A stretch of 64,000 nucleotides of DNA from an uncultured Pelagibacteraceae bacterium (GTDB taxonomy: Bacteria; Pseudomonadota; Alphaproteobacteria; Pelagibacterales; Pelagibacteraceae): assembly GCA_902601545.1 (NCBI GenBank), contig CACKNR010000003.1:1-64000 (forward strand), in the 5' to 3' direction. The position numbers were made by a program, and so were the translations under genes. A model generated the notes under the pieces. It did no database searches. It saw only the letters and a program-made list of their open reading frames with translations, and was not told where the DNA came from. Positions within the stretch are counted from its first letter, which is position 1, and each line of letters starts with the position of its first letter. This document shows, piece after piece, positions 1 to 64,000 of this stretch.

Positions 1-490
1 TGACCCAGATCTTGTATCGGTTTTAGACGGTAATTTTACAAAATGGTTAAAGGAAAAAAGATTTGTATCAAAAAAAATAAATACAATTAAAAAAACTAAT
101 TATAAAGCTGAAGAAAATACATCTATGGTAATAAATAAAGCCCAAGTAAAAGAAAATATATCAAGTAAAAAATTTCAGTTAATAGACGCTAGAAGCAAAG
201 AAAGATTTTCAGGTTTGGTACCTGAGCCCCGAAAAGGATTAAAGAGCGGTCACATTGAAGGATCTAAAAACATACCTTTTCAATTACTTTTAAATGAAGA
301 TCGAACCTTCAAAAAAAAAGAAGAGTTAATAAAGATTTTTGATCAGAATGAAATAGATAAAGATAAAGATATTGCTTTTACATGCGGATCTGGAGTTACT
401 GCATGTATTTTAGGACTAGCTAATTCTATTATAAGTGGTAAAAAACCAACTATCTATGATGGCTCCTGGTCAGAGTACGGATTAGAATAA
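1..490 (+). CDS. sseA: 3-mercaptopyruvate sulfurtransferase, C-terminal part (partial at window start)
   Basis: The reading frame is open from base 2, so the gene starts before the window; about 162 residues of its C-terminal rhodanese domain are visible. The active-site loop CGSGVTA is the form typical of mercaptopyruvate sulfurtransferases rather than thiosulfate sulfurtransferases. The segment LIDARSKERFSG and the GHIEGSKNIPF motif are standard rhodanese features. The family moves sulfur from 3-mercaptopyruvate to thiol acceptors or cyanide. An internal ATG at 125 is in frame but lies inside the domain linker and is not the start. The stop is 3 bp before the RND adaptor, so the genes may be co-transcribed. 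Confidence 0.88.
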   Translation, partial: DPDLVSVLDGNFTKWLKEKRFVSKKINTIKKTNYKAEENTSMVINKAQVKENISSKKFQLIDARSKERFSGLVPEPRKGLKSGHIEGSKNIPFQLLLNEDRTFKKKEELIKIFDQNEIDKDKDIAFTCGSGVTACILGLANSIISGKKPTIYDGSWSEYGLE

Positions 491-493
491 AAA

Positions 494-1366
494 ATGAAAA
501 CACCATCAAAATTAAAAGTTTTTTTAATTATTTTTTTTATTGCTATTTTTGCAATTATTGCTGCAAGGCATTTTATTGGTTTACACTATAAAAAGAAATT
601 CAGTGTGAGGCCTGCGCCAGGTGTAATCGTAGAGCAAGTTGAGAGATCATTGTTTTACAAAAGCATAGAAACTTTTGGGACAGCGATTGCACAAAATTCG
701 AAAACTTATAGAATAAAAACTAGTGAAGTTGCTGGAAAATTAAATATTGATAATAGATTTGTAAAAAAAGGCGAAATAATCCTTAGGCTTAAAAGTGGAG
801 AAGAAGTAATTGCAGATTTTGCGGGTAAATTGGGTAAAAGAGAAATTGCTCAAGGAGTTTTGGGTTCAGAGAGCTTAATAGTAACTTTAGACGATTTAAA
901 AAAAATAGTTATAGATATAAAAATTCCAGAGAATTATGTAAGTATACTAAAACCAGGGTTAAAAGCAGAAATAACAAGTTCAGCATTTAAGAAAGCTTTT
1001 AAGGGAAAAGTTCAAACAATTAGCTCAAGAATAGATCCCTCTACGAGATCGATTTTATCCAGAGTTATAGTCGATAATTCTAATTTTGATATCATTCCAG
1101 GGCAATTAATGACAGTAAAAATTATATATGATGAAGTAAACCAAATTGGTGTTCCTGAAAGTGCTGTCACGATTCAAGGTAGTACAGCTTTTGTTTACAC
1201 CGTAAGAGACGAAACTGCTGAAAAAAAAAATATTGAAATTGGTAAAAGAAATTTTGGAAAAGTTTCTGTTGTATCAGGAATAAACGAAGGCGATCTTGTT
1301 ATTACAGAGGGTGTCTCAAAAGTAAGAAATAATGCTAAAATCAAAGTTATAAATCCAAGAAATTAA
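494..1366 (+). CDS. RND efflux periplasmic adaptor (membrane fusion protein), hairpin-less form
   Basis: This 290-residue protein has an N-terminal membrane anchor (about residues 9-27), then lipoyl-like halves, a beta-barrel (about 125-210) and a membrane-proximal domain (about 215-290, GVPESAVTIQGSTAFVYTV). The family links an RND pump to an outer-membrane channel. Most members run 350-400 residues because an alpha-helical hairpin separates the two lipoyl halves. Here the first half (about 80-99, GKLNIDNRFVKKGEIILRL) is followed almost at once by the second (about 105-124, ADFAGKLGKREIAQGVLG), leaving no room for a hairpin. Its stop codon directly abuts the RND pump start, so the two are surely translated together. 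No TolC-like gene is nearby. Confidence 0.88.
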   Translation: MKTPSKLKVFLIIFFIAIFAIIAARHFIGLHYKKKFSVRPAPGVIVEQVERSLFYKSIETFGTAIAQNSKTYRIKTSEVAGKLNIDNRFVKKGEIILRLKSGEEVIADFAGKLGKREIAQGVLGSESLIVTLDDLKKIVIDIKIPENYVSILKPGLKAEITSSAFKKAFKGKVQTISSRIDPSTRSILSRVIVDNSNFDIIPGQLMTVKIIYDEVNQIGVPESAVTIQGSTAFVYTVRDETAEKKNIEIGKRNFGKVSVVSGINEGDLVITEGVSKVRNNAKIKVINPRN

Positions 1367-4300
1367 ATGTTTTTAACAGACCTATCTATCAAAAGACCTG
1401 TCGTAGCCTCAGTAATGAGCTTAGTATTAGTGATATTTGGTCTTGTAACTTTTCAAGAAATTCCAACCGATGAACTACCTGATGTGCAGCCTCCTGTAGT
1501 AACTATTCAAACTGAGTATAGAGGTGCATCGGCAGAAATTGTTGATACTCAAATAACTCAAAAAATTGAGGACTTTGTTGGAGGAACACCTGGACTAGAA
1601 ACGATAGATTCATTTAGTGAGGATGAAAGTTCAAGAATTACACTTACATTTGAGACAAGTTTAGACTTAGATGACGTTGCTAACGATGTAAGAAGCTCTG
1701 TATCTAGAGTGCTTGATAATTTACCAGAGGGTGCGGATCAGCCTGAAATTTTTAAACAAAGTGCAGGTATGAGAACTACTATGTGGTTATCATTCAACTC
1801 TGAAACGATGACTGATTTAGAATTGACTGATTACGCCGATAGATATTTAACTGATACTTTCTCTACTGTTGATGGCGTAGGCAGAGTTCGCCTTGGTGGT
1901 CAAAGAGAGCTCTCACTAAGAGTTTGGTTAGATCCAATTGCTTTAGCTGCAAGAGATCTTACGACTCAAGAAGTTGAGACAATTCTCAGACGAGAAAATA
2001 CAGAGTTCCCAGCTGGACGAATTGAGTCAAAAGATATCGATCTAACTATAAAACTAGATAAAGCTTATAAAGAAGTTGAAAATTATAAAAATCTACCTCT
2101 AAAAAGAGCTAAGGACGGTTCGATCATAACCTTGTCAGATGTTTCAAGAATCGAATTAGGAGCTGAGTCAACAAGAACTCTTTTTAAAGGCAACGGAAAA
2201 CAAGTTGTTGGTATAGGGATATATCAACAATCTGATGCAAATACCATCGCGGTAGCGAATGGGATCAAAAAAAAAATTAAAGAACTAAAACCAAGCTTGC
2301 CTCCAGGAACTACCTTAGAAGTTTCATTCGATAGAAGTAATTATATAAAATCTGCTATTAAAGAGGTTTATAAAACGCTGATTATTGCATTAATATTAGT
2401 TACTATTATTATTTATCTATTTCTCGGCAACCTTAGAGCTTTGGTAGTCCCTTTAATAGCTTTGCCTGTTTCATTAATCTCAACTTTTTTATCAATTTAT
2501 ATTTTTGATTTTTCAATAAACCTTTTTACTCTGATGGCCTTAGTACTAGCTATCGGTATTGTGGTTGATGATGCCATTGTGATGCTTGAAAATATTGTAA
2601 GGAGAATAGAGTTAGGGGATACACCTTTAGTTGCAGCTTACAAAGGTGCTAAGCAGGTATCATTTGCAATAATAGCTACAACTGTTGTGTTAGTAGCAGT
2701 ATTTATTCCTCTAATTTTTATTAAAGGAATTACAGGAGTTCTTTTTACTCAAACAGCGCTTACTCTTGCATCGGCTGTAATTATCTCTAGCTTTGTTGCG
2801 TTATCATTAAGTCCAATGTTGGCAAGTAAATTTTTGCAAAAAGATATGCAAAAATCTAAAATTGTTTTAAAATTTGAAAAGTTTTTAAAAGATCTCACTT
2901 ATCTTTATAAAGTTTCACTATTAAATTGGATAAAGAAAAGAAAAACAATAACTATTTTTTTATTAGGAACTCTAGCATTAACAATATTCTTTTTTAATTT
3001 TACTAAGAAAGAATTAATTGCTCCTGAAGATAGGGGAGCATTCTTTGTAATCGTAAAAGCTCCACAAGGGTCAGGTTTTAATTTTACCAAAGATAGAGCA
3101 GAAGAAATCGAGAAATTATTGCTTCCAAATGTAGGTAAAGGTGAATATAGAAAATTAATCATGCGAGTTCCTGGTTTTGGAAAATCTGCTAAACAAGTAA
3201 ATAGTGGATTTATAATTGTTCTTTTAGAGCCTTGGGCTAAAAGAGATCGTCATGGTGTTGAGATAATGAGAGAGTCTTTTGGAAAAATTGCGAGAGTGCC
3301 GGGTGTTTTGGCTTTTCCAATAATGCCTCAGGGAATAAGGACTGGCGGAATAGAAAGTCCAGTTCAATTTGTTGTTTTGGGTAATACATATGAGCAATTG
3401 ATTGAGTGGAAAGAGATAATTAAAAAAGAAGCAAGAAAAAATCCTGGTCTCACCTCTATTCAAGATGACTTTGATCTGAACAAACCTCAATTAAATGTAA
3501 AGATAGATCAAAAAAAAGCTGCTGATCTAGGAGTTTCTACAGAAGATATTGGAAAAACTATAGAAACAATTTTTGGTTCAAAAAGAGTTACAAACTTTAC
3601 AAGAGATGGAAAAGAATATTCTATAATTTTGCAAGGCGATATCAAAGATAGACAAGAGCCAGATAGTATAAGTAAAGTTTTTGTGAGATCTAAAAACAAT
3701 GGAAAGCTTGTATCTGTGTCAAACTTAGTTGCATACGATGAAGAGGGACAGTCACCATTCTTAGCAAGATACAATAGACAAAAAGCTGTTACTATATCGG
3801 CAAGACTTGTCGGAGACTATTCCCTTGATGAGGCTCTAAATTTTTTAGTAAGTGTTGTAGAACAAAATACACCTCAAGCAAAAATTGCTTATAAAGGTGA
3901 AAGTGAAGAGTATAAAAAAACTAATACTGAACTTTATGTAATATTTGCTTTAGCATTAATTACTGCATACCTGGCAATGAGTGCTCAATTTGAAAGCTGG
4001 AGGCATCCACTGACAATTATGTTAACTGTGCCTATGGCTATTCTTGGTGGATTAATTGGTTTACTAGTAGTTGGGTCTTCCTTGAATGTTTATAGTCAGA
4101 TAGCGTTAATCATTTTGATAGGTCTCTCAGCTAAAAACGGTATCCTAATTGTAGAATTTGCAAATCAGTTAAGGAAGGAAGGAAAAAATTTAGAAGTTGC
4201 TGTATTTGAAGCTGCCGCTATTAGGCTAAGGCCTATTCTCATGACAAGTATCTCGACAATTATTGGGGTTTTACCACTAATTCTTGGAACTGGACCAGGT

Positions 4301-4462
4301 GCTGCAAGTCGATTAACTGTTGGTATAACAATATTTGGTGGAATGCTATTCTCAACATTTTTTACTCTCTACGTAATCCCTACTGTTTATACAATTGTTG
4401 GAAGAGGAACCAAGAGGATTGATTCTGTTGAAATTGAGCTACAGAAACAGCTTAAAAAATAA
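1367..4462 (+). CDS. RND family efflux pump, inner-membrane subunit (AcrB/MexF-like, HAE1 type)
   Basis: A full-length RND transporter of 1031 residues. It shows TM1 at about residues 11-28, a large periplasmic porter domain, a TM2-TM6 block from about 335, the paired acidic residues Asp401-Asp402 in GIVVDDAIVMLEN that relay protons in TM4, and a second TM block near 855-1010. The family exports hydrophobic compounds, drugs or lipids by proton antiport, but the substrate cannot be told from sequence. It forms a two-gene unit with the adaptor, with no gap. Its end overlaps the oppositely oriented lipoprotein gene by 11 bp. Confidence 0.95.
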   Translation: MFLTDLSIKRPVVASVMSLVLVIFGLVTFQEIPTDELPDVQPPVVTIQTEYRGASAEIVDTQITQKIEDFVGGTPGLETIDSFSEDESSRITLTFETSLDLDDVANDVRSSVSRVLDNLPEGADQPEIFKQSAGMRTTMWLSFNSETMTDLELTDYADRYLTDTFSTVDGVGRVRLGGQRELSLRVWLDPIALAARDLTTQEVETILRRENTEFPAGRIESKDIDLTIKLDKAYKEVENYKNLPLKRAKDGSIITLSDVSRIELGAESTRTLFKGNGKQVVGIGIYQQSDANTIAVANGIKKKIKELKPSLPPGTTLEVSFDRSNYIKSAIKEVYKTLIIALILVTIIIYLFLGNLRALVVPLIALPVSLISTFLSIYIFDFSINLFTLMALVLAIGIVVDDAIVMLENIVRRIELGDTPLVAAYKGAKQVSFAIIATTVVLVAVFIPLIFIKGITGVLFTQTALTLASAVIISSFVALSLSPMLASKFLQKDMQKSKIVLKFEKFLKDLTYLYKVSLLNWIKKRKTITIFLLGTLALTIFFFNFTKKELIAPEDRGAFFVIVKAPQGSGFNFTKDRAEEIEKLLLPNVGKGEYRKLIMRVPGFGKSAKQVNSGFIIVLLEPWAKRDRHGVEIMRESFGKIARVPGVLAFPIMPQGIRTGGIESPVQFVVLGNTYEQLIEWKEIIKKEARKNPGLTSIQDDFDLNKPQLNVKIDQKKAADLGVSTEDIGKTIETIFGSKRVTNFTRDGKEYSIILQGDIKDRQEPDSISKVFVRSKNNGKLVSVSNLVAYDEEGQSPFLARYNRQKAVTISARLVGDYSLDEALNFLVSVVEQNTPQAKIAYKGESEEYKKTNTELYVIFALALITAYLAMSAQFESWRHPLTIMLTVPMAILGGLIGLLVVGSSLNVYSQIALIILIGLSAKNGILIVEFANQLRKEGKNLEVAVFEAAAIRLRPILMTSISTIIGVLPLILGTGPGAASRLTVGITIFGGMLFSTFFTLYVIPTVYTIVGRGTKRIDSVEIELQKQLKK

Positions 4463-5051
4463 TATATTTATTTTTATCTAGATTTTTTTTACAGAGTGTT
4501 AATTGTTTTCTATATTTGCTTGCCATATCCTTAACTGACTTTGCGTATATGATGGCCTTTTTATCTTTTGAATAATTTTTATAATCTCCCCAGCCTTTAT
4601 AATAAGCTAAGTATTGTCGGTAAGGATCTTTTTTTGAAATTTTTAATATTTTATTTGTTTTATGAATATACCATCCTATAAAATCCACTGAGTCTTTAAA
4701 TCTTGCTCTTGTGGCAAGTGGATTATTTGTTTCTCTTTTATATTGTTCCCAGGTTCCTTTAACTGCTTGGGAATATCCAAATGAAGATGAAGGTCTTTTA
4801 AATGGAATCACTTTAAATAATTTGGTCCTTGGAGGTTTTGCAAGCCAATTAAAGTCACTTTCTTTTTTGACAAAAGCTAATTGTAAATGAATAGGTGCTC
4901 CCCACTTTTCATAGGAAGCCTTTGAATGTTTGTACCATAAATATCTCTCTTCAAATATAGCACAACTATTTTGCGTATTTTTTGGTATTGAAGAACAAGC
5001 ACTTAAAATTAAAAAAATTAAAATAAATTTTACTTTTTTAAAAGGAATCAC
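4452..5051 (-). CDS. lipoprotein with lytic-transglycosylase (SLT)-like domain
   Basis: This 199-residue protein begins with a lipoprotein signal (hydrophobic stretch ending LSAC, lipid-modified Cys about residue 19). The body resembles SLT transglycosylases: a candidate catalytic Glu in the segment LQLAFVKKESDF, then SSSFGYSQAVKGTWEQYK, the counterpart of the GLMQ motif. Such enzymes cleave peptidoglycan to 1,6-anhydro-muropeptides. The match is by motif and domain shape, so function is inferred. It lies 20 bp upstream of nothing else on its strand but follows the nuclease gene by 20 bp, and may share its transcript. Confidence 0.65.
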   Translation of the reverse strand: MIPFKKVKFILIFLILSACSSIPKNTQNSCAIFEERYLWYKHSKASYEKWGAPIHLQLAFVKKESDFNWLAKPPRTKLFKVIPFKRPSSSFGYSQAVKGTWEQYKRETNNPLATRARFKDSVDFIGWYIHKTNKILKISKKDPYRQYLAYYKGWGDYKNYSKDKKAIIYAKSVKDMASKYRKQLTLCKKNLDKNKYIIF

Positions 5052-5071
5052 TATGTAATTTATACTAGAAA

Positions 5072-5569
5072 TTAATTAAGCTTTCTCCATTTTTCTGGCT
5101 CCATAAACTTCCCTTTCCATAGACCTAATTTATTTTCTTTTGCGAATTCTTCATCTGGTACATATGTTTTAGAATATCTTCTATATGCTATTGCAAAACC
5201 ATTTCTTACCATCCACTGATTTAAGTTAGTTTTTCCTTTATAGCACGTAGCTATATATCTTTTGTATCTATCTTTAGATGAAGAAATGCATTTTATTTCA
5301 GTAGTATCAATTTTAGTTATTAGTTTTTCTTTTGAAACTCTCCCACAGCTATAATCTTTATAAAATGTAAAGCTAATAAAAAACGAAATTTTAAAGGACT
5401 CTTTTTTGCATTGTTGTCTCATTTCTGGGGCATCTATTCCTTCTAATCTAAATTTATAATTATCTATATGTACTGTATCTCCATCAACGACTTTTGGAAT
5501 GCCAGATATTTCTTCCGCTATAGAATTAGAAAGCAAAACCAAAAGTATAATTATTATACGAATAAACAT
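5072..5569 (-). CDS. secreted thermonuclease-like (staphylococcal nuclease fold) protein
   Basis: A 165-residue protein with an N-terminal signal peptide (about residues 1-18, cleavage after SIAEE region possible). The SNase motifs are present in order: VVDGDTVHI, then FRLEGIDAPE, which carries the Arg, Asp and Glu equivalents of the catalytic set, and DRYKRYIATCY, which carries the second catalytic Arg. The family are calcium-dependent nucleases; with a signal peptide this one probably acts in the periplasm or outside, perhaps for nucleotide scavenging. The stop of the VanZ-like gene touches its start (5570/5569), so they form an operon. Confidence 0.85.
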   Translation of the reverse strand: MFIRIIIILLVLLSNSIAEEISGIPKVVDGDTVHIDNYKFRLEGIDAPEMRQQCKKESFKISFFISFTFYKDYSCGRVSKEKLITKIDTTEIKCISSSKDRYKRYIATCYKGKTNLNQWMVRNGFAIAYRRYSKTYVPDEEFAKENKLGLWKGKFMEPEKWRKLN

Positions 5570-5962
5570 TTAATTTTGAAGTTTTTTAAAAAATTTAAAC
5601 ATTAAAAAAGCCAACATCACACCTAAACCGTTTGCGTACAAATCGTTAAGTTCAAATGCTCTATTAGGAATAAAATAATGAAATAGTTCTAAAATTATTG
5701 AAATTAAAAATAAAAAAGAAAAACTATTTATAAATTTTTTTTGATTGTTCCGAAATATAAAACCTAAAATACTTAAATAGAAAAAAAATATTAAATGATT
5801 AATAGAAGTTCCTATTGGATTTGAAATTAAATCAGGTTGTGTTCCCAGATTACCGTATAAAAAGTAACCAATTAAACTTCCTGGGAACAAATAAAGAATT
5901 AATAGAATTATAAATGAAAAATAGAATAAATATTTAAAAATAGAGAAGATAGTATTTTTCAT
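5570..5962 (-). CDS. VanZ-like membrane protein
   Basis: A 130-residue protein with about four hydrophobic membrane segments. The stretch ELFHYFIPNRAFELNDLYAN carries the Glu, the PxR and the D-x-x-x-N pattern of the VanZ-like family. In general these small membrane proteins have no settled function outside teicoplanin resistance in enterococci. It is first in a three-gene set with the nuclease and the lipoprotein. The 40 bp to gpmA on the other strand must hold both promoters. The family call is fairly firm; the role is unknown. Confidence 0.75.
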   Translation of the reverse strand: MKNTIFSIFKYLFYFSFIILLILYLFPGSLIGYFLYGNLGTQPDLISNPIGTSINHLIFFFYLSILGFIFRNNQKKFINSFSFLFLISIILELFHYFIPNRAFELNDLYANGLGVMLAFLMFKFFKKLQN

Positions 5963-6002
5963 TTAATTTTTTATATAGTACATAATAACTTAATTAACTT
6001 AT

Positions 6003-6722
6003 ATGAGTAAATTAATCTTAACAAGACATGGACAGAGTACTTGGAATGCTGAAAATAGATTTACGGGTTGGGTAGATGTTGATCTTTCAGAGAAAGGTAA
6101 AGAGGAAGCTAAAAAGTCAGGTGAGTTAATTAGAGAGCTGAATATTAAAATAGATATCAGTTATACTTCTTTTCTTAAAAGAGCAATTGAAACGCTCACA
6201 ATTATTTTAAAAACTTTAAGTTTACCCATGAAGTTTAATACTGCTTGGGAATTAAACGAGAGACATTATGGTTCATTAACAGGTTTAAATAAGGACGAAA
6301 CAAAAAAGAAAATTGGAGAAGAACAATTTAAAAAATACAGAAGATCTTGGGACGTGGCGCCTCCTCCCATGGCTAAAGATAGTAATTACCTTAAAAATTT
6401 CAGCCCTTTGAACGGTGGAATACCCAAAAATGAAATTCCTTTGACAGAATCCTTGAAGAACACTTACGAAAGAGTAATTCCTTTTTATGACATTGAAATA
6501 AACAAGAATTTAAAAAATGGAAAAAATATTCTGATATCAGCTCACGGGAATTCATTAAGAGCATTGTGTAAATATCTCTTTAAGATTTCAGACACAAAGA
6601 TTAATGAACTAGAAATTCCAACAGGAAATCCACTTATTATCGAATTTGATAATCAATTAAAAATTCAAAAATATTATTATCTAGATGATAGTAGGGCAAA
6701 AGATATTAGTTTTAATCAATAG
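6003..6722 (+). CDS. gpmA: 2,3-bisphosphoglycerate-dependent phosphoglycerate mutase
   Basis: This 239-residue enzyme interconverts 3- and 2-phosphoglycerate in glycolysis and gluconeogenesis. The N-terminal RHGQSTWN motif carries the phospho-histidine; NRFTGWVDVDLSEKG is a family signature; the second catalytic His lies in ISAHGNSLRALCKYL. Length matches the family. The gene is single on its strand and its last 11 bp overlap the end of murU on the other strand. Confidence 0.95.
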   Translation: MSKLILTRHGQSTWNAENRFTGWVDVDLSEKGKEEAKKSGELIRELNIKIDISYTSFLKRAIETLTIILKTLSLPMKFNTAWELNERHYGSLTGLNKDETKKKIGEEQFKKYRRSWDVAPPPMAKDSNYLKNFSPLNGGIPKNEIPLTESLKNTYERVIPFYDIEINKNLKNGKNILISAHGNSLRALCKYLFKISDTKINELEIPTGNPLIIEFDNQLKIQKYYYLDDSRAKDISFNQ

Positions 6723-7410
6723 AACTTAAAGAAGATATTTTTTCAAACATTTCTATGGAGTTTAAATGATAAAATTTTTGATTACTTTCCAATCCACCAA
6801 GATTGTTTTCATTTATTAATTTTTTCCAAACTTCATTCATAGAAAAAATATTTTTATTGAAAAAGGCTAAATGATCATTTTTCATTATTTGCAGGCCGGT
6901 AAAAATAAATTGGTTTTTTTCATCTTTAGAAATTAAATTGTTCTTTAAATTAAAGTCACCTTTGAAAGAATTATCCAAAGATAATTCTTTTTTCACCAGT
7001 AACAAACAAGGTCTTTTATTTGTGAAATATTCTTTTTCTAAAGATTGAACTTCTTCAGAATATTTATTACTCCAAAGTGTATCTGGATTAATTACAAAAA
7101 AAGGATTATCGTTAAATTCTTTTGTTCCTTTTTTCACTCCACCACCAGTATCTAATAATAAATCTTTTTCACTTGATATTTTTATTTTAGCTCGAGATTT
7201 AAAATCTGAGATAAATTTTTCTATTTGATTAGCAAGATAATGAGTATTTACAGTTATCTCTTCCACACCATGATTGATTAAAAGATTAATTGCTCTTTCA
7301 AGAAGAGTGCTACCTCCTATTTCCAGTAATGGTTTTGGTTTTTTATTAGTAAGAGGTTGCATTCTCTTGCCTAAGCCAGCAGTCAATATCATCCCGTGTT
7401 TTATTTTCAT
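6712..7410 (-). CDS. murU: N-acetylmuramate-1-phosphate uridylyltransferase (MurU-like nucleotidyltransferase)
   Basis: A 232-residue nucleotidyltransferase with the sugar-nucleotide signature MILTAGLGKRMQPLTNKKPK near the N-terminus and the NPD of FFVINPDTLW, a metal-binding Asp. MurU makes UDP-MurNAc from MurNAc-1-phosphate and UTP in the recycling path that bypasses MurA. The call rests on context: it follows amgK (4-bp overlap), and the pair tsaE-amgK-murU is a common alphaproteobacterial order. A glucose-1-phosphate or mannose-1-phosphate transferase would look similar, but the context makes that less likely. Confidence 0.8.
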   Translation of the reverse strand: MKIKHGMILTAGLGKRMQPLTNKKPKPLLEIGGSTLLERAINLLINHGVEEITVNTHYLANQIEKFISDFKSRAKIKISSEKDLLLDTGGGVKKGTKEFNDNPFFVINPDTLWSNKYSEEVQSLEKEYFTNKRPCLLLVKKELSLDNSFKGDFNLKNNLISKDEKNQFIFTGLQIMKNDHLAFFNKNIFSMNEVWKKLINENNLGGLESNQKFYHLNSIEMFEKISSLSSID

Positions 7411-8369
7411 AAATTATTTATTTTTTTTAGTTTTTTAATTTTTAGATGTTTTTTAATTAATAAGTTTAGGTTTTTGAAGATAGGATTTTTTAGGCGTCTT
7501 TCAATTAAACTCCAAGTATAAGGTAAATATTTTAAGTAATTAGATTTGCCATCTCTTTTAAAAAGTCTTACAAATATTCCTAGAATTTTTAAATTTCTTT
7601 GAACAGATAATATTTCAAAATCATTTTTTAAATTTTTGTATTCCTCTTTTTTAAGTTTAGATTTGTAATAATAAAAATTTAATAATTTTTCTTGTAAATT
7701 TGAGGGCAATTTTATTCTTACATCGTCAATTAATGAAACTACATCATATAATGGGTTTCCAATTATAGCATCCTGGCTATCAATCAAACCAAGTTTATTT
7801 TTATTTATCATTATATTTGATGCATGAAAATCTCTGTGTACAAAAGTACTGTTTTGAAAATAAAGTTTTTTATATATTTTTGTTAATTCATTTTTTAAAA
7901 TTTCTTTAATTTTTTTTAGTTTTGAACTTTTGAAACAATACTTTAAATACCAATCAAAAAATAAATCAGATTCTTTATGAAGATTCTTAATTGAATATTT
8001 TTGAAAATTAATTTTGAATTTCCCTAAACGATAATTTCGTTGTAATTTTATATTTTGTAGTTTTATGATAATCTTAATGAGATCTTTGTAGTCATTAAAT
8101 TTATTTTTTTTTTTAATAATTGTATTATAAAAAGACTTTTGTCCCAAATCAGTAATCTCAATAATATCGTGTTCATAGTGATTAGTGATTAGCTTTGGTG
8201 CATATATCTTATATTTTGCTAAAATTTTGTTTACAACAATATAGGTAATTAAATTTTTAAATTTTTCTTTTTTTGCTTGAATTATAATTGATGTATTCTT
8301 TCCTTTTTGTAATCTATAAAATTCTCTAAATGATGCGTCTCCTGATATTTTTTTAAGTTTATAATTCAT
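7407..8369 (-). CDS. amgK: anomeric N-acetylmuramate/N-acetylglucosamine kinase (AmgK-like phosphotransferase)
   Basis: A 320-residue aminoglycoside-phosphotransferase-fold kinase. The N-terminal ISGDASFREFYRL is typical of AmgK, and the catalytic loop HRDFHASNIM lies near residue 178, followed by the metal-binding Asp in LIDSQDAIIGNPLYD. AmgK phosphorylates MurNAc at the anomeric position, feeding MurU. The gene overlaps tsaE by 11 bp and murU by 4 bp, so the three are translationally coupled. It is rich in Lys and Asn, as is usual in this AT-rich genome. Confidence 0.8.
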   Translation of the reverse strand: MNYKLKKISGDASFREFYRLQKGKNTSIIIQAKKEKFKNLITYIVVNKILAKYKIYAPKLITNHYEHDIIEITDLGQKSFYNTIIKKKNKFNDYKDLIKIIIKLQNIKLQRNYRLGKFKINFQKYSIKNLHKESDLFFDWYLKYCFKSSKLKKIKEILKNELTKIYKKLYFQNSTFVHRDFHASNIMINKNKLGLIDSQDAIIGNPLYDVVSLIDDVRIKLPSNLQEKLLNFYYYKSKLKKEEYKNLKNDFEILSVQRNLKILGIFVRLFKRDGKSNYLKYLPYTWSLIERRLKNPIFKNLNLLIKKHLKIKKLKKINNL

Positions 8370-8808
8370 TTAAAAATTTCCATCTATCTGAGCCTATAAA
8401 TTTAATTTCTCTCTCTTTATCATTTTTAACATAATCTAAATGTATTTCTAACTTATCAGGTAAAGGAATATTAATCAGTTGAGGCCATTCGATAATCTTA
8501 ATTGAGTCTTTCTTATCTAAAAAAATACCTAAATGCTTTAATTCTTTTTCATTTTTTATTCTGTAAAGATCAAAGTGCATAATCTTAATTGTTTTTAAAT
8601 CATATTCATAAAGTAGGTTAAAAGTAGGGCTTAGTACTTCTGTAATCTTTTCTCCATTTTTTTCTTGCAGATGATTTATTAAATATCTTGTAAAAGTGGT
8701 TTTTCCTACACCGATTTCACCGATTAAAAAAATACAATCATTGTTATCGAGCTTGTCTGCAACTTTTTGAGATAAGGAATTGAGATGTTCTAAAGATTTT
8801 ACAATCAT
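8359..8808 (-). CDS. tsaE: tRNA threonylcarbamoyladenosine biosynthesis ATPase TsaE
   Basis: This 149-residue ATPase has Walker A GEIGVGKTT (about residues 30-38) and the family segment LSPTFNLLYEYD followed by MHFDLYRI. TsaE works with TsaB and TsaD to add the threonylcarbamoyl group to A37 of ANN-decoding tRNAs. It sits 10 bp downstream of ahcY and overlaps amgK. Its partner tsaB is also in this window (52689-53069) in a shortened form. Confidence 0.93.
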   Translation of the reverse strand: MIVKSLEHLNSLSQKVADKLDNNDCIFLIGEIGVGKTTFTRYLINHLQEKNGEKITEVLSPTFNLLYEYDLKTIKIMHFDLYRIKNEKELKHLGIFLDKKDSIKIIEWPQLINIPLPDKLEIHLDYVKNDKEREIKFIGSDRWKFLNEL

Positions 8809-8818
8809 TAGCTACTGT

Positions 8819-10108
8819 TTAGTAGCGGTAAGTATCTGGTTTAAATGGTCCTGATGGTTTAACGCTAATATAATCTGCTTGTTCTTTTGACATTTTAGTT
8901 AATTTTGCACCTACTTTTTCTAAATGAAGCATGGCAACTTTTTCGTCGAGATGTTTTGGAAGTACATAAACTTTCTTTTCATATTTGTCTGAGTTGTTCC
9001 ATAGTTCAATTTGAGCAATAACTTGATTTGTAAATGAAGCGCTCATAACAAAACTAGGGTGCCCTGTAGCACATCCCAAGTTTACCAGTCTTCCTTCAGC
9101 TAAAAGAATGATCCTTTTTTTACTAGGTAATTCTATTTCGTGCACTTGCGGTTTTATTTCATCCCATTTGTAATTTTTTAATGCCTCAACTTGAATTTCA
9201 TTATCAAAGTGACCTATGTTGCAAAGTATTGCTCTATCTTTCATATCTCTCATATGATCAGCTGTAACTATGTCTTTATTTCCTGTAGCAGTAACAATAA
9301 TATCAGCATCTTTGATAGCTTCATCCATAACAACAACTTCGTAACCTTCCATAGCAGCTTGTAACGCGCATATCGGGTCTGTCTCGGTTACCATAACTCT
9401 TGCACCTGCTTGACGTAAAGAAGCAGCGCTTCCTTTGCCAACGTCACCAAATCCAGCTACAATAGCTACTTTACCTGACATCATTATATCAGTTGCTCTT
9501 TTAATTCCGTCTACTAAACTTTCTCTACAGCCATAAAGGTTGTCGAATTTAGATTTTGTCACTGAGTCGTTTACATTTATGGCAGGTATTAGTAGCTCTT
9601 TAGTAGACTCCATTTTTTTAAGTGCCAAAACACCTGTTGTAGTTTCTTCTGAAACACCCTTAACATCTTTTAATAAATTTTTATATTCTTTATGCATTAA
9701 AGCAGTAAGGTCACCACCGTCGTCTAAGATCATATTTGGTTTCCAGTCTTTTTTTCCTTCAATAGTTTGCTTAACGCACCACCAGTATTCCTCTTCTGTC
9801 TCACCTTTCCATGCAAAGACAGGGATGCCCGCTTTGGCTATTGCGGCAGCTGCATGATCTTGTGTTGAAAAAATATTACAAGAAGACCATCTAACCTCTG
9901 CTCCCAATTCCACTAAAGTTTCAATTAACACCGCTGTTTGTATAGTCATATGAAGACAACCTAAGATTTTTGCACCCTTTAAAGGTTTTTTACCTTTGTA
10001 CTCCTTCCGGAGAGCCATAAGTCCTGGCATTTCTGTTTCTGCTAAAGAAATTTCTTTTCTTCCAAAATCTGCTTCGTTAATATCTTTTACTTTATAATCT
10101 TGAGCCAT
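8819..10108 (-). CDS. ahcY: S-adenosylhomocysteine hydrolase
   Basis: A 429-residue enzyme splitting S-adenosylhomocysteine into adenosine and homocysteine with bound NAD. The NAD site [20 protein letters not shown] is intact; [15 protein letters not shown] and the C-terminal [13 protein letters not shown] are diagnostic. I start it at the Met of MAQDYKVKD (10108); an in-frame extension to 10147 adds 13 residues not seen in the family. It lies 48 bp downstream of chvG on the same strand, with no room for a riboswitch. It complements metK at 46754-47914. Confidence 0.95.
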
Positions 10109-10156
10109 ATTGAAGATGTTATTATCAACATAAATAAACCTTAGCAAGAAATAATG

Positions 10157-11677
10157 TTAGGAAACTTTAGGAAGCAAAACCTCTACCTGTGCTCCTTTAG
10201 CATTAAGCCTATTTGAGGCTGCTACTGTACCTTTATGCAATTGAACAATATTTTTTACAATATTCAAACCTAAGCCGGAGTGTTTCCCGAAACTCGCAGG
10301 TCTATTGCTATAAAAACGCTTAAATATTTTCTGAGGTGATGTTTCAGAAAAACCTGGTCCCTCGTCTTTTACTGAAATTAATAAATTGCTAGAAGTTTCT
10401 TCAAGACTAATCTCAATTTTTTGGTTATCTTTGCTAAACGAAATTGAATTATCTAATAAATTAGCGATTACTTGCTCTAATCTATTACTTATACCAAATA
10501 TTAAATGACCATTTTTACTTTTAATATTGTTGATAACACTTATAACAATTTTTTTATTTTGATTAATAAGATCTTGGTTAAAGTCTTCTACTACACTATT
10601 AACAATTTCAACTAAATTAATTTTACTCATTTTTTCTCGGGATAAAGATGCTTCGTCTTTTAACATTTGTGTGTAATCCGTTATTAATCTTTCTATTCTT
10701 TCCACATCATGATTTATGATTTTAAGAAGTTTTTCTCCCTCATTTTTTTCAGTAGTTTTGTCTAAAAGTTCTGAAGCACTTTTTAATGATGCAAGAGGAT
10801 TTCTTATTTCATGAGCTAAATCATTTGAAAATGTTTCTGCTTTATTAGTTCGTTGTTGTAATTCTTTAGTCATTTCATCAATTGACTGTGTTAGTTTACC
10901 AATTTCATCATTTCTGATGAAAACTTTGTTTATATCAATTGTTTGATTAGATTTTTTTTTAACTCCTTCACTAAATTTAACTAAAAGACCAATCGGCTTA
11001 AGAATATATTTATTTAAAAATAGAGAAAAGATTAAAATCACAATCACAACAGCAATCATAGTTCTTATTATAAATGCTTTTCTTTCTTTCACAGCAGTGG
11101 TGATGTCATTCGCTTGCTCTGAGACTACAATATAACCGATATCATCGTTTTGAAATTTAATTTTACTCAGCGTACTTACAAAAAAATTATTTTTTTTATT
11201 GTTAGTAACGGTCATTATTTCATCATTATATTTATTTGTAATAATATCTTTAATTTCGTCTATTTCTTCCTCTTCAAGTCTCTCTTCAATATTTGGCTTA
11301 ATTGTTTCACCACCCAAAGCTTCCTCGAAAATTATATCTGATCCTGTAAAAACACTTTGATCTAAATCTAAAATGTTTGTGTCTCCAATTAGATTTCCTG
11401 ATAAATCATAAAATTGGACACGGTCTAGACTTTGAAACAAAAATCTTGTAGAGAGCAAAAAATCTCTAATTCCCTCTTTAGTGTATTCTATATTTAGTCT
11501 TTCAAGGTTATCTTTGGTGTTTTTTATTACTATTTTATGATTATCTGATCTTTCTTTTACTAGGTTTGGCTGGATTGCTTCAAGGTATATAATTGTAAAA
11601 AGCCCTAAAACAGAAAAGACTGTAAGGTTAATAATTAAAAACTTCTTTAGAATAGAAGCTGATTTTTTTTGTTTCAT
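10157..11677 (-). CDS. chvG: sensor histidine kinase ChvG-like
   Basis: A 506-residue membrane kinase. TM1 is at about residues 12-32, a periplasmic sensor region at 33-202, TM2 at about 205-224, a HAMP domain at about 225-280, the H-box NDLAHEIRNPLASL with phospho-acceptor His289, and a C-terminal ATPase domain (N-box NLLDNSISFSKD, G1 DEGPGF, G2 GLGLNIVKNI). ChvG senses acid or envelope stress in other alphaproteobacteria. The periplasmic part carries an acidic patch, EERLEEEEIDEIKDI (about 131-145). It directly follows chvI (stop/start share base 11677). What it senses here is unknown. Confidence 0.9.
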   Translation of the reverse strand: MKQKKSASILKKFLIINLTVFSVLGLFTIIYLEAIQPNLVKERSDNHKIVIKNTKDNLERLNIEYTKEGIRDFLLSTRFLFQSLDRVQFYDLSGNLIGDTNILDLDQSVFTGSDIIFEEALGGETIKPNIEERLEEEEIDEIKDIITNKYNDEIMTVTNNKKNNFFVSTLSKIKFQNDDIGYIVVSEQANDITTAVKERKAFIIRTMIAVVIVILIFSLFLNKYILKPIGLLVKFSEGVKKKSNQTIDINKVFIRNDEIGKLTQSIDEMTKELQQRTNKAETFSNDLAHEIRNPLASLKSASELLDKTTEKNEGEKLLKIINHDVERIERLITDYTQMLKDEASLSREKMSKINLVEIVNSVVEDFNQDLINQNKKIVISVINNIKSKNGHLIFGISNRLEQVIANLLDNSISFSKDNQKIEISLEETSSNLLISVKDEGPGFSETSPQKIFKRFYSNRPASFGKHSGLGLNIVKNIVQLHKGTVAASNRLNAKGAQVEVLLPKVS

Positions 11678-12375
11678 TAGCTAACATTCCATCTATACCC
11701 GCTTCCATATCTAGTTTCAATTGCAGAAAACTTCTCATCTACCTTTTTAAATTTTTTTCTTATTCTCTTTACGTGGCTATCAATAGTTCTATCCTCGATT
11801 TCTGTATTTTCCTTGTATGCTATGTCCATTAAATGTGCTCTTTCTTTTATAACCCCTGGTCTTTTGGCTAATTCTTTAACAATTAGAAATTCTGTAGTGG
11901 TTAGCTTATCTGGCAAAGCTTTACCATTCCATTCACACTCCAATTGAGCAGGATCTAATTTTAATTTACCATGACTAATTATATTTTTTGTGTCATCGAT
12001 AGTATTAGTTTTTTTCCTTAATTGAACTCTTATTCTCTCTATTAAAACTTTTGTAGAAAAACCTCCAGATTTTTTGACAAAATCATCAGCACCCAACTTC
12101 AAACCAAGTAATTCATCAACTTCATCATCTTTTGATGTTAGAAAGATGATTGGAATTGACATCTTTTTTTTAAGTTTTTTTAATAACTCTTCTCCGTCCA
12201 TCCTTGGCATTTTGATATCTAGTATTGCTAAGTCAGGAGGATTTCTACTTAGTCCAATTAAAGCTGTCTCTCCATCAATATAAGTTTGAACTTTAAAACC
12301 CTCTCTTTCTAAAGCCATACTTATACTTGTGAGTATATTTCTATCGTCATCTACTAAAGCTATTGTTTGACTCAT
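11677..12375 (-). CDS. chvI: OmpR-family response regulator ChvI-like
   Basis: A 232-residue regulator with a receiver domain (residues 1-120) and a winged-helix DNA-binding domain (about 130-232, ending IETRYGSGYRWN). The acidic pocket is Asp9-Asp10-Asp11, the phospho-acceptor is Asp53 in ILDIKMPRMD, and the switch Thr is Thr80. The usual Lys-Pro after ADDF-V is Lys102-Ser103 here, with KKSGGFS in place of the more usual RKPFS. It overlaps chvG by one base and is surely its partner. Confidence 0.9.
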   Translation of the reverse strand: MSQTIALVDDDRNILTSISMALEREGFKVQTYIDGETALIGLSRNPPDLAILDIKMPRMDGEELLKKLKKKMSIPIIFLTSKDDEVDELLGLKLGADDFVKKSGGFSTKVLIERIRVQLRKKTNTIDDTKNIISHGKLKLDPAQLECEWNGKALPDKLTTTEFLIVKELAKRPGVIKERAHLMDIAYKENTEIEDRTIDSHVKRIRKKFKKVDEKFSAIETRYGSGYRWNVS

Positions 12376-12414
12376 ATTTTTATTCTCTTAATCATATTGT
12401 CAAAATTTAGGCGT

Positions 12415-15180
12415 TTAATGGGCTTCTCCCCAATTGTTTCCAGAGTTAATACTTACTTCTAAAGGTATTGAAAACATATGATGGTCTGAGCTTGAAACTG
12501 ACGTCATAACTTCTTTAACAATTTTTTTTACTTCACTTTCATCTTTTCTTAAACACTCAAAGATAAGCTCATCATGTATTTGTAAAAGCATTTTTGCTTT
12601 CTTTTTTTCTTCAAGGATTCTATCAATTTTAATCATTGCTAGTCTTATGATATCTGCAGCTGATCCTTGTATTGGAGCATTAATTGCTGCTCTTTCTTGG
12701 AATGCGCGCACGCTAAAATTTTTATCGTTAATTCCTCTTAAATGAATTCTTCTTCCAAAAATATTTGTAACAAAGCCTTGCTTTCTGCAAGTTTTTATTG
12801 TCGTGTTCATATAATCTTTAATTTCAGGAAATTTTTTAAAATATGAATTAATGAAACTTAAAGCCTCTTCATTTGAAACTGATATTTGTTTTGCCAATCC
12901 ATATTGTGTAATTCCATAAATAATTCCAAAATTAATTGCCTTAGCTTTTCTTCTAAAATCATCTGTCACTTTTGCAATAGGAACATCAAAAACTTGGCTC
13001 GCTGTTAAAGAATGTATATCTTGTTTATTTTTGAAAGCTTTCTTTAATTCTTTTACATCAGCCATATCAGCAAGAATTCTCATTTCTATTTGATTATAAT
13101 CTGCCGAAATTAATAAATTATTTTTATCTGCTATAAAGGCTTTTCTTATCTCTTTACCGTCTGAAGTCTTTATAGGAATATTTTGTAAATTAGGATCACT
13201 CGAAGCTAACCTACCGGTATTAGTTGCAGCTAGTAAAAAAGAAGTATGCACTCTTTTTGTTTTTTTACTTATATGGTCTTGCAAAGCATCTGTATAAGTA
13301 CTTTTTAATTTTGAAACTTGGCGCCATTCTAAAACTAAATTTGGAAATTTATGTCCAGTTGATGCTAAGTCCTCTAAAATTTTAGCACTCGTAGCTAAAC
13401 TTCCCTTCTTAGTTTTTTTCAATTTTGCTATCTTTAAGTCATTATAAATAATTTCTCCTAATTGTTTTGGCGATCCGATATTAAATTTTTTACCCGATAT
13501 TTTATAAATTTCTTTTTCAATAGTTATTAATCTTTCCTCAAATTTTTTTGAAAGTTTTTTAAGATAAGCATCATCAACTTTCACACCACTCGACTCTAGT
13601 TTTGAGAGAATTTTTATCATTGGTTTTTCAAATACCTCATAAATTTTTTCTAACTTTTCCTTAGATACTCTCTCAGATAAAACTTCATATAATCTTAACG
13701 TTATGTCTGCATCCTCAGCAGCATATTCAGTGGCTGATTTAAGATCTACTTCTGAAAAATTTAACTGCTTTTTTCCAGTTCCTACCAAATCTTTATAAGA
13801 TATGGTTTTATGACCAAGATGTAATTCAGATAACGTATCCATATTATGTCTATTATTTCCCGCGTCTAGTGTGTACGAAAGTAACATCGTGTCTTCCAGC
13901 GAACTTAGTTCAATGCCGTGGTTTTTAAATATTATAAAATCATATTTTATATTTTGGCCAACTTTTTTTATGCTTGGGTCTTCTAAAAGTGGTTTAAGTT
14001 TCTTCAAAACAATATCCTTTTTTAATTCCGTTTTTTCTGTATGACCTACTGGGATATAGAAAGCTTCGTTAGCCTCATAACATAACGATATGCCAACAAG
14101 ATCTGCTTCTTGGGGATTTAAGGATGAGGTTTCAGTATCAACTGCTATAACTGATTTTTCATTTAATTTTTTTATTAATTCATCCAGTTGTTTCTCTTTG
14201 GAAATAGTTTTGTAGGTCTTAGTATTTATCTTATTGTTTTTTTTTATAGGATTTTTCTCATTAAAATCTTTGCTTCTAGGTTCTCCATAAAAACTAATTG
14301 CCTGGCTCAACAATCTATTAAATTCCATATCTCTTAAAAAATCGTATAGCTTATCTTTATTAATATCTTTAATAATAAAGTCAGCAGCATCATTTCTAAG
14401 TGGAACATCATTTTTTAAAGTTACTAATTGCTTACTAATTATAGCTTTATCTTTGTTAGACAATAGGGTTTCCCGTCTTTTGTTCTGAGGTATTTCTGAT
14501 GCCTTATTTAATAAATTTTCTAAGGTTTTATATTTATTTATAAGTTCTGCTGCTGTTTTAACTCCAATACCAGGAACTCCAGGGACATTATCTGAACTAT
14601 CTCCAGCAAGTGATTGCACGTCGATTACTTGACTTGGTTTAACTCCAAATTTTTCAATTACATCTTTTTCACCTATAACTTTACTTTTCATAGGATCAAA
14701 TAGTCTGACTTTATTTGATACTAACTGCATTAAATCTTTATCTGACGATATCACGGTAACCTTTGCACCAGCTTCAGTAATTTTTTTTGCATAAGTAGCT
14801 ATGAGATCATCTGCTTCATAATTTAAAAGTTCAATAGACGGTAAGTTAAAAGCTTCAACAGATTTTCTGATGTACTCAAATTGAGGTGCTAAATCGTCAG
14901 GTGCTTCTTCTCTGTTCGCTTTATATTCACTGTAAATTTCGTTTCTAAAATTTTTTCTAGCTGAGTCGAATATAACAGCAAAATGGGTTGGTTTATTTTT
15001 TGAGTCATCGGATCTAGCATCCTCTAAAAGTTTAAAAAGCATCGAGCAAAAACCACTTACGGCTCCTGTAGGTAACCCATCGCTTTTTCTAGATAGAGGC
15101 GGCAAAGCGTAATAAGCTCTGAAAATGTATCCAGACCCATCAATGAGATAAAAATGATCTGTTTTTTTTATTGAACTCAT
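12415..15180 (-). CDS. polA: DNA polymerase I
   Basis: A 921-residue, three-domain polymerase. Residues 1-290 form the 5'-3' flap nuclease (YLIDGSGYIFRAYYALPP; SSDKDLMQLV; GVPGIGVKTAAELI). About 330-510 form a 3'-5' exonuclease that appears active, since the metal ligand motif VDTETSSLN is kept. The rest is the polymerase: motif A LISADYNQIEMRIL, the O-helix RRKAKAINFGIIYG and motif C QIHDELIFE. It processes Okazaki fragments and fills repair gaps. It lies 39 bp upstream of chvI on the same strand and starts 42 bp from the divergent ABC ATPase gene. Confidence 0.97.
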   Translation of the reverse strand: MSSIKKTDHFYLIDGSGYIFRAYYALPPLSRKSDGLPTGAVSGFCSMLFKLLEDARSDDSKNKPTHFAVIFDSARKNFRNEIYSEYKANREEAPDDLAPQFEYIRKSVEAFNLPSIELLNYEADDLIATYAKKITEAGAKVTVISSDKDLMQLVSNKVRLFDPMKSKVIGEKDVIEKFGVKPSQVIDVQSLAGDSSDNVPGVPGIGVKTAAELINKYKTLENLLNKASEIPQNKRRETLLSNKDKAIISKQLVTLKNDVPLRNDAADFIIKDINKDKLYDFLRDMEFNRLLSQAISFYGEPRSKDFNEKNPIKKNNKINTKTYKTISKEKQLDELIKKLNEKSVIAVDTETSSLNPQEADLVGISLCYEANEAFYIPVGHTEKTELKKDIVLKKLKPLLEDPSIKKVGQNIKYDFIIFKNHGIELSSLEDTMLLSYTLDAGNNRHNMDTLSELHLGHKTISYKDLVGTGKKQLNFSEVDLKSATEYAAEDADITLRLYEVLSERVSKEKLEKIYEVFEKPMIKILSKLESSGVKVDDAYLKKLSKKFEERLITIEKEIYKISGKKFNIGSPKQLGEIIYNDLKIAKLKKTKKGSLATSAKILEDLASTGHKFPNLVLEWRQVSKLKSTYTDALQDHISKKTKRVHTSFLLAATNTGRLASSDPNLQNIPIKTSDGKEIRKAFIADKNNLLISADYNQIEMRILADMADVKELKKAFKNKQDIHSLTASQVFDVPIAKVTDDFRRKAKAINFGIIYGITQYGLAKQISVSNEEALSFINSYFKKFPEIKDYMNTTIKTCRKQGFVTNIFGRRIHLRGINDKNFSVRAFQERAAINAPIQGSAADIIRLAMIKIDRILEEKKKAKMLLQIHDELIFECLRKDESEVKKIVKEVMTSVSSSDHHMFSIPLEVSINSGNNWGEAH

Positions 15181-15222
15181 ATATACATATTACATTGAAT
15201 TATTTACTTAGATTAAAAAATT

Positions 15223-16152
15223 ATGTCAAATAATGCATTAACTGTTGAAAATCTTAACAAAATCTATTCGAACTCCAAAACAAAAAAGGAAATAAAAGCT
15301 ATCACAGATTTAACTTTTGAAGTTAAAGAAGGTGAAGTATTTGGGCTACTTGGACCAAATGGTGCTGGCAAAACAACTTTTTTAAGTATTTTAGGCGGAA
15401 CGGTATCTAAAACATCTGGGCTTGTTAATGTTTGGGGTTTCGATCTTGATAAAAACCCAAGACAAGTTAAAGCCTCTATTGGAATAGTTCCTCAAGAGGT
15501 AAATCTAGATGCTTTTTTTAGTCCAAAGCAATTATTAGAACTGCAAGCTGGACTTTATGGTATAGCTAAAACAGAAAGAATCACAGAACTAATACTTAAA
15601 ATGGTTTCCTTGGAGGGTAAGGCTAACGCGTATTCAAGAAGTTTGTCCGGTGGTATGAAAAGGAGACTTTTAATTGCAAAAGCAATGGTTCATCAGCCTC
15701 CTATTTTAATTTTAGATGAGCCAACTGCAGGAGTAGATGTAGAGCTTAGAAATAACCTTTGGAATAATGTTAAAAAACTTAATAAGGAGGGTGTAACAAT
15801 AATCTTAACTACGCACTATCTTTTAGAAGCTCAAGAAATGTGTGATCGTATAGCCATCATTGATAAAGGTAATTTGGTCGCTTTAGATACAACAGAAAAA
15901 CTCTTAGATAGAATAAAAACTAAAAAAATTAATTTTAAAGTTCAACTTGTTGATTTAAATCTTCCCCTTTATATGGAAGGAATTAAGTTTAAGATCATTT
16001 CAAACAAACAAATCACTGCAACATATGAAAAAAATTCATTAAATTTTGGTGAAATAATTGATTATTTTAATCAAAACAACTTAAAAATTGAGGATATTTC
16101 TACGGACGACGGCGACTTAGAAGATGTTTTTGTTCAATTAACAAAGCACTAG
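15223..16152 (+). CDS. ABC transporter ATP-binding protein (ABC-2/NatA type), no permease nearby
   Basis: A 309-residue ATPase with Walker A GPNGAGKTT, signature LSGGMKRRL, Walker B ILILDEPTAGVD and the switch His in TTHYLLEA. A C-terminal region of about 80 residues (from KTKKINFKVQLVDL) matches the extra domain of ABC-2 exporters of the NatA/DrrA/NodI kind, not the ECF-type BioM ATPase. Such ATPases need a separate membrane partner. None is found here: the next gene, 31 bp on, is bioY. Its substrate and partner are unknown. Confidence 0.88.
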   Translation: MSNNALTVENLNKIYSNSKTKKEIKAITDLTFEVKEGEVFGLLGPNGAGKTTFLSILGGTVSKTSGLVNVWGFDLDKNPRQVKASIGIVPQEVNLDAFFSPKQLLELQAGLYGIAKTERITELILKMVSLEGKANAYSRSLSGGMKRRLLIAKAMVHQPPILILDEPTAGVDVELRNNLWNNVKKLNKEGVTIILTTHYLLEAQEMCDRIAIIDKGNLVALDTTEKLLDRIKTKKINFKVQLVDLNLPLYMEGIKFKIISNKQITATYEKNSLNFGEIIDYFNQNNLKIEDISTDDGDLEDVFVQLTKH

Positions 16153-16183
16153 ATTTTAATGAAAAAAATGTTTATTTAGACTT

Positions 16184-16735
16184 ATGGAACTAGTAAAAGG
16201 TTTAAAACAATCAAAAATATTAAAGTATGTTTTTTTTGCTTTAATTGGAAGCATTATACTAGCTATTTCCTCAAAAATTAAAATTCCTTTCTATCCTGTG
16301 CCAATGACTATGCAAACTTTAGTGATCTTATTAATTGGAGCATGTTTTGGATGGAGATTAGGTGTAGCTACTATTTCTTTATATTTGTTCGAAGGAATTA
16401 TTGGCTTGCCAGTTTTTTCAGGCACTCCAGAAAAAGGTATAGGAATAGTTTACTTCACAGGTCCTACAATGGGTTACTTAATTGGATTTATAGTGGCTGG
16501 ATTTTTAGCAGGAAAATTTATTTATGATAATAGTTATATTAAGACTTTTTTAAAATTAACTTTTGCCACAAGCTTTATTTATATGTTAGGAATGTTATGG
16601 CTAGGTACTTTAATAGGTTGGGATAAACCAATTTTCAAATTAGGAGCACAACCTTTCTTGTTAGCAGAGTTAATAAAAATTTTAATTGCAACCCTCGCAA
16701 TAAATCAAATTAAAAAATTTAGAAAATTTATTTAA
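16184..16735 (+). CDS. bioY: biotin transporter BioY
   Basis: A 183-residue membrane protein with about six hydrophobic segments. The family signature PFYPVPMTMQTLVILLIGA lies at about residues 35-53, followed by GIIGLPVFSG and YFTGPTMGYLIGF. BioY is the biotin-binding S component of ECF transporters and can work alone in some alphaproteobacteria. No bioM or bioN is seen here, and the upstream ABC ATPase is not of the ECF kind, so it probably acts alone or with a distant module. It ends 1 bp before the convergent regA. Confidence 0.9.
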   Translation: MELVKGLKQSKILKYVFFALIGSIILAISSKIKIPFYPVPMTMQTLVILLIGACFGWRLGVATISLYLFEGIIGLPVFSGTPEKGIGIVYFTGPTMGYLIGFIVAGFLAGKFIYDNSYIKTFLKLTFATSFIYMLGMLWLGTLIGWDKPIFKLGAQPFLLAELIKILIATLAINQIKKFRKFI

Positions 16736-16736
16736 G

Positions 16737-17309
16737 TTATCTGGGAGATCTTTTAGATAGAATTCTTTGCAGTGTTCTTCTGTGCATCTTAAGTCTTCGA
16801 GCTGTTTCGGAAACATTTCTATTACATAACTCAAAAACTCGGTGGATATGTTCCCACTTAACTCTATCTGCAGACATTGGATTTTCGGGTGGCTTTGCCT
16901 TCGATTCAGGAGAAGCTAATAGTGCTGCCTCAACGTCGTCAGCATCGACTGGTTTAGCTATATAATCTATTGCACCTTCTTTAACTGCTGCTACAGCTGT
17001 GGGTAGATTCCCGTATCCGGTTAACATTACGATTCTGCTATCTCTCTTATTGTTTGAGAGTTCTCTTACCACATCTAAACCATTCCCATCTTCGAGCCTC
17101 AAATCAACCACTGCAAAGGCAGTAGGAGCTGTCTTAGCGATATTCAGGCCCTCTGATACAGATTTAGCCTCTTTGACCTGAAATCCTTTCTTTTCCATGG
17201 CTCTGGCTAATCTTCCTCTTAATGGATCGTCATCATCAAGGATTAATAGCGATTTATCAGCAAAGTCTGCTAATTTTAGCTGCTCGGGAACATTTTTTTG
17301 TGATCTCAT
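16737..17309 (-). CDS. regA: redox response regulator RegA/PrrA/ActR-like
   Basis: A 190-residue regulator. The receiver domain shows the acidic cluster DDDD near residues 25-28, phospho-acceptor Asp69 in AVVDLRLEDG, Thr97 and Lys119-Pro120. After a proline-rich linker (SKAKPPENP) comes a Fis-type helix-turn-helix, NVSETARRLKMHRRTLQRIL, nearly invariant in the RegA family. RegA controls genes for energy metabolism in answer to redox state. Its kinase gene regB is at 21628-22911, separated from it by the four-gene polyamine operon. Its GC content appears higher than neighbouring genes, which probably reflects strong conservation. Confidence 0.93.
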   Translation of the reverse strand: MRSQKNVPEQLKLADFADKSLLILDDDDPLRGRLARAMEKKGFQVKEAKSVSEGLNIAKTAPTAFAVVDLRLEDGNGLDVVRELSNNKRDSRIVMLTGYGNLPTAVAAVKEGAIDYIAKPVDADDVEAALLASPESKAKPPENPMSADRVKWEHIHRVFELCNRNVSETARRLKMHRRTLQRILSKRSPR

Positions 17310-17360
17310 AATGACTCATGTAGGTACTGTTAAAAAAATTTCAACACCCCAAAAATGTCC

Positions 17361-17441
17361 TTTTTTTCTTTACATAAAGTAAAAAAAACCTTAAATGCGA
17401 AATAAGTAAGGTTTTTTTTATTAAATTTTTTAAAAAACCTT
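17361..17441 (+). promoter_or_regulatory. candidate attenuator/RNA leader of the polyamine operon
   Basis: In the 161 bp between regA and the decarboxylase gene, bases 17381-17393 (AAAAAAAACCTTA) pair perfectly with 17407-17419 (TAAGGTTTTTTTT), a 13-bp stem with a 13-base loop that ends in a U-run, like an intrinsic terminator. Bases 17432-17441 (AAAAAACCTT) repeat the 5' arm and can pair instead with 17408-17417. A third weak hairpin (17361-17372 with 17375-17386) competes for the 5' arm. Since both flanking genes point away, a plain terminator makes little sense here. Whether it is a speF-type leader RNA (a motif known in alphaproteobacteria) or something else I cannot tell. Confidence 0.45.
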
Positions 17442-17470
17442 TGTGTAATTTAACGCGAGGGACACATGAA

Positions 17471-18652
17471 ATGGGAAAATTTAAAACAGTTAACGAATTA
17501 GTTAACTCATTACAACCTGATTACCCCGTATATTGTTTACGGCTTAACGAGATTAAAAAATCCGTAAGATTTTTTAAAGACAATTTTCCCGGAAAAATAC
17601 TCTACGCCGTTAAAACGAATCCAAACGAAAAAATTATTAAACAGATTATTGCTAATGGTGTTAATGAATTCGATGTTGCTTCTCTAAATGAAATTAAGCT
17701 TTTAAATAAGATTAAGACGGATGCGAAGTTACATTTTATGCACACTATTAAAAGTAAAGAAAGTATATCGTCGGCTTACTTTGATTATGGTGTTAAAAGT
17801 TTTTCTCTTGATAGTAAAGATGAGTTGAGGAAAATTCTAGAGGCCACTAATCAAGCAAAAGATTTAGAATTATTTGTAAGAATTGCAATTTCGAATGAAC
17901 ACGCTGAAATAGATCTATCTAGAAAATTTGGTGCGCTTCCCTCTGAAGCATTAGGATTAGTAAGATTATGTAAAGAACATTCAAAAAAACTTGGTATAAG
18001 TTTTCACGTTGGCTCTCAATGTATGCATAAAATTTCTTACTCAAAAGGAATTCGTGAAATCGGAAATATAATTAAAAAAACGAAAATAGTTCCGAATACA
18101 ATTAATGTTGGTGGAGGATTTCCTTCTATATATCCAGATCTTAATCCCGAGCCATTAATTAATTATATGGAAGAAATTAAAAAAGAGCTAAATAACTTGA
18201 AGTTAAATAAATTACCAGAAATTATATGTGAACCAGGAAGAGCTCTCGTAGCAGAAAGTGGATCTACAATTGTTAAAGTAATTTTAAGAAAAAAAAATAG
18301 CTTGTACATTAATGACGGAACATATGGATCTTTATTTGACGCTGGGGCACCAAACTTTGTTTTACCATCAAAGATGATTACAAGTGGAAGAATTCAGTCT
18401 AAAAAACTAACTGCTTTTAGTTTTTTTGGACCAACTTGTGATGGATTAGATTATATGAAAGGACCTTTTTTGTTACCAAATAATATTAAAGAAGGTGATT
18501 ATATAGAGTTAGGTCAGTTAGGGGCTTACAGTCTTACTTTCAGAACAAATTTCAACGGTTTTTATTCAAATGATATTCACGAATTAAGTGACAAACCAAT
18601 TATATCTATGTACGATAATGCTAATGATAAAGTTGGTTCTTTAGTAGCTTAA
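17471..18652 (+). CDS. ornithine/lysine decarboxylase family enzyme (PLP, alanine-racemase fold)
   Basis: A 393-residue fold-III decarboxylase. PLP binds Lys48 in ILYAVKTNP; the phosphate-binding NVGGGFPS and CEPGRALVAESG follow, and the catalytic Cys lies in FGPTCDGLD. I choose ATG 17471 because GAGG at 17457-17460 sits ten bases before it; a TTG at 17441 in the same frame overlaps the leader hairpin arm. The family decarboxylates ornithine to putrescine, or lysine to cadaverine; some members prefer arginine. Given aguB and aguA downstream, arginine decarboxylase activity is possible. Its stop overlaps the next start by one base. Confidence 0.88.
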   Translation: MGKFKTVNELVNSLQPDYPVYCLRLNEIKKSVRFFKDNFPGKILYAVKTNPNEKIIKQIIANGVNEFDVASLNEIKLLNKIKTDAKLHFMHTIKSKESISSAYFDYGVKSFSLDSKDELRKILEATNQAKDLELFVRIAISNEHAEIDLSRKFGALPSEALGLVRLCKEHSKKLGISFHVGSQCMHKISYSKGIREIGNIIKKTKIVPNTINVGGGFPSIYPDLNPEPLINYMEEIKKELNNLKLNKLPEIICEPGRALVAESGSTIVKVILRKKNSLYINDGTYGSLFDAGAPNFVLPSKMITSGRIQSKKLTAFSFFGPTCDGLDYMKGPFLLPNNIKEGDYIELGQLGAYSLTFRTNFNGFYSNDIHELSDKPIISMYDNANDKVGSLVA

Positions 18653-19698
18653 TGAATAAAAAAAAAAGTCCGAATATCGGACACAATAAAAAATCTTTAC
18701 TTAATTCCCCAGTTGAACACATCGATATCAAGTCTTTTGATGCTCGTAAGATTATTGATGGTATGAATAAGATGTCTTTCACTTCTAGAGATACAGCCAG
18801 AGCGGCAGCTATTTATAATGAAATGCTTGCAGATAAAGATTGTTCGATTTTTTTAACTTTAGCAGGCTCAACTTCAGCAGGTGGATGCATGGATTTATAC
18901 ACTGATTTAGTAAAACATAACATGGTTGATGCTATTGTGGCTACAGGGGCCTCGATTATTGATATGGATTTTTTTGAAGCTTTAGGTTTTAAGCATTATC
19001 AGGGATCCCAGTTTCAAGATGATACTGAACTAAGAAACAACTATATTGACAGGATATATGACACTTATATTGATGAAGAGGAGCTTCAAGCATGCGACAA
19101 AACTATATGTGATATTGCTAATTCTCTAAAACCTAAGACATATACCTCAAGGGAATTTATTAAAGAACTCGGAAAATATTTAAAAACAAATTCTAAGAAA
19201 AAAAACTCATTAATAGAAACTGCTTATGATAATAATGTTCCTATATTTTGTCCCGCTTTCACAGATAGTTCAGCAGGATTTGGACTTGTAATGCATCAGG
19301 AACAAAATCCTAAAAGTCACATCACTATAGACTCTATAAGAGAATTCAGAGAAATAACTGAGATTAAACTCAAATCAAAACAATCAGGATTATTAATGGT
19401 GGGGGGTGGGGTACCCAAAAATTTTATTCAGGATACAGTGGTTTGCGCAGAGTTATTAGGAAAAAAAGTTGATATGCATAAATATGCTATTCAAATAACT
19501 GTGGCAGATACGAGAGATGGAGCTTGTAGTAGTTCTACTTTAAAGGAAGCGAGTTCATGGGGTAAAGTGGACGTGACGAAGGAGCAAATGGTATTTGCTG
19601 AAGCTACAAGTGTATTACCGCTAATAGCAAGCGATGCCTTTCATCGTAAACATTGGCAAGCAAGACAAAAAAGAAATTTTCAGAATTTATTCAATTAA
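18652..19698 (+). CDS. deoxyhypusine synthase-like protein, probable polyamine aminobutyl/guanidinobutyl transferase
   Basis: A 348-residue member of the deoxyhypusine synthase family, NAD-binding, with TLAGSTSAGG, AIVATGASIID and the C-terminal EASSWGKVD. Lys305 in SWGK aligns with the lysine that forms the enzyme-imine intermediate with the aminobutyl group in eukaryotic enzymes. Bacteria have no eIF5A to modify, and plant relatives became homospermidine synthases, so this one likely acts on free polyamines, for example making homospermidine, or an agmatine-derived product. Its setting between a decarboxylase and aguB/aguA supports a polyamine role. The exact product is unknown. Confidence 0.85.
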   Translation: MNKKKSPNIGHNKKSLLNSPVEHIDIKSFDARKIIDGMNKMSFTSRDTARAAAIYNEMLADKDCSIFLTLAGSTSAGGCMDLYTDLVKHNMVDAIVATGASIIDMDFFEALGFKHYQGSQFQDDTELRNNYIDRIYDTYIDEEELQACDKTICDIANSLKPKTYTSREFIKELGKYLKTNSKKKNSLIETAYDNNVPIFCPAFTDSSAGFGLVMHQEQNPKSHITIDSIREFREITEIKLKSKQSGLLMVGGGVPKNFIQDTVVCAELLGKKVDMHKYAIQITVADTRDGACSSSTLKEASSWGKVDVTKEQMVFAEATSVLPLIASDAFHRKHWQARQKRNFQNLFN

Positions 19699-19704
19699 AA
19701 AATA

Positions 19705-20580
19705 ATGAGTAAAACAAAGATAGCATTAGTACAGATGAAAATGTCATCTGACCCAAAAAAAAATATTCGAAATGCTGTCGACAAAATTAATTCTGCAGCA
19801 AAAAAAGGTGCAAAAGTAATTTGCTTACCAGAGTTATTCATGACAAAATATTTCTGTCAGGTTGAAAGTCATAAAAACTTTAATTTCGCTGAGAAAATAC
19901 CAGGGCCTAGCAGTAACTTATTTTCTGAACTTGCTAGAGAACTGAAAATTATTTTAATAATTTCTTTATTTGAGAAGAAGACCTCTGGGCTTTATCACAA
20001 TAGTAGTGTTGTAATTAATGAAAAAGGTAAACTTTTAGGAAAATATAGAAAAATGCATATCCCTGATGATCCACAGTTTTACGAGAAGTTTTATTTTGCA
20101 CCTGGAGATTTAGGTTTCAAATCTTTTAAAACTTCAAAAGGCAATTTAGGAACTTTAATTTGTTGGGATCAATGGTTTCCTGAAGCAGCAAGATTAACAG
20201 CTCTTAAAGGAGCAGAAATTATTTTTTATCCAACCGCTATTGGATGGCATCCAAAAGAAAAAAGGAAATTTGGTAAGTCACAACTCGCGTCCTGGCTTTC
20301 AATTCAGAGGTCTCACGCAATAGCTAATGGCATATATGTTGCTGCGGTAAATAGAGTTGGAATTGAAAAACAAGGTAATAAAAAGATAGAGTTCTGGGGG
20401 AATAGTGTAATATTTGACCCAAGTGGTAACGTTGTTAAAAAGGCCAGTTTAAAAGAAAACATTTTAATTTGTGAAATTGATTTCAAAAAAGTAGAAACCT
20501 CAAGACAACATTGGCCTTTTTTTAGAGATAGAAGAATAGACTATTATAAAGGACTACTAAAAAATCCAAGAGATGCCTAA
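19705..20580 (+). CDS. aguB: N-carbamoylputrescine amidase
   Basis: A 291-residue nitrilase-family enzyme with the catalytic triad Glu43 (CLPELFM), Lys116 (GKYRKMHIPDD) and Cys153 (LICWDQWFPE). It turns N-carbamoylputrescine into putrescine, ammonia and CO2. The QWFPEAARL segment and the paired agmatine deiminase gene, which it overlaps by 8 bp, set it apart from other nitrilases. It begins 6 bp after the deoxyhypusine-synthase-like gene. Confidence 0.93.
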   Translation: MSKTKIALVQMKMSSDPKKNIRNAVDKINSAAKKGAKVICLPELFMTKYFCQVESHKNFNFAEKIPGPSSNLFSELARELKIILIISLFEKKTSGLYHNSSVVINEKGKLLGKYRKMHIPDDPQFYEKFYFAPGDLGFKSFKTSKGNLGTLICWDQWFPEAARLTALKGAEIIFYPTAIGWHPKEKRKFGKSQLASWLSIQRSHAIANGIYVAAVNRVGIEKQGNKKIEFWGNSVIFDPSGNVVKKASLKENILICEIDFKKVETSRQHWPFFRDRRIDYYKGLLKNPRDA

Positions 20581-21619
20581 AGAAACGAAATCTCTTTTTA
20601 GGATGCCAGCTGAATGGGAAAGACAACAATCTACATTAATAGGATGGCCTTATAATAAAAATGATTGGCCAGGCAAATTTAAAAATATCCCCAAGATATT
20701 TGCTGAAATAATCTCTAAAATTACTAAGTCTCAGGAAGTAAATCTGTTAATTAAAAACTACAATTCTAAGAATACAATTAAAAGATTGCTTAAGAAAAAT
20801 AATGCAAAAGTACAAAATGTAAAATTTATTATTTGTAAAACAGACAGAGTATGGATGAGAGATACAGGGCCAATATTTATTAAGGATAAAAAAAATCAAA
20901 ATATTTTATTGAATTGGAAGTTTAATGGTTGGGCTAAATATAAAAATTATAGGTTAGATAATAAAGTCAATTTAAGAATAAAAAGTCATTATAAAGGAAA
21001 TGTCATCACCCCAAAGTTTAATAAAAAACCTATAGTTCTCGAGGGGGGGGCGATCGATGTTAATGGAAAAGGTTTACTACTCACAACCAAAGAATGCTTA
21101 TTAAGTAAAATTCAGCAAAGGAATTCTTTCCTAAAAATAAAAAATTATAATCGCATATTCAAAAAATTTTTAGGAGCAAAAAAAGTTATTTGGCTAAATA
21201 AAGGAATTGAGGGAGATGATACTCATGGTCACGTTGATGATATTGCAAGATTTGTAAAACATAATAAAGTTTTTCTTGCTTACGAAAATAATAAAAAAGA
21301 TAAAAATTTCAAAAATCTTGATGAAAACTTTAAAATTTTGAAAAAAATCAGAATTAATTCTTCGCAAATTAGAATTAAAAAGATTCCTATGCCTAGACCC
21401 ATTTATATAAATAAAATAAGAGTTCCAGCATCGTATTTAAACTTTTATGTGTTTAATAAATTTGTTTTGTTGCCTACTTTCAATGATCCAAAAGATAAAA
21501 TAGTGATTAAAATTTTTAAAAAAGAATTTAATAATAGAAAAATTATTCCTATAGATTGTTCGGAATTAATTTGGGGTTTTGGAGCAATTCATTGTTTAAC
21601 ACAACAAGAGCCAAAATAA
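20573..21619 (+). CDS. aguA: agmatine deiminase
   Basis: A 348-residue guanidino-group-modifying enzyme that makes N-carbamoylputrescine from agmatine. Seen are the N-terminal RMPAEWERQQSTLIGWP, the substrate-binding VWMRDTGPIF, LEGGAIDVNGKG, GDDTHGHVDDIARF, and the catalytic Cys341 in GAIHCLTQQ at the very end. Length is near the family norm. The codons for LEGGA contain a run of eight G (21043-21050), striking in this AT-rich DNA. It is the last gene of the polyamine operon and ends 8 bp before the convergent regB. Confidence 0.94.
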   Translation: MPKETKSLFRMPAEWERQQSTLIGWPYNKNDWPGKFKNIPKIFAEIISKITKSQEVNLLIKNYNSKNTIKRLLKKNNAKVQNVKFIICKTDRVWMRDTGPIFIKDKKNQNILLNWKFNGWAKYKNYRLDNKVNLRIKSHYKGNVITPKFNKKPIVLEGGAIDVNGKGLLLTTKECLLSKIQQRNSFLKIKNYNRIFKKFLGAKKVIWLNKGIEGDDTHGHVDDIARFVKHNKVFLAYENNKKDKNFKNLDENFKILKKIRINSSQIRIKKIPMPRPIYINKIRVPASYLNFYVFNKFVLLPTFNDPKDKIVIKIFKKEFNNRKIIPIDCSELIWGFGAIHCLTQQEPK

Positions 21620-21627
21620 GTTTTCCC

Positions 21628-22911
21628 TTAAAGTAAAATATTTTTAGGAGACCAGCTAATTACTACTGAAGCACCACCTAAATTTTTATCTTCTTTAAAC
21701 AAAAGTTTAGCGTTTCGTCTTTCTAATAAAGTTTTGCCTAAGAAAGTTCCAAGGCCCAGGCCTGAGTTTGAATTTAATTCTACTGATCTAGATTTTATGT
21801 AAGGTTCTCCCAGTTTTTCAATAATATCTTTAGGAAATCCTGGCCCATCGTCATTTACTATGATTTTAATCTCTTTATCGTTACTCGTCAAAAAAATATT
21901 AACTTTACTTTTTGAAAATTTAATCGCGTTGCCTATAAAATTTCTTAACCCATAGATCATTTCAGCTGATCTTTGGATATCGATTTTATTTTTATCATTT
22001 TCAGATACTAAAGTAATTTCTTTAGAAGAAGTCTCTTTGAAAGAATTTATGATTTCCTCAAGTAAATTTTCTAATTTCGTCGAGCTAAAAAATTTGTCCT
22101 CCTCTATCTGTTTTTTTGATATTCTTTTAAGAATTTCACTACATCTTTTGGATTGGCTAATTAATAGATCAATATCTTTAGAAAGCTCGTCATTATCTCC
22201 GATTTCTTTTTTCAATTCTTTAGCAACTACACTTATTGTAGCTAGAGGTGTTCCTAAAGAATGTGCTGCTGCTGCGGCTTGCCCACCTAAAGACTCTAGT
22301 TCATATTCTTTATAAATTACTTCCTGAAGTTTTTTAAATGCTTCTTCCGTTTTCTTTTTTTCACCAGAGAAACGAATCCCGAAATAACTTAAAAATATTA
22401 AACCAATCAATATGGAGATAATAATTCCGAATTTATAAAAATTTGGAAAGTGTAACAAATTCATATCTTCCCCCGGCAAAGGTAAATAAAAAAATGATAT
22501 GGTTAATAAAAGTAATGATGTTATTAAGCCTAAAATAATTGTTGTGCCCATACTTAAAAATGTTGAGGAAACGATTGCCGGTATCACTAATAGAAAAGAA
22601 AAAGGATTAAAAATTCCTCCTGTCAAATAGAGAAGAGCGCTTAATTGTAACAAATCGATCAGAAGAAAGGGAGCAGCGTAAAAATCTTTTAGTTGAGTGA
22701 TTTTAATTCCAAATTGAAGATACAAATTCGTAGCTAAACCCAATGAAATGATCAAGTAACTTTCTAATATCGGGAAAGGTAGATTTAAGTAATAAAAAAC
22801 TATGCTGATAGCTAAAATTTGACCAATTATGGCTATATACCTTAGGATTGTAAGTGTATTTTTATCTAAGCTTAAGTTCTCTTTTGTTCTGAAAAGAGTA
22901 GAGAAATTCAT
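21628..22911 (-). CDS. regB: redox sensor histidine kinase RegB/PrrB/ActS-like
   Basis: A 427-residue kinase with about six N-terminal membrane segments (residues 24-180). GGIFNPF (98-104) is the quinone-binding heptapeptide of RegB. The H-box GGQAAAAAHSLGTPLATI carries His217, and Cys257 in KRCSEIL matches the redox-active Cys of RegB. The ATPase domain has DDGPGFP and SGLGLGTFLGKTLLERR. The residue after the phospho-His is Ser218; RegB proteins I know have Glu there. Its partner regA lies at 16737-17309, across the polyamine operon. It lies just downstream of gyrB on the opposite reading order (8-bp gap). Confidence 0.9.
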   Translation of the reverse strand: MNFSTLFRTKENLSLDKNTLTILRYIAIIGQILAISIVFYYLNLPFPILESYLIISLGLATNLYLQFGIKITQLKDFYAAPFLLIDLLQLSALLYLTGGIFNPFSFLLVIPAIVSSTFLSMGTTIILGLITSLLLLTISFFYLPLPGEDMNLLHFPNFYKFGIIISILIGLIFLSYFGIRFSGEKKKTEEAFKKLQEVIYKEYELESLGGQAAAAAHSLGTPLATISVVAKELKKEIGDNDELSKDIDLLISQSKRCSEILKRISKKQIEEDKFFSSTKLENLLEEIINSFKETSSKEITLVSENDKNKIDIQRSAEMIYGLRNFIGNAIKFSKSKVNIFLTSNDKEIKIIVNDDGPGFPKDIIEKLGEPYIKSRSVELNSNSGLGLGTFLGKTLLERRNAKLLFKEDKNLGGASVVISWSPKNILL

Positions 22912-22918
22912 CTTTAAA

Positions 22919-25033
<2,115 letters not shown>

Positions 25034-25087
25034 TTAAACCAAGTTCACCTAGAACTATTCAATACCAACAGTTTTAAAGCATAAATT

Positions 25088-25120
25088 AAAAAAAAATCTA
25101 AAATATGCAAATTTAGATTT
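25088..25120 (-). terminator. probable intrinsic terminator of dnaN
   Basis: On the minus strand AAATCTAAA and TTTAGATTT (25112-25120 and 25094-25102) form a 9-bp stem with a 9-base loop, followed by a run of nine T. It overlaps the dnaN stop codon. The stem has a single G-C pair, so strength is doubtful, but the T-run and position fit. If active, gyrB would need its own promoter within 24977-25087. Confidence 0.5.
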
Positions 25121-26228
25121 TCATTGGCATTATTACATAAAAACTATTTTTGTCAGAAACATCCTCGATTAATACTGGAGAGACAGAGTCTTTAAGGTTA
25201 ATTTTTAATTTTTTATCTTCTATTTCAGAAGCAATATCAATTAAATATTTTGAGTTAAAACTAATATTGAGATTTTCTGAATTAAAATCTGCCTTTATTT
25301 TTTCGTTTCCTTCACCAGAATTTGCGCTATTAACCGACAGTTGAAGATTGTCTTTATTTATCACAAGTTTAACACCTTCTTTCCTGTCTATTGAAACACT
25401 AGCTACCCTTTCGATTGAGTTTATAAAATCTTTTGATGATACAGTTAATATCTTATCGTTTTGCGTAGGCACAACTTTTCTGTAGTCAGGAAATTTTCCA
25501 TCAATAACCTTAGAAATTAAAGTTATCTTTCCAAGTTTAAATTTAATTTTATTCTCACTAGTCTGCATTATAAGTTTAATAGAGGACTCGCTTAAAACTG
25601 AACATAGTTGAAAAACTGTTTTTCTTGGCAAAATAACAGAAAAAAAATCATTTATATTTTCTACTTCAAGGCTGCTAGATGATAATCTATGACTATCTGT
25701 AGCTACTCCGGTTAAAAAATTTCGCCCCTTTGCTTCAGTTAAATGTAAATAAATACCATTTAAATAATGTCTAGTATCATCATTTGATATTGAAATTCTT
25801 GTTTTATTTAATAGTTTTAAAAACTTCCTGCTTTCTAATGTAATTTCTTGACTGTCAAACTTATCAGAAAATGTTGGAAAATTATCAGTTGGTAGACATA
25901 ATAAATTAAAATCTGAATTATGACTTTTTAGACTTAATTTGTTTTCTGACTTGAGATCAAATCTTAATTCAGAATTTGGTGAAATTTTTCTTAAGATATC
26001 ATAAAGGATTGCGGCTGAAGTTGTGGTACTACCCTCTGTATTGATTTTTACCTCTGTTATTTCGTCGTAGAATATTAAATCTAAATCTGTTGCGACTATA
26101 TTTAATTTACTATCTTTTAGTTGCAAAAGAACATTGGATAAGATTGGTAGTGTGTTTTTTTTTTCGATAACCCCTTGGACAAAATTTAAAGATCTAAGTA
26201 AAATATCTCTATTGACTGTAAACTGCAT
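25113..26228 (-). CDS. dnaN: DNA polymerase III beta sliding clamp
   Basis: A 371-residue clamp of normal length, starting MQFTVNRDILLRSLNFVQGV. TSAAILYDILRKI, TDSHRLSSSSLE and the C-terminal FYVIMPMKI (the normal PM-[RK] ending) identify it. As a dimer it encircles DNA and tethers polymerase III. It starts 3 bp after the dnaA stop codon, so the two are one operon. Confidence 0.96.
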   Translation of the reverse strand: MQFTVNRDILLRSLNFVQGVIEKKNTLPILSNVLLQLKDSKLNIVATDLDLIFYDEITEVKINTEGSTTTSAAILYDILRKISPNSELRFDLKSENKLSLKSHNSDFNLLCLPTDNFPTFSDKFDSQEITLESRKFLKLLNKTRISISNDDTRHYLNGIYLHLTEAKGRNFLTGVATDSHRLSSSSLEVENINDFFSVILPRKTVFQLCSVLSESSIKLIMQTSENKIKFKLGKITLISKVIDGKFPDYRKVVPTQNDKILTVSSKDFINSIERVASVSIDRKEGVKLVINKDNLQLSVNSANSGEGNEKIKADFNSENLNISFNSKYLIDIASEIEDKKLKINLKDSVSPVLIEDVSDKNSFYVIMPMKI

Positions 26229-26231
26229 CAG

Positions 26232-27623
26232 CTATTGTTCTAGTAAAAGACTTTTTATTTGTGATATATTTTTTTTCATTTCGTCGTCTTGTTCTGATAA
26301 GCGTGTTATAGTCTTTACTGCATGAATAACTGTAGTGTGATCTCTATTAGCAAATCTTCTACCTATTTCGGGTAAGGACCTTGAAGTCATTTTCTTTGCA
26401 AGATACATTGCTATTTGTCTTGGTCTAGCTAGAGGTCTAGAACGTCTTTGAGACAGCATATCGGCCAGACCAATATTAAAATAATTTGAGACAATATTTT
26501 GTATTTTGTCGACAGTAATAACTCTGATTTGACTGAAAACATCTCTTAAAATATTTTTACAATCACCAATTGTTAAAGATTTGTTATGGACTCTGCCAAA
26601 AGCTATAACTCGATTAAGCACTCCAATTAACTCTCTAATATTGGTTTTACTTTCAGTTGCAATATAATTTATTACTTCCTCACTTAAATCTATATTTTCT
26701 TTAAATTCGTTTTGAATTTCTTGTATCTTTTTTTTTATAATCCCTATTTTAAGATCAATATCAGGAACTTCAATATCTACCACCAATCCGCCCGCTAGCC
26801 TTGATTTAATTCTTTCTTGAATTCTATCCAGTTTCATTGGTGATCTATCCGATGAGATGATAATTTGGGAACCTTTATCCATCAAGCTGTTAAAAGTATG
26901 AAAAAATTCCTCTTGTAGACTTTCTTTACCGCTTATAAATTGTATATCATCAATAATAAATACCGAGGATTTTCTAAAAAAATCTTTAAAGTTGACCATA
27001 TCATTTTTTTTAATTGATTTGATAAAATGATACATAAAACGCTCTGCAGAAATGAACATCACGTTATTCTCAGTTTGAAGCTCTAGACCGATTGCGTTTA
27101 AAAGGTGAGTTTTTCCAAGCCCTACGCCACCGCATAGATATAAGGGGTTATATCTAGAGAGGTGCTCACAAACCTTCTTAGAGTAAGAAAGTGCTATTTC
27201 ATTACTTCTTCCCTGTATAAAGTTTTGAAAATTAAGATTTGGATTTAATCTGTTATAATTAAGAATAGAGTCCTTTATTTCAGTGACCTTATTTAGCTCA
27301 TTAATGCTTATTAATTCAGGGCTTTGTTTACTTTCTTCAATAATTTTAAATTCTATTCTATTCAGACTTAATTTGAAGCCTTTTACTTGCTCCAAGATTT
27401 TATCTAAGTATCTTGAAACAATCCAATCTCTAAAAAATCTGGTAGGAACGCCTAAAATTAGGTAATCGTTGAATTCCTTAATCAAAGATAATTTTTGTAA
27501 CCAACTATTATATATCTCGTTTCCAAAAGTTTTTTTAAATGATTCTTGAACTTCATCCCAGTTTAATGTTTTTTCTTCTTCAGAAGTATAAATATTCTGT
27601 TTTTTGATATTATTTTTTTCCAT
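26232..27623 (-). CDS. dnaA: chromosomal replication initiator DnaA
   Basis: A 463-residue initiator. Domain I covers about residues 22-105 (WDEVQESFKKTFGNEIYNSW), the AAA+ domain III has Walker A GGVGLGKTHL, Walker B VFIIDDIQFI and the box VII Arg in QERIKSRLAGG, and domain IV ends with the DNA-binding signature RFANRDHTTVIHAVKTI. It opens oriC when ATP-bound. Gene order rpsT-dnaA-dnaN-gyrB is kept, all on the minus strand. No clear Shine-Dalgarno precedes the ATG. Confidence 0.97.
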   Translation of the reverse strand: MEKNNIKKQNIYTSEEEKTLNWDEVQESFKKTFGNEIYNSWLQKLSLIKEFNDYLILGVPTRFFRDWIVSRYLDKILEQVKGFKLSLNRIEFKIIEESKQSPELISINELNKVTEIKDSILNYNRLNPNLNFQNFIQGRSNEIALSYSKKVCEHLSRYNPLYLCGGVGLGKTHLLNAIGLELQTENNVMFISAERFMYHFIKSIKKNDMVNFKDFFRKSSVFIIDDIQFISGKESLQEEFFHTFNSLMDKGSQIIISSDRSPMKLDRIQERIKSRLAGGLVVDIEVPDIDLKIGIIKKKIQEIQNEFKENIDLSEEVINYIATESKTNIRELIGVLNRVIAFGRVHNKSLTIGDCKNILRDVFSQIRVITVDKIQNIVSNYFNIGLADMLSQRRSRPLARPRQIAMYLAKKMTSRSLPEIGRRFANRDHTTVIHAVKTITRLSEQDDEMKKNISQIKSLLLEQ

Positions 27624-27851
27624 TTGAATTTACTAAAGAGTTTCCATTAACTCTCTTTTAAAATTATTTGCAAGAAATTTTTCGAAAAAATAAAAAAAAA
27701 AACGTATTGGGTTGTAGCTTTATCGTACAGATAGAAAACTTTTTAAAAAATTTTTACAACTTTTAAAAGAAACTACATTTTGATTTCTTTTTTAAAAAAA
27801 ACTAAATGTAGAAAAATTAAATTAATTTTATCAACTTAAGATTGTTGGAAA
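27624..27851. other. intergenic region between rpsT and dnaA; no clear DnaA boxes
   Basis: These 228 bp are the longest gene-free stretch in the window. They hold the rpsT terminator (27765-27811), a 6-bp hairpin in the dnaA leader (27635-27640 AAAGAG with 27653-27658 CTCTTT) and several A- or T-runs. The nearest match to a DnaA box (TTATCCACA) is TTATCAACT at 27828-27836, with two mismatches. I see no cluster of boxes, so this does not look like oriC by that test. It must contain the dnaA promoter. Confidence 0.6.
27765..27811 (-). terminator. probable intrinsic terminator of rpsT
   Basis: On the minus strand CTACATTT (27811-27804) pairs with AAATGTAG (27780-27773), with an inner T6/A6 stem in the loop, and is followed by TTTCTTTT. 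It lies about 40 bp past the rpsT stop and would separate rpsT from dnaA transcription. Confidence 0.55.
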
Positions 27852-28106
27852 CTATTTTATTAATTTTGAAACACGAGATATTTTTCTCGCTGCAGTTTTC
27901 TTATTTATTACGCCAGATTTAGCAACCTGCATTAGAATTGACTGAAATTTTGAAAAAAACTTTTTTGCCTCAGCATTTTTTTTTGATTTAAGTAAAATTT
28001 CCATTTGTTTAACTGCATTCTTGTATTTACTTTTACGTATTCTATTTGTTTGAGTTTGCTTTTTAACTCTTCTCACTCTTCTAATAGCTGATTTTGTGTT
28101 TGGCAT
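27852..28106 (-). CDS. rpsT: 30S ribosomal protein S20
   Basis: An 84-residue basic protein, MPNTKSAIRRVRRVKKQTQTN at the start, with SGVINKKTAARKISRVSKLI near the end; both are S20 landmarks. It binds 16S rRNA in the 30S body. Single-gene unit between mutM and dnaA, 44 bp after the mutM start on the same strand order, and followed by a hairpin terminator. Confidence 0.96.
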   Translation of the reverse strand: MPNTKSAIRRVRRVKKQTQTNRIRKSKYKNAVKQMEILLKSKKNAEAKKFFSKFQSILMQVAKSGVINKKTAARKISRVSKLIK

Positions 28107-28150
28107 TTTTTAGGATTGTATATATGGCCGAATAATTATGGTCAACTTTA

Positions 28151-29020
28151 TTATTTTTGACATTTCTTGCAAAAAAATGTTGCACGATTAGATACAACTA
28201 TCCTGATTATTCTGAAGTTGCAATCTACGTTAGAACATTTCAGATTTTCTCTGCCGTAAACCTTAAAATGTTGTTGAAAGACCCCTTTTTTACCATTTTC
28301 ACTAGAAAAATCTTTAATAGTTGATCCACCAAATTTTATTGCATTTTTTAAAATTTTTTTTGAAAATTTAATAATTTTTTCTATTTCAAAATTCTTGAGT
28401 TGATTTACCATACGCGTTGGTTGAATTCCAGAGCGAAACAGAATTTCGTTTACATATATATTCCCTAAACCAGAAACACATTTTTGATCCATAAGAATAT
28501 TCTTAATTGACCTCTTTCGTCCAATAAAATATTTTTTCAGATAAAAGCAATTCCAATTTTTTTCCAAAGGCTCGGGTCCTAAGTGTGCAAGATGTTTTGA
28601 TTTTGTGATTAAACTATAATTGTATATCTTGATAAAACCAAATTTTCTAATATCATTATAAATTAATTTTTTCTTATTATTCAAAAAAAATATAACTCTG
28701 TCATGCTTTCGATCTTTTTTATAATTTAAAAAATAGTAGAAACTGGTTTTAAATTTTTTATTTTTATCATTGATAAAAAAAAATTTACCTGTCATTCCAA
28801 GATGTACTAACATTTGATAAGTTTTACCTATTTCAAAGATTAAAAATTTCGATCTTCTTTTAATTTTTGTAATTTTTTTTCCTTTTAATTTTAGGAAACC
28901 ATTTTGATTTACTTTATACCTAAGATTACCATCGTTAATTTTTACTTTTTTGATAATTAAATTTAGTATATTCCTCTCCAAGGACCTTTTAACAACTTCA
29001 ACTTCAGGTAATTCTGGCAT
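28151..29020 (-). CDS. mutM: formamidopyrimidine-DNA glycosylase
   Basis: A 289-residue bifunctional glycosylase/AP lyase that removes 8-oxoguanine. The catalytic N-terminus PELPEVEVVKRSLE (Pro2, Glu3) is intact, as are LVHLGMTGKF, DIRKFGF and GLGNIYVNEILF. The C-terminal zinc finger reads Cys-x4-Cys-x16-Cys-x2-Cys (CSNVDC ... CKKC), two residues longer in the first pair than the usual Cys-x2-Cys. It is divergent from ubiE with 11 bp between start codons. Confidence 0.94.
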   Translation of the reverse strand: MPELPEVEVVKRSLERNILNLIIKKVKINDGNLRYKVNQNGFLKLKGKKITKIKRRSKFLIFEIGKTYQMLVHLGMTGKFFFINDKNKKFKTSFYYFLNYKKDRKHDRVIFFLNNKKKLIYNDIRKFGFIKIYNYSLITKSKHLAHLGPEPLEKNWNCFYLKKYFIGRKRSIKNILMDQKCVSGLGNIYVNEILFRSGIQPTRMVNQLKNFEIEKIIKFSKKILKNAIKFGGSTIKDFSSENGKKGVFQQHFKVYGRENLKCSNVDCNFRIIRIVVSNRATFFCKKCQK

Positions 29021-29031
29021 ATAATTATAAT

Positions 29032-29736
29032 ATGAAAAGTACTATTCAAGATAAAAGTAAATTAGTCAATTCTGTATTCTCAGATGTTCATAAGAAATAT
29101 GATTTAATGAATGATATTATGTCCTTTGGAATACATAGAGCCTGGAAAGAAAAATTTATCGATTGGATGAATCCTCAACCCGAAACAAAACTAATTGACG
29201 TTGCTTCAGGAACTGGAGATATAGCAAAACTTTTTTCGAATAAAACTAAAAATTCAGGACAAATTACTTGCATAGAGCCTAATGACCAGATGTTAAATCA
29301 AGGAAAAAAAAAATTAAAAAAATACGATAATATCAAGTGGATAAATGCTCCGGCTGAAAAAATTCCAACCAAAGATAATACTTTCGACTATTACTCTATA
29401 AGCTACGGAATACGAAATGTTTCAGATATTAATACCGTTTTAAAAGAAGCTTTTAGAGTATTAAAACCGGGGGGCCGTTTTATGTGCCTAGAATTCTCGA
29501 AAATTGATAATGAGTTTTTAGATTATCTTTACAAAAAGTATTCAAATGCTATTCCATTAATTGGTAAATTCATAGTTGGCTCAGATAAACCTTATAAATA
29601 TTTGATTGAGAGTATTGAAAAGTTTTATAATCAAGAACAATTAGCTGAATTAATTTCAGATAACGGTTTTTCCAATGTAAAATATAGAAATGTTTCAAAT
29701 GGAATATCAGCAATTCACTCAGGTTGGAAAATTTAG
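29032..29736 (+). CDS. ubiE: ubiquinone/menaquinone biosynthesis C-methyltransferase
   Basis: A 234-residue SAM-dependent methyltransferase. FSDVHKKYDLMNDIMSFGIH and motif I VASGTGDIAKLF are UbiE hallmarks, as is SYGIRNVSDINTVLKEAFRV. It C-methylates the ubiquinone ring precursor. It is first of a tight operon with ubiB, whose ATG follows its stop directly. Confidence 0.95.
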   Translation: MKSTIQDKSKLVNSVFSDVHKKYDLMNDIMSFGIHRAWKEKFIDWMNPQPETKLIDVASGTGDIAKLFSNKTKNSGQITCIEPNDQMLNQGKKKLKKYDNIKWINAPAEKIPTKDNTFDYYSISYGIRNVSDINTVLKEAFRVLKPGGRFMCLEFSKIDNEFLDYLYKKYSNAIPLIGKFIVGSDKPYKYLIESIEKFYNQEQLAELISDNGFSNVKYRNVSNGISAIHSGWKI

Positions 29737-31302
29737 ATGTTAAAAAGAGTTTTTAAATTATTCCAAATAGCTAGAAAATTTTCTACTTCTGGAGCAGTAG
29801 CCACAATAAATGAGGTGCATCAATTACCTACAATAATAAATTTATTTTTTAATTTTATTTCGATTGGTGCGAGTTCAAATATACAGGAGCATCAAAAATC
29901 TTCTGGTGAGAAGCTTTGTGCTGCCCTTCAGGGAATGGGAACAACCTTTATAAAATTAGGTCAGTTTCTAGCTACAAGGCCGGATATTATTGGCGAAGAA
30001 CTAGCAAAATCTCTTGAAAAATTACAGGACAAAGTTCCTGCTTTTGACCTGTATGATGCAAAAAAAATAATTAAAAAAGAAATCGGAGAAAACTATTTTA
30101 AAGATATTCACGAATTAAGTGAACCTATAGCGGCAGCATCTATAGCTCAAGTACATCTAGCTAAAATAAAGTATGAAGAACAAGAAAAACAAGTTGCTAT
30201 CAAAATATTAAGACCTGATATAGAAAAATTATTTAATGAAGAATTAGATGCTTTAATGTTATTTGCTTATGTAGTTGAAAATACTGTTACAAAAGCAAAA
30301 AGATTAAAATTAGTTGAGGTTGTCCATTTGTTGAGAGAAATAACTAATATAGAAATGGATTTAAGATTTGAAGCTGCTGCAGCTAATGAGCTTTACGAAA
30401 ATACCAAAAATGACCAAGGATTAATCGTACCAAAGATTTATTGGAATTATACAACAAAAAAAATATTAACCTTAGATAAAGTCGAAGGTGTTTCCATACG
30501 TGAAATACAAAAAATTAATGATTTAGGAATAGATCGACAGAAACTAGCAGAAAACCTAATACAATTATTTTTAACACAAGCAGTAAGAGATGGCTTTTTT
30601 CATGGTGATATGCATCAAGGAAATTTATTTGTAGATTCGAAAGGAAATATAATCCCAGTAGATTTTGGTATTATGGGACGTTTAGATAAAAATAATAGAA
30701 AATTTTTAGCTGAAATATTATACGGTTTTATTAAGAGAGATTATGTTAAAGTTGCTGAAGTTCATTTTCAAGCTGGTCTTGTGCCTAAGGATACCTCTAA
30801 AGAAGAATTTGCTCAGGCCTTAAGATCTGTAGGAGAGCCAATATTTGGACAGTCTATCAAAGACATATCAGGTGGAAATCTATTGGCTCAACTATTTGAG
30901 ATCACAGAAAAGTTTAATATGCCTACTCAACCCCCGCTTCTTTTATTACAAAAAACAATGGTAGTGGTTGAAGGGGTTGCAAGACGACTTTATCCAGAAA
31001 CAAATATTTGGGAGGTATCTAGACCTGTTCTAGAAGATTGGCTCAAAAATGTTAAAAGTCCGAAATCTACGATAGATAAAGCAATCAATACTTCATCTGA
31101 AATTTTAAAAAGAATACCGGATCTTCCAGAATTAATGGATAGAGCTGATTATGCTCTTAAGTTGATGGCTGATGGGAATTTAAATTTAGCTGTTGGAACA
31201 AATAAAAATTTAGAGTTAGAACAAATGAGGATTAAAAACTTTAGAAATAACATAGTTATTAGTTTCTTTGGTGTTGTAATTGTCTTTCTATTAGTATTTT
31301 AA
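29737..31302 (+). CDS. ubiB: ubiquinone biosynthesis atypical kinase/ATPase UbiB
   Basis: A 521-residue ABC1/ADCK-family protein. The KxGQ motif (FIKLGQFLATRPD), the Ala-rich loop (EPIAAASIAQVHLA), the catalytic GDMHQGNLF and the metal-binding VDFGIMGRL are in place, with one or two hydrophobic segments at the C-terminus (about 499-520) for membrane anchoring. It supports ubiquinone synthesis, probably by handling lipid intermediates. Part of ubiE-ubiB-coaBC. Confidence 0.95.
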   Translation: MLKRVFKLFQIARKFSTSGAVATINEVHQLPTIINLFFNFISIGASSNIQEHQKSSGEKLCAALQGMGTTFIKLGQFLATRPDIIGEELAKSLEKLQDKVPAFDLYDAKKIIKKEIGENYFKDIHELSEPIAAASIAQVHLAKIKYEEQEKQVAIKILRPDIEKLFNEELDALMLFAYVVENTVTKAKRLKLVEVVHLLREITNIEMDLRFEAAAANELYENTKNDQGLIVPKIYWNYTTKKILTLDKVEGVSIREIQKINDLGIDRQKLAENLIQLFLTQAVRDGFFHGDMHQGNLFVDSKGNIIPVDFGIMGRLDKNNRKFLAEILYGFIKRDYVKVAEVHFQAGLVPKDTSKEEFAQALRSVGEPIFGQSIKDISGGNLLAQLFEITEKFNMPTQPPLLLLQKTMVVVEGVARRLYPETNIWEVSRPVLEDWLKNVKSPKSTIDKAINTSSEILKRIPDLPELMDRADYALKLMADGNLNLAVGTNKNLELEQMRIKNFRNNIVISFFGVVIVFLLVF

Positions 31303-31308
31303 TTACAT

Positions 31309-32538
31309 ATGACTGTAAAAAATAAGAAAATTCTAATAATCATTGGTGGAGGTATTGCGGCTTATAAGTCTTTGGATTTGATAAGATTGTTAAAAAAAAA
31401 TAACAATGAAGTTAAAACTATTCTAACAAAAAGTGGTAAAGAATTTGTCACTCCTCTTTCTGTTTCTACACTAACTAAAAGTAAAACTTTTGAGAATATT
31501 TTTGACAAGGACTCTGAAGTGGAAATAGACCATATTTCATTGTCTAGATGGGCCGACCTAATAATCGTATTACCAACAACCGCAAACTTTATGACGAAGT
31601 TAAGTCTTGGAAAAGCGGAAGATTTAGCGACAACAGTAATTTTAGCATCCAATAAAGATATTTTATTAGTTCCTGCTATGAATGTAAGAATGTGGATACA
31701 CAAAGCAACACAACATAATGTAAAAATTTTAAAGGATTATGGTTATCTTTTTATAGGACCAGAAAAAGGTGAGATGGCTTGTGGAGAGTATGGCGAGGGC
31801 AAAATGTCTAGTCCAAGACAAATTTATTCCTTTATTGAAAAATACTTTAATAAAAAAAATATTATCAAAAGAAAAAATCTAAAAGCCTTAGTGACAGCTG
31901 GACCAACAAGGGAGTACTTAGATCCAATTAGGTATATTTCAAACGAGTCAAGTGGTAAGCAGGGATTTGAAATAGCAGAAGCATTAAGTAGGTTAGGTAT
32001 AAAGACAACTTTGATTACTGGGCCCTCAAATCTTTCTTTTAGAAAGGGTATTGAAACAAAAAAAATAATCACTGCAAATGAGATGTTTGAAGCGGTTAAA
32101 AAATGTTTGCCAGTTGATATTGCAATATGTGCAGCTGCGGTCGCAGACTTTAAGCCTATAAAAAAAAGTAAGACTAAAATAAAAAAAGACAATATAAAAT
32201 TCAAATCAATTGAATTAGAGAAAAATAGGGATATTGTTGAATTTCTAGGTAAGAACAATAAACATAGGCCAAGCTTAGTAATCGGTTTTGCAGCCGAAAC
32301 CGAAAATTTAAATAAAAATGCATTTTCTAAATTAAGACAAAAAAATTGCGATCTTATAGTTGTTAATGATGTTTCCAGAAAAGATAGCGGACTTAATTCA
32401 GATTATAATAGAGTCTCGATAATTGATAATTCAGGGAAAATAAAAGTTATTAAAAGAAATAAAAAAAGTTTTATAGCCAATGTAATAGCAGAAATAATTT
32501 TGGATAAACTCTTAGTTAATGACAGAAGTTTTAATTAA
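31309..32538 (+). CDS. coaBC: bifunctional phosphopantothenoylcysteine decarboxylase/synthetase
   Basis: A 409-residue fusion. The N-terminal CoaC flavoprotein half (about residues 1-180) shows GGGIAAYKSLDLIR, the active His in EIDHISLSRWAD, PAMNVRMW and ACGEYGEGKM with the catalytic Cys. The C-terminal CoaB half (about 187-405) has TAGPTREYLDPIRYISN and AVADFKP. Two steps of coenzyme A synthesis. It overlaps dut by 20 bp, implying coupled translation. Confidence 0.96.
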   Translation: MTVKNKKILIIIGGGIAAYKSLDLIRLLKKNNNEVKTILTKSGKEFVTPLSVSTLTKSKTFENIFDKDSEVEIDHISLSRWADLIIVLPTTANFMTKLSLGKAEDLATTVILASNKDILLVPAMNVRMWIHKATQHNVKILKDYGYLFIGPEKGEMACGEYGEGKMSSPRQIYSFIEKYFNKKNIIKRKNLKALVTAGPTREYLDPIRYISNESSGKQGFEIAEALSRLGIKTTLITGPSNLSFRKGIETKKIITANEMFEAVKKCLPVDIAICAAAVADFKPIKKSKTKIKKDNIKFKSIELEKNRDIVEFLGKNNKHRPSLVIGFAAETENLNKNAFSKLRQKNCDLIVVNDVSRKDSGLNSDYNRVSIIDNSGKIKVIKRNKKSFIANVIAEIILDKLLVNDRSFN

Positions 32539-32959
32539 AAGACTATCAAAAAACATCGAGCTACCTAGATACGAGACAGCTGGTTCATCGGGAATGGATC
32601 TTTCAGCTAATATTGAAAAGCAGATAAAAATAGAGCCAGGAAAAACATCAATAATTCCAACTGGTATATCAGTGTCTATACCTAAAAATTTTGAAATACA
32701 AATTAGATCAAGATCGGGATTGGCTGCTAAAAGTCAAATTTCAGTTCTCAATTCACCCGGAACAATAGATGCCGATTATAGAGGTGAATTAAAAGTGATA
32801 TTAATAAACTTGAGTAATGATACTTTTGTTGTTGAGAGAGGTTCACGTATCGCTCAAATGGTATTATGCCCTATCGTTAAAGCTAAGTTTAAGGAAGTAG
32901 ATAGCCTAGACGACACAGACAGAGGTGCCGGTGGCTTTGGATCTACTGGGCTGAGATAG
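32519..32959 (+). CDS. dut: dUTP pyrophosphatase
   Basis: A 146-residue trimeric dUTPase with all five motifs: AGSSGMDLSAN, RSRSGLAAK, GTIDADYRGELKV, RIAQMV and the C-terminal RGAGGFGSTG that closes over the substrate. It keeps uracil out of DNA and supplies dUMP. Ends 3 bp before the ThiF/MoeB-like gene. Confidence 0.96.
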   Translation: MTEVLIKRLSKNIELPRYETAGSSGMDLSANIEKQIKIEPGKTSIIPTGISVSIPKNFEIQIRSRSGLAAKSQISVLNSPGTIDADYRGELKVILINLSNDTFVVERGSRIAQMVLCPIVKAKFKEVDSLDDTDRGAGGFGSTGLR

Positions 32960-32962
32960 TAT

Positions 32963-33706
32963 ATGCAAATAGGATTGAAAGATTTTAAAAGATTTGAAAA
33001 ACAAATAATTCTTAAAAACGTTGGTGTAGTTGGACAAAAAAAAATACTTAACGCCAAAGTATTAATAATCGGTATTGGAGGTTTGGGTTGTCCACTTTTA
33101 ACCTATTTAGCAGCATCTGGAGTTGGAATGATAGGAATTGCAGATCCAGATAAAGTTGAAATAAGTAATTTAAATAGACAAATGTTATTTACCACAAATG
33201 ATATAGGAAAATACAAAGTCGATCAGGCAAAATCAAGTATTAATAGAATAAATAACAAAATCAGAATTAAAATATATAAAAAAAAAGTGACTTCAAAAAA
33301 TATTAAATCGATAATTAAAGATTTTGATATAATTTGTGATGGCACAGACAACTTTGAGACAAGATACTTGGTAAATGATGAATGTAAAAAAATGAAAAAA
33401 ATACTTATATCTGCAGCAATCAGTAAATTTGACGGTCATCTATACAAGTTTAATTTTAAAAAGAAAACATCCTGTTATAGATGTTTTATGCCAGTTAAGC
33501 CGGTTTTAAAAAAAAACTGCGAGTCAGAGGGAATTTTTTCGCCAGTGGCTGGAATTTTGGGATCATTACAAGCTAATGAAGTTTTAAAAACAATTATAGG
33601 GTTGAAAAATGATTTGAATGACCAAATGATAATTTTTGATTCGATTAGAATAAATTTAAGAAAAATAAAATTATCTTTTAATCCTCAATGTAAAAACAAA
33701 TGTTAA
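32963..33706 (+). CDS. ThiF/MoeB/HesA-family adenylyltransferase (E1-like)
   Basis: A 247-residue E1-like enzyme. The ATP site GIGGLGCPLLTYLAASGVG, DPDKVEISNLNRQ with its arginine, and CDGTDNFETRYLVND identify the family. Two zinc-binding Cys pairs are present, CYRC and CKNKC near the C-terminus. There is no fused rhodanese domain. It adenylates the C-terminus of a small sulfur carrier, MoaD or ThiS; which one cannot be told here, as no moaD, thiS or thiG is nearby. It overlaps the SH3 gene by 7 bp. Confidence 0.88.
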   Translation: MQIGLKDFKRFEKQIILKNVGVVGQKKILNAKVLIIGIGGLGCPLLTYLAASGVGMIGIADPDKVEISNLNRQMLFTTNDIGKYKVDQAKSSINRINNKIRIKIYKKKVTSKNIKSIIKDFDIICDGTDNFETRYLVNDECKKMKKILISAAISKFDGHLYKFNFKKKTSCYRCFMPVKPVLKKNCESEGIFSPVAGILGSLQANEVLKTIIGLKNDLNDQMIIFDSIRINLRKIKLSFNPQCKNKC

Positions 33707-34143
33707 AGATTATTTATATTGTTTTCTTTTTTTATTTTTCATTTCAGAATCTTTTTGCAAATGAATACTTTTTAACCTTGAGAAATGACAAAGTAAATCT
33801 TAGGCAGGGACCATCTTTCGAGTATCCTGTTAAATTATTTTATAAAAAAAAGTTTTTACCCGTTTTAATCCAAGATAAGTTTGAAAATTTTAGAAAAATT
33901 AGAGATCATGAAAATAACACAGGTTGGATTCATATTTCGCAACTATCAAAAAAAAAAGCGGCTATCACAATTGATGATGACCAATTAATTTTTAATAAAC
34001 CTTCTATTTATTCTAAGCCTCTAGCAATTCTAAAAAAAGGTAGATTATGCAAGATTTATAAATGTAAAGATAAATGGTGTAAGGTAAGTGTCGAGAAATA
34101 TAAAGGTTGGGTTAAAAAAGATATTTTGTGGGGTCTAATATAA
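33700..34143 (+). CDS. exported protein with two bacterial SH3-like domains
   Basis: A 147-residue protein with an N-terminal signal peptide (about residues 1-20, ending LFANEY). The first SH3-like repeat (NDKVNLRQGPSFEYPV ... GWIHISQLS) and a second (about 90-147, ending GWVKKDILWG) follow the SH3_3 pattern. It likely sits in the periplasm and may bind cell-wall peptides; that is inference. It ends the ubiE-to-SH3 operon and stops 2 bp before the convergent DUF2061 gene. Confidence 0.72.
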   Translation: MLKIIYIVFFFYFSFQNLFANEYFLTLRNDKVNLRQGPSFEYPVKLFYKKKFLPVLIQDKFENFRKIRDHENNTGWIHISQLSKKKAAITIDDDQLIFNKPSIYSKPLAILKKGRLCKIYKCKDKWCKVSVEKYKGWVKKDILWGLI

Positions 34144-34145
34144 AA

Positions 34146-34388
34146 CTATTTCTTGTACTTAGCTGTCCAGATTTTATCTAGCACGAAATACCAAACCGCG
34201 TTGGCAATCGGTTCAACTATTGCATCAGTTAAAGCAATCATAAATGAAACATTGGATATAAGCATTAAAACTGTTATGGCAATTAAAAAATGTCCAATTG
34301 TATAGATTAAGGTTCGTAAAAGAGATCCTTTGTTGCTTTGATAAATATCTTTTACAGTAAGATAGATTCCTTTATTGAACTCTGCCAT
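34146..34388 (-). CDS. small DUF2061-type membrane protein
   Basis: An 80-residue protein with two hydrophobic segments (about residues 25-45 and 48-70). The pattern LLRTLIYTIGHFLIAI followed by DAIVEPIANAVWYFVLDKIW matches the short DUF2061 family, whose role is unknown. Its start overlaps the end of the oxygenase gene by 17 bp, making it the last gene of the irr-katG run. Confidence 0.65.
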   Translation of the reverse strand: MAEFNKGIYLTVKDIYQSNKGSLLRTLIYTIGHFLIAITVLMLISNVSFMIALTDAIVEPIANAVWYFVLDKIWTAKYKK

Positions 34389-35013
34389 TTTTAAACGGAT
34401 TTTCTAAAACACATGCTACAAGATGTATCCTGTCTTGTTCACCGCCATTAAAGAAATTGTGATATTTAGTGTTGTTTGTAATGGTTGCTGATCCGTCAGC
34501 TGGCATATGCTTGCAAACATCCTCGATCACCATCCTACAACCTTTGTTTGTTATGATTGGAATATGAAGTCTTGGCTCTGGATCTCTATGCCAACTTAGC
34601 GTAGATCTAGGTTCTTTTAACAATATTCTTACTCTTCCGAGCTTAAAATGTTTCTTTAAAGTATTATAAACTTCCTCAAAATATGTGTTTTTAAACTCAG
34701 GAACTATTTCTGTATATTTTGTCTCATCTATTGCCTTATCCCTCTCAACTTCTTTACCTTTTTCATCAGGTATAGTCCAGTACGTGCCTCTTACATTATG
34801 ACCCTCTGTAGAATTTTTATCACCTGGAATTTGATTTATAGAAATCGCTCCAAAGTTTTTAATGCCAAGAGTGTTGAATTTCTTTTTTTTTAATACAATA
34901 TTTAAATCAGTTTTTAATTTATCAATATCAAATTTCAAGTTTGGAACTTTAAAAAAATCATCTTTTATATTTTGATTCAATTTTTCTAAGTTTTGTGTTT
35001 TAACAATTTCCAT
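34372..35013 (-). CDS. aspartyl/asparaginyl beta-hydroxylase-like dioxygenase
   Basis: A 213-residue protein with the iron-binding pattern of 2-oxoglutarate oxygenases of the Asp/Asn hydroxylase family: His142-x-Asp144 in WHRDPEPRLHIPI, then the distal His185 in KYHNFFNGG, and Arg195, a likely 2-oxoglutarate ligand, in EQDRIHLV. The substrate is unknown; relatives hydroxylate free amino acids or protein side chains. It starts 1 bp after the katG stop and thus shares its transcript, which suggests an iron- or peroxide-linked role. Confidence 0.75.
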   Translation of the reverse strand: MEIVKTQNLEKLNQNIKDDFFKVPNLKFDIDKLKTDLNIVLKKKKFNTLGIKNFGAISINQIPGDKNSTEGHNVRGTYWTIPDEKGKEVERDKAIDETKYTEIVPEFKNTYFEEVYNTLKKHFKLGRVRILLKEPRSTLSWHRDPEPRLHIPIITNKGCRMVIEDVCKHMPADGSATITNNTKYHNFFNGGEQDRIHLVACVLENPFKNGRVQ

Positions 35014-35014
35014 A

Positions 35015-37211
<2,197 letters not shown>

Positions 37212-37233
37212 GTGAAAAACAAGCGACAAACTG

Positions 37234-37641
37234 TCAATTTTTCAAATTTATAAATACCTCAACATTCTTAATTTTTTTACCATTTGGTGCTTTTGGAATT
37301 TTTTGAATGATTACATCATTTGCATCTATGTCTATTAATTCTGAAGTATCGCTATCATAAAAATGGTGGTGGTTTGAAACATTAGTATCAAAATAAGTTT
37401 TGTTTCCTCTTACTTCAACTTCACTTAAATGTCCGGCTGTTTTAAATGCGTGGACGGTATTATAAATTGTAGCTAGCGCAATTTTAGAAGCCGATTTTTT
37501 AGTCAAAAGTTTGTTTAAACTTTCAACTGTAAAATGGAAAGTTTTTTCTCTTTCAAATAAAAATTTAGCTATTTCAACTCTTTGTTTAGTCGGTCTTAAC
37601 CCGGAAGATCTTAATTTTTTTAAAATGTCTATTTTTTTCAT
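37234..37641 (-). CDS. irr: iron response regulator Irr (Fur family)
   Basis: A 135-residue Fur-family protein. LRPTKQRVEIAKFLF, LATIYNTVHAFKTAGHLSEVEV and above all YFDTNVSNHHHFY with its triple His (91-93) are features of Irr, which in other alphaproteobacteria represses iron-using genes and is destabilised by heme. The N-terminal heme-binding Cys-Pro motif of the Bradyrhizobium protein is absent, as in some rhizobia. Neighbours fit: irr next to fabA-fabB-fabI is a known alphaproteobacterial order, and katG follows it. Confidence 0.9.
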   Translation of the reverse strand: MKKIDILKKLRSSGLRPTKQRVEIAKFLFEREKTFHFTVESLNKLLTKKSASKIALATIYNTVHAFKTAGHLSEVEVRGNKTYFDTNVSNHHHFYDSDTSELIDIDANDVIIQKIPKAPNGKKIKNVEVFINLKN

Positions 37642-37665
37642 GTTTTAGTTCGCTTTTTGATCTAC

Positions 37666-37682
37666 TTTATAATCATTCTAAA
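37666..37682. promoter_or_regulatory. candidate Irr box in the irr-fabA divergent promoter region
   Basis: TTTATAATCATTCTAAA matches the katG site at 16 of 17 bases. It includes TATAAT on the plus strand (37668-37673), a good -10 for fabA, and TATAAA on the minus strand, a likely -10 for irr. One bound regulator could cover both promoters, giving irr self-control and linking fabABI to iron. The ATG of irr is 24 bp away and that of fabA 51 bp. Confidence 0.6.
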
Positions 37683-37733
37683 AACAAAATATATATGAAA
37701 CTTTTGCTAAATCAAGTAAAACAATTCTGAGTC

Positions 37734-38237
37734 ATGCAAAAAAATAGTTACAATTACGATGAGCTAATTTCGTGCGGAGAGGGAAAATTATTTGGTGAGG
37801 GAAATGCTAAGCTGCCATTACCTCCAATGTTGATGTTTGATAGAATTACAGAAATAAAAAAAGATACAGGTGAATTTAAAAAAGGTTTTATTAAAGCGGA
37901 GCTTGATATCAAAGACAACCTATGGTTTTTTGATTGTCATTTTAAAAAAGACCCAGTTATGCCAGGTTGTCTTGGCCTAGATGCTATGTGGCAGTTAGTT
38001 GGATTTTATTTAGGCTGGATAGGAGAGCCAGGAAAGGGTAGAGCTTTAGGAGTAAATTCTGTAAAATTCACAGGTGAAGTATTAAAAAATATTAAAATGG
38101 CGACTTATGAAATAAACATGAAAAGAATTTTAAAAAAAGAAGGCACTGCTGTTGGATTAGCTAATGGTATTTTAAGCGCAGACGGTAAAATAATTTACAC
38201 TGCAGAAAATTTAAAGGTGGGATTATTCAAATCATGA
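37734..38237 (+). CDS. fabA: 3-hydroxydecanoyl-ACP dehydratase/isomerase
   Basis: A 167-residue hot-dog-fold enzyme with catalytic His69 and Asp83 in [20 protein letters not shown]. It dehydrates 3-hydroxydecanoyl-ACP and isomerises trans-2 to cis-3 decenoyl-ACP, the branch into unsaturated fatty acids. It overlaps fabB by 4 bp. Expression may be tied to Irr through the box at 37666-37682. Confidence 0.96.
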
Positions 38238-39448
38238 AAAGAGTTGTGGTTACTGGAATAGGGGTCGTTTCTTGTTTAGGAAATAATCAAGACGAAGTAT
38301 ATAAGTCATTACTAAATGCAAAATCAGGTATTACTTTTTCTGAAGAATACAAGGAATATAATTTAAAAAGTCATGTTCACGGAAAACCAAATATTAAACT
38401 AGAAGATCATGTAGATAGAAAATTTATAAGGTTCATGGGACCGGGGTCTGCTTATAATTATGTTTCAATGAATGAAGCTGTAAAAGACTCTGGGCTTGAA
38501 GAAAAAGAGGTAAGCAATATAACGACTGGAATGATTATGGGATCAGGAGGTCCTTCAATAGAAAATGTTATATTAGCAGCAGACAAGACCAGAGAAAAAA
38601 GTCCAAAAAGAATGGGACCTTTTGTAGTTCCGCGAACTATGTCGAGTACAGCTTCAGCAACTCTTGCGGTGCCTTTTAAAATAAAAGGAGTTAACTATAC
38701 TATTAGTTCAGCGTGTGCAACTAGCGGACATTGTATAGGTAATGCAATGGAATTAATTCAACTAGGAAAACAAAAAATTATTTTTGCAGGTGGCAGTGAT
38801 GAAGTTCATTTTGCGATGACTGCGATGTTCGATGCGATGACTGCTTTATCCTCAAAATACAACGACACTCCTGAAAAAGCTTCTAGACCATATGACAAAA
38901 CTCGAGATGGTTTCGTTATCTCAGGTGGTGGTGGAGTTTTAGTTTTAGAGGAATATGAACATGCTAAGTCAAGAGGTGCAAAAATTTATGCAGAGTTAAC
39001 TGGCTACGGTGCAACATCAGATGGTTATGATATGGTTGCTCCATCAGGCGAAGGTGCAGTTAGATGCATGAAAATGGCTTTAAGTACCGCAAAAAATAAA
39101 ATTGATTATATAAATACTCACGGCACATCAACTCCTGTTGGAGACATAACTGAATTAAAAGCCGTTGGAGAAGTATTCAGTGAATACAAACCAAAAATTA
39201 GCTCCACCAAATCTCTTGCGGGTCACTCTCTGGGAGCTACTTCGGTTCATGAGGCTGTTTATAGTTTAATTATGATGAAAAATAATTTTATAGCTGCCTC
39301 TGCAAATATAAATGATATGGATGAAGAAGCAAAAAAATATCCAATTGTTACAAAAGTTGAAAAAGAAGTAAATTTGAATTCTATAATGTCAAATAGTTTT
39401 GGTTTTGGAGGAACTAATGCTACTCTGGTATTCGAAAAGGTAAAATAA
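38234..39448 (+). CDS. fabB: beta-ketoacyl-ACP synthase I
   Basis: A 404-residue condensing enzyme with nucleophile Cys161 ([10 protein letters not shown]), and the two His in [11 protein letters not shown] and AGHSLGA. Paired with fabA, it extends cis-3-decenoyl-ACP in unsaturated fatty acid synthesis. Its stop shares a base with the fabI start, so fabA-fabB-fabI are one unit. Confidence 0.95.
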
Positions 39449-40233
39449 TGAGCTTAATGAAAGGAAAAAGAGGTCTAATAATGGGTGTCGCTAATGAACG
39501 TTCTATAGCTTGGGGCATATCTCAAAAGCTTGCAGATGCCGGTGCTGAATTAGCTTTTACTTACTTAGGTGAAGCTTTGAAAAAAAGAGTAATACCTTTA
39601 GCCGAAAAGTTGAATTCAAAAGTAACTTTTAGCTGCGATGTCGAAAAAAAAGACGAAGTTACAAAACTTTTTGAAGATGTAAAGTCAAAATGGGGAGAAA
39701 TTGACTTTGTAGTTCATGCTGTTGCATTTTCAGATAAATCGGAGTTAACTGGTGAATATTTAAACACAACAAGAGAAAATTTTCTTAAAAGTATGCTAAT
39801 CTCATGTTTTTCTTTTACGGAAGTTTCTAAAGAGGCATCTAAAATAATGAGAGATGGTGGAAGTTTACTTACTCTTACTTATGAGTCCTCTAAGGCTATA
39901 CCTAATTACAATGTAATGGGGATTTGTAAATCTGCTTTGGAGGCAAGCGTGAAATATTTAGCGAGAGACCTTGGTAAAAAAAAAATAAGAGTTAATGCAA
40001 TTAGTGCAGGTCCAATCAAAACTTTAGCAGCTTCTGCAATAGGAGATGCAAAATTTTTGTACAAATGGAATGAAGACCACTCTTTTTTAAAAAGAAATGT
40101 AGATATTCACGATGTCGGTAATTCTGCTCTTTATTTGTTAAGTAATTTGGCAGCAGGTGTAACTGGAGAAATTCATTATGTAGATGCTGGTTATAACAAA
40201 ATGGGAATGCCTGATCCTAAAAATATGACTTAA
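39448..40233 (+). CDS. fabI: enoyl-ACP reductase (NADH)
   Basis: A 261-residue short-chain dehydrogenase of the FabI type: [20 protein letters not shown] at the N-terminus and the Tyr-x6-Lys of [14 protein letters not shown] at the active site. It carries out the last reduction of each elongation round. The Met after Asn-Val near the active site and the C-terminal [19 protein letters not shown] are standard. It overlaps the convergent pnp gene by 4 bp. Confidence 0.95.
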
Positions 40234-42302
40234 GCAGAAGCCTGTTTCATCGAAAGTTTTACTTTTCCTCTATCAAATCCGACGACTTTTACAGATACCT
40301 CATCACCCTCTTTTACTACATCTCCTACTTTTGCAACTCGTTTGTCAGCCAACTCAGAAATATGTACAAGTCCATCTTGTTTTCCTAAGAAATTTACAAA
40401 TGCTCCAAACTCCATGATTTTAACAACTTTGCCTTTGTAAATTTTTCCCATTTCAGGTTTGGCGATTAGGCTTTTTATAAATTCAATAGCTTTATTTCTA
40501 GAGGCCTCATCTGGTGCAGCAACTGTAACTTCCCCGGTATCCTTAACGTCAACTTTTGCTCCTGATGTTTCAACAATTTCTCTAATTGTTGCTCCACCTT
40601 TACCAATCACAGTAGCTATATCTTTTTTATCTACATTAATTGTTTCCATTTTTGGAGTATGCTTTGAAAATTCTTTTCTTGAAGTTTTAATGGCTTTATT
40701 CATCTCAACAAGAATATGTTCTCTACCGCTTTTTGCCTGATCTAGAGCTTTTTCCATAATCTCGAATGTAATACCTGTGATTTTTATATCCATTTGTAAT
40801 GAAGTAATACCGTCTTTTGTTCCAGCTACCTTAAAATCCATATCTCCTAGATGATCCTCATCACCTAGAATGTCTGAAAGTACTGAGAAATCATCTCCCT
40901 CTTTTATTAATCCCATAGCAATCCCGGCTACTGGCTCTTTTATTGGAACACCTGCATCCATTAGTGATAATGAAGTCCCGCAAACAGTGGCCATTGAGGA
41001 TGATCCGTTTGACTCTGTTATCTCTGAAACTACTCTCAATGTGTAGGGAAAATTCTCTTTTTTTGGTAAAGAGGAATTAATCGCTCTCCAAGCAAGTTTA
41101 CCATGTCCTATTTCTCTCCTACCAGTTCCTATTCTTCCGCATTCTCCGACTGAAAAAGGAGGGAAATTATAGTGTAACATAAAATTTGATCTTTGCATGC
41201 CATCTAAACTTTCTAATCTTTGTTCGTCATCTGTCATTCCGAGAGTGGTTACTACAAGAGCTTGGGTTTCTCCTCTGGTAAAAAGGGCTGATCCGTGTGT
41301 TCTGGGTAAAACTCCAACTTCACATTTAATCTGTCTTACATCAGCTAAACCCCTTCCATCTATTCTTTTCTTCTCTTTTAAAATAGCTGTTCTCACTATG
41401 TCTTTTTCTAAGGATTTTAATTGAGACATTGCTTGATTTTCTGAAACAGTTTCGTCTTCAATAAACATTTCTTTACATTGAGTTTCTATTTCAGAAATAG
41501 CATTAGACCTTTTTTTCTTATCAATTTCTTTAAAGGCGCTTCTTAGACCTTTTTCGAATTTTTCTACAATTTTCTTTTTAACATCAGAATGATCAATTTC
41601 TTCAACTTCCCATTTTGGCTTTCCGGCTTTTTTAGCTAACTTTTCAATTGCTTCAATTATTGGCACAAATTTTTCATGGCCAAATTTTACCGCATCAAGC
41701 ATAATTTTTTCAGATAAGCCTGATGTTTCTGATTCAACCATCAATACTGCATCTTTAGTACCAGCAACTACTAAATCTAAATCGGATTCTTTAAGTTGTT
41801 CTATAGAAGGATTTAATAAATACTTTCCATTCTTGTATCCTACTCGGCTAGCTGCTATAGGTCCCATGAAAGGCAAACCAGATATCGCCAAAGCAGCTGA
41901 AGAGGCAATGATTGATAAAATATCTGGTTGATTTTCACTATCATAAGACAACACCGTAGGAAGTACTTGAACCTCATTCATAAAGCCAGATGGAAACAAT
42001 GGTCTTATAGGCCTATCAATTAATCTTGAGATTAATGTTTCCGACTCAGTTGGTCTCGCTTCTCTTTTAAAATACCCACCTGGTATTTTACCTGCAGCAT
42101 AGTATTTTTCTTGATAATTAACTGATAACGGAAAATAATCTTGACCTTCTGCAACTTTTTTCGCTCCAACTGCAGTTGCGATTACAACCGTTTCACCCAG
42201 AGAAGCAATTATTGCGCCGTCTGCCTGACGTGCAATTTTTCCAGTTTCCAGAGTTAACTTTTTACCATTAACTTCTAATTCTTCCTTTTGTATTTTAAAC
42301 AT
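40230..42302 (-). CDS. pnp: polyribonucleotide nucleotidyltransferase (PNPase)
   Basis: A 690-residue exoribonuclease with two RNase PH domains ([22 protein letters not shown] marks the second), a KH domain ([20 protein letters not shown], about 555-610) and an S1 domain at the end ([19 protein letters not shown]). It degrades RNA by phosphorolysis. Its ATG shares one base with the rpsO stop, leaving no space for the leader hairpin that E. coli uses for RNase III-linked autocontrol. Confidence 0.97.
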
Positions 42303-42562
42303 TATTTCCTTATATTTAGTTGTTTTATAACTTTTTGATAGGACTCAGAGTTTTTCTTTTTTAGATAAGCAAGAAGCTTTTTCCTTTTATTAACTGACTT
42401 AGTCAAACCTAAAGTTGAATGTTTGTCTTTTTTAAATTTTTTAAAATGTTCTGATAATTTGATAATTTTATCTGTTAGTAGCCCTATTTGTATTTCAGTA
42501 GATCCAACATCTTTAGCGTGGATTGCGAGTGACTTAATTGTATCTTTTTTTTTCTTTATCAT
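42302..42562 (-). CDS. rpsO: 30S ribosomal protein S15
   Basis: An 86-residue protein matching S15: [32 protein letters not shown] and [17 protein letters not shown]. It binds the central domain of 16S rRNA. The N-terminus is a few residues shorter than usual. The start lies inside rbfA (29-bp overlap), tighter than the usual rbfA-truB-rpsO layout because truB is missing. Confidence 0.93.
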
Positions 42563-42932
42563 TATCTTTATTTTTCTTTATTATTCTCTCAATCTTTTCA
42601 GCATATTCAAATGAGTTATCTTCTACAAATGTGAGTTTAGGAAGAAACTTAATATCTAGCCTTTTAGACAGGGCTTTTCTAACAAGATGAGAGTATTCCG
42701 TCAAGATTTTTACTGTTTCTGTGATTTCAGCACCTCCTAAAGGAATAACGTAAACTCTAGCTGTTTTGAGGTCTGGTGTCATTCTTACTTCAGTCACAGT
42801 AATTAACTTAGAATTTATAGATGGAATTTTTGCCTCATTTCTTATAAAAAGTTCTCCTAAGTTCTGTTTAACTAATTCACCAACTCGAAGCTGCCTTTGA
42901 GTAAAAGCTTTTTGATTTATTTGATTGGACAT
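42534..42932 (-). CDS. rbfA: ribosome-binding factor A
   Basis: A 132-residue KH-fold protein: QRQLRVGELVKQNLGELF, the central VTEVRMTPDLKTARVYVIPLGG and LDIKFLPKLTFVEDNS. It helps mature the 5' end of 16S rRNA in small subunits. It begins right after the infB stop (42933) and overlaps rpsO by 29 bp. The C-terminal tail is a run of Lys, Asn and Asp. Confidence 0.93.
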   Translation of the reverse strand: MSNQINQKAFTQRQLRVGELVKQNLGELFIRNEAKIPSINSKLITVTEVRMTPDLKTARVYVIPLGGAEITETVKILTEYSHLVRKALSKRLDIKFLPKLTFVEDNSFEYAEKIERIIKKNKDNDKEKKRYN

Positions 42933-45107
42933 TTAAATCGATCTCCTTATTTCCTCAGATAAATATGATTCTATTACGTCTTTTTCTTTAAAATCAATAA
43001 AATCTTTTATACTAATCCCACACTCATTTCCTGCACCAACCTCTTTAACTTGGTTTTTTTCTCTGAATATTGTTAATATTTCACCGTTATATACCACTAC
43101 CCCATCTCTAATAATTCTAGCTTTAGATTTACTTTTAATCTCCCCACTAAGGACCTTTGAACCTGCTATTTTTCCTGCGCTCGAAACTTTAAATATTTTT
43201 TGTATTTCCGCGCTACCTAAAATCGTTTCTTTTATATCTGGTTCTAATAAGCCGGACAAAGATTTTTCGACATAGTCAATCGCTTCGTAGATAATGTTAA
43301 AATATTTTACATCGATCTTTTGCTCCTCAGCTAGCTTTTTCGCCTCCCTGTTAGGTTTAACATTGAAACCAATTAGAATAGCGCTTGAAGCTTTTGCAAG
43401 TGATACGTCTGTCTCATTTATCATCCCAATATCGGATAAAATTATTTTTGCTTCTACCTCATTATGTTTAATTTTGTCTATTGCCATTTTTAAAGCTTCG
43501 CTTGACCCTTGTACATCAGATTTAATAATTATATTTAATACTTCTTTATTTCCACCATTTTCAAACAAAGTTGTTTTATCTTTAACCAAAAAATTATTTT
43601 TAGATGTATTATTTTTTTTAAACTCTGACATTTTTTTAGCTTCGTCTTCATTTTCAGTAACTAAAAATTCTGCCCCTGCATAAGCTGAGCTATTCATTCC
43701 TAATATTTCAACTGGCATGGAAGGTTTGGCCTCATCGATGGTTTTACCCTCAAAATTAATCATTGCTCTAATTTTCCCCCAGGTATCACCACATATGAAA
43801 TAATCTCCTTTTGAAAGACTCCCATTGCTTATTAAAATTGTAGAAACTGGCCCTTTCCCTTTATCTATTTTTGACTCTATAACTACTCCTCTAGCACGAT
43901 CGGAAAAAGAGGCTTTTAAATCTAAAATTTCAGCTTGCAATAATATACTTTCTTTTAATTTGTCTAGGTTAATTTTTTTTGTTGCTGAAACTTCTACAAA
44001 TAATGTATCGCCACTTAAATCCTCTGCAACTAACTCGTATTGCATCATCTCATTTTTAATTTTACTGATATTTTTTTCTGGAAGATCACATTTATTTATA
44101 GCTACAATTATTGGAACCTTTGCTGCTTTAGCGTGTTTTATCGCCTCTACAGTTTGTGGTTTAATACCATCATCAGCTGCAACTACTAATACGACAATGT
44201 CTGTTATTTTAGAACCTCTTGCTCTCATTTCTGTAAACGCCGCGTGACCTGGAGTATCAATAAAAGTAATTAATTTATTTTCAGAAGTTTTTATTTGGTA
44301 GGCACCAATATGTTGCGTAATTCCTCCATGTTCTCCTGAAACAACATTACTCTCTCTTAACGCATCTAAAAGTGAAGTTTTACCATGGTCGACATGTCCC
44401 ATAATTGTAACTATGGGTGGTCTTACTTTTACCTCTCCAATAAATTTTTCTCTAACTTTTTCTCCCGCTAGAGAAAGTTTTTCTTCTATAATAGGTTTAT
44501 GGCCAAATTCCTTTACAATGTACTCTGCTGTGTCTTTATCTATATTATGATTAATTGTTGCGACTACTTTCATATTAAATAAGAATTTTATTATTTCACT
44601 CGATTTTTCTGCCATTCTATTAGATAGCTCTTGAATGGTGATTTGTTGAGGAATTTTTACCTCTTTAATAACTTTTTTAAATTCTTTTTTTTCTTCAACT
44701 TCTGGCTTATTTTTTTTCTCCTTAAGTCTAGCCCTTTTCACTGAAGCTAGGCTTCTTTGCTTTATTTCAATTTCTTCAACATTAAGAGCCCTTGATACTG
44801 TTAATTTAAAATCTCTTTTATCTACTGGTGTTTTTAATTTTAATTTACTTTTTCCAGCTGGTTTATTATCTTTTTTAATAAAGTCTTTAGTTGCCTGCTG
44901 TTCTATAAATTTCCTTGCAAATGTTTTTTTCTTTATATTATTTTTTGGAGTGAGATTTTGATTATTTCTTTCTGAAAATTTAATATTCCTAGGTGGTTTC
45001 TTTTCAACAGAGTATGTTTTTTTTCCTGAAGATGAAATATTACTTGTGTCAATTTTTTTCTTTAGATTTGATGATATTGTAAGTGTTCTTTTTTTATCTT
45101 TATCCAT
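42933..45107 (-). CDS. infB: translation initiation factor IF-2
   Basis: A 724-residue GTPase. A Lys-rich, low-complexity N-terminus (about 1-150) precedes the IF2_N domain, then the G domain with G1 GHVDHGKTSLLDAL, G3 DTPGHAAF and G4 NKCDLPEKN, then two beta-barrels and the C-terminal domain. It places fMet-tRNA on the ribosome. Alphaproteobacterial IF-2 is often 850-950 residues; the N-terminal extension is shorter here. It lies 4 bp after nusA. Confidence 0.96.
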   Translation of the reverse strand: MDKDKKRTLTISSNLKKKIDTSNISSSGKKTYSVEKKPPRNIKFSERNNQNLTPKNNIKKKTFARKFIEQQATKDFIKKDNKPAGKSKLKLKTPVDKRDFKLTVSRALNVEEIEIKQRSLASVKRARLKEKKNKPEVEEKKEFKKVIKEVKIPQQITIQELSNRMAEKSSEIIKFLFNMKVVATINHNIDKDTAEYIVKEFGHKPIIEEKLSLAGEKVREKFIGEVKVRPPIVTIMGHVDHGKTSLLDALRESNVVSGEHGGITQHIGAYQIKTSENKLITFIDTPGHAAFTEMRARGSKITDIVVLVVAADDGIKPQTVEAIKHAKAAKVPIIVAINKCDLPEKNISKIKNEMMQYELVAEDLSGDTLFVEVSATKKINLDKLKESILLQAEILDLKASFSDRARGVVIESKIDKGKGPVSTILISNGSLSKGDYFICGDTWGKIRAMINFEGKTIDEAKPSMPVEILGMNSSAYAGAEFLVTENEDEAKKMSEFKKNNTSKNNFLVKDKTTLFENGGNKEVLNIIIKSDVQGSSEALKMAIDKIKHNEVEAKIILSDIGMINETDVSLAKASSAILIGFNVKPNREAKKLAEEQKIDVKYFNIIYEAIDYVEKSLSGLLEPDIKETILGSAEIQKIFKVSSAGKIAGSKVLSGEIKSKSKARIIRDGVVVYNGEILTIFREKNQVKEVGAGNECGISIKDFIDFKEKDVIESYLSEEIRRSI

Positions 45108-45111
45108 AACA

Positions 45112-46662
45112 TTATTTATAAGCTATTTCTCTAGCAGCCATAATTAAATCATCAGCTTCTTTTCTAGATAACGAAAATTCCTCCAGGTATCCGTCAATTC
45201 TAATTTTCTTTCCTTTTATTTCGTCAAAGCCTCCTATTAACTCGTCAGATGATAAATCTGCAAAGTCACTAATTTTTTTTATATTTTTTTGGCCCAATAT
45301 TACTAACATTCCTTGAGTCATGCCTTTTAGATTAATCAATTTTTCATCAACTCCAAGTTCTTTAAGTTTTTCTGCTACTGCTTCTGTTTGTTTAACAAGT
45401 GTCTCTTTAGATCTACTAATTAATTCTTTAGCTGTATCGTCATCTATAGCCTCTATTTTTGAAATATTTTCACTTGTTGATTGAGCTATTTCTTCAATAG
45501 AATTAAACCCCTCTGAAACTAGTAACTGCCCCAAGGTTTCGTCTACTTCTAAATTTTTTATCAAAGTCTCAGTTCTATCTTTAAATTCAGTTTGTCTTCT
45601 CTCAGAATCCTCTTTGTCAGTTAATATGTCAATTTCGTAGTTTGTTAATTTTGATGCGAGTCTAACATTTTGTCCTCTTCTCCCAATGGCCTTACTAAGA
45701 TTTTCTTCTGTCAAAATTATGTCTATTCTTTTATTATCCTGATCTATAAGCACCTTTTGAATTTCTGCAGGTGATAATGACTCTGAAATTAGAGTAGGGA
45801 GATCATCTGTCCATTTAATGATATCAATTTTTTCACCATGTAATTCGTTAACTATAGTTTGTACCCTACTCCCTCTCATTCCAACGCAAGCTCCTACCGG
45901 ATCAATAGATGAATCTTGAGAATGAACGCAAATTTTTGCTCTACTTCCCGGATCTCTTGCTACAGATTTAATTTCGATAGTCCCTTCGTAAATTTCAGGA
46001 ACTTCTTGGAAAAATAACTTTGCCAAAAACTGTGGGTGAGCTCTAGATAAAAATATTTGATGACCTTTAATCTCTTTTTTAACCTCATAGCAATATGCTT
46101 TTACCCTATCACCAGTTTTAAGAATTTCGCGTGGTATTAACTCATCTTTTTTGATGACGCCTTCAGCTTTGCCTAAATCAACTATTACATTCCCATATTC
46201 TAATCTTTTTATAATTCCACTTAGAATTTGTTCTTGTTTGTCAATAAAATCCTCATATTGTCTATTTTTTTCTGCCTCTCTAACTCGACTACTTATAACT
46301 TGTTTTGCGCTTTGGGCAGCTATACGACCAAAATCAATCTGTGGTAACTCTTCATAAATCTTTTCCCCAACTTTAAGCTGATTATTTTTTGGATCAGTTT
46401 TTAGCGCTTCTTTTAACGTAATCTCTCTTGCTGGATCCTCAATACTTTCTACTATTTCTAAGACTTTTTGTATTTTGATTTCACCGTTTTCTCGATCTAT
46501 TTTTACTTCAATATTATTATCGTTACCAAACTTTGTTAGAGCAGCCTTTTGAATAGCACTTTCCATAGAGCCGATCACAAGCTCTTTATCTATTGATTTT
46601 TCATTAGCAACTGCTTCGACTATTCTTAAAAGCTCAAGTTTATCTAATCCTCTGTTTAACAT
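45112..46662 (-). CDS. nusA: transcription termination/antitermination factor NusA
   Basis: A 516-residue protein with an N-terminal RNA polymerase-binding domain, an S1 domain (about 135-200), two KH domains (ARAKICVHSQ ... GACVGMRGSRVQ, then ENLSKAIGRRGQNVRLASKL) and two C-terminal repeats. I start it at the Met of MLNRGLDKLELLR (46662), with AGGAG at 46670-46674 and good spacing; the in-frame extension to 46698 runs through the terminator hairpin. It leads nusA-infB-rbfA-rpsO-pnp. The usual upstream rimP is absent. Confidence 0.95.
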   Translation of the reverse strand: MLNRGLDKLELLRIVEAVANEKSIDKELVIGSMESAIQKAALTKFGNDNNIEVKIDRENGEIKIQKVLEIVESIEDPAREITLKEALKTDPKNNQLKVGEKIYEELPQIDFGRIAAQSAKQVISSRVREAEKNRQYEDFIDKQEQILSGIIKRLEYGNVIVDLGKAEGVIKKDELIPREILKTGDRVKAYCYEVKKEIKGHQIFLSRAHPQFLAKLFFQEVPEIYEGTIEIKSVARDPGSRAKICVHSQDSSIDPVGACVGMRGSRVQTIVNELHGEKIDIIKWTDDLPTLISESLSPAEIQKVLIDQDNKRIDIILTEENLSKAIGRRGQNVRLASKLTNYEIDILTDKEDSERRQTEFKDRTETLIKNLEVDETLGQLLVSEGFNSIEEIAQSTSENISKIEAIDDDTAKELISRSKETLVKQTEAVAEKLKELGVDEKLINLKGMTQGMLVILGQKNIKKISDFADLSSDELIGGFDEIKGKKIRIDGYLEEFSLSRKEADDLIMAAREIAYK

Positions 46663-46674
46663 TTTATTTCTCCT

Positions 46675-46701
46675 AAAAAAAAATGGGCTAAAGCCCATTT
46701 T
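46675..46701 (-). terminator. strong intrinsic terminator between metK and nusA
   Basis: On the minus strand AAAATGGGCT pairs with AGCCCATTTT (10-bp stem, two-base loop; bases 46692-46701 and 46680-46689), followed by nine T. The nusA AGGAG begins at the next base. It ends metK transcripts; if nusA has a promoter upstream of it, it is also a leader attenuator. It is the strongest hairpin in the window. Confidence 0.85.
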
Positions 46702-46753
46702 GAATTTTCAACAATTTAAATACTTTTAGAAGAAAATTAAGGTTTTTTCAAGA

Positions 46754-47914
46754 TTACAATTTAAATAAATCAACTTTGTCTGTTTTTTCCCAAGAAAACT
46801 CACCTTTAGTTGTTGGTTTTCTTCCAAAGTGTCCATATGCAGAGGTTACCTCATAAATTGGATTATTTAGCTTCAACATTTCTCTAATTCCTCTAGGAGA
46901 TAAGTCAAAATTTTTGTTAATAATATTTCTTATTTTTTCAATTCTCCCTTCATCGCCCTCAGCTAATTTAATAAATATAGAAAGAGGCTTAGAAACTCCA
47001 ATTGCGTAAGCTAGTTGAATTAAACATTTTTCTGAAGCGCCTGAAGAAACGATATTCTTTGCTAAATATCTTGCAGCATAAGCGGCTGATCTATCAACTT
47101 TTGTAGGATCCTTTCCTGAAAATGCTCCACCTCCATGAGGTGCTGCTCCTCCATAAGTATCTACAATGATTTTTCTCCCAGTTAATCCCGTATCTCCATC
47201 AGGTCCTCCAATTATAAATTGTCCAGTCGGGTTTATGTAAATTTCTTTAGTCTCTAGACCGTCAAGATAGCTAGCAGGTATAGATTTTTTAATATAAGGA
47301 ATAATAAGCTCTCTAACTTTATCTTGATTAATATCTTTTGAATGTTGAGTAGATATCACTACTGAAGTTACTTTAACAGGCTTATTATTTTCATATAGCA
47401 TAGTGACTTGGCTTTTAGAATCTGGCTCTATACCTTTTAAGGAACCATTTTTTCTATCCATTGCCATTAATCTTAAAATTTTGTGTGAAAAATGAATTGG
47501 TGCTGGCATAAGTTCTTCAGTTTCCTTACACGCATAACCGAACATTATACCTTGGTCTCCTGCTCCCTCATCCTTATTATCTTTTGAGTCAACACCCATT
47601 GCTATGTCTGACGATTGCTCATGCAGAAAAGTTTCTATATTTGCTGTTTTCCAGCTAAAGCCTTTTTGATCGTAACCAATATCTTTTATACAATTTCTTA
47701 CTTTTTCTATCAGTTCCTCTTTATCCAGTTTTGGACCGCGAGTTTCTCCCGCTAAAACAACTCTGTTTGTTGTTGTCAATGTTTCACAAGCCACCCTTGA
47801 TACTGGGTCTTTAGATAAATAAGAGTCGACAACCATATCAGAAATTCTGTCACAAACTTTATCGGGATGTCCTTCAGAGACAGACTCGCTGGTGAATAGG
47901 TAATCTTTATTCAT
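46754..47914 (-). CDS. metK: S-adenosylmethionine synthase
   Basis: A 386-residue enzyme making SAM from methionine and ATP. The signatures [30 protein letters not shown] and [20 protein letters not shown] are complete. Length is normal. Its start overlaps lnt by 8 bp, so no SAM riboswitch leader can lie directly upstream. It ends before the strong terminator at 46675-46701. Confidence 0.97.
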
Positions 47915-49466
47915 TATTTTTACTATTAAATTTAAAGATAAAAATATATGTAATTAAAAGAGTAAAAAATATCAAATCATTTTTATTTTTTTTATCATTT
48001 TTAATTAGGGGTACTTCTAATTCAATATTTCCTGCCTCATTTGGGTTTAATTTTTTTACTACAGAACCTTTGTTGTCAACTATAGCGCTAATTCCTTTAT
48101 TAGCTGATCTTATAAAAAATGTATTTTGCTCAACTGCTCTGAATATTCCTTTGGAGAAATGCTGATATGGCCCAATAGAATTTCCAAACCATCCATCTTC
48201 TGAAATATTTATTATTAGATTTGTATTACTGTTAGCCTTTTGAATGAACTCTACAAATATAATCTCATAACAGATTAATGGTAAAATATTCAACTGATTA
48301 ACTATTAAATTTTTTTGATCTTTTCCTTTTAAAAAAGATCCATGACCCTCTGTTATTTTTTTTAGGCCAAATTTATTTAATATAAACTCAAAGGGTAAAA
48401 ATTCTCCAAACGGAACAAGTTTTTGTTTTTTATACTCTTGCATGATTTCAAATTTATTATTAACAATTACTAAACTATTATAAAAACTATTTAATTTTTC
48501 ATCCTGTTTGTTTACACCAAATAGAATGAGATGGTCTTCATTAAAGTTTTTTAGAAATATATCCTTAAATTGTAACAACTCAGAATAACTATACCCGCTG
48601 AATACTCCTTCAGGCCAAACAAAGAGTGTTTTCAGATTTTTAGATGGCTCACTATATTTTATGATTTTTTCTAATTTTTTTTCAATATCCTGTGAGGATA
48701 ATCCATACTCTAAATCAAAATTTGGGGAGATCACCTTAATATAGTATTTTTCAGGAATGGATTCCAAAAAGTTTTTATTTTGATTGATAGAATAATTTCC
48801 ATAAATGTAAATAACAAATAAAACTAAAAAAGTTAAAATCATACTTAATAGTTTTTTATAGAAATTAATTTTTAGAAAAATAATTGCAGGTAATGTAAAA
48901 AGTGTGATGATAATTAAATTAAAGGCAAAAAAACCAATTTTATTTACTATTTGAATAATTTCTATGTTCCAAGAAAAACTATAAGCCCATAAATTCCACG
49001 GAAAACCTGTTAAAATTTTAGCTCTTAAATAATCAGAGAGAGCGAAGCCAACAGAAAAAAGAAATATAGAATAAAGTTTCAAGTTTAAAAAGGGGCCTAG
49101 GATAAAAATTGTTATCGAAAAGAATAAACTCAAAAAAAGAGGGAGTAAGACAAGTCCAAATGGAATTAAAATTTTAAAACTATCATCAAAAGTTAAAGAA
49201 TTAGTAATCCAATGAATTCCAAATAAATAAAATCCAAATCCAAATGATGTTCCAAATATAAAAAGGTTTTTTTTATAAGGTTTTTTTCTATAAACACTCT
49301 TAGATTTTTTTTTTATCAAAATTATTAAAAAAAAAATAGATGGGAGGATAATAAAATTTATTAGACTAAAATTGAATGGCTGAAAAGAAAAAACAGAAAT
49401 ACCGCCTACTAAAAAAGGAATTAGATATAATATTAAGATTCTATTGTTTAAATATTTTTCGATCAT
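47907..49466 (-). CDS. lnt: apolipoprotein N-acyltransferase
   Basis: A 519-residue membrane enzyme with several N-terminal membrane segments (to about residue 215), then a nitrilase-like domain with triad Glu in [10 protein letters not shown], Lys in [14 protein letters not shown] and Cys in PLICYEIIF, and a last C-terminal membrane helix. It adds the third acyl chain to lipoproteins, and this window codes several (4452-5051, 61011-61589). It sits between ybeY and metK; the corC gene often found before lnt is absent. Confidence 0.94.
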
Positions 49467-49931
49467 TTAATTGAGATAAGAGAGAAACTTTTTCTCAACT
49501 TTTCTCATAGTATAATAGTCATTATCTTTTTTATGATCATATCCAAATAAATGGACTAATCCATGCATCCAGAGTTTATCAAATTCATAAATAAAATTTA
49601 ATTTATTTTTTTTTCCATTAATTTTATTTATATTTACAATTATGTCTCCCAAATATATTTCATCATCCCTTTTTAATTTTATTTTGAGCTCTTTTTTAGA
49701 ATAAAATGGAAATGAGAGAATATCAGTTGTTTTATTTTTTTTTCTATATTTTTTGTTTAATTTTTTTATCTCTCCATTTCCTGAGAGTAAAATTGTAAAA
49801 AAAATAATCTTATTTTTATATAATGTGAACTTTTTATTAAATTTCTTAATTTTTTTTTGAATTAATTCATTTGGGTTTTTTAGATAACGGTACCAAACCT
49901 TATTATTTAAAATAATATTAGTCTTTATCAT
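49467..49931 (-). CDS. ybeY: endoribonuclease YbeY (16S rRNA maturation)
   Basis: A 154-residue metalloprotein with the zinc motif HGLVHLFGYDH and the segment RKKNKTTDILSFPF. It takes part in 16S rRNA 3' end maturation and ribosome quality control. I start it at the Met of MIKTNIILNN (49931); an extension to 50003 would add 24 residues running through phoH. With this start it overlaps phoH by 14 bp. Its stop abuts the lnt start. Confidence 0.9.
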   Translation of the reverse strand: MIKTNIILNNKVWYRYLKNPNELIQKKIKKFNKKFTLYKNKIIFFTILLSGNGEIKKLNKKYRKKNKTTDILSFPFYSKKELKIKLKRDDEIYLGDIIVNINKINGKKNKLNFIYEFDKLWMHGLVHLFGYDHKKDNDYYTMRKVEKKFLSYLN

Positions 49932-50922
49932 CAGTGCTTTTCTTTTGATAAGCCCTAATAATTTTTGAAACAAGAGGGTGTCTAACAACATCATTATGAT
50001 CAAATTCTACAACCTTTATCTCTTTTAAATCTTTTAAAATATTTTTTGATTTTATTAGTCCTGATTGAGATTTATTTATTAAGTCAATTTGTGATGGGTC
50101 TCCATTAACAACAAGTTTCGATTTCTCTCCAATACGTGTCAAAAACATTTTGATTTGAGTTTCGGTAGCATTCTGAGCTTCATCTAAAATGGCGAAACAA
50201 TTTTTTAAAGTTCTTCCTCTCATGAAAGCTAATGGTGCTATTTCAATTTCACCAGTTTCTATTTTTTTATCGATTTTTTCAGCTCCAAAGAGCTCATAAA
50301 GTGCATCATACAAGGGTCTCAAATATGGATCGACTTTCTCTTTCATGTCACCAGGAAGAAAACCTAATTTTTCACCAGCTTCAACAGCTGGTCTAGATAA
50401 TATTACTCTATCTATTTTTTTTTCCATTAACATAGAAACTCCAACTGAAACTGCCAGAAAACTCTTTCCAGTTCCAGCAGGACCTAATGACATTATAATA
50501 TCATTCTCTTTAAGCGCCTTTATATAATCAGATTGTTTTTCCGATCTTGCTATCACCGATTTTCTCGGTGTTTTTATCAATTGTTTAAATGACTTTACAT
50601 TTGACTCTTCAAATTCAATATTTTTTTTCACAGCTAAGATTATATCCTCTTTTTCAATAATTTTTGTTAAAAAATACTTATTTACAAGAAACTTAATTGC
50701 CTCACAAAAAATATTTATATTTTCTGGATTTCCTTTGCACGTTAAAGAATTACCTCTAAAAAAAATATTTGTGTCAGATAATTTTGCTAATTCTTTTAAG
50801 TTTTGATCAAATTGTCCGACGATCGACATGAGTATTTCATTGTCTGTTATTTGTAAATTGATTGTCTTTTTATCTATTTTTTTTATAACTAATTTTTGAT
50901 CAATTTTACTAATTTCTGACAT
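49918..50922 (-). CDS. ybeZ: PhoH-like ATPase (YbeZ)
   Basis: A 334-residue PhoH-family protein. Walker A GPAGTGKSFLAVSVG, VILSRPAVEAGEKLGFLPGD and Walker B AILDEAQNAT are typical; the N-terminal part (about 1-110) resembles a KH-like region. YbeZ works with YbeY in RNA maturation, and the two are adjacent here with a short overlap. It starts 2 bp after miaB stops. Confidence 0.93.
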   Translation of the reverse strand: MSEISKIDQKLVIKKIDKKTINLQITDNEILMSIVGQFDQNLKELAKLSDTNIFFRGNSLTCKGNPENINIFCEAIKFLVNKYFLTKIIEKEDIILAVKKNIEFEESNVKSFKQLIKTPRKSVIARSEKQSDYIKALKENDIIMSLGPAGTGKSFLAVSVGVSMLMEKKIDRVILSRPAVEAGEKLGFLPGDMKEKVDPYLRPLYDALYELFGAEKIDKKIETGEIEIAPLAFMRGRTLKNCFAILDEAQNATETQIKMFLTRIGEKSKLVVNGDPSQIDLINKSQSGLIKSKNILKDLKEIKVVEFDHNDVVRHPLVSKIIRAYQKKSTDDKD

Positions 50923-50924
50923 GA

Positions 50925-52292
50925 CTATGCTGCAAAATCCTTCTTTTCATCAAATTTTTCAATTTCACCAAATAAGGTATTATGGTTCCCATCAGTGATC
51001 CTAACTTCACAAACAACTCCTTTAAGATTATTTTTGGTATTCACTATTATTGGATTTAAAAACTCATCTCTACCAAAAAATTGACTCTCTTTTTTTGATT
51101 TATTCTCAAAAAGCACTGTGGCCTTTTTGTTAAAAAGACTTTTTCTATAATTCATTTTTATCTTTTCAGCTAGTTTTTGAAAAATAAACAGTCTTTTTTT
51201 TGCTAAACTATCATCGATTTTTTTAAGATCTGCTGCAGGTGTACCTGGTCTTGCGCTAAAGTTAAAAGAGTAAGTATTTATATAGTTTATTTTTTTTAAT
51301 AATTTTAAACTCATATTAAAATCATCTTCTGTTTCTCCAGGATAACCAATAATAAAATCACTTGAAAATTTAATTAAGGGATTAGCTCTCTTGAGATTCT
51401 CAATTAAAATCAAGTATTCTTCAACTGAATGCTTTCTATTCATTTCTTTTAAAATCTTATTTGATCCACTTTGAATAGGTAAATGAAGCAACGGCATTAA
51501 TTTTTTATTATCTTTATGAACTTCAATTAAATCATCGGTAAAATCATTTGGGTGAGATGTTGTGTATCTAATTCTTTGAAGTTTATCGATTTTGGAAATT
51601 TCATTAATTAGATGAGATAGTCTTTTACCATTATAATTATAGGCATTTACATTTTGTCCAAGTAAATAAATTTCTCTAGCGCCATTATCAACTAGATCCT
51701 TACTTTCATTAAATAATTCTTTTATTGATCTGGAGTGTTCTGCCCCTCTTGTGTATGGTACAACACAAAACTTACAAAACTTATCACAGCCTTCTTGAAT
51801 AGTTAAAAATGAAGATATGTCAGTGTTAGAATTTCTGAGAAGATTTAAAGTATCAAATTTTTCAATTACATCAAAATCAGTATGATTTAATTTTTTGAAT
51901 TTTTTTTCAATTTCCAAAACTTGATTGTTAAAATTATGATAAGATTGTGGACCTATGACAGCATCTATATACCTCTCTTTTTTAAGCAAAATTTCTCCTT
52001 CCGCTTGCGCAACACAGCCCGTTATAACTACAATTGGTTTTTTTTTATCTTTGAAAGTTTTCTTCAACCTTCCGATATCATGGTAAACTTTATCGGTAGC
52101 TTTTTCTCTTATATGACAAGTATTTAATACATAGCAGTTAGCTTCTTCCAATCTATTTGTTTTCTCATAACCGTTTCTTTTAGCCAAATCATAAATACGA
52201 TTACTATCATATTCATTCATCTGACATCCAAAAGTTTTTATGAAAATTTTTTTCTGCAATTTATTTTTTAATTTTTGAGCCGTATAATTCAA
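50925..52292 (-). CDS. miaB: tRNA-2-methylthio-N6-dimethylallyladenosine synthase
   Basis: A 455-residue radical-SAM enzyme that adds a methylthio group to A37 of tRNA. The N-terminal cluster Cys (TFGCQMNEYDS and the downstream NTCHIREKA, GCVAQAEG) and the SAM cluster CDKFCKFC are intact, followed by a TRAM domain. The frame starts with TTG in either of two places, 52292 (overlapping the Fur gene by 32 bp) or 52259 just after its stop; no ATG fits upstream of the cluster. Confidence 0.94.
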   Translation of the reverse strand: MNYTAQKLKNKLQKKIFIKTFGCQMNEYDSNRIYDLAKRNGYEKTNRLEEANCYVLNTCHIREKATDKVYHDIGRLKKTFKDKKKPIVVITGCVAQAEGEILLKKERYIDAVIGPQSYHNFNNQVLEIEKKFKKLNHTDFDVIEKFDTLNLLRNSNTDISSFLTIQEGCDKFCKFCVVPYTRGAEHSRSIKELFNESKDLVDNGAREIYLLGQNVNAYNYNGKRLSHLINEISKIDKLQRIRYTTSHPNDFTDDLIEVHKDNKKLMPLLHLPIQSGSNKILKEMNRKHSVEEYLILIENLKRANPLIKFSSDFIIGYPGETEDDFNMSLKLLKKINYINTYSFNFSARPGTPAADLKKIDDSLAKKRLFIFQKLAEKIKMNYRKSLFNKKATVLFENKSKKESQFFGRDEFLNPIIVNTKNNLKGVVCEVRITDGNHNTLFGEIEKFDEKKDFAA

Positions 52293-52680
52293 GCTTATGG
52301 TCCACTAATTTATAACCAAGTTTTTTTGCAATTTTTTTTTGTAAATCTTCAATATCTTTATCGACAAATTCAACTATTTCACCACTATTTATATCTATTA
52401 AATGATTGTGATCATCGTTGATTTCATAGCGAGCCTTTCCTGCTTTAAAATCATGTTTAACTAAAATTCCAGCCTCTTCAAATAGCTTAACTGTCCTGTA
52501 TACTGTAGCGATACTAATTTTGTCGTCTATAGAAGTTACCCTTTTATGTAATTCGTCAACGTCAGGATGATCTTTTGAACCATAAACCTCTTTAGACTCT
52601 GAAAGTACCTTAGCGATAACTTTTCTTTGATCAGTAAGCCTAACACCTTTTTCTTTACATTTTTCCTCTATAATGCTCAT
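52261..52680 (-). CDS. fur: Fur-family transcriptional regulator (Fur/Mur)
   Basis: A 139-residue Fur protein: VRLTDQRKVIAKVLSES, the recognition helix ISIATVYRTVKLFEEAGI and the metal-binding DDHNHLIDINSGEIVEF. In alphaproteobacteria this type often senses manganese or iron; which is not clear here. No CxxC zinc pair is seen at the C-terminus. It follows tsaB by 8 bp and precedes miaB, the usual alphaproteobacterial order. A second Fur-family gene, irr, is at 37234-37641. Confidence 0.9.
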   Translation of the reverse strand: MSIIEEKCKEKGVRLTDQRKVIAKVLSESKEVYGSKDHPDVDELHKRVTSIDDKISIATVYRTVKLFEEAGILVKHDFKAGKARYEINDDHNHLIDINSGEIVEFVDKDIEDLQKKIAKKLGYKLVDHKLELYGSKIKK

Positions 52681-52688
52681 AGCTCAAT

Positions 52689-53069
52689 TTAACTTAAATA
52701 TATGGGTTTTATCAATTTTTTTTCTATTAAATTTTCGTTTAATAGTTTTTCTATATTTTTTTGGTTAAATATCTTCAAATCCGACCCTTTATAACCGTAT
52801 AATCTTACTTTCTTTGAAATTTCTAGACCTTTTGCTATAGATAAAGACACCCTCACACTAGAGAATTTGCCTGGGCCTAAGTTAATAATTACTGTAAAAT
52901 TCTTATCTAGTTCAACATTATGTTTGTTCAAGAAACTTAGTATCTCAGAGACAAGTTGATCATTTTTGTTTTTTTTATCAAAATGGTAAGTAAAAAAATC
53001 TTTATTTATTCTTAAACCTAATTTATCATTAATCCCAATGCAGCTTATCACTAAAAAATTATTAATCAT
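52689..53069 (-). CDS. tsaB: TsaB-like tRNA threonylcarbamoyladenosine synthesis protein (short form)
   Basis: Only 126 residues, against about 200-230 for usual TsaB. The key motif NLGPGKFSSVRVSLSIAKGL (compare GPGSFTGLRVGLA) is present, with the N-terminal FLVISCIGINDKLGL strand. The second ASKHA half seems missing. TsaB binds TsaD and TsaE. Start taken at Met 53069; a start at 53081 is also possible. Its 5' end overlaps the 5' end of the divergent deacetylase gene. In other alphaproteobacteria rimI lies between tsaB and fur; it is absent here. Confidence 0.75.
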   Translation of the reverse strand: MINNFLVISCIGINDKLGLRINKDFFTYHFDKKNKNDQLVSEILSFLNKHNVELDKNFTVIINLGPGKFSSVRVSLSIAKGLEISKKVRLYGYKGSDLKIFNQKNIEKLLNENLIEKKLIKPIYLS

Positions 53070-54093
53070 TCTATTTTTCATTATAACTTTTGATCTGTTT
53101 CAATCAAAGTTAATAGCATCAAAAAGTTATAATTTTGATGATTTTGGTCTTATTTCGATAATGTATCATAGGTTTAATGAACAAAAATATCCCTCAACAA
53201 ATATAAATTTAGACGTTTTTAAAAAACAGTTAGAAATTATTGAAAATGAAGGGATTGACTTTATCCATCCAAATAATTTCGAAAAAAGTCTTTCTCAAAG
53301 TAAACAAAACAGAAAAATTTTATTTACAGTAGATGATGGTTTATTATCATTTTATAAGAATGCTTGGCCTATTTTGAAAGAAAAGGAAATCCCATTTATT
53401 TTATTTATAAATACAAGAGAAGTTGGTTCTTTTAATTATATGAACTGGGATCAAATAAGAGAATTATATAATGATAAGAACGTTGAAATTGGTAATCATA
53501 GTCATTCCCATGAATATCTTGTAGAGGAAAATGCCGATGTGATCAAAAACGATATTATTAAATCAATAAATATTTTCGAAAGAAAACTTGGCAAGAATTC
53601 TAAATTTTTTTCTTATCCATTCGGTGAGTATAGTATTGAATTTAAAAAAATTATTAAAGACTTAGGTTTTAAATACGCCTTTGGTCAGCATTCCGGAGTA
53701 ATTGATGAGACAAAAGATTTATGGGAGTTACCTAGATTTCCGATTAATGAAAAATATGGAGAAATAAAAAGATTTAAAACTTTAATGAGAACTTTACCTT
53801 TCAAATATGAGAATATAACACCTGAAGATAGATATCTTTTGCAATCCAAAAATCCACCCATAATAAAAATCAAATTTTATAGAGGTTTGGATAACTTGAA
53901 AAATATAACGTGTTTTTCAAATGAGGGGGATAAATGGAGAAATTCTAAAATTTCTTTTATAGAAAGTGATATATTGGAAATTAAAATAGAAGAAAAGTTT
54001 ATTGGTGAAAGAGGAAGAATTAATTGTTCGTTAAGAGAGAGTGATAATTTCTGGAGATGGTTAGGAATTCAATACGTTATTAGTGAAAAATAA
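53038..54093 (+). CDS. exported polysaccharide deacetylase family protein
   Basis: A 351-residue protein with a signal peptide or anchor (about residues 5-25). The NodB domain shows SIMYHRF, the metal Asp pair LFTVDDGLLSFY and the His motif GNHSHSHEYL, then FSYPFGEYS. Such enzymes remove acetyl groups from glycans or peptidoglycan. About 130 C-terminal residues past the domain are of unknown role. ATG 53038 is needed to keep the signal peptide, which makes its 5' end overlap that of tsaB by 32 bp. Confidence 0.85.
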   Translation: MQLITKKLLIILFFIITFDLFQSKLIASKSYNFDDFGLISIMYHRFNEQKYPSTNINLDVFKKQLEIIENEGIDFIHPNNFEKSLSQSKQNRKILFTVDDGLLSFYKNAWPILKEKEIPFILFINTREVGSFNYMNWDQIRELYNDKNVEIGNHSHSHEYLVEENADVIKNDIIKSINIFERKLGKNSKFFSYPFGEYSIEFKKIIKDLGFKYAFGQHSGVIDETKDLWELPRFPINEKYGEIKRFKTLMRTLPFKYENITPEDRYLLQSKNPPIIKIKFYRGLDNLKNITCFSNEGDKWRNSKISFIESDILEIKIEEKFIGERGRINCSLRESDNFWRWLGIQYVISEK

Positions 54094-55569
54094 TTAGGAC
54101 TTTAGTTCTACTTGTTTTACTGAGTTTACTAGTCTTACTGGTTCAAAATCTGTCAATCTATTTTGAGTAATTATTTGGTTTAATATTTTTGTGTACTCCG
54201 AGCCAGTTTGAGCATAATTTTTTAAAGTATCGGTTAAAGATAATCCTTTAATATCTTTACCTTTTTTTCTCAAATTATTTCTTTTTTCTCTAAAATTTGA
54301 GTAACTTTTGTGAGTATTTAAATTATTTTTATATGCCTTTACTGAAGCTCTTAAAATAGGAAATTTTAGAATTTTATGGTTTTTATCTCCATCTCTTTTT
54401 AGTGGTGCTATCCCTTGTCCATCCCATGTCCATTGCCCAAAAATTGCATTTCCTTCTAAAGCAAATCTGGATGTTCCCCAGCCACTCTCCTTTGCAGCTT
54501 GAGCCAAAGCTATTGAAACTGGGATTATATCCATTCTAATCATTAATTCTTCTAAGTTACTTCTTTTAACTTTATATTCTAATAATTTTTGTCTTAACCA
54601 TTGTTTTTCTAAATCTGAAGTAAATTTTTTCTCAGTAAGAACTTTTAGTTTCTCTCTATCATCAATAATTTTTGCATTTTCTGCAACTATCAGAGGCAAA
54701 ACAATTTTTATAAAAGTCTCTTTTTTTAGTTGCACACTTGTTAGGTTATCTAAATCACGTGGAAATTGTGTAAAATAAATCGGTTTAACCAACTTATCGT
54801 TTCTAACTTTTCTTAAATCATAGTCAACATCTTTAAAAAGTTGGATTACTGTTTCAGTCTTTAAATTTAGATCTGGTAAGATTACTTCTGCAACATTATT
54901 TCTTTTTATTTTTACCTCAGGTTTCTTTGTCTCTTTTTTGATTTTTACCTCAGGTTTCTTTGTCTCTTTTTTAATTTTTACCTCAGGTTTTTTAGCTTCT
55001 ATTTTTTTTTCGAATAAATCAAAACTCTTATAACTTTTTAATCCTACAACTACAGCAGTAGATACCCCAATTATTAAAAAGAACCCGATAATAACTTTTC
55101 TTGCACTCTTTTGATCAATCTGCTGATTGTAGATTGAATTAAATACATCGGTAAACAAATCACCAAAAAATTTAGCAACTGTAACTCCAAGTTTTGGCAA
55201 AACATTAAGAAAGTTAAAGCCCGCTAACCCAATACCTTTCCATATATTACTTAATCCATGATTAAATTTTCTAGTTGTGTCATGTTTATAATTTTCTACT
55301 CTTCTAAATAATCTATTTTTATCTCTTATCTTTTCTTCCTTATAATCAATTAAATTGGACTTAATTCTTGAAATTGGTTTTGAAAAATTTTCTTTAAAGA
55401 AGTTTGTTTTAAAGTCTTTAGGTATTATTATTTTGTTTTTTTTTAAAATTAGTTCTATCTGTCCTATCGTTAAATCTTTCCTTCTTTTCGAGTATTCTTG
55501 TATTTCTTTTACATTATATATGTAAGCTAGTTCTAGTAATTTATCTCTATAACTTAATTTTTTTTTCAT
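54094..55569 (-). CDS. membrane-anchored Bax-like glucosaminidase domain protein
   Basis: A 491-residue protein. A charged N-terminal part (about 1-155) precedes a single membrane helix (GFFLIIGVSTAVVVGL, about 160-178), then three copies of a Lys-Pro-Glu repeat (KKPEVKIKKET, about 193-225), and a C-terminal Bax/LytG-like domain (about 345-470) with the catalytic-region segment LAQAAKESGWGTSRFALEGNAIFGQW. The domain family cleaves GlcNAc bonds in peptidoglycan. An N-terminal cytoplasmic half of unknown function is unusual. It stops 1 bp after the deacetylase on the other strand. Confidence 0.8.
   Translation of the reverse strand: MKKKLSYRDKLLELAYIYNVKEIQEYSKRRKDLTIGQIELILKKNKIIIPKDFKTNFFKENFSKPISRIKSNLIDYKEEKIRDKNRLFRRVENYKHDTTRKFNHGLSNIWKGIGLAGFNFLNVLPKLGVTVAKFFGDLFTDVFNSIYNQQIDQKSARKVIIGFFLIIGVSTAVVVGLKSYKSFDLFEKKIEAKKPEVKIKKETKKPEVKIKKETKKPEVKIKRNNVAEVILPDLNLKTETVIQLFKDVDYDLRKVRNDKLVKPIYFTQFPRDLDNLTSVQLKKETFIKIVLPLIVAENAKIIDDREKLKVLTEKKFTSDLEKQWLRQKLLEYKVKRSNLEELMIRMDIIPVSIALAQAAKESGWGTSRFALEGNAIFGQWTWDGQGIAPLKRDGDKNHKILKFPILRASVKAYKNNLNTHKSYSNFREKRNNLRKKGKDIKGLSLTDTLKNYAQTGSEYTKILNQIITQNRLTDFEPVRLVNSVKQVELKS
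54908..54995. repeat. 33-bp in-frame tandem repeat
   Basis: Two near-identical 33-bp units (54908-54940 and 54941-54973) and a partial third (54974 to about 54995) encode repeated KPEVKIKKETK blocks in the glucosaminidase-domain protein, just outside its membrane helix. Units 1 and 2 differ at one base, so the copy number could vary between strains. It probably forms an extended, charged linker. Confidence 0.85.
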
Positions 55570-55571
55570 AG

Positions 55572-56117
55572 TTAATTAGCCTCTACAGAATTAACCTCTT
55601 TTACATAATGCTTTAGAAGATTTTGAACACCTTGTTTTAAAGTCATTAATGAGCTTGGACAGCCTGAACAACTGCCCTGTAATTCAACTTTTACAACTCC
55701 CTTTTCAAATGACTTAAATTTAATATCTCCTCCATCTCTTGCTACTGCTGGTCTTATTTTTGTATCTAAAACATCAATAATTTTTTTTACCGTTTCATCT
55801 TCACTATTTGATGAATTGTCAAAATTTTTTTCTCTTAAAATTGGCTCCTTGTTGTTTTCAAAATAATGATTTAAATGGGAAATGACCATGGGTTTAAGAT
55901 CATTCCAAGAAGCATCTTCATTTTTTTTTACTGATATAAAATTTTTAGATAATAAAACTAGCTCTACACCTTTAAATTCTAAAAGTTCCTTAATAAAATT
56001 GTTAGACAAATTCTCAGAATTTTGTTTTTGAAACTCTTCAGTTCCAATAGCCGATATTGTTTTCTCTGATATAAATTTTAAGGAGTTAGGGTTTGGTGTA
56101 GTTTCTGTTTGTATCAT
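55572..56117 (-). CDS. NfuA/NifU-like Fe-S cluster carrier
   Basis: A 181-residue two-domain protein: an Nfu N-terminal domain (TETTPNPNSLKFISEKTI, about 1-90) and a NifU C-terminal domain with the cluster-binding Cys pair GSCSGCPSS (about 150-160). It carries iron-sulfur clusters to target proteins. This domain order is the usual one in alphaproteobacteria. It starts 12 bp after trpS and ends 2 bp before the next gene. Confidence 0.92.
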   Translation of the reverse strand: MIQTETTPNPNSLKFISEKTISAIGTEEFQKQNSENLSNNFIKELLEFKGVELVLLSKNFISVKKNEDASWNDLKPMVISHLNHYFENNKEPILREKNFDNSSNSEDETVKKIIDVLDTKIRPAVARDGGDIKFKSFEKGVVKVELQGSCSGCPSSLMTLKQGVQNLLKHYVKEVNSVEAN

Positions 56118-56129
56118 TGGAAATTTATA

Positions 56130-57134
56130 TTATATCAATCCCACTTTTTCACGAACATTTTTTAGGTTTTCCTCAGCAATTATATTGGCTTTTTCCTTGC
56201 CTTTTTTCAAAATTTTCTCGAGATGGGCTTTGTCTTTAAGAAGTTTTTGTATTTCTTTTCCAACTGGCGTGATTTCACTGATAATTATTTCTGTCAGTTT
56301 TGTTTTTAAAAAAGAATACTCTTTTCCTGACATTTCTCTTAAAACACTCTCTATGTTTGTTTTTGAAATTTCAGAATAAATATTAATAAGATTTAATGCT
56401 TCAGGTTTTTTTTGTAAAGTTTGCATATTATCTGGTATTTGTTCCGAATCTGTCTTAGCTTTTTTTATTTTTTTATTTATTTCATCTGCACTATCTTTTA
56501 AGTTTATTCTTGAGTAATCTGAGTCTTCAGACTTACTCATCTTTTTTAAACCATCTCTTAAACTCATTACTCTTGAGACATTTTTTGGAATAAGAGGTTC
56601 CGGTATTGGGAAGAAATCTTTACAGTCAAAATCGTTATTAAACTTTTGAGCAATATCTCTTGATAATTCTAAATGCTGTTTTTGATCAGCGCCAACAGGC
56701 ACATGCGTTGCTTTGTAGAGAAGAATATCAGCTGCCATCAAATTAGGATAAATGTAAAGACCAACACTTGCTTTTTCTTTATCAGAACCTGCTTTATCTT
56801 TAAACTGAGTCATTCTATTTAACCATCCTACTCTCGAAACACAATTTAGAATCCAAGCTAATTCCGCATGACCCGAAACAGATGACTGATTGAATATTAT
56901 ACTTTTATCTGAGTCAAGTCCTGTTGCTAGAAAACTAGCTACAGTTTCAAAAACATTTTTACGAAGTTCTTCAGGTTTCTGAAATACTGTTATAGCATGT
57001 AAGTCAACTACGCAGTAAATACATTTCATTTCTTTTTGAAGTGATGCAAAATTTTTAAGTGCACCAAGATAATTTCCTAAATGTAGATTTCCTGTTGGTT
57101 GAACTCCAGAAAATACTAGTTTTTTTTTTTCCAT
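56130..57134 (-). CDS. trpS: tryptophanyl-tRNA synthetase
   Basis: A 334-residue class I synthetase with GVQPTGNLHLGNYLGAL (the HIGH-like motif) and KKMSKSED (KMSKS). Normal length. It charges tRNA-Trp. It begins directly after murJ stops (57135/57134); murJ-trpS-nfuA is a common alphaproteobacterial order. Confidence 0.96.
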   Translation of the reverse strand: MEKKKLVFSGVQPTGNLHLGNYLGALKNFASLQKEMKCIYCVVDLHAITVFQKPEELRKNVFETVASFLATGLDSDKSIIFNQSSVSGHAELAWILNCVSRVGWLNRMTQFKDKAGSDKEKASVGLYIYPNLMAADILLYKATHVPVGADQKQHLELSRDIAQKFNNDFDCKDFFPIPEPLIPKNVSRVMSLRDGLKKMSKSEDSDYSRINLKDSADEINKKIKKAKTDSEQIPDNMQTLQKKPEALNLINIYSEISKTNIESVLREMSGKEYSFLKTKLTEIIISEITPVGKEIQKLLKDKAHLEKILKKGKEKANIIAEENLKNVREKVGLI

Positions 57135-58667
57135 TTATATTGTTCTATAATTTTTAATTTTTAACAAACCTAACAAATAACAAGATAACAAATAAATAAT
57201 TCCTACGAAACCTATTATAATTAGTAAATAAATTGATTTATAGCTATAAGCGTAACTAAGTTTATGAGAAAATATTTCTAAAGTATATATCAATACTGAT
57301 GACATTATAATTGAAGAAAAAACAATTTTAATAATATTGTTAAATAATTTTTTTTTCAAAAATAAAAATTTCCTCTTATATAAAATAAAAAGAAAAATGA
57401 ATACTCCTACCCATGTTGAAAATGATGTGGCAATAGGAATAATTAAAAAGCCAATTTTTTTAAAATACAACAAACTTATAAATACATTTAAAAAAACAAC
57501 AAATGAAGAAATATAAAAAGGAATTTTTGTATTATCTCTTGCGAAAAAAAAATTCGCTAATATTTTAACTAACGCAAAAGCAATTACACCATATCCGAAG
57601 AAATTTAAGGCATCAGAGGTCATTATAACATCATTTTGTGTAAACGATCCGTAGCCAAATAATCCATTTACTATTTCTTCGGAGGCAAATATCAAACCTA
57701 AGCTTGCGGGAATTGATAATAATAAAGATAGCTCTATAGATTTATTTTGAATGTTTGAAACTTTAGCAAGATTTTTTTTTTGAAACGCTTTCGAAAGAGC
57801 TGGCAGTGAGACCGTACCAACAGCAATTCCAGCAATTGCTAAATTTATTTGATAAACTCTATCTGCATAATACAAATATGATACTGCTCCGGTTTGAAAA
57901 GATGCTATTATAGTTCCCACTAAGATATTAATTTGCGTAACACCCGACGAGAAAATGCTTGGTAATAATTTTTTAAAAAAAAATTTCACTTTATTGTTCA
58001 ACGTTAAACTAAATTTAATATTTGGTTTGTAAAATTCGAAGGCCACATAAATTAGAAAGATTAATTGAATTATACCTGAAATTGTTACAGCGAAGGACAA
58101 TTGTTTTGCTATCTCGAGGTTATAAAAATACGAAATTATAATACTAAAAATTAAAACAATATTTAGAATAATTGGTGCTGCAGCAGCAGCTGCAAATTTA
58201 TTATTTGAATTTAAAATACCTGAAAAAAAAGATGATAAACTTACAAACAACAAGAATGGGAATGTGATTCTTGTAAACTCAATAGCTAAATTAAATTTTA
58301 TATTATCGGCTGCAAAACCTGGTGCAATTAGATAGACTAAATAAGGAGCAAATATCTCTGCGATGGTCACTAGAAAGACAAGAATAAACAATAATATACT
58401 TAAAACACTATCTGCAAAAATTTTACCTGTTTTTTTATTTTTTATATTCGCTGAAGTATAACTTGGTATAAAAGCTGCGTTAAAAGTTCCCTCTGCAAAC
58501 AAACGCCTGAAGGTATTTGGCAATCTAAACGCAACAAAGAAAGCATCAGCAAATATTGATGCACCTAAAAAAACAGCTATCAAAATATCTCTTAGATAAC
58601 CAAGAATCCTACTTATTAGTGTAAAAAAACTAAATATAGAAGCTGATGAGAGTAAGTTCATAATCAA
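57135..58667 (-). CDS. murJ: lipid II flippase MurJ
   Basis: A 510-residue membrane protein of the MOP superfamily with about 14 helices. ISRILGYLRDILIAVFLGAS and FADAFFVAFRLPNTFRRLFAEGTFNAAFIP at the N-terminus are MurJ hallmarks, including key Arg residues. It flips lipid-linked peptidoglycan precursor. Start could be Met 58667 or Met 58661 two residues on. Together with amgK/murU and three wall hydrolases it shows a complete wall cycle. Confidence 0.93.
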   Translation of the reverse strand: MIMNLLSSASIFSFFTLISRILGYLRDILIAVFLGASIFADAFFVAFRLPNTFRRLFAEGTFNAAFIPSYTSANIKNKKTGKIFADSVLSILLFILVFLVTIAEIFAPYLVYLIAPGFAADNIKFNLAIEFTRITFPFLLFVSLSSFFSGILNSNNKFAAAAAAPIILNIVLIFSIIISYFYNLEIAKQLSFAVTISGIIQLIFLIYVAFEFYKPNIKFSLTLNNKVKFFFKKLLPSIFSSGVTQINILVGTIIASFQTGAVSYLYYADRVYQINLAIAGIAVGTVSLPALSKAFQKKNLAKVSNIQNKSIELSLLLSIPASLGLIFASEEIVNGLFGYGSFTQNDVIMTSDALNFFGYGVIAFALVKILANFFFARDNTKIPFYISSFVVFLNVFISLLYFKKIGFLIIPIATSFSTWVGVFIFLFILYKRKFLFLKKKLFNNIIKIVFSSIIMSSVLIYTLEIFSHKLSYAYSYKSIYLLIIIGFVGIIYLLSCYLLGLLKIKNYRTI

Positions 58668-58731
58668 TCTAAATTAAGCCATAAATTTATAGTGAATTAA
58701 TCATCTTTATATTACATACTCATATAGATAA

Positions 58732-61014
58732 ATGCCAAAGAAAACAGAAATTGATCATTATTCAGATAAAGAAGCGCTTGATTTCCATATAAAAGGTAAG
58801 TCTGGCAAAATTGAGATTACATCAAGTAAACCTTTAACAACAAAAAGAGATCTTTCTCTCGCTTATTCTCCCGGAGTTGCTGCTCCAGTTAAAGAGATAG
58901 CAAAAAATCCAGACTTAGCTTACGATTACACAAGTAAAGGAAATTTAGTGGCGGTAATAAGTAATGGTTCCGCAATTTTAGGACTAGGAAATCTAGGCTC
59001 CTTAGCCTCAAAACCTGTAATGGAAGGAAAATCAGTTTTGTTTAAAAGATTTGCAGATATCGATTCAATCGATATTGAAATAAATAATAATAACCCGGAG
59101 GCTATTATTGAAACAATAAAAAATATTGGAGGAACCTTTGGAGGCATAAATCTTGAAGATATTGCTGCTCCAGACTGCTTTATAATTGAACAAAAGTTAA
59201 AGGAGCTTTTAGATATACCAATTTTTCATGATGACCAACATGGAACAGCAATTATTACAACTGCTGCATTGATTAATGCTTTGGATATTTCTAAAAAAAA
59301 AATAGACGAGGTTAAAATTGTCGTAAACGGAGCGGGTGCTTCTGCACAAGCTTGTGCAAATCTATTTAAGAGCTCGGGAGTGAAAAGCAAAAATATAATT
59401 ATGTGTGATAGTAAAGGTGTTATTTACAAAGGTCGGAAAAATATAGATCAATTTAAATCTGCACACGCTATTGAAACTAATCTAAGAACTTTGAGCCAAG
59501 CAATGGAAAATGCAGATGTCTTCCTTGGATTGTCTGCTAAAGATGTTGTTTCTAAAGAGATGGTAAAATCAATGGCTAAAAACCCCATTATATTTGCTTG
59601 TGCTAATCCTGATCCAGAGATAAAGCCAGAGTTAATACAAGAAGCTAGAAAAGATGCAATTATTGCCACTGGGCGATCTGATTACCCTAACCAAGTTAAC
59701 AATTTAATAGGCTTTCCTTACATATTCAGAGGAGCTCTAGATGTGAGAGCAAGAGAAATTAATGAAGATATGAAAGTTGCAGCTGCTAATGCTATAGCGC
59801 TTTTAGCTCGTGAAAACGTTCCTGATGAAGTGGTGTCTGCTTATGGAGGAGACAGACCTAGATACGGAAAAGATTATATAATCCCTTCAACATTTGATCC
59901 AAGGTTAATTAGCGTTATTCCCGCATCAGTAGCTGCTGCAGCTATGAAAAGCGGTGTAGCTAGAAAAAATATAACTGATTTGGAAGTTTATAAAGATCAG
60001 CTGACTAATCGTTTAGATCCTACGATGTCTTTAATGCAGGGAATAAATGCAAAAGTAAGAAAAAATCCAAAAAGAGTTATTTTTGCTGAAGGAGAAGACG
60101 AAAATATGCTCAAAGCAGCAATAGAATTTGGAAGAAATAAGTTAGGAACACCAATATTGATTGGAGCTGAGAAAAGAATTAAAGAACAACTAAAAAAAAT
60201 AGGTTTAGACGAAAATTACAAAATTCAAATTGTAAATTCTACAGATAAAATTAAAAGGGAAAAATACGTAAAACATCTTTATAAAAGACTACAAAGAGAA
60301 GGGCAGCTAGAAAGAGATGTAGATCGGCTTGTCAGAAATGAACGGATTGCATGGGGCGCATCAATGATTGCATGTAAGGACGCTGATGCTATGGTAACAG
60401 GAAATATTAGGCATTATGCTGCTTCCATAGAAAAACTTAAAAAAGTCACCGATCCTAGGCCAGGTGAAGAAATCTTTGGGATGACAATGATTACTTTGAA
60501 AGGAAAAACAATTTTAGTAGCTGACACCAATGTTCAAGATTTTCCTTCTCCTGAAAGGCTTGTGAAAGTATCTAAATCATGTGTTAGAGTAGCTCGGCTA
60601 TTCGGTTTTGATCCGAAAGTCGCTTTTTTATCCCACTCAACATTTGGTAAACCAATTTCAAAAAATACAAAACATGTTAGAGATGCAATAGAACTTCTCA
60701 GAAAAGAAAAAGTAGACTTTAACTTCGATGGTGAAATGCAACCAGATGTAGCTTTGAATCCTATTTACCAAGAAATATATCCATTTTCTAAAATAGTTGG
60801 GAATGCAAATATTTTGATTATGCCCGCGCTGCACAGTGCAGCAATATCTACAAAATTAATGAAAGTTTTCGGAGGTGGAAAATTAATTGGACCGTTATTA
60901 ATTGGTTTAGGTTCTCCAATCGAAGTTGCTCCGCTCAGAGCTAGCACATCAGAAATTTTAAATTTAGCCTCTATAGCTGCATACTCTTCTGATGTTATTG
61001 ATTATTCAAACTAA
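58732..61014 (+). CDS. maeB: NADP-dependent malic enzyme with phosphotransacetylase-like domain
   Basis: A 760-residue fusion. The malic enzyme part (about 1-420) shows LAYSPGVAAPVKEI, HDDQHGTAIITTAAL and the NAD(P) site IVVNGAGASAQACANL. The C-terminal part (about 430-755) resembles phosphotransacetylase; in other MaeB proteins it gives allosteric control, not catalysis. It decarboxylates malate to pyruvate with NADPH formation. It stands alone, 64 bp from the divergent murJ, and overlaps the convergent BON gene by 4 bp. Confidence 0.95.
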   Translation: MPKKTEIDHYSDKEALDFHIKGKSGKIEITSSKPLTTKRDLSLAYSPGVAAPVKEIAKNPDLAYDYTSKGNLVAVISNGSAILGLGNLGSLASKPVMEGKSVLFKRFADIDSIDIEINNNNPEAIIETIKNIGGTFGGINLEDIAAPDCFIIEQKLKELLDIPIFHDDQHGTAIITTAALINALDISKKKIDEVKIVVNGAGASAQACANLFKSSGVKSKNIIMCDSKGVIYKGRKNIDQFKSAHAIETNLRTLSQAMENADVFLGLSAKDVVSKEMVKSMAKNPIIFACANPDPEIKPELIQEARKDAIIATGRSDYPNQVNNLIGFPYIFRGALDVRAREINEDMKVAAANAIALLARENVPDEVVSAYGGDRPRYGKDYIIPSTFDPRLISVIPASVAAAAMKSGVARKNITDLEVYKDQLTNRLDPTMSLMQGINAKVRKNPKRVIFAEGEDENMLKAAIEFGRNKLGTPILIGAEKRIKEQLKKIGLDENYKIQIVNSTDKIKREKYVKHLYKRLQREGQLERDVDRLVRNERIAWGASMIACKDADAMVTGNIRHYAASIEKLKKVTDPRPGEEIFGMTMITLKGKTILVADTNVQDFPSPERLVKVSKSCVRVARLFGFDPKVAFLSHSTFGKPISKNTKHVRDAIELLRKEKVDFNFDGEMQPDVALNPIYQEIYPFSKIVGNANILIMPALHSAAISTKLMKVFGGGKLIGPLLIGLGSPIEVAPLRASTSEILNLASIAAYSSDVIDYSN

Positions 61015-61589
61015 AGTTTACTTCGACTTAACTCGGTAGCTAGATATATCGATGGGTATATTTTCTTAACGTCATAAATCTTGTTAGCTTCGTTTATTAC
61101 CTCCTCTTTTTCCTCTTTATTCATAGCAATACCAAAAATATAAATATTTTTGTTAATAGTTTCTAAAGTATAATTTCTGGCCTTGGTTTTTTTATTAAAT
61201 ATTAATGCAGATCTTAATTGACTCGTAATCAATACATCTTTAGCTGTGCTTTTAAAATTTGTTTGACCTCTGATTACTATAGCGTTTTTAACCGACCGCA
61301 CACCTTTGGTTTCCCACGCCATTTTGGTAATCCTAATTTTTTCCTCAGGTTCGTCTACTTTTCCTGACAGAAAAATATTACCATCTCTTACCTCAGATTG
61401 AATAGATAAAAAGTATTTTTTGTTAGCTAAAGCTATTCTGGCACTTAAATTTTTTTGCATTATCGTATCATCGATTTGCATCCCAATAGTTCTAGGATCG
61501 AAAGTTATATCAACACCTGCACCAAACTTTGTTATTGGGGCACAAGAGGTTAAAATCAAAATTAAAAACGTATTAAGTAATTTTTTCAT
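61011..61589 (-). CDS. BON-domain lipoprotein
   Basis: A 192-residue protein. I start it at the Met of MKKLLNTF (61589), which overlaps the rsmI stop as ATGA; a start at 61607 would precede the signal by six residues. The lipobox ends LTSC. Two BON domains follow (about 55-115, ending VKNAIVIRG, and about 125-190, ending VKKIYPSIYL). Such proteins are outer-membrane lipoproteins linked to envelope integrity. In many alphaproteobacteria yraN and gshB lie between rsmI and this gene; they are absent here. Confidence 0.83.
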   Translation of the reverse strand: MKKLLNTFLILILTSCAPITKFGAGVDITFDPRTIGMQIDDTIMQKNLSARIALANKKYFLSIQSEVRDGNIFLSGKVDEPEEKIRITKMAWETKGVRSVKNAIVIRGQTNFKSTAKDVLITSQLRSALIFNKKTKARNYTLETINKNIYIFGIAMNKEEKEEVINEANKIYDVKKIYPSIYLATELSRSKL

Positions 61590-62413
61590 TTTTTTAGATT
61601 GAGACACATTTTATAAATTTCTTTTTTATTTAACTTCTCTGTTTCTAAGATTAAATCAACAGTATCTCTTAAGCTATATTTTTTTAGAAATTTTTTTGCT
61701 TTGTTGATAATTTTTTCTTTATCTATTACCTTTGCTTCTCTTTCACTATCTGAGATAACTACCGTCAGTTCACCTTTTATTGGAGCTTTAAATAAGCTCA
61801 AATCTTCGATTTTTTCTCTAAAAAATTCTTCATGAATTTTGGTTATTTCTTTAGCAATAACGATGTTTCTTTTTAAATAATATTGCTTGAATTTTTTTAA
61901 ATAAAAATTAATTTTTAAACTTGGAATAAAAAAAATTTGAGAATACTTATATTTCGAAAGGACACTTAAAACTTTTTCGAGTTCACCTTCCTTTTTTGGT
62001 AAAAATCCATAAAAGAGAAATTTGTCATCAAAGCCTGATATACTCATAGATGTAGTAATTGAAGACACGCCTGGTACAGGTATTATCTTTATTTTTTTTT
62101 TTACACAATTATTTATCAACAATCTACCAGGGTCAGATAATAATGGGGTGCCCGCATCCGATATTAAAGACAAAATTTTGCCCTCATTAATATGATTAAT
62201 TATGTTTTTGATTTGTTTTTGTTCATTAAATTTATGATAAGAAATTAATTTTTTTTTGATTTTTAAATGATTTAGAAGTTTTAATGATCTTCTTGTATCC
62301 TCACATAAAATTATGTCTGACTTTTTAAGTACTTCAACAGCTCGAAATGTTATATCATTTAAATTTCCAATAGGAGTTGAAACAATATATAAACATTTTG
62401 TATTTAATTTCAT
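61586..62413 (-). CDS. rsmI: 16S rRNA 2'-O-methyltransferase (C1402)
   Basis: A 275-residue enzyme of the tetrapyrrole-methylase fold. YIVSTPIGNLNDITFRAVEVL, CEDTRRSLKLL, SDAGTPLLSDPG and PVPGVSSITTSMSISGF are the RsmI series. It methylates the ribose of C1402 in 16S rRNA. Its ATG (62411-62413) is only 3 bp from the ATG of the divergent gene at 62417, and the N-terminus cannot be shorter without losing the first strand. Confidence 0.94.
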   Translation of the reverse strand: MKLNTKCLYIVSTPIGNLNDITFRAVEVLKKSDIILCEDTRRSLKLLNHLKIKKKLISYHKFNEQKQIKNIINHINEGKILSLISDAGTPLLSDPGRLLINNCVKKKIKIIPVPGVSSITTSMSISGFDDKFLFYGFLPKKEGELEKVLSVLSKYKYSQIFFIPSLKINFYLKKFKQYYLKRNIVIAKEITKIHEEFFREKIEDLSLFKAPIKGELTVVISDSEREAKVIDKEKIINKAKKFLKKYSLRDTVDLILETEKLNKKEIYKMCLNLKK

Positions 62414-62416
62414 TAT

Positions 62417-63568
62417 ATGAACAAAAAAATTCTAATACTTGTATCTTACATAATAATTTTTATTAATTCGAATCTTTTAAGTAATGAAGATAAAATTTTA
62501 AAGGTTGGGTTGTTAGCACCCCTCTCGGGAAAATATGCAGAATTAGGTAACTCGCTTTTATATTCATTACAGTTAGCACTTGAAGAGATCGACGATAAAA
62601 ACTTATCAATTATTCCAAGAGATGCTGGATTTGATAACGAAGAAAAATTAAAAAATGCTATTGAGGATATTAAAGCTCAGGGAGTCAAGGTAGTTATCGG
62701 TCCAATTAGTGAAAATGGATTTGAACAGGCAAAGAAGCATTCTAATATTACATTTATTTCTCCATCTAACATCACTCCAGAATTCGATAGTAACATTATT
62801 AGTATTGGAATTAGTTTAGAGTCTCAGCTAGAAGCTATTAATAAATTTATAAAGAAACAAAAAAAAACTAAAACGGTTATAATGTTTCCAAAAAATCAAT
62901 ACCAAGACTTTGTTGAAAAAAAATTAAAAAAACTAAATTTAAATACTGCAAGGACATTCAAATATAATCCAAATCCAGAAGTTCTAACAGGTGAAATAGA
63001 AATTTTAACTAATTACTCACAAAGAAAAAAAAATCTAGAACTAAGAAAAAAAATGTTTGAAGATAAAGATGATGAGCAGTCAATTAAACAGCTTGAAAGA
63101 TTGGAGCAACTTTACACTTTAGGGAATGTAAATTTTGACTCTGTAATTATTATCGACTTTGGAAGTAGCTTAAAAAGTGTGCTGACTTCTCTTGTATACA
63201 CCGATGTAAGCGAAAAAGATGTTTTATTTACTACAGTTAATCAATGGTTTGATGAAACTATTTTTTACGAAAATACAATAAAAAATATTTATTATCCATC
63301 AATAAGTTATAAAGAATTTAAAAAATATAATGATAATTATTTTAAAAAATATTCATCTTATCCAAATGAAATAACAATCTTAACTTATGATGCTTTAGGG
63401 CTTATTTACTACGCTTGGAAGCGAAATGGCGAAATAAATTCAGTAAATGACTTTGTTTTTAAAAGAAAGATCAAAGGAAAAATTGGTGAGTTTAGTTTTA
63501 AAGACAAAAAAGTCACTCAAGATTTAGATATCTATAAGGTTGAAAAAAATAAATTTACAAAGTTTTAA
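62417..63568 (+). CDS. LpoA-like penicillin-binding protein activator (periplasmic-binding fold)
   Basis: A 383-residue exported protein with a signal peptide (about 1-22, ending LLSNED). The body is a type I periplasmic-binding fold: VGLLAPLSGKYAELGNSLLYSLQLALEEI, VVIGPISENGFEQAKKHSNITFISPSN and a later LTYDALGLIYYAW. Neighbour rsmI identifies it as the LppC/LpoA family, which in E. coli activates PBP1a. A branched-chain amino acid receptor has the same fold but would be with transporter genes. Its end overlaps rdgB by 14 bp. Confidence 0.78.
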   Translation: MNKKILILVSYIIIFINSNLLSNEDKILKVGLLAPLSGKYAELGNSLLYSLQLALEEIDDKNLSIIPRDAGFDNEEKLKNAIEDIKAQGVKVVIGPISENGFEQAKKHSNITFISPSNITPEFDSNIISIGISLESQLEAINKFIKKQKKTKTVIMFPKNQYQDFVEKKLKKLNLNTARTFKYNPNPEVLTGEIEILTNYSQRKKNLELRKKMFEDKDDEQSIKQLERLEQLYTLGNVNFDSVIIIDFGSSLKSVLTSLVYTDVSEKDVLFTTVNQWFDETIFYENTIKNIYYPSISYKEFKKYNDNYFKKYSSYPNEITILTYDALGLIYYAWKRNGEINSVNDFVFKRKIKGKIGEFSFKDKKVTQDLDIYKVEKNKFTKF

Positions 63569-64000
63569 ATCTTTTTTTTAATTTACGAAAAGCGATAAAC
63601 CTGTGGTCCATTTTAATTTTTTTGGATTTAAGCATTTGGCCAAACGTAATTTTGTAAGATTTGGGAATAAAGATTGGATCAAATCCGAATCCATTTTTTC
63701 CTAATATTTTTTTAGATATTGATCCATAAACTCTTCCCTCAACTACAAATAATTTTTTTTTAATTTTAAGTGCAAGACAACAAACAAAGTACGCATCACG
63801 TTTTTTTTTGTTTTTCATTCTTTTTAATAAATGTTTCATTGCTTTAAAGAAACTCCCGTGTTTTTTTGCTAAACGAGCTGAATATACTCCGGGATTATTT
63901 CGTAATGATTTTATGCATAATCCTGAGTCGTCTGAGATCACAGGGTAATCAACATATTTTGAAAAGAAATTAGCTTTTAATTTTGCATTAGAAATAAATG
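63555..64000 (-). CDS. rdgB: dITP/XTP pyrophosphatase, partial at window end
   Basis: The frame is open to base 64000, so the N-terminus lies outside; about 148 residues are seen. NAKLKANFFSKYVDYPVISDDSGLCI is the HAM1 core; GVYSARLAKKHG, GKNGFGFDPIFIP and the C-terminal MDHRFIAFRKLKKR fit RdgB. It removes non-canonical purine nucleotides. A GTG at 63941 is internal, not a start. It is convergent with the LpoA-like gene. Confidence 0.92.
   Translation of the reverse strand, partial: FISNAKLKANFFSKYVDYPVISDDSGLCIKSLRNNPGVYSARLAKKHGSFFKAMKHLLKRMKNKKKRDAYFVCCLALKIKKKLFVVEGRVYGSISKKILGKNGFGFDPIFIPKSYKITFGQMLKSKKIKMDHRFIAFRKLKKRFKTL

Follow-up and report, generated by a model that had tools for sequence, protein, structure and literature searches.

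An RND adaptor without a hairpin in Pelagibacteraceae, and how its pump may work with a single TolC

How does an RND pump reach an outer-membrane channel, if it does so at all, when its adaptor lacks the alpha-helical hairpin that usually stands between the two halves of the lipoyl domain? The question is raised by a gene at the beginning of contig C3 of an uncultured Pelagibacteraceae genome (844 kb in 29 contigs, 71.6% complete). The stretch analysed here, hereafter the window, is the first 64,000 nucleotides of that contig. A sequence-only reading of the window had described the two lipoyl halves as joined by only some five residues and had seen no outer-membrane factor nearby; it had guessed that the pump works without a TolC partner or couples to TolC in another way, perhaps in lipid or envelope transport.

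The adaptor and its locus

The locus consists of the following features, given with their coordinates in the window, their strand and the evidence for each.

2..490, + strand: 3' part of a 3-mercaptopyruvate sulfurtransferase-like gene (profile match; the contig starts inside the gene)
494..1366, + strand: RND adaptor without a hairpin, 290 aa (protein families, AlphaFold2 model, BesA as best match)
794..802, + strand: junction of the lipoyl halves, residues 101-103, after LRLK (alignment gap; model strands 95-99 and 104-106)
1367..4462, + strand: RND permease of the AcrB/HAE type, 1031 aa (family profiles; docking region and proton-relay residues)

Among the open reading frames of the window, the adaptor occupies a single unbroken frame. 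The start codon of the permease follows the adaptor stop codon immediately, with no spacing, and the sulfurtransferase-like gene ends just 5' of the adaptor start codon. This upstream gene, whose match to the 3-mercaptopyruvate sulfurtransferase model falls below that model's cut-off, is probably on one transcript with the adaptor. The order sulfurtransferase to adaptor is kept in 12 of the 13 family loci compared (L034, L036, L137-L139, L141, L143-L147 and L151, together with window positions 2-4462). At these 13 loci the adaptor and pump genes follow each other with no other gene in between, and the conserved neighbours are the sulfurtransferase gene, an MsrA-like gene and unrelated genes. 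A gene for an MsrA-type sulfoxide reductase, recognised by eye, mostly precedes the sulfurtransferase gene at the family loci, and with these two neighbours the pump may therefore be part of a sulfur or oxidative-stress transcript.

The adaptor scored 123.6 bits against the RND_mfp profile TIGR01730, for which the curated cut-off is 94.9 bits, and covered only positions 135-321 of the profile. Of the traits usual for RND_mfp proteins, an RND permease encoded next to the adaptor is present, and a hairpin between the lipoyl halves is absent. We obtained an AlphaFold2 model of the adaptor, using an alignment of 32 family members as input (mean pLDDT 89.2, pTM 0.70), in which lipoyl strands 95-99 and 104-106 are linked by a turn. 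A structure prediction had been proposed by the sequence-only reading as a way of locating a hairpin elsewhere in the protein, and none was found anywhere in the model. The sole long helix is the N-terminal membrane anchor (residues 5-37), after which the body is mostly beta and, judged by the model and by structural matches, made up of membrane-proximal, beta-barrel and lipoyl domains.

Alignment with Escherichia coli AcrA and with hairpin-bearing relatives located the difference precisely. At the junction after residue 101, the window adaptor and eight further family members have no residues at all, compared with 74 in AcrA and 60 in each of 14 alphaproteobacterial relatives. AcrA and MexA, the adaptors of AcrAB-TolC and MexAB-OprM, share with the window adaptor the TIGR01730 profile and the lipoyl, barrel and membrane-proximal fold, and the 14 relatives share its domains at the junction and its position 5' of an RND gene, but unlike the window adaptor both AcrA and these relatives carry the hairpin. 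The gene at 494-1366 is a genuine RND adaptor from which the hairpin is cleanly missing, and the short connection of the lipoyl halves described earlier is borne out by both the model and the alignment gap.

The neighbouring permease is matched by the Pfam profile ACR_tran over profile positions 2-1020 of 1021, and it keeps the equivalents of AcrB D407, D408, K940, R971 and T978, which we take to be the proton-relay residues of AcrB. These sequence features assign the permease to the AcrB/HAE type, which does not by itself identify a substrate. Nothing that we found points to the lipid or envelope transport suggested for it earlier. In the one-contig genome G190, the RND gene is spread over two frames (C1:270574-273599, L143), by a frameshift or a sequencing error.

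Spread of the short form and its origin

A short adaptor could also be the product of a frame error, a deletion artefact or a pseudogene, and the one point in favour of such an origin is the odd length of the protein. This explanation is refuted and has next to no probability left, because the short form is common to 27 other full-length sequences in the genus, at 61-97% identity, and to 80 of 80 named loci, which are the best 80 of 178 confirmed matches. At every one of these 80 loci the adaptor frame is 288-313 aa long, the largest insertion relative to the window adaptor is a single residue, and the permease begins 0-7 bases past the adaptor stop codon. Several other genera carry the same hairpin-less form, and the structural model is confident. 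The sequence-only reading had named a frame error as an objection and had suggested a survey of how widely adaptors of about 290 residues pair with this type of RND pump; no such error turned up, and the pairing was found at all 80 loci.

The in-genus sequences derive from a search that gave a match in 30 of 37 genomes, the seven misses being 59-82% complete. One of the 30 matches is the window itself (L003), and two truncated at the end of a contig (L027 and L032) were left out. Throughout the order, a match was obtained in 329 of 397 genomes and in 137 of the 151 genomes that are at least 90% complete. Fifteen listed genomes of the family or genus, 83-94% complete, gave no match. In the two no-match genomes that were checked (G148 and G169) the permease is cut short, which is consistent with contig breaks; of two genomes with only weak matches, G191 has a permease that is cut short and G171 has none. 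The closest named relatives of the window adaptor belong to uncultured Pelagibacteraceae, with L080, from Candidatus Pelagibacter ubique strain SCGC AAA795-E07, at 88% identity. The hairpin-less adaptor is the rule across Pelagibacteraceae (SAR11). In genus g6, some adaptors (L169, L171, L173 and L181) are extended at the C terminus by about 40 residues, among which a KFDWLKKLNIFKK-like stretch is conserved.

In the wider class, we surveyed the best 150 or so matches from 385 genomes, a selection in which rare hairpin-less adaptors of weak score could be hidden. Six among the matches listed extend over the whole profile, namely those of the window genome, four family genomes and G569. The remaining matches listed start at profile position 40 at least, most of them near 90, and mostly lie in frames of more than 330 aa. 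Three shorter adaptors from the survey have a hairpin in each case, and a 257-aa frame of G486 gave no adaptor match by BLAST. The genome G569 belongs to another family and carries an adaptor and pump of the Pelagibacteraceae type on an 8.5-kb contig (C23, L259). Since this pump nests within the Pelagibacteraceae clade of the pump tree, we read the pair as probable contamination, with transfer as the alternative.

The hairpin-bearing relatives of the locus indicate where the short form came from. In the 14 alphaproteobacterial relatives introduced above (L221-L234), the hairpin adaptors adjoin pumps that are 43-53% identical to the window pump over the first half, and these are therefore pumps of the same type. 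In a pump tree of 49 hand-picked rows, calculated from the first 470 residues by a quick method and with several long branches flagged, the hairpin-less rows make up one side of a single branch with support of 100, which requires one change of label. Rooted on hairpin-bearing outgroups, the tree reads as one hairpin loss, not dated, before the family diversified. A single loss is also the most likely course of events because pumps of this type in other Alphaproteobacteria pair with adaptors that have a 60-residue hairpin. We considered in addition an origin from the hairpin-bearing system of the sister family, which is unsupported: the sister pumps are only about 20-27% identical, and better pump relatives are found in other Alphaproteobacteria.

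A single TolC with its gate residues kept

The absence of an outer-membrane factor noted by the sequence-only reading holds for the surroundings of the gene but is misleading for the genome, which has one TolC on another contig. This TolC is 429 residues long and is encoded on contig C2, next to a kinase-like gene recognised by eye, so that tolC and the adaptor gene are unlinked in this assembly. On the tolC contig, a proteorhodopsin-like gene adjoins ferredoxin-like and reductase-like genes, again as judged by eye (L033, 6864-9186). The count of TolC genes that the earlier reading had called for gave the same picture in the family, with one outer-membrane factor gene in 31 of 34 genomes, two in 2 of 34 and none in 1 of 34. 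In G408, TolC is encoded by the divergent neighbour of the adaptor gene, the sole such case in the 13 loci compared.

We also counted adaptors. A single HlyD_3 frame over the cut-off was present in 29 of 31 family genomes, among them the window genome (itself 71.6% complete), and this frame is the hairpin-less adaptor. With one HlyD_3 frame and one outer-membrane factor per genome, TolC is therefore left without any other adaptor that the HlyD_3 profile detects. The simplest inference, reached by elimination, is that the adaptor and its pump are the partners of TolC. Two genomes, G066 and G068, have a second outer-membrane factor and further HlyD-like frames beside the hairpin-less adaptor, one of them with a TGA inside the match; the regions searched for TolC in these genomes were C1:893743-921559 (L252) and C1:1005676-1026729 (L253), respectively.

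If the two proteins meet without a hairpin, either partner might have grown to bridge the distance. A longer TolC barrel can be dismissed, the lengths being as in E. coli in all 13 family TolCs: the stretches aligned to residues 90-185 and 305-405 of mature E. coli TolC measure 96 and 101-102 residues, compared with 96 and 101 in E. coli. A larger docking region of the pump was sought in an alignment of AcrB, the window pump, six other family pumps and three pumps partnered by hairpin adaptors, which shows no insertion particular to the family; a six-residue deletion relative to AcrB is present in the hairpin-partnered relatives as well. With neither a lengthened barrel nor a docking insertion, no visible feature of either partner takes the place of the missing hairpin.

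The tips of TolC are its most conserved 25-residue windows in the family, with mean identities of 0.74 and 0.70 compared with 0.43 overall. Four sister-family TolCs served as controls, three of which have the gene of a hairpin-bearing adaptor alongside, and the tips of the four have identities of 0.63 and 0.73 compared with 0.50 overall. Because sister-family TolCs thus show conserved tips too, tip conservation is not special to Pelagibacteraceae. The residues D153, Y362 and R367 form the primary gate of TolC, according to a review (PMC8277102). Equivalents of all three closed-gate residues are kept in 13 of 13 family TolCs; Y362 is missing in all four sister-family TolCs. On the other hand, the position of D374, in the aspartate ring, is an aspartate in none of the 13 family TolCs.

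BesA and the route from pump to channel

The known protein that the window adaptor most resembles is BesA of Borrelia burgdorferi, the crystallised adaptor of the tripartite BesABC pump (PDB 4KKS, 4KKT and 4KKU). BesA chains were the best structural match by Foldseek (E 1e-15), and BesA was also the best match by VIA-align (Z 18.6, rmsd 4.1 over 242 residues), with canonical adaptors reaching Z values of at most 16.5. Like the window adaptor, to which it is 22% identical, BesA keeps three domains, has a short loop in place of the hairpin and is the partner of an AcrB-type RND pump. Nine residues connect its lipoyl halves, compared with 61 in MexA and 75 in AcrA, and a head-to-tail arrangement of BesC with BesA and BesB was proposed in 2008 (PMC2279261). 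The BesA structure followed in 2013, in a paper that found no other adaptor in the Borrelia genome, again as for the window adaptor, and noted BesA-like sequences in Treponema, Spirochaeta and, rarely, proteobacteria such as Legionella (PMC3807786).

There are differences as well. BesA is a lipoprotein whose gene shares an operon with besC (PMC3807786, PMC2279261), whereas the window adaptor starts with a membrane helix and the TolC gene of its genome lies on another contig. The gate of BesC is predicted to be significantly less stable (PMC8277102), whereas the gate residues are intact in the 13 family TolCs; a simple copy of BesABC therefore fits less well.

A 2015 review regards an assembly that lacks the hairpin as 'fully incompatible' with models of the tip-to-tip kind (PMC4446572), and BesA is unmentioned in the passages considered from a 2026 review of adaptors (PMC13328181). 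We found no description of a hairpin-less adaptor from SAR11 in the open-access literature, as represented by titles and the beginnings of abstracts. The hairpin-less kind of adaptor is thus already known from BesA, and the window adaptor adds another case.

The reading that we favour, and consider rather probable, is a minimal BesABC-like pump that works with the cell's single TolC, the channel being docked directly by the pump and the lipoyl ring. The N-terminal helix would anchor the adaptor, and the membrane-proximal, barrel and lipoyl domains would form a ring around the trimeric pump. Since no hairpin reaches up, the single TolC would dock straight onto the pump funnel and the lipoyl ring, as has been proposed for BesABC. 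With the TolC barrel and the docking region of the pump not lengthened, it would be the pump or the lipoyl ring, and not adaptor hairpins, that triggers the opening of TolC. We infer from this that pump and TolC dock directly and that an intact gate is opened without hairpins.

Two other readings have to be weighed against direct docking. The pump may be free of TolC, taking up its substrate in the inner membrane or the cytoplasm and releasing it to the periplasm, with the adaptor regulating or stabilising the pump and TolC serving another system. Such a pump would agree with the lack of a hairpin in the adaptor model, with a tolC gene that is unlinked in the window genome and near the adaptor only in G408 among 13 loci, and with gate residues that are intact, as if an ordinary hairpin adaptor opened the channel. 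However, 29 of the 31 family genomes are without another HlyD_3-type adaptor over the cut-off to serve TolC, and BesABC, as described in its two reports (PMC2279261, PMC3807786), is a tripartite pump with an outer-membrane channel despite its hairpin-less adaptor. Together with the one TolC in 31 of 34 genomes and the locus of G408, the evidence leans against the pump without a TolC partner that the sequence-only reading had put forward, and we regard it as unlikely. The more successful of its two suggestions was that the pump couples to TolC in another way, for which BesA provides a published precedent (PMC3807786).

Less likely still is a split adaptor, in which a second, small coiled-coil protein would provide the hairpin in trans. 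The E. coli-type closed-gate residues and strongly conserved tips of TolC look as if something inserts there, but there is no gene between adaptor and pump from which such a protein could be made, and the neighbours are the sulfurtransferase, MsrA-like and unrelated genes already described. In most family genomes, moreover, profile searches found no further HlyD_3 or RND_mfp frame above the cut-off, although these profiles detect bare coiled coils poorly and a separate coiled-coil partner could escape them.

Direct docking of TolC by the pump and the lipoyl ring leads us to a broader proposal, which we put forward tentatively and with some doubt: in Pelagibacteraceae, the only TolC system of the cell may combine an adaptor whose hairpin was lost with a TolC that keeps its full closed gate. 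SAR11 bacteria are very abundant in the sea. If the proposal is true, the direct opener of TolC is the pump or lipoyl ring, and the hairpin, to which tip-to-tip models assign the roles of channel opener and sealing tube, would be dispensable in these very abundant cells.

Taken together, our results place the architecture of BesA, an awkward exception to tip-to-tip assembly, in another phylum, where the short form is a fixed trait throughout a large family of marine bacteria that are streamlined. Family genomes mostly have one RND pump, one adaptor and one TolC, and with close hairpin-bearing systems at hand for comparison, Pelagibacteraceae therefore offer a natural before-and-after experiment on the role of the hairpin.
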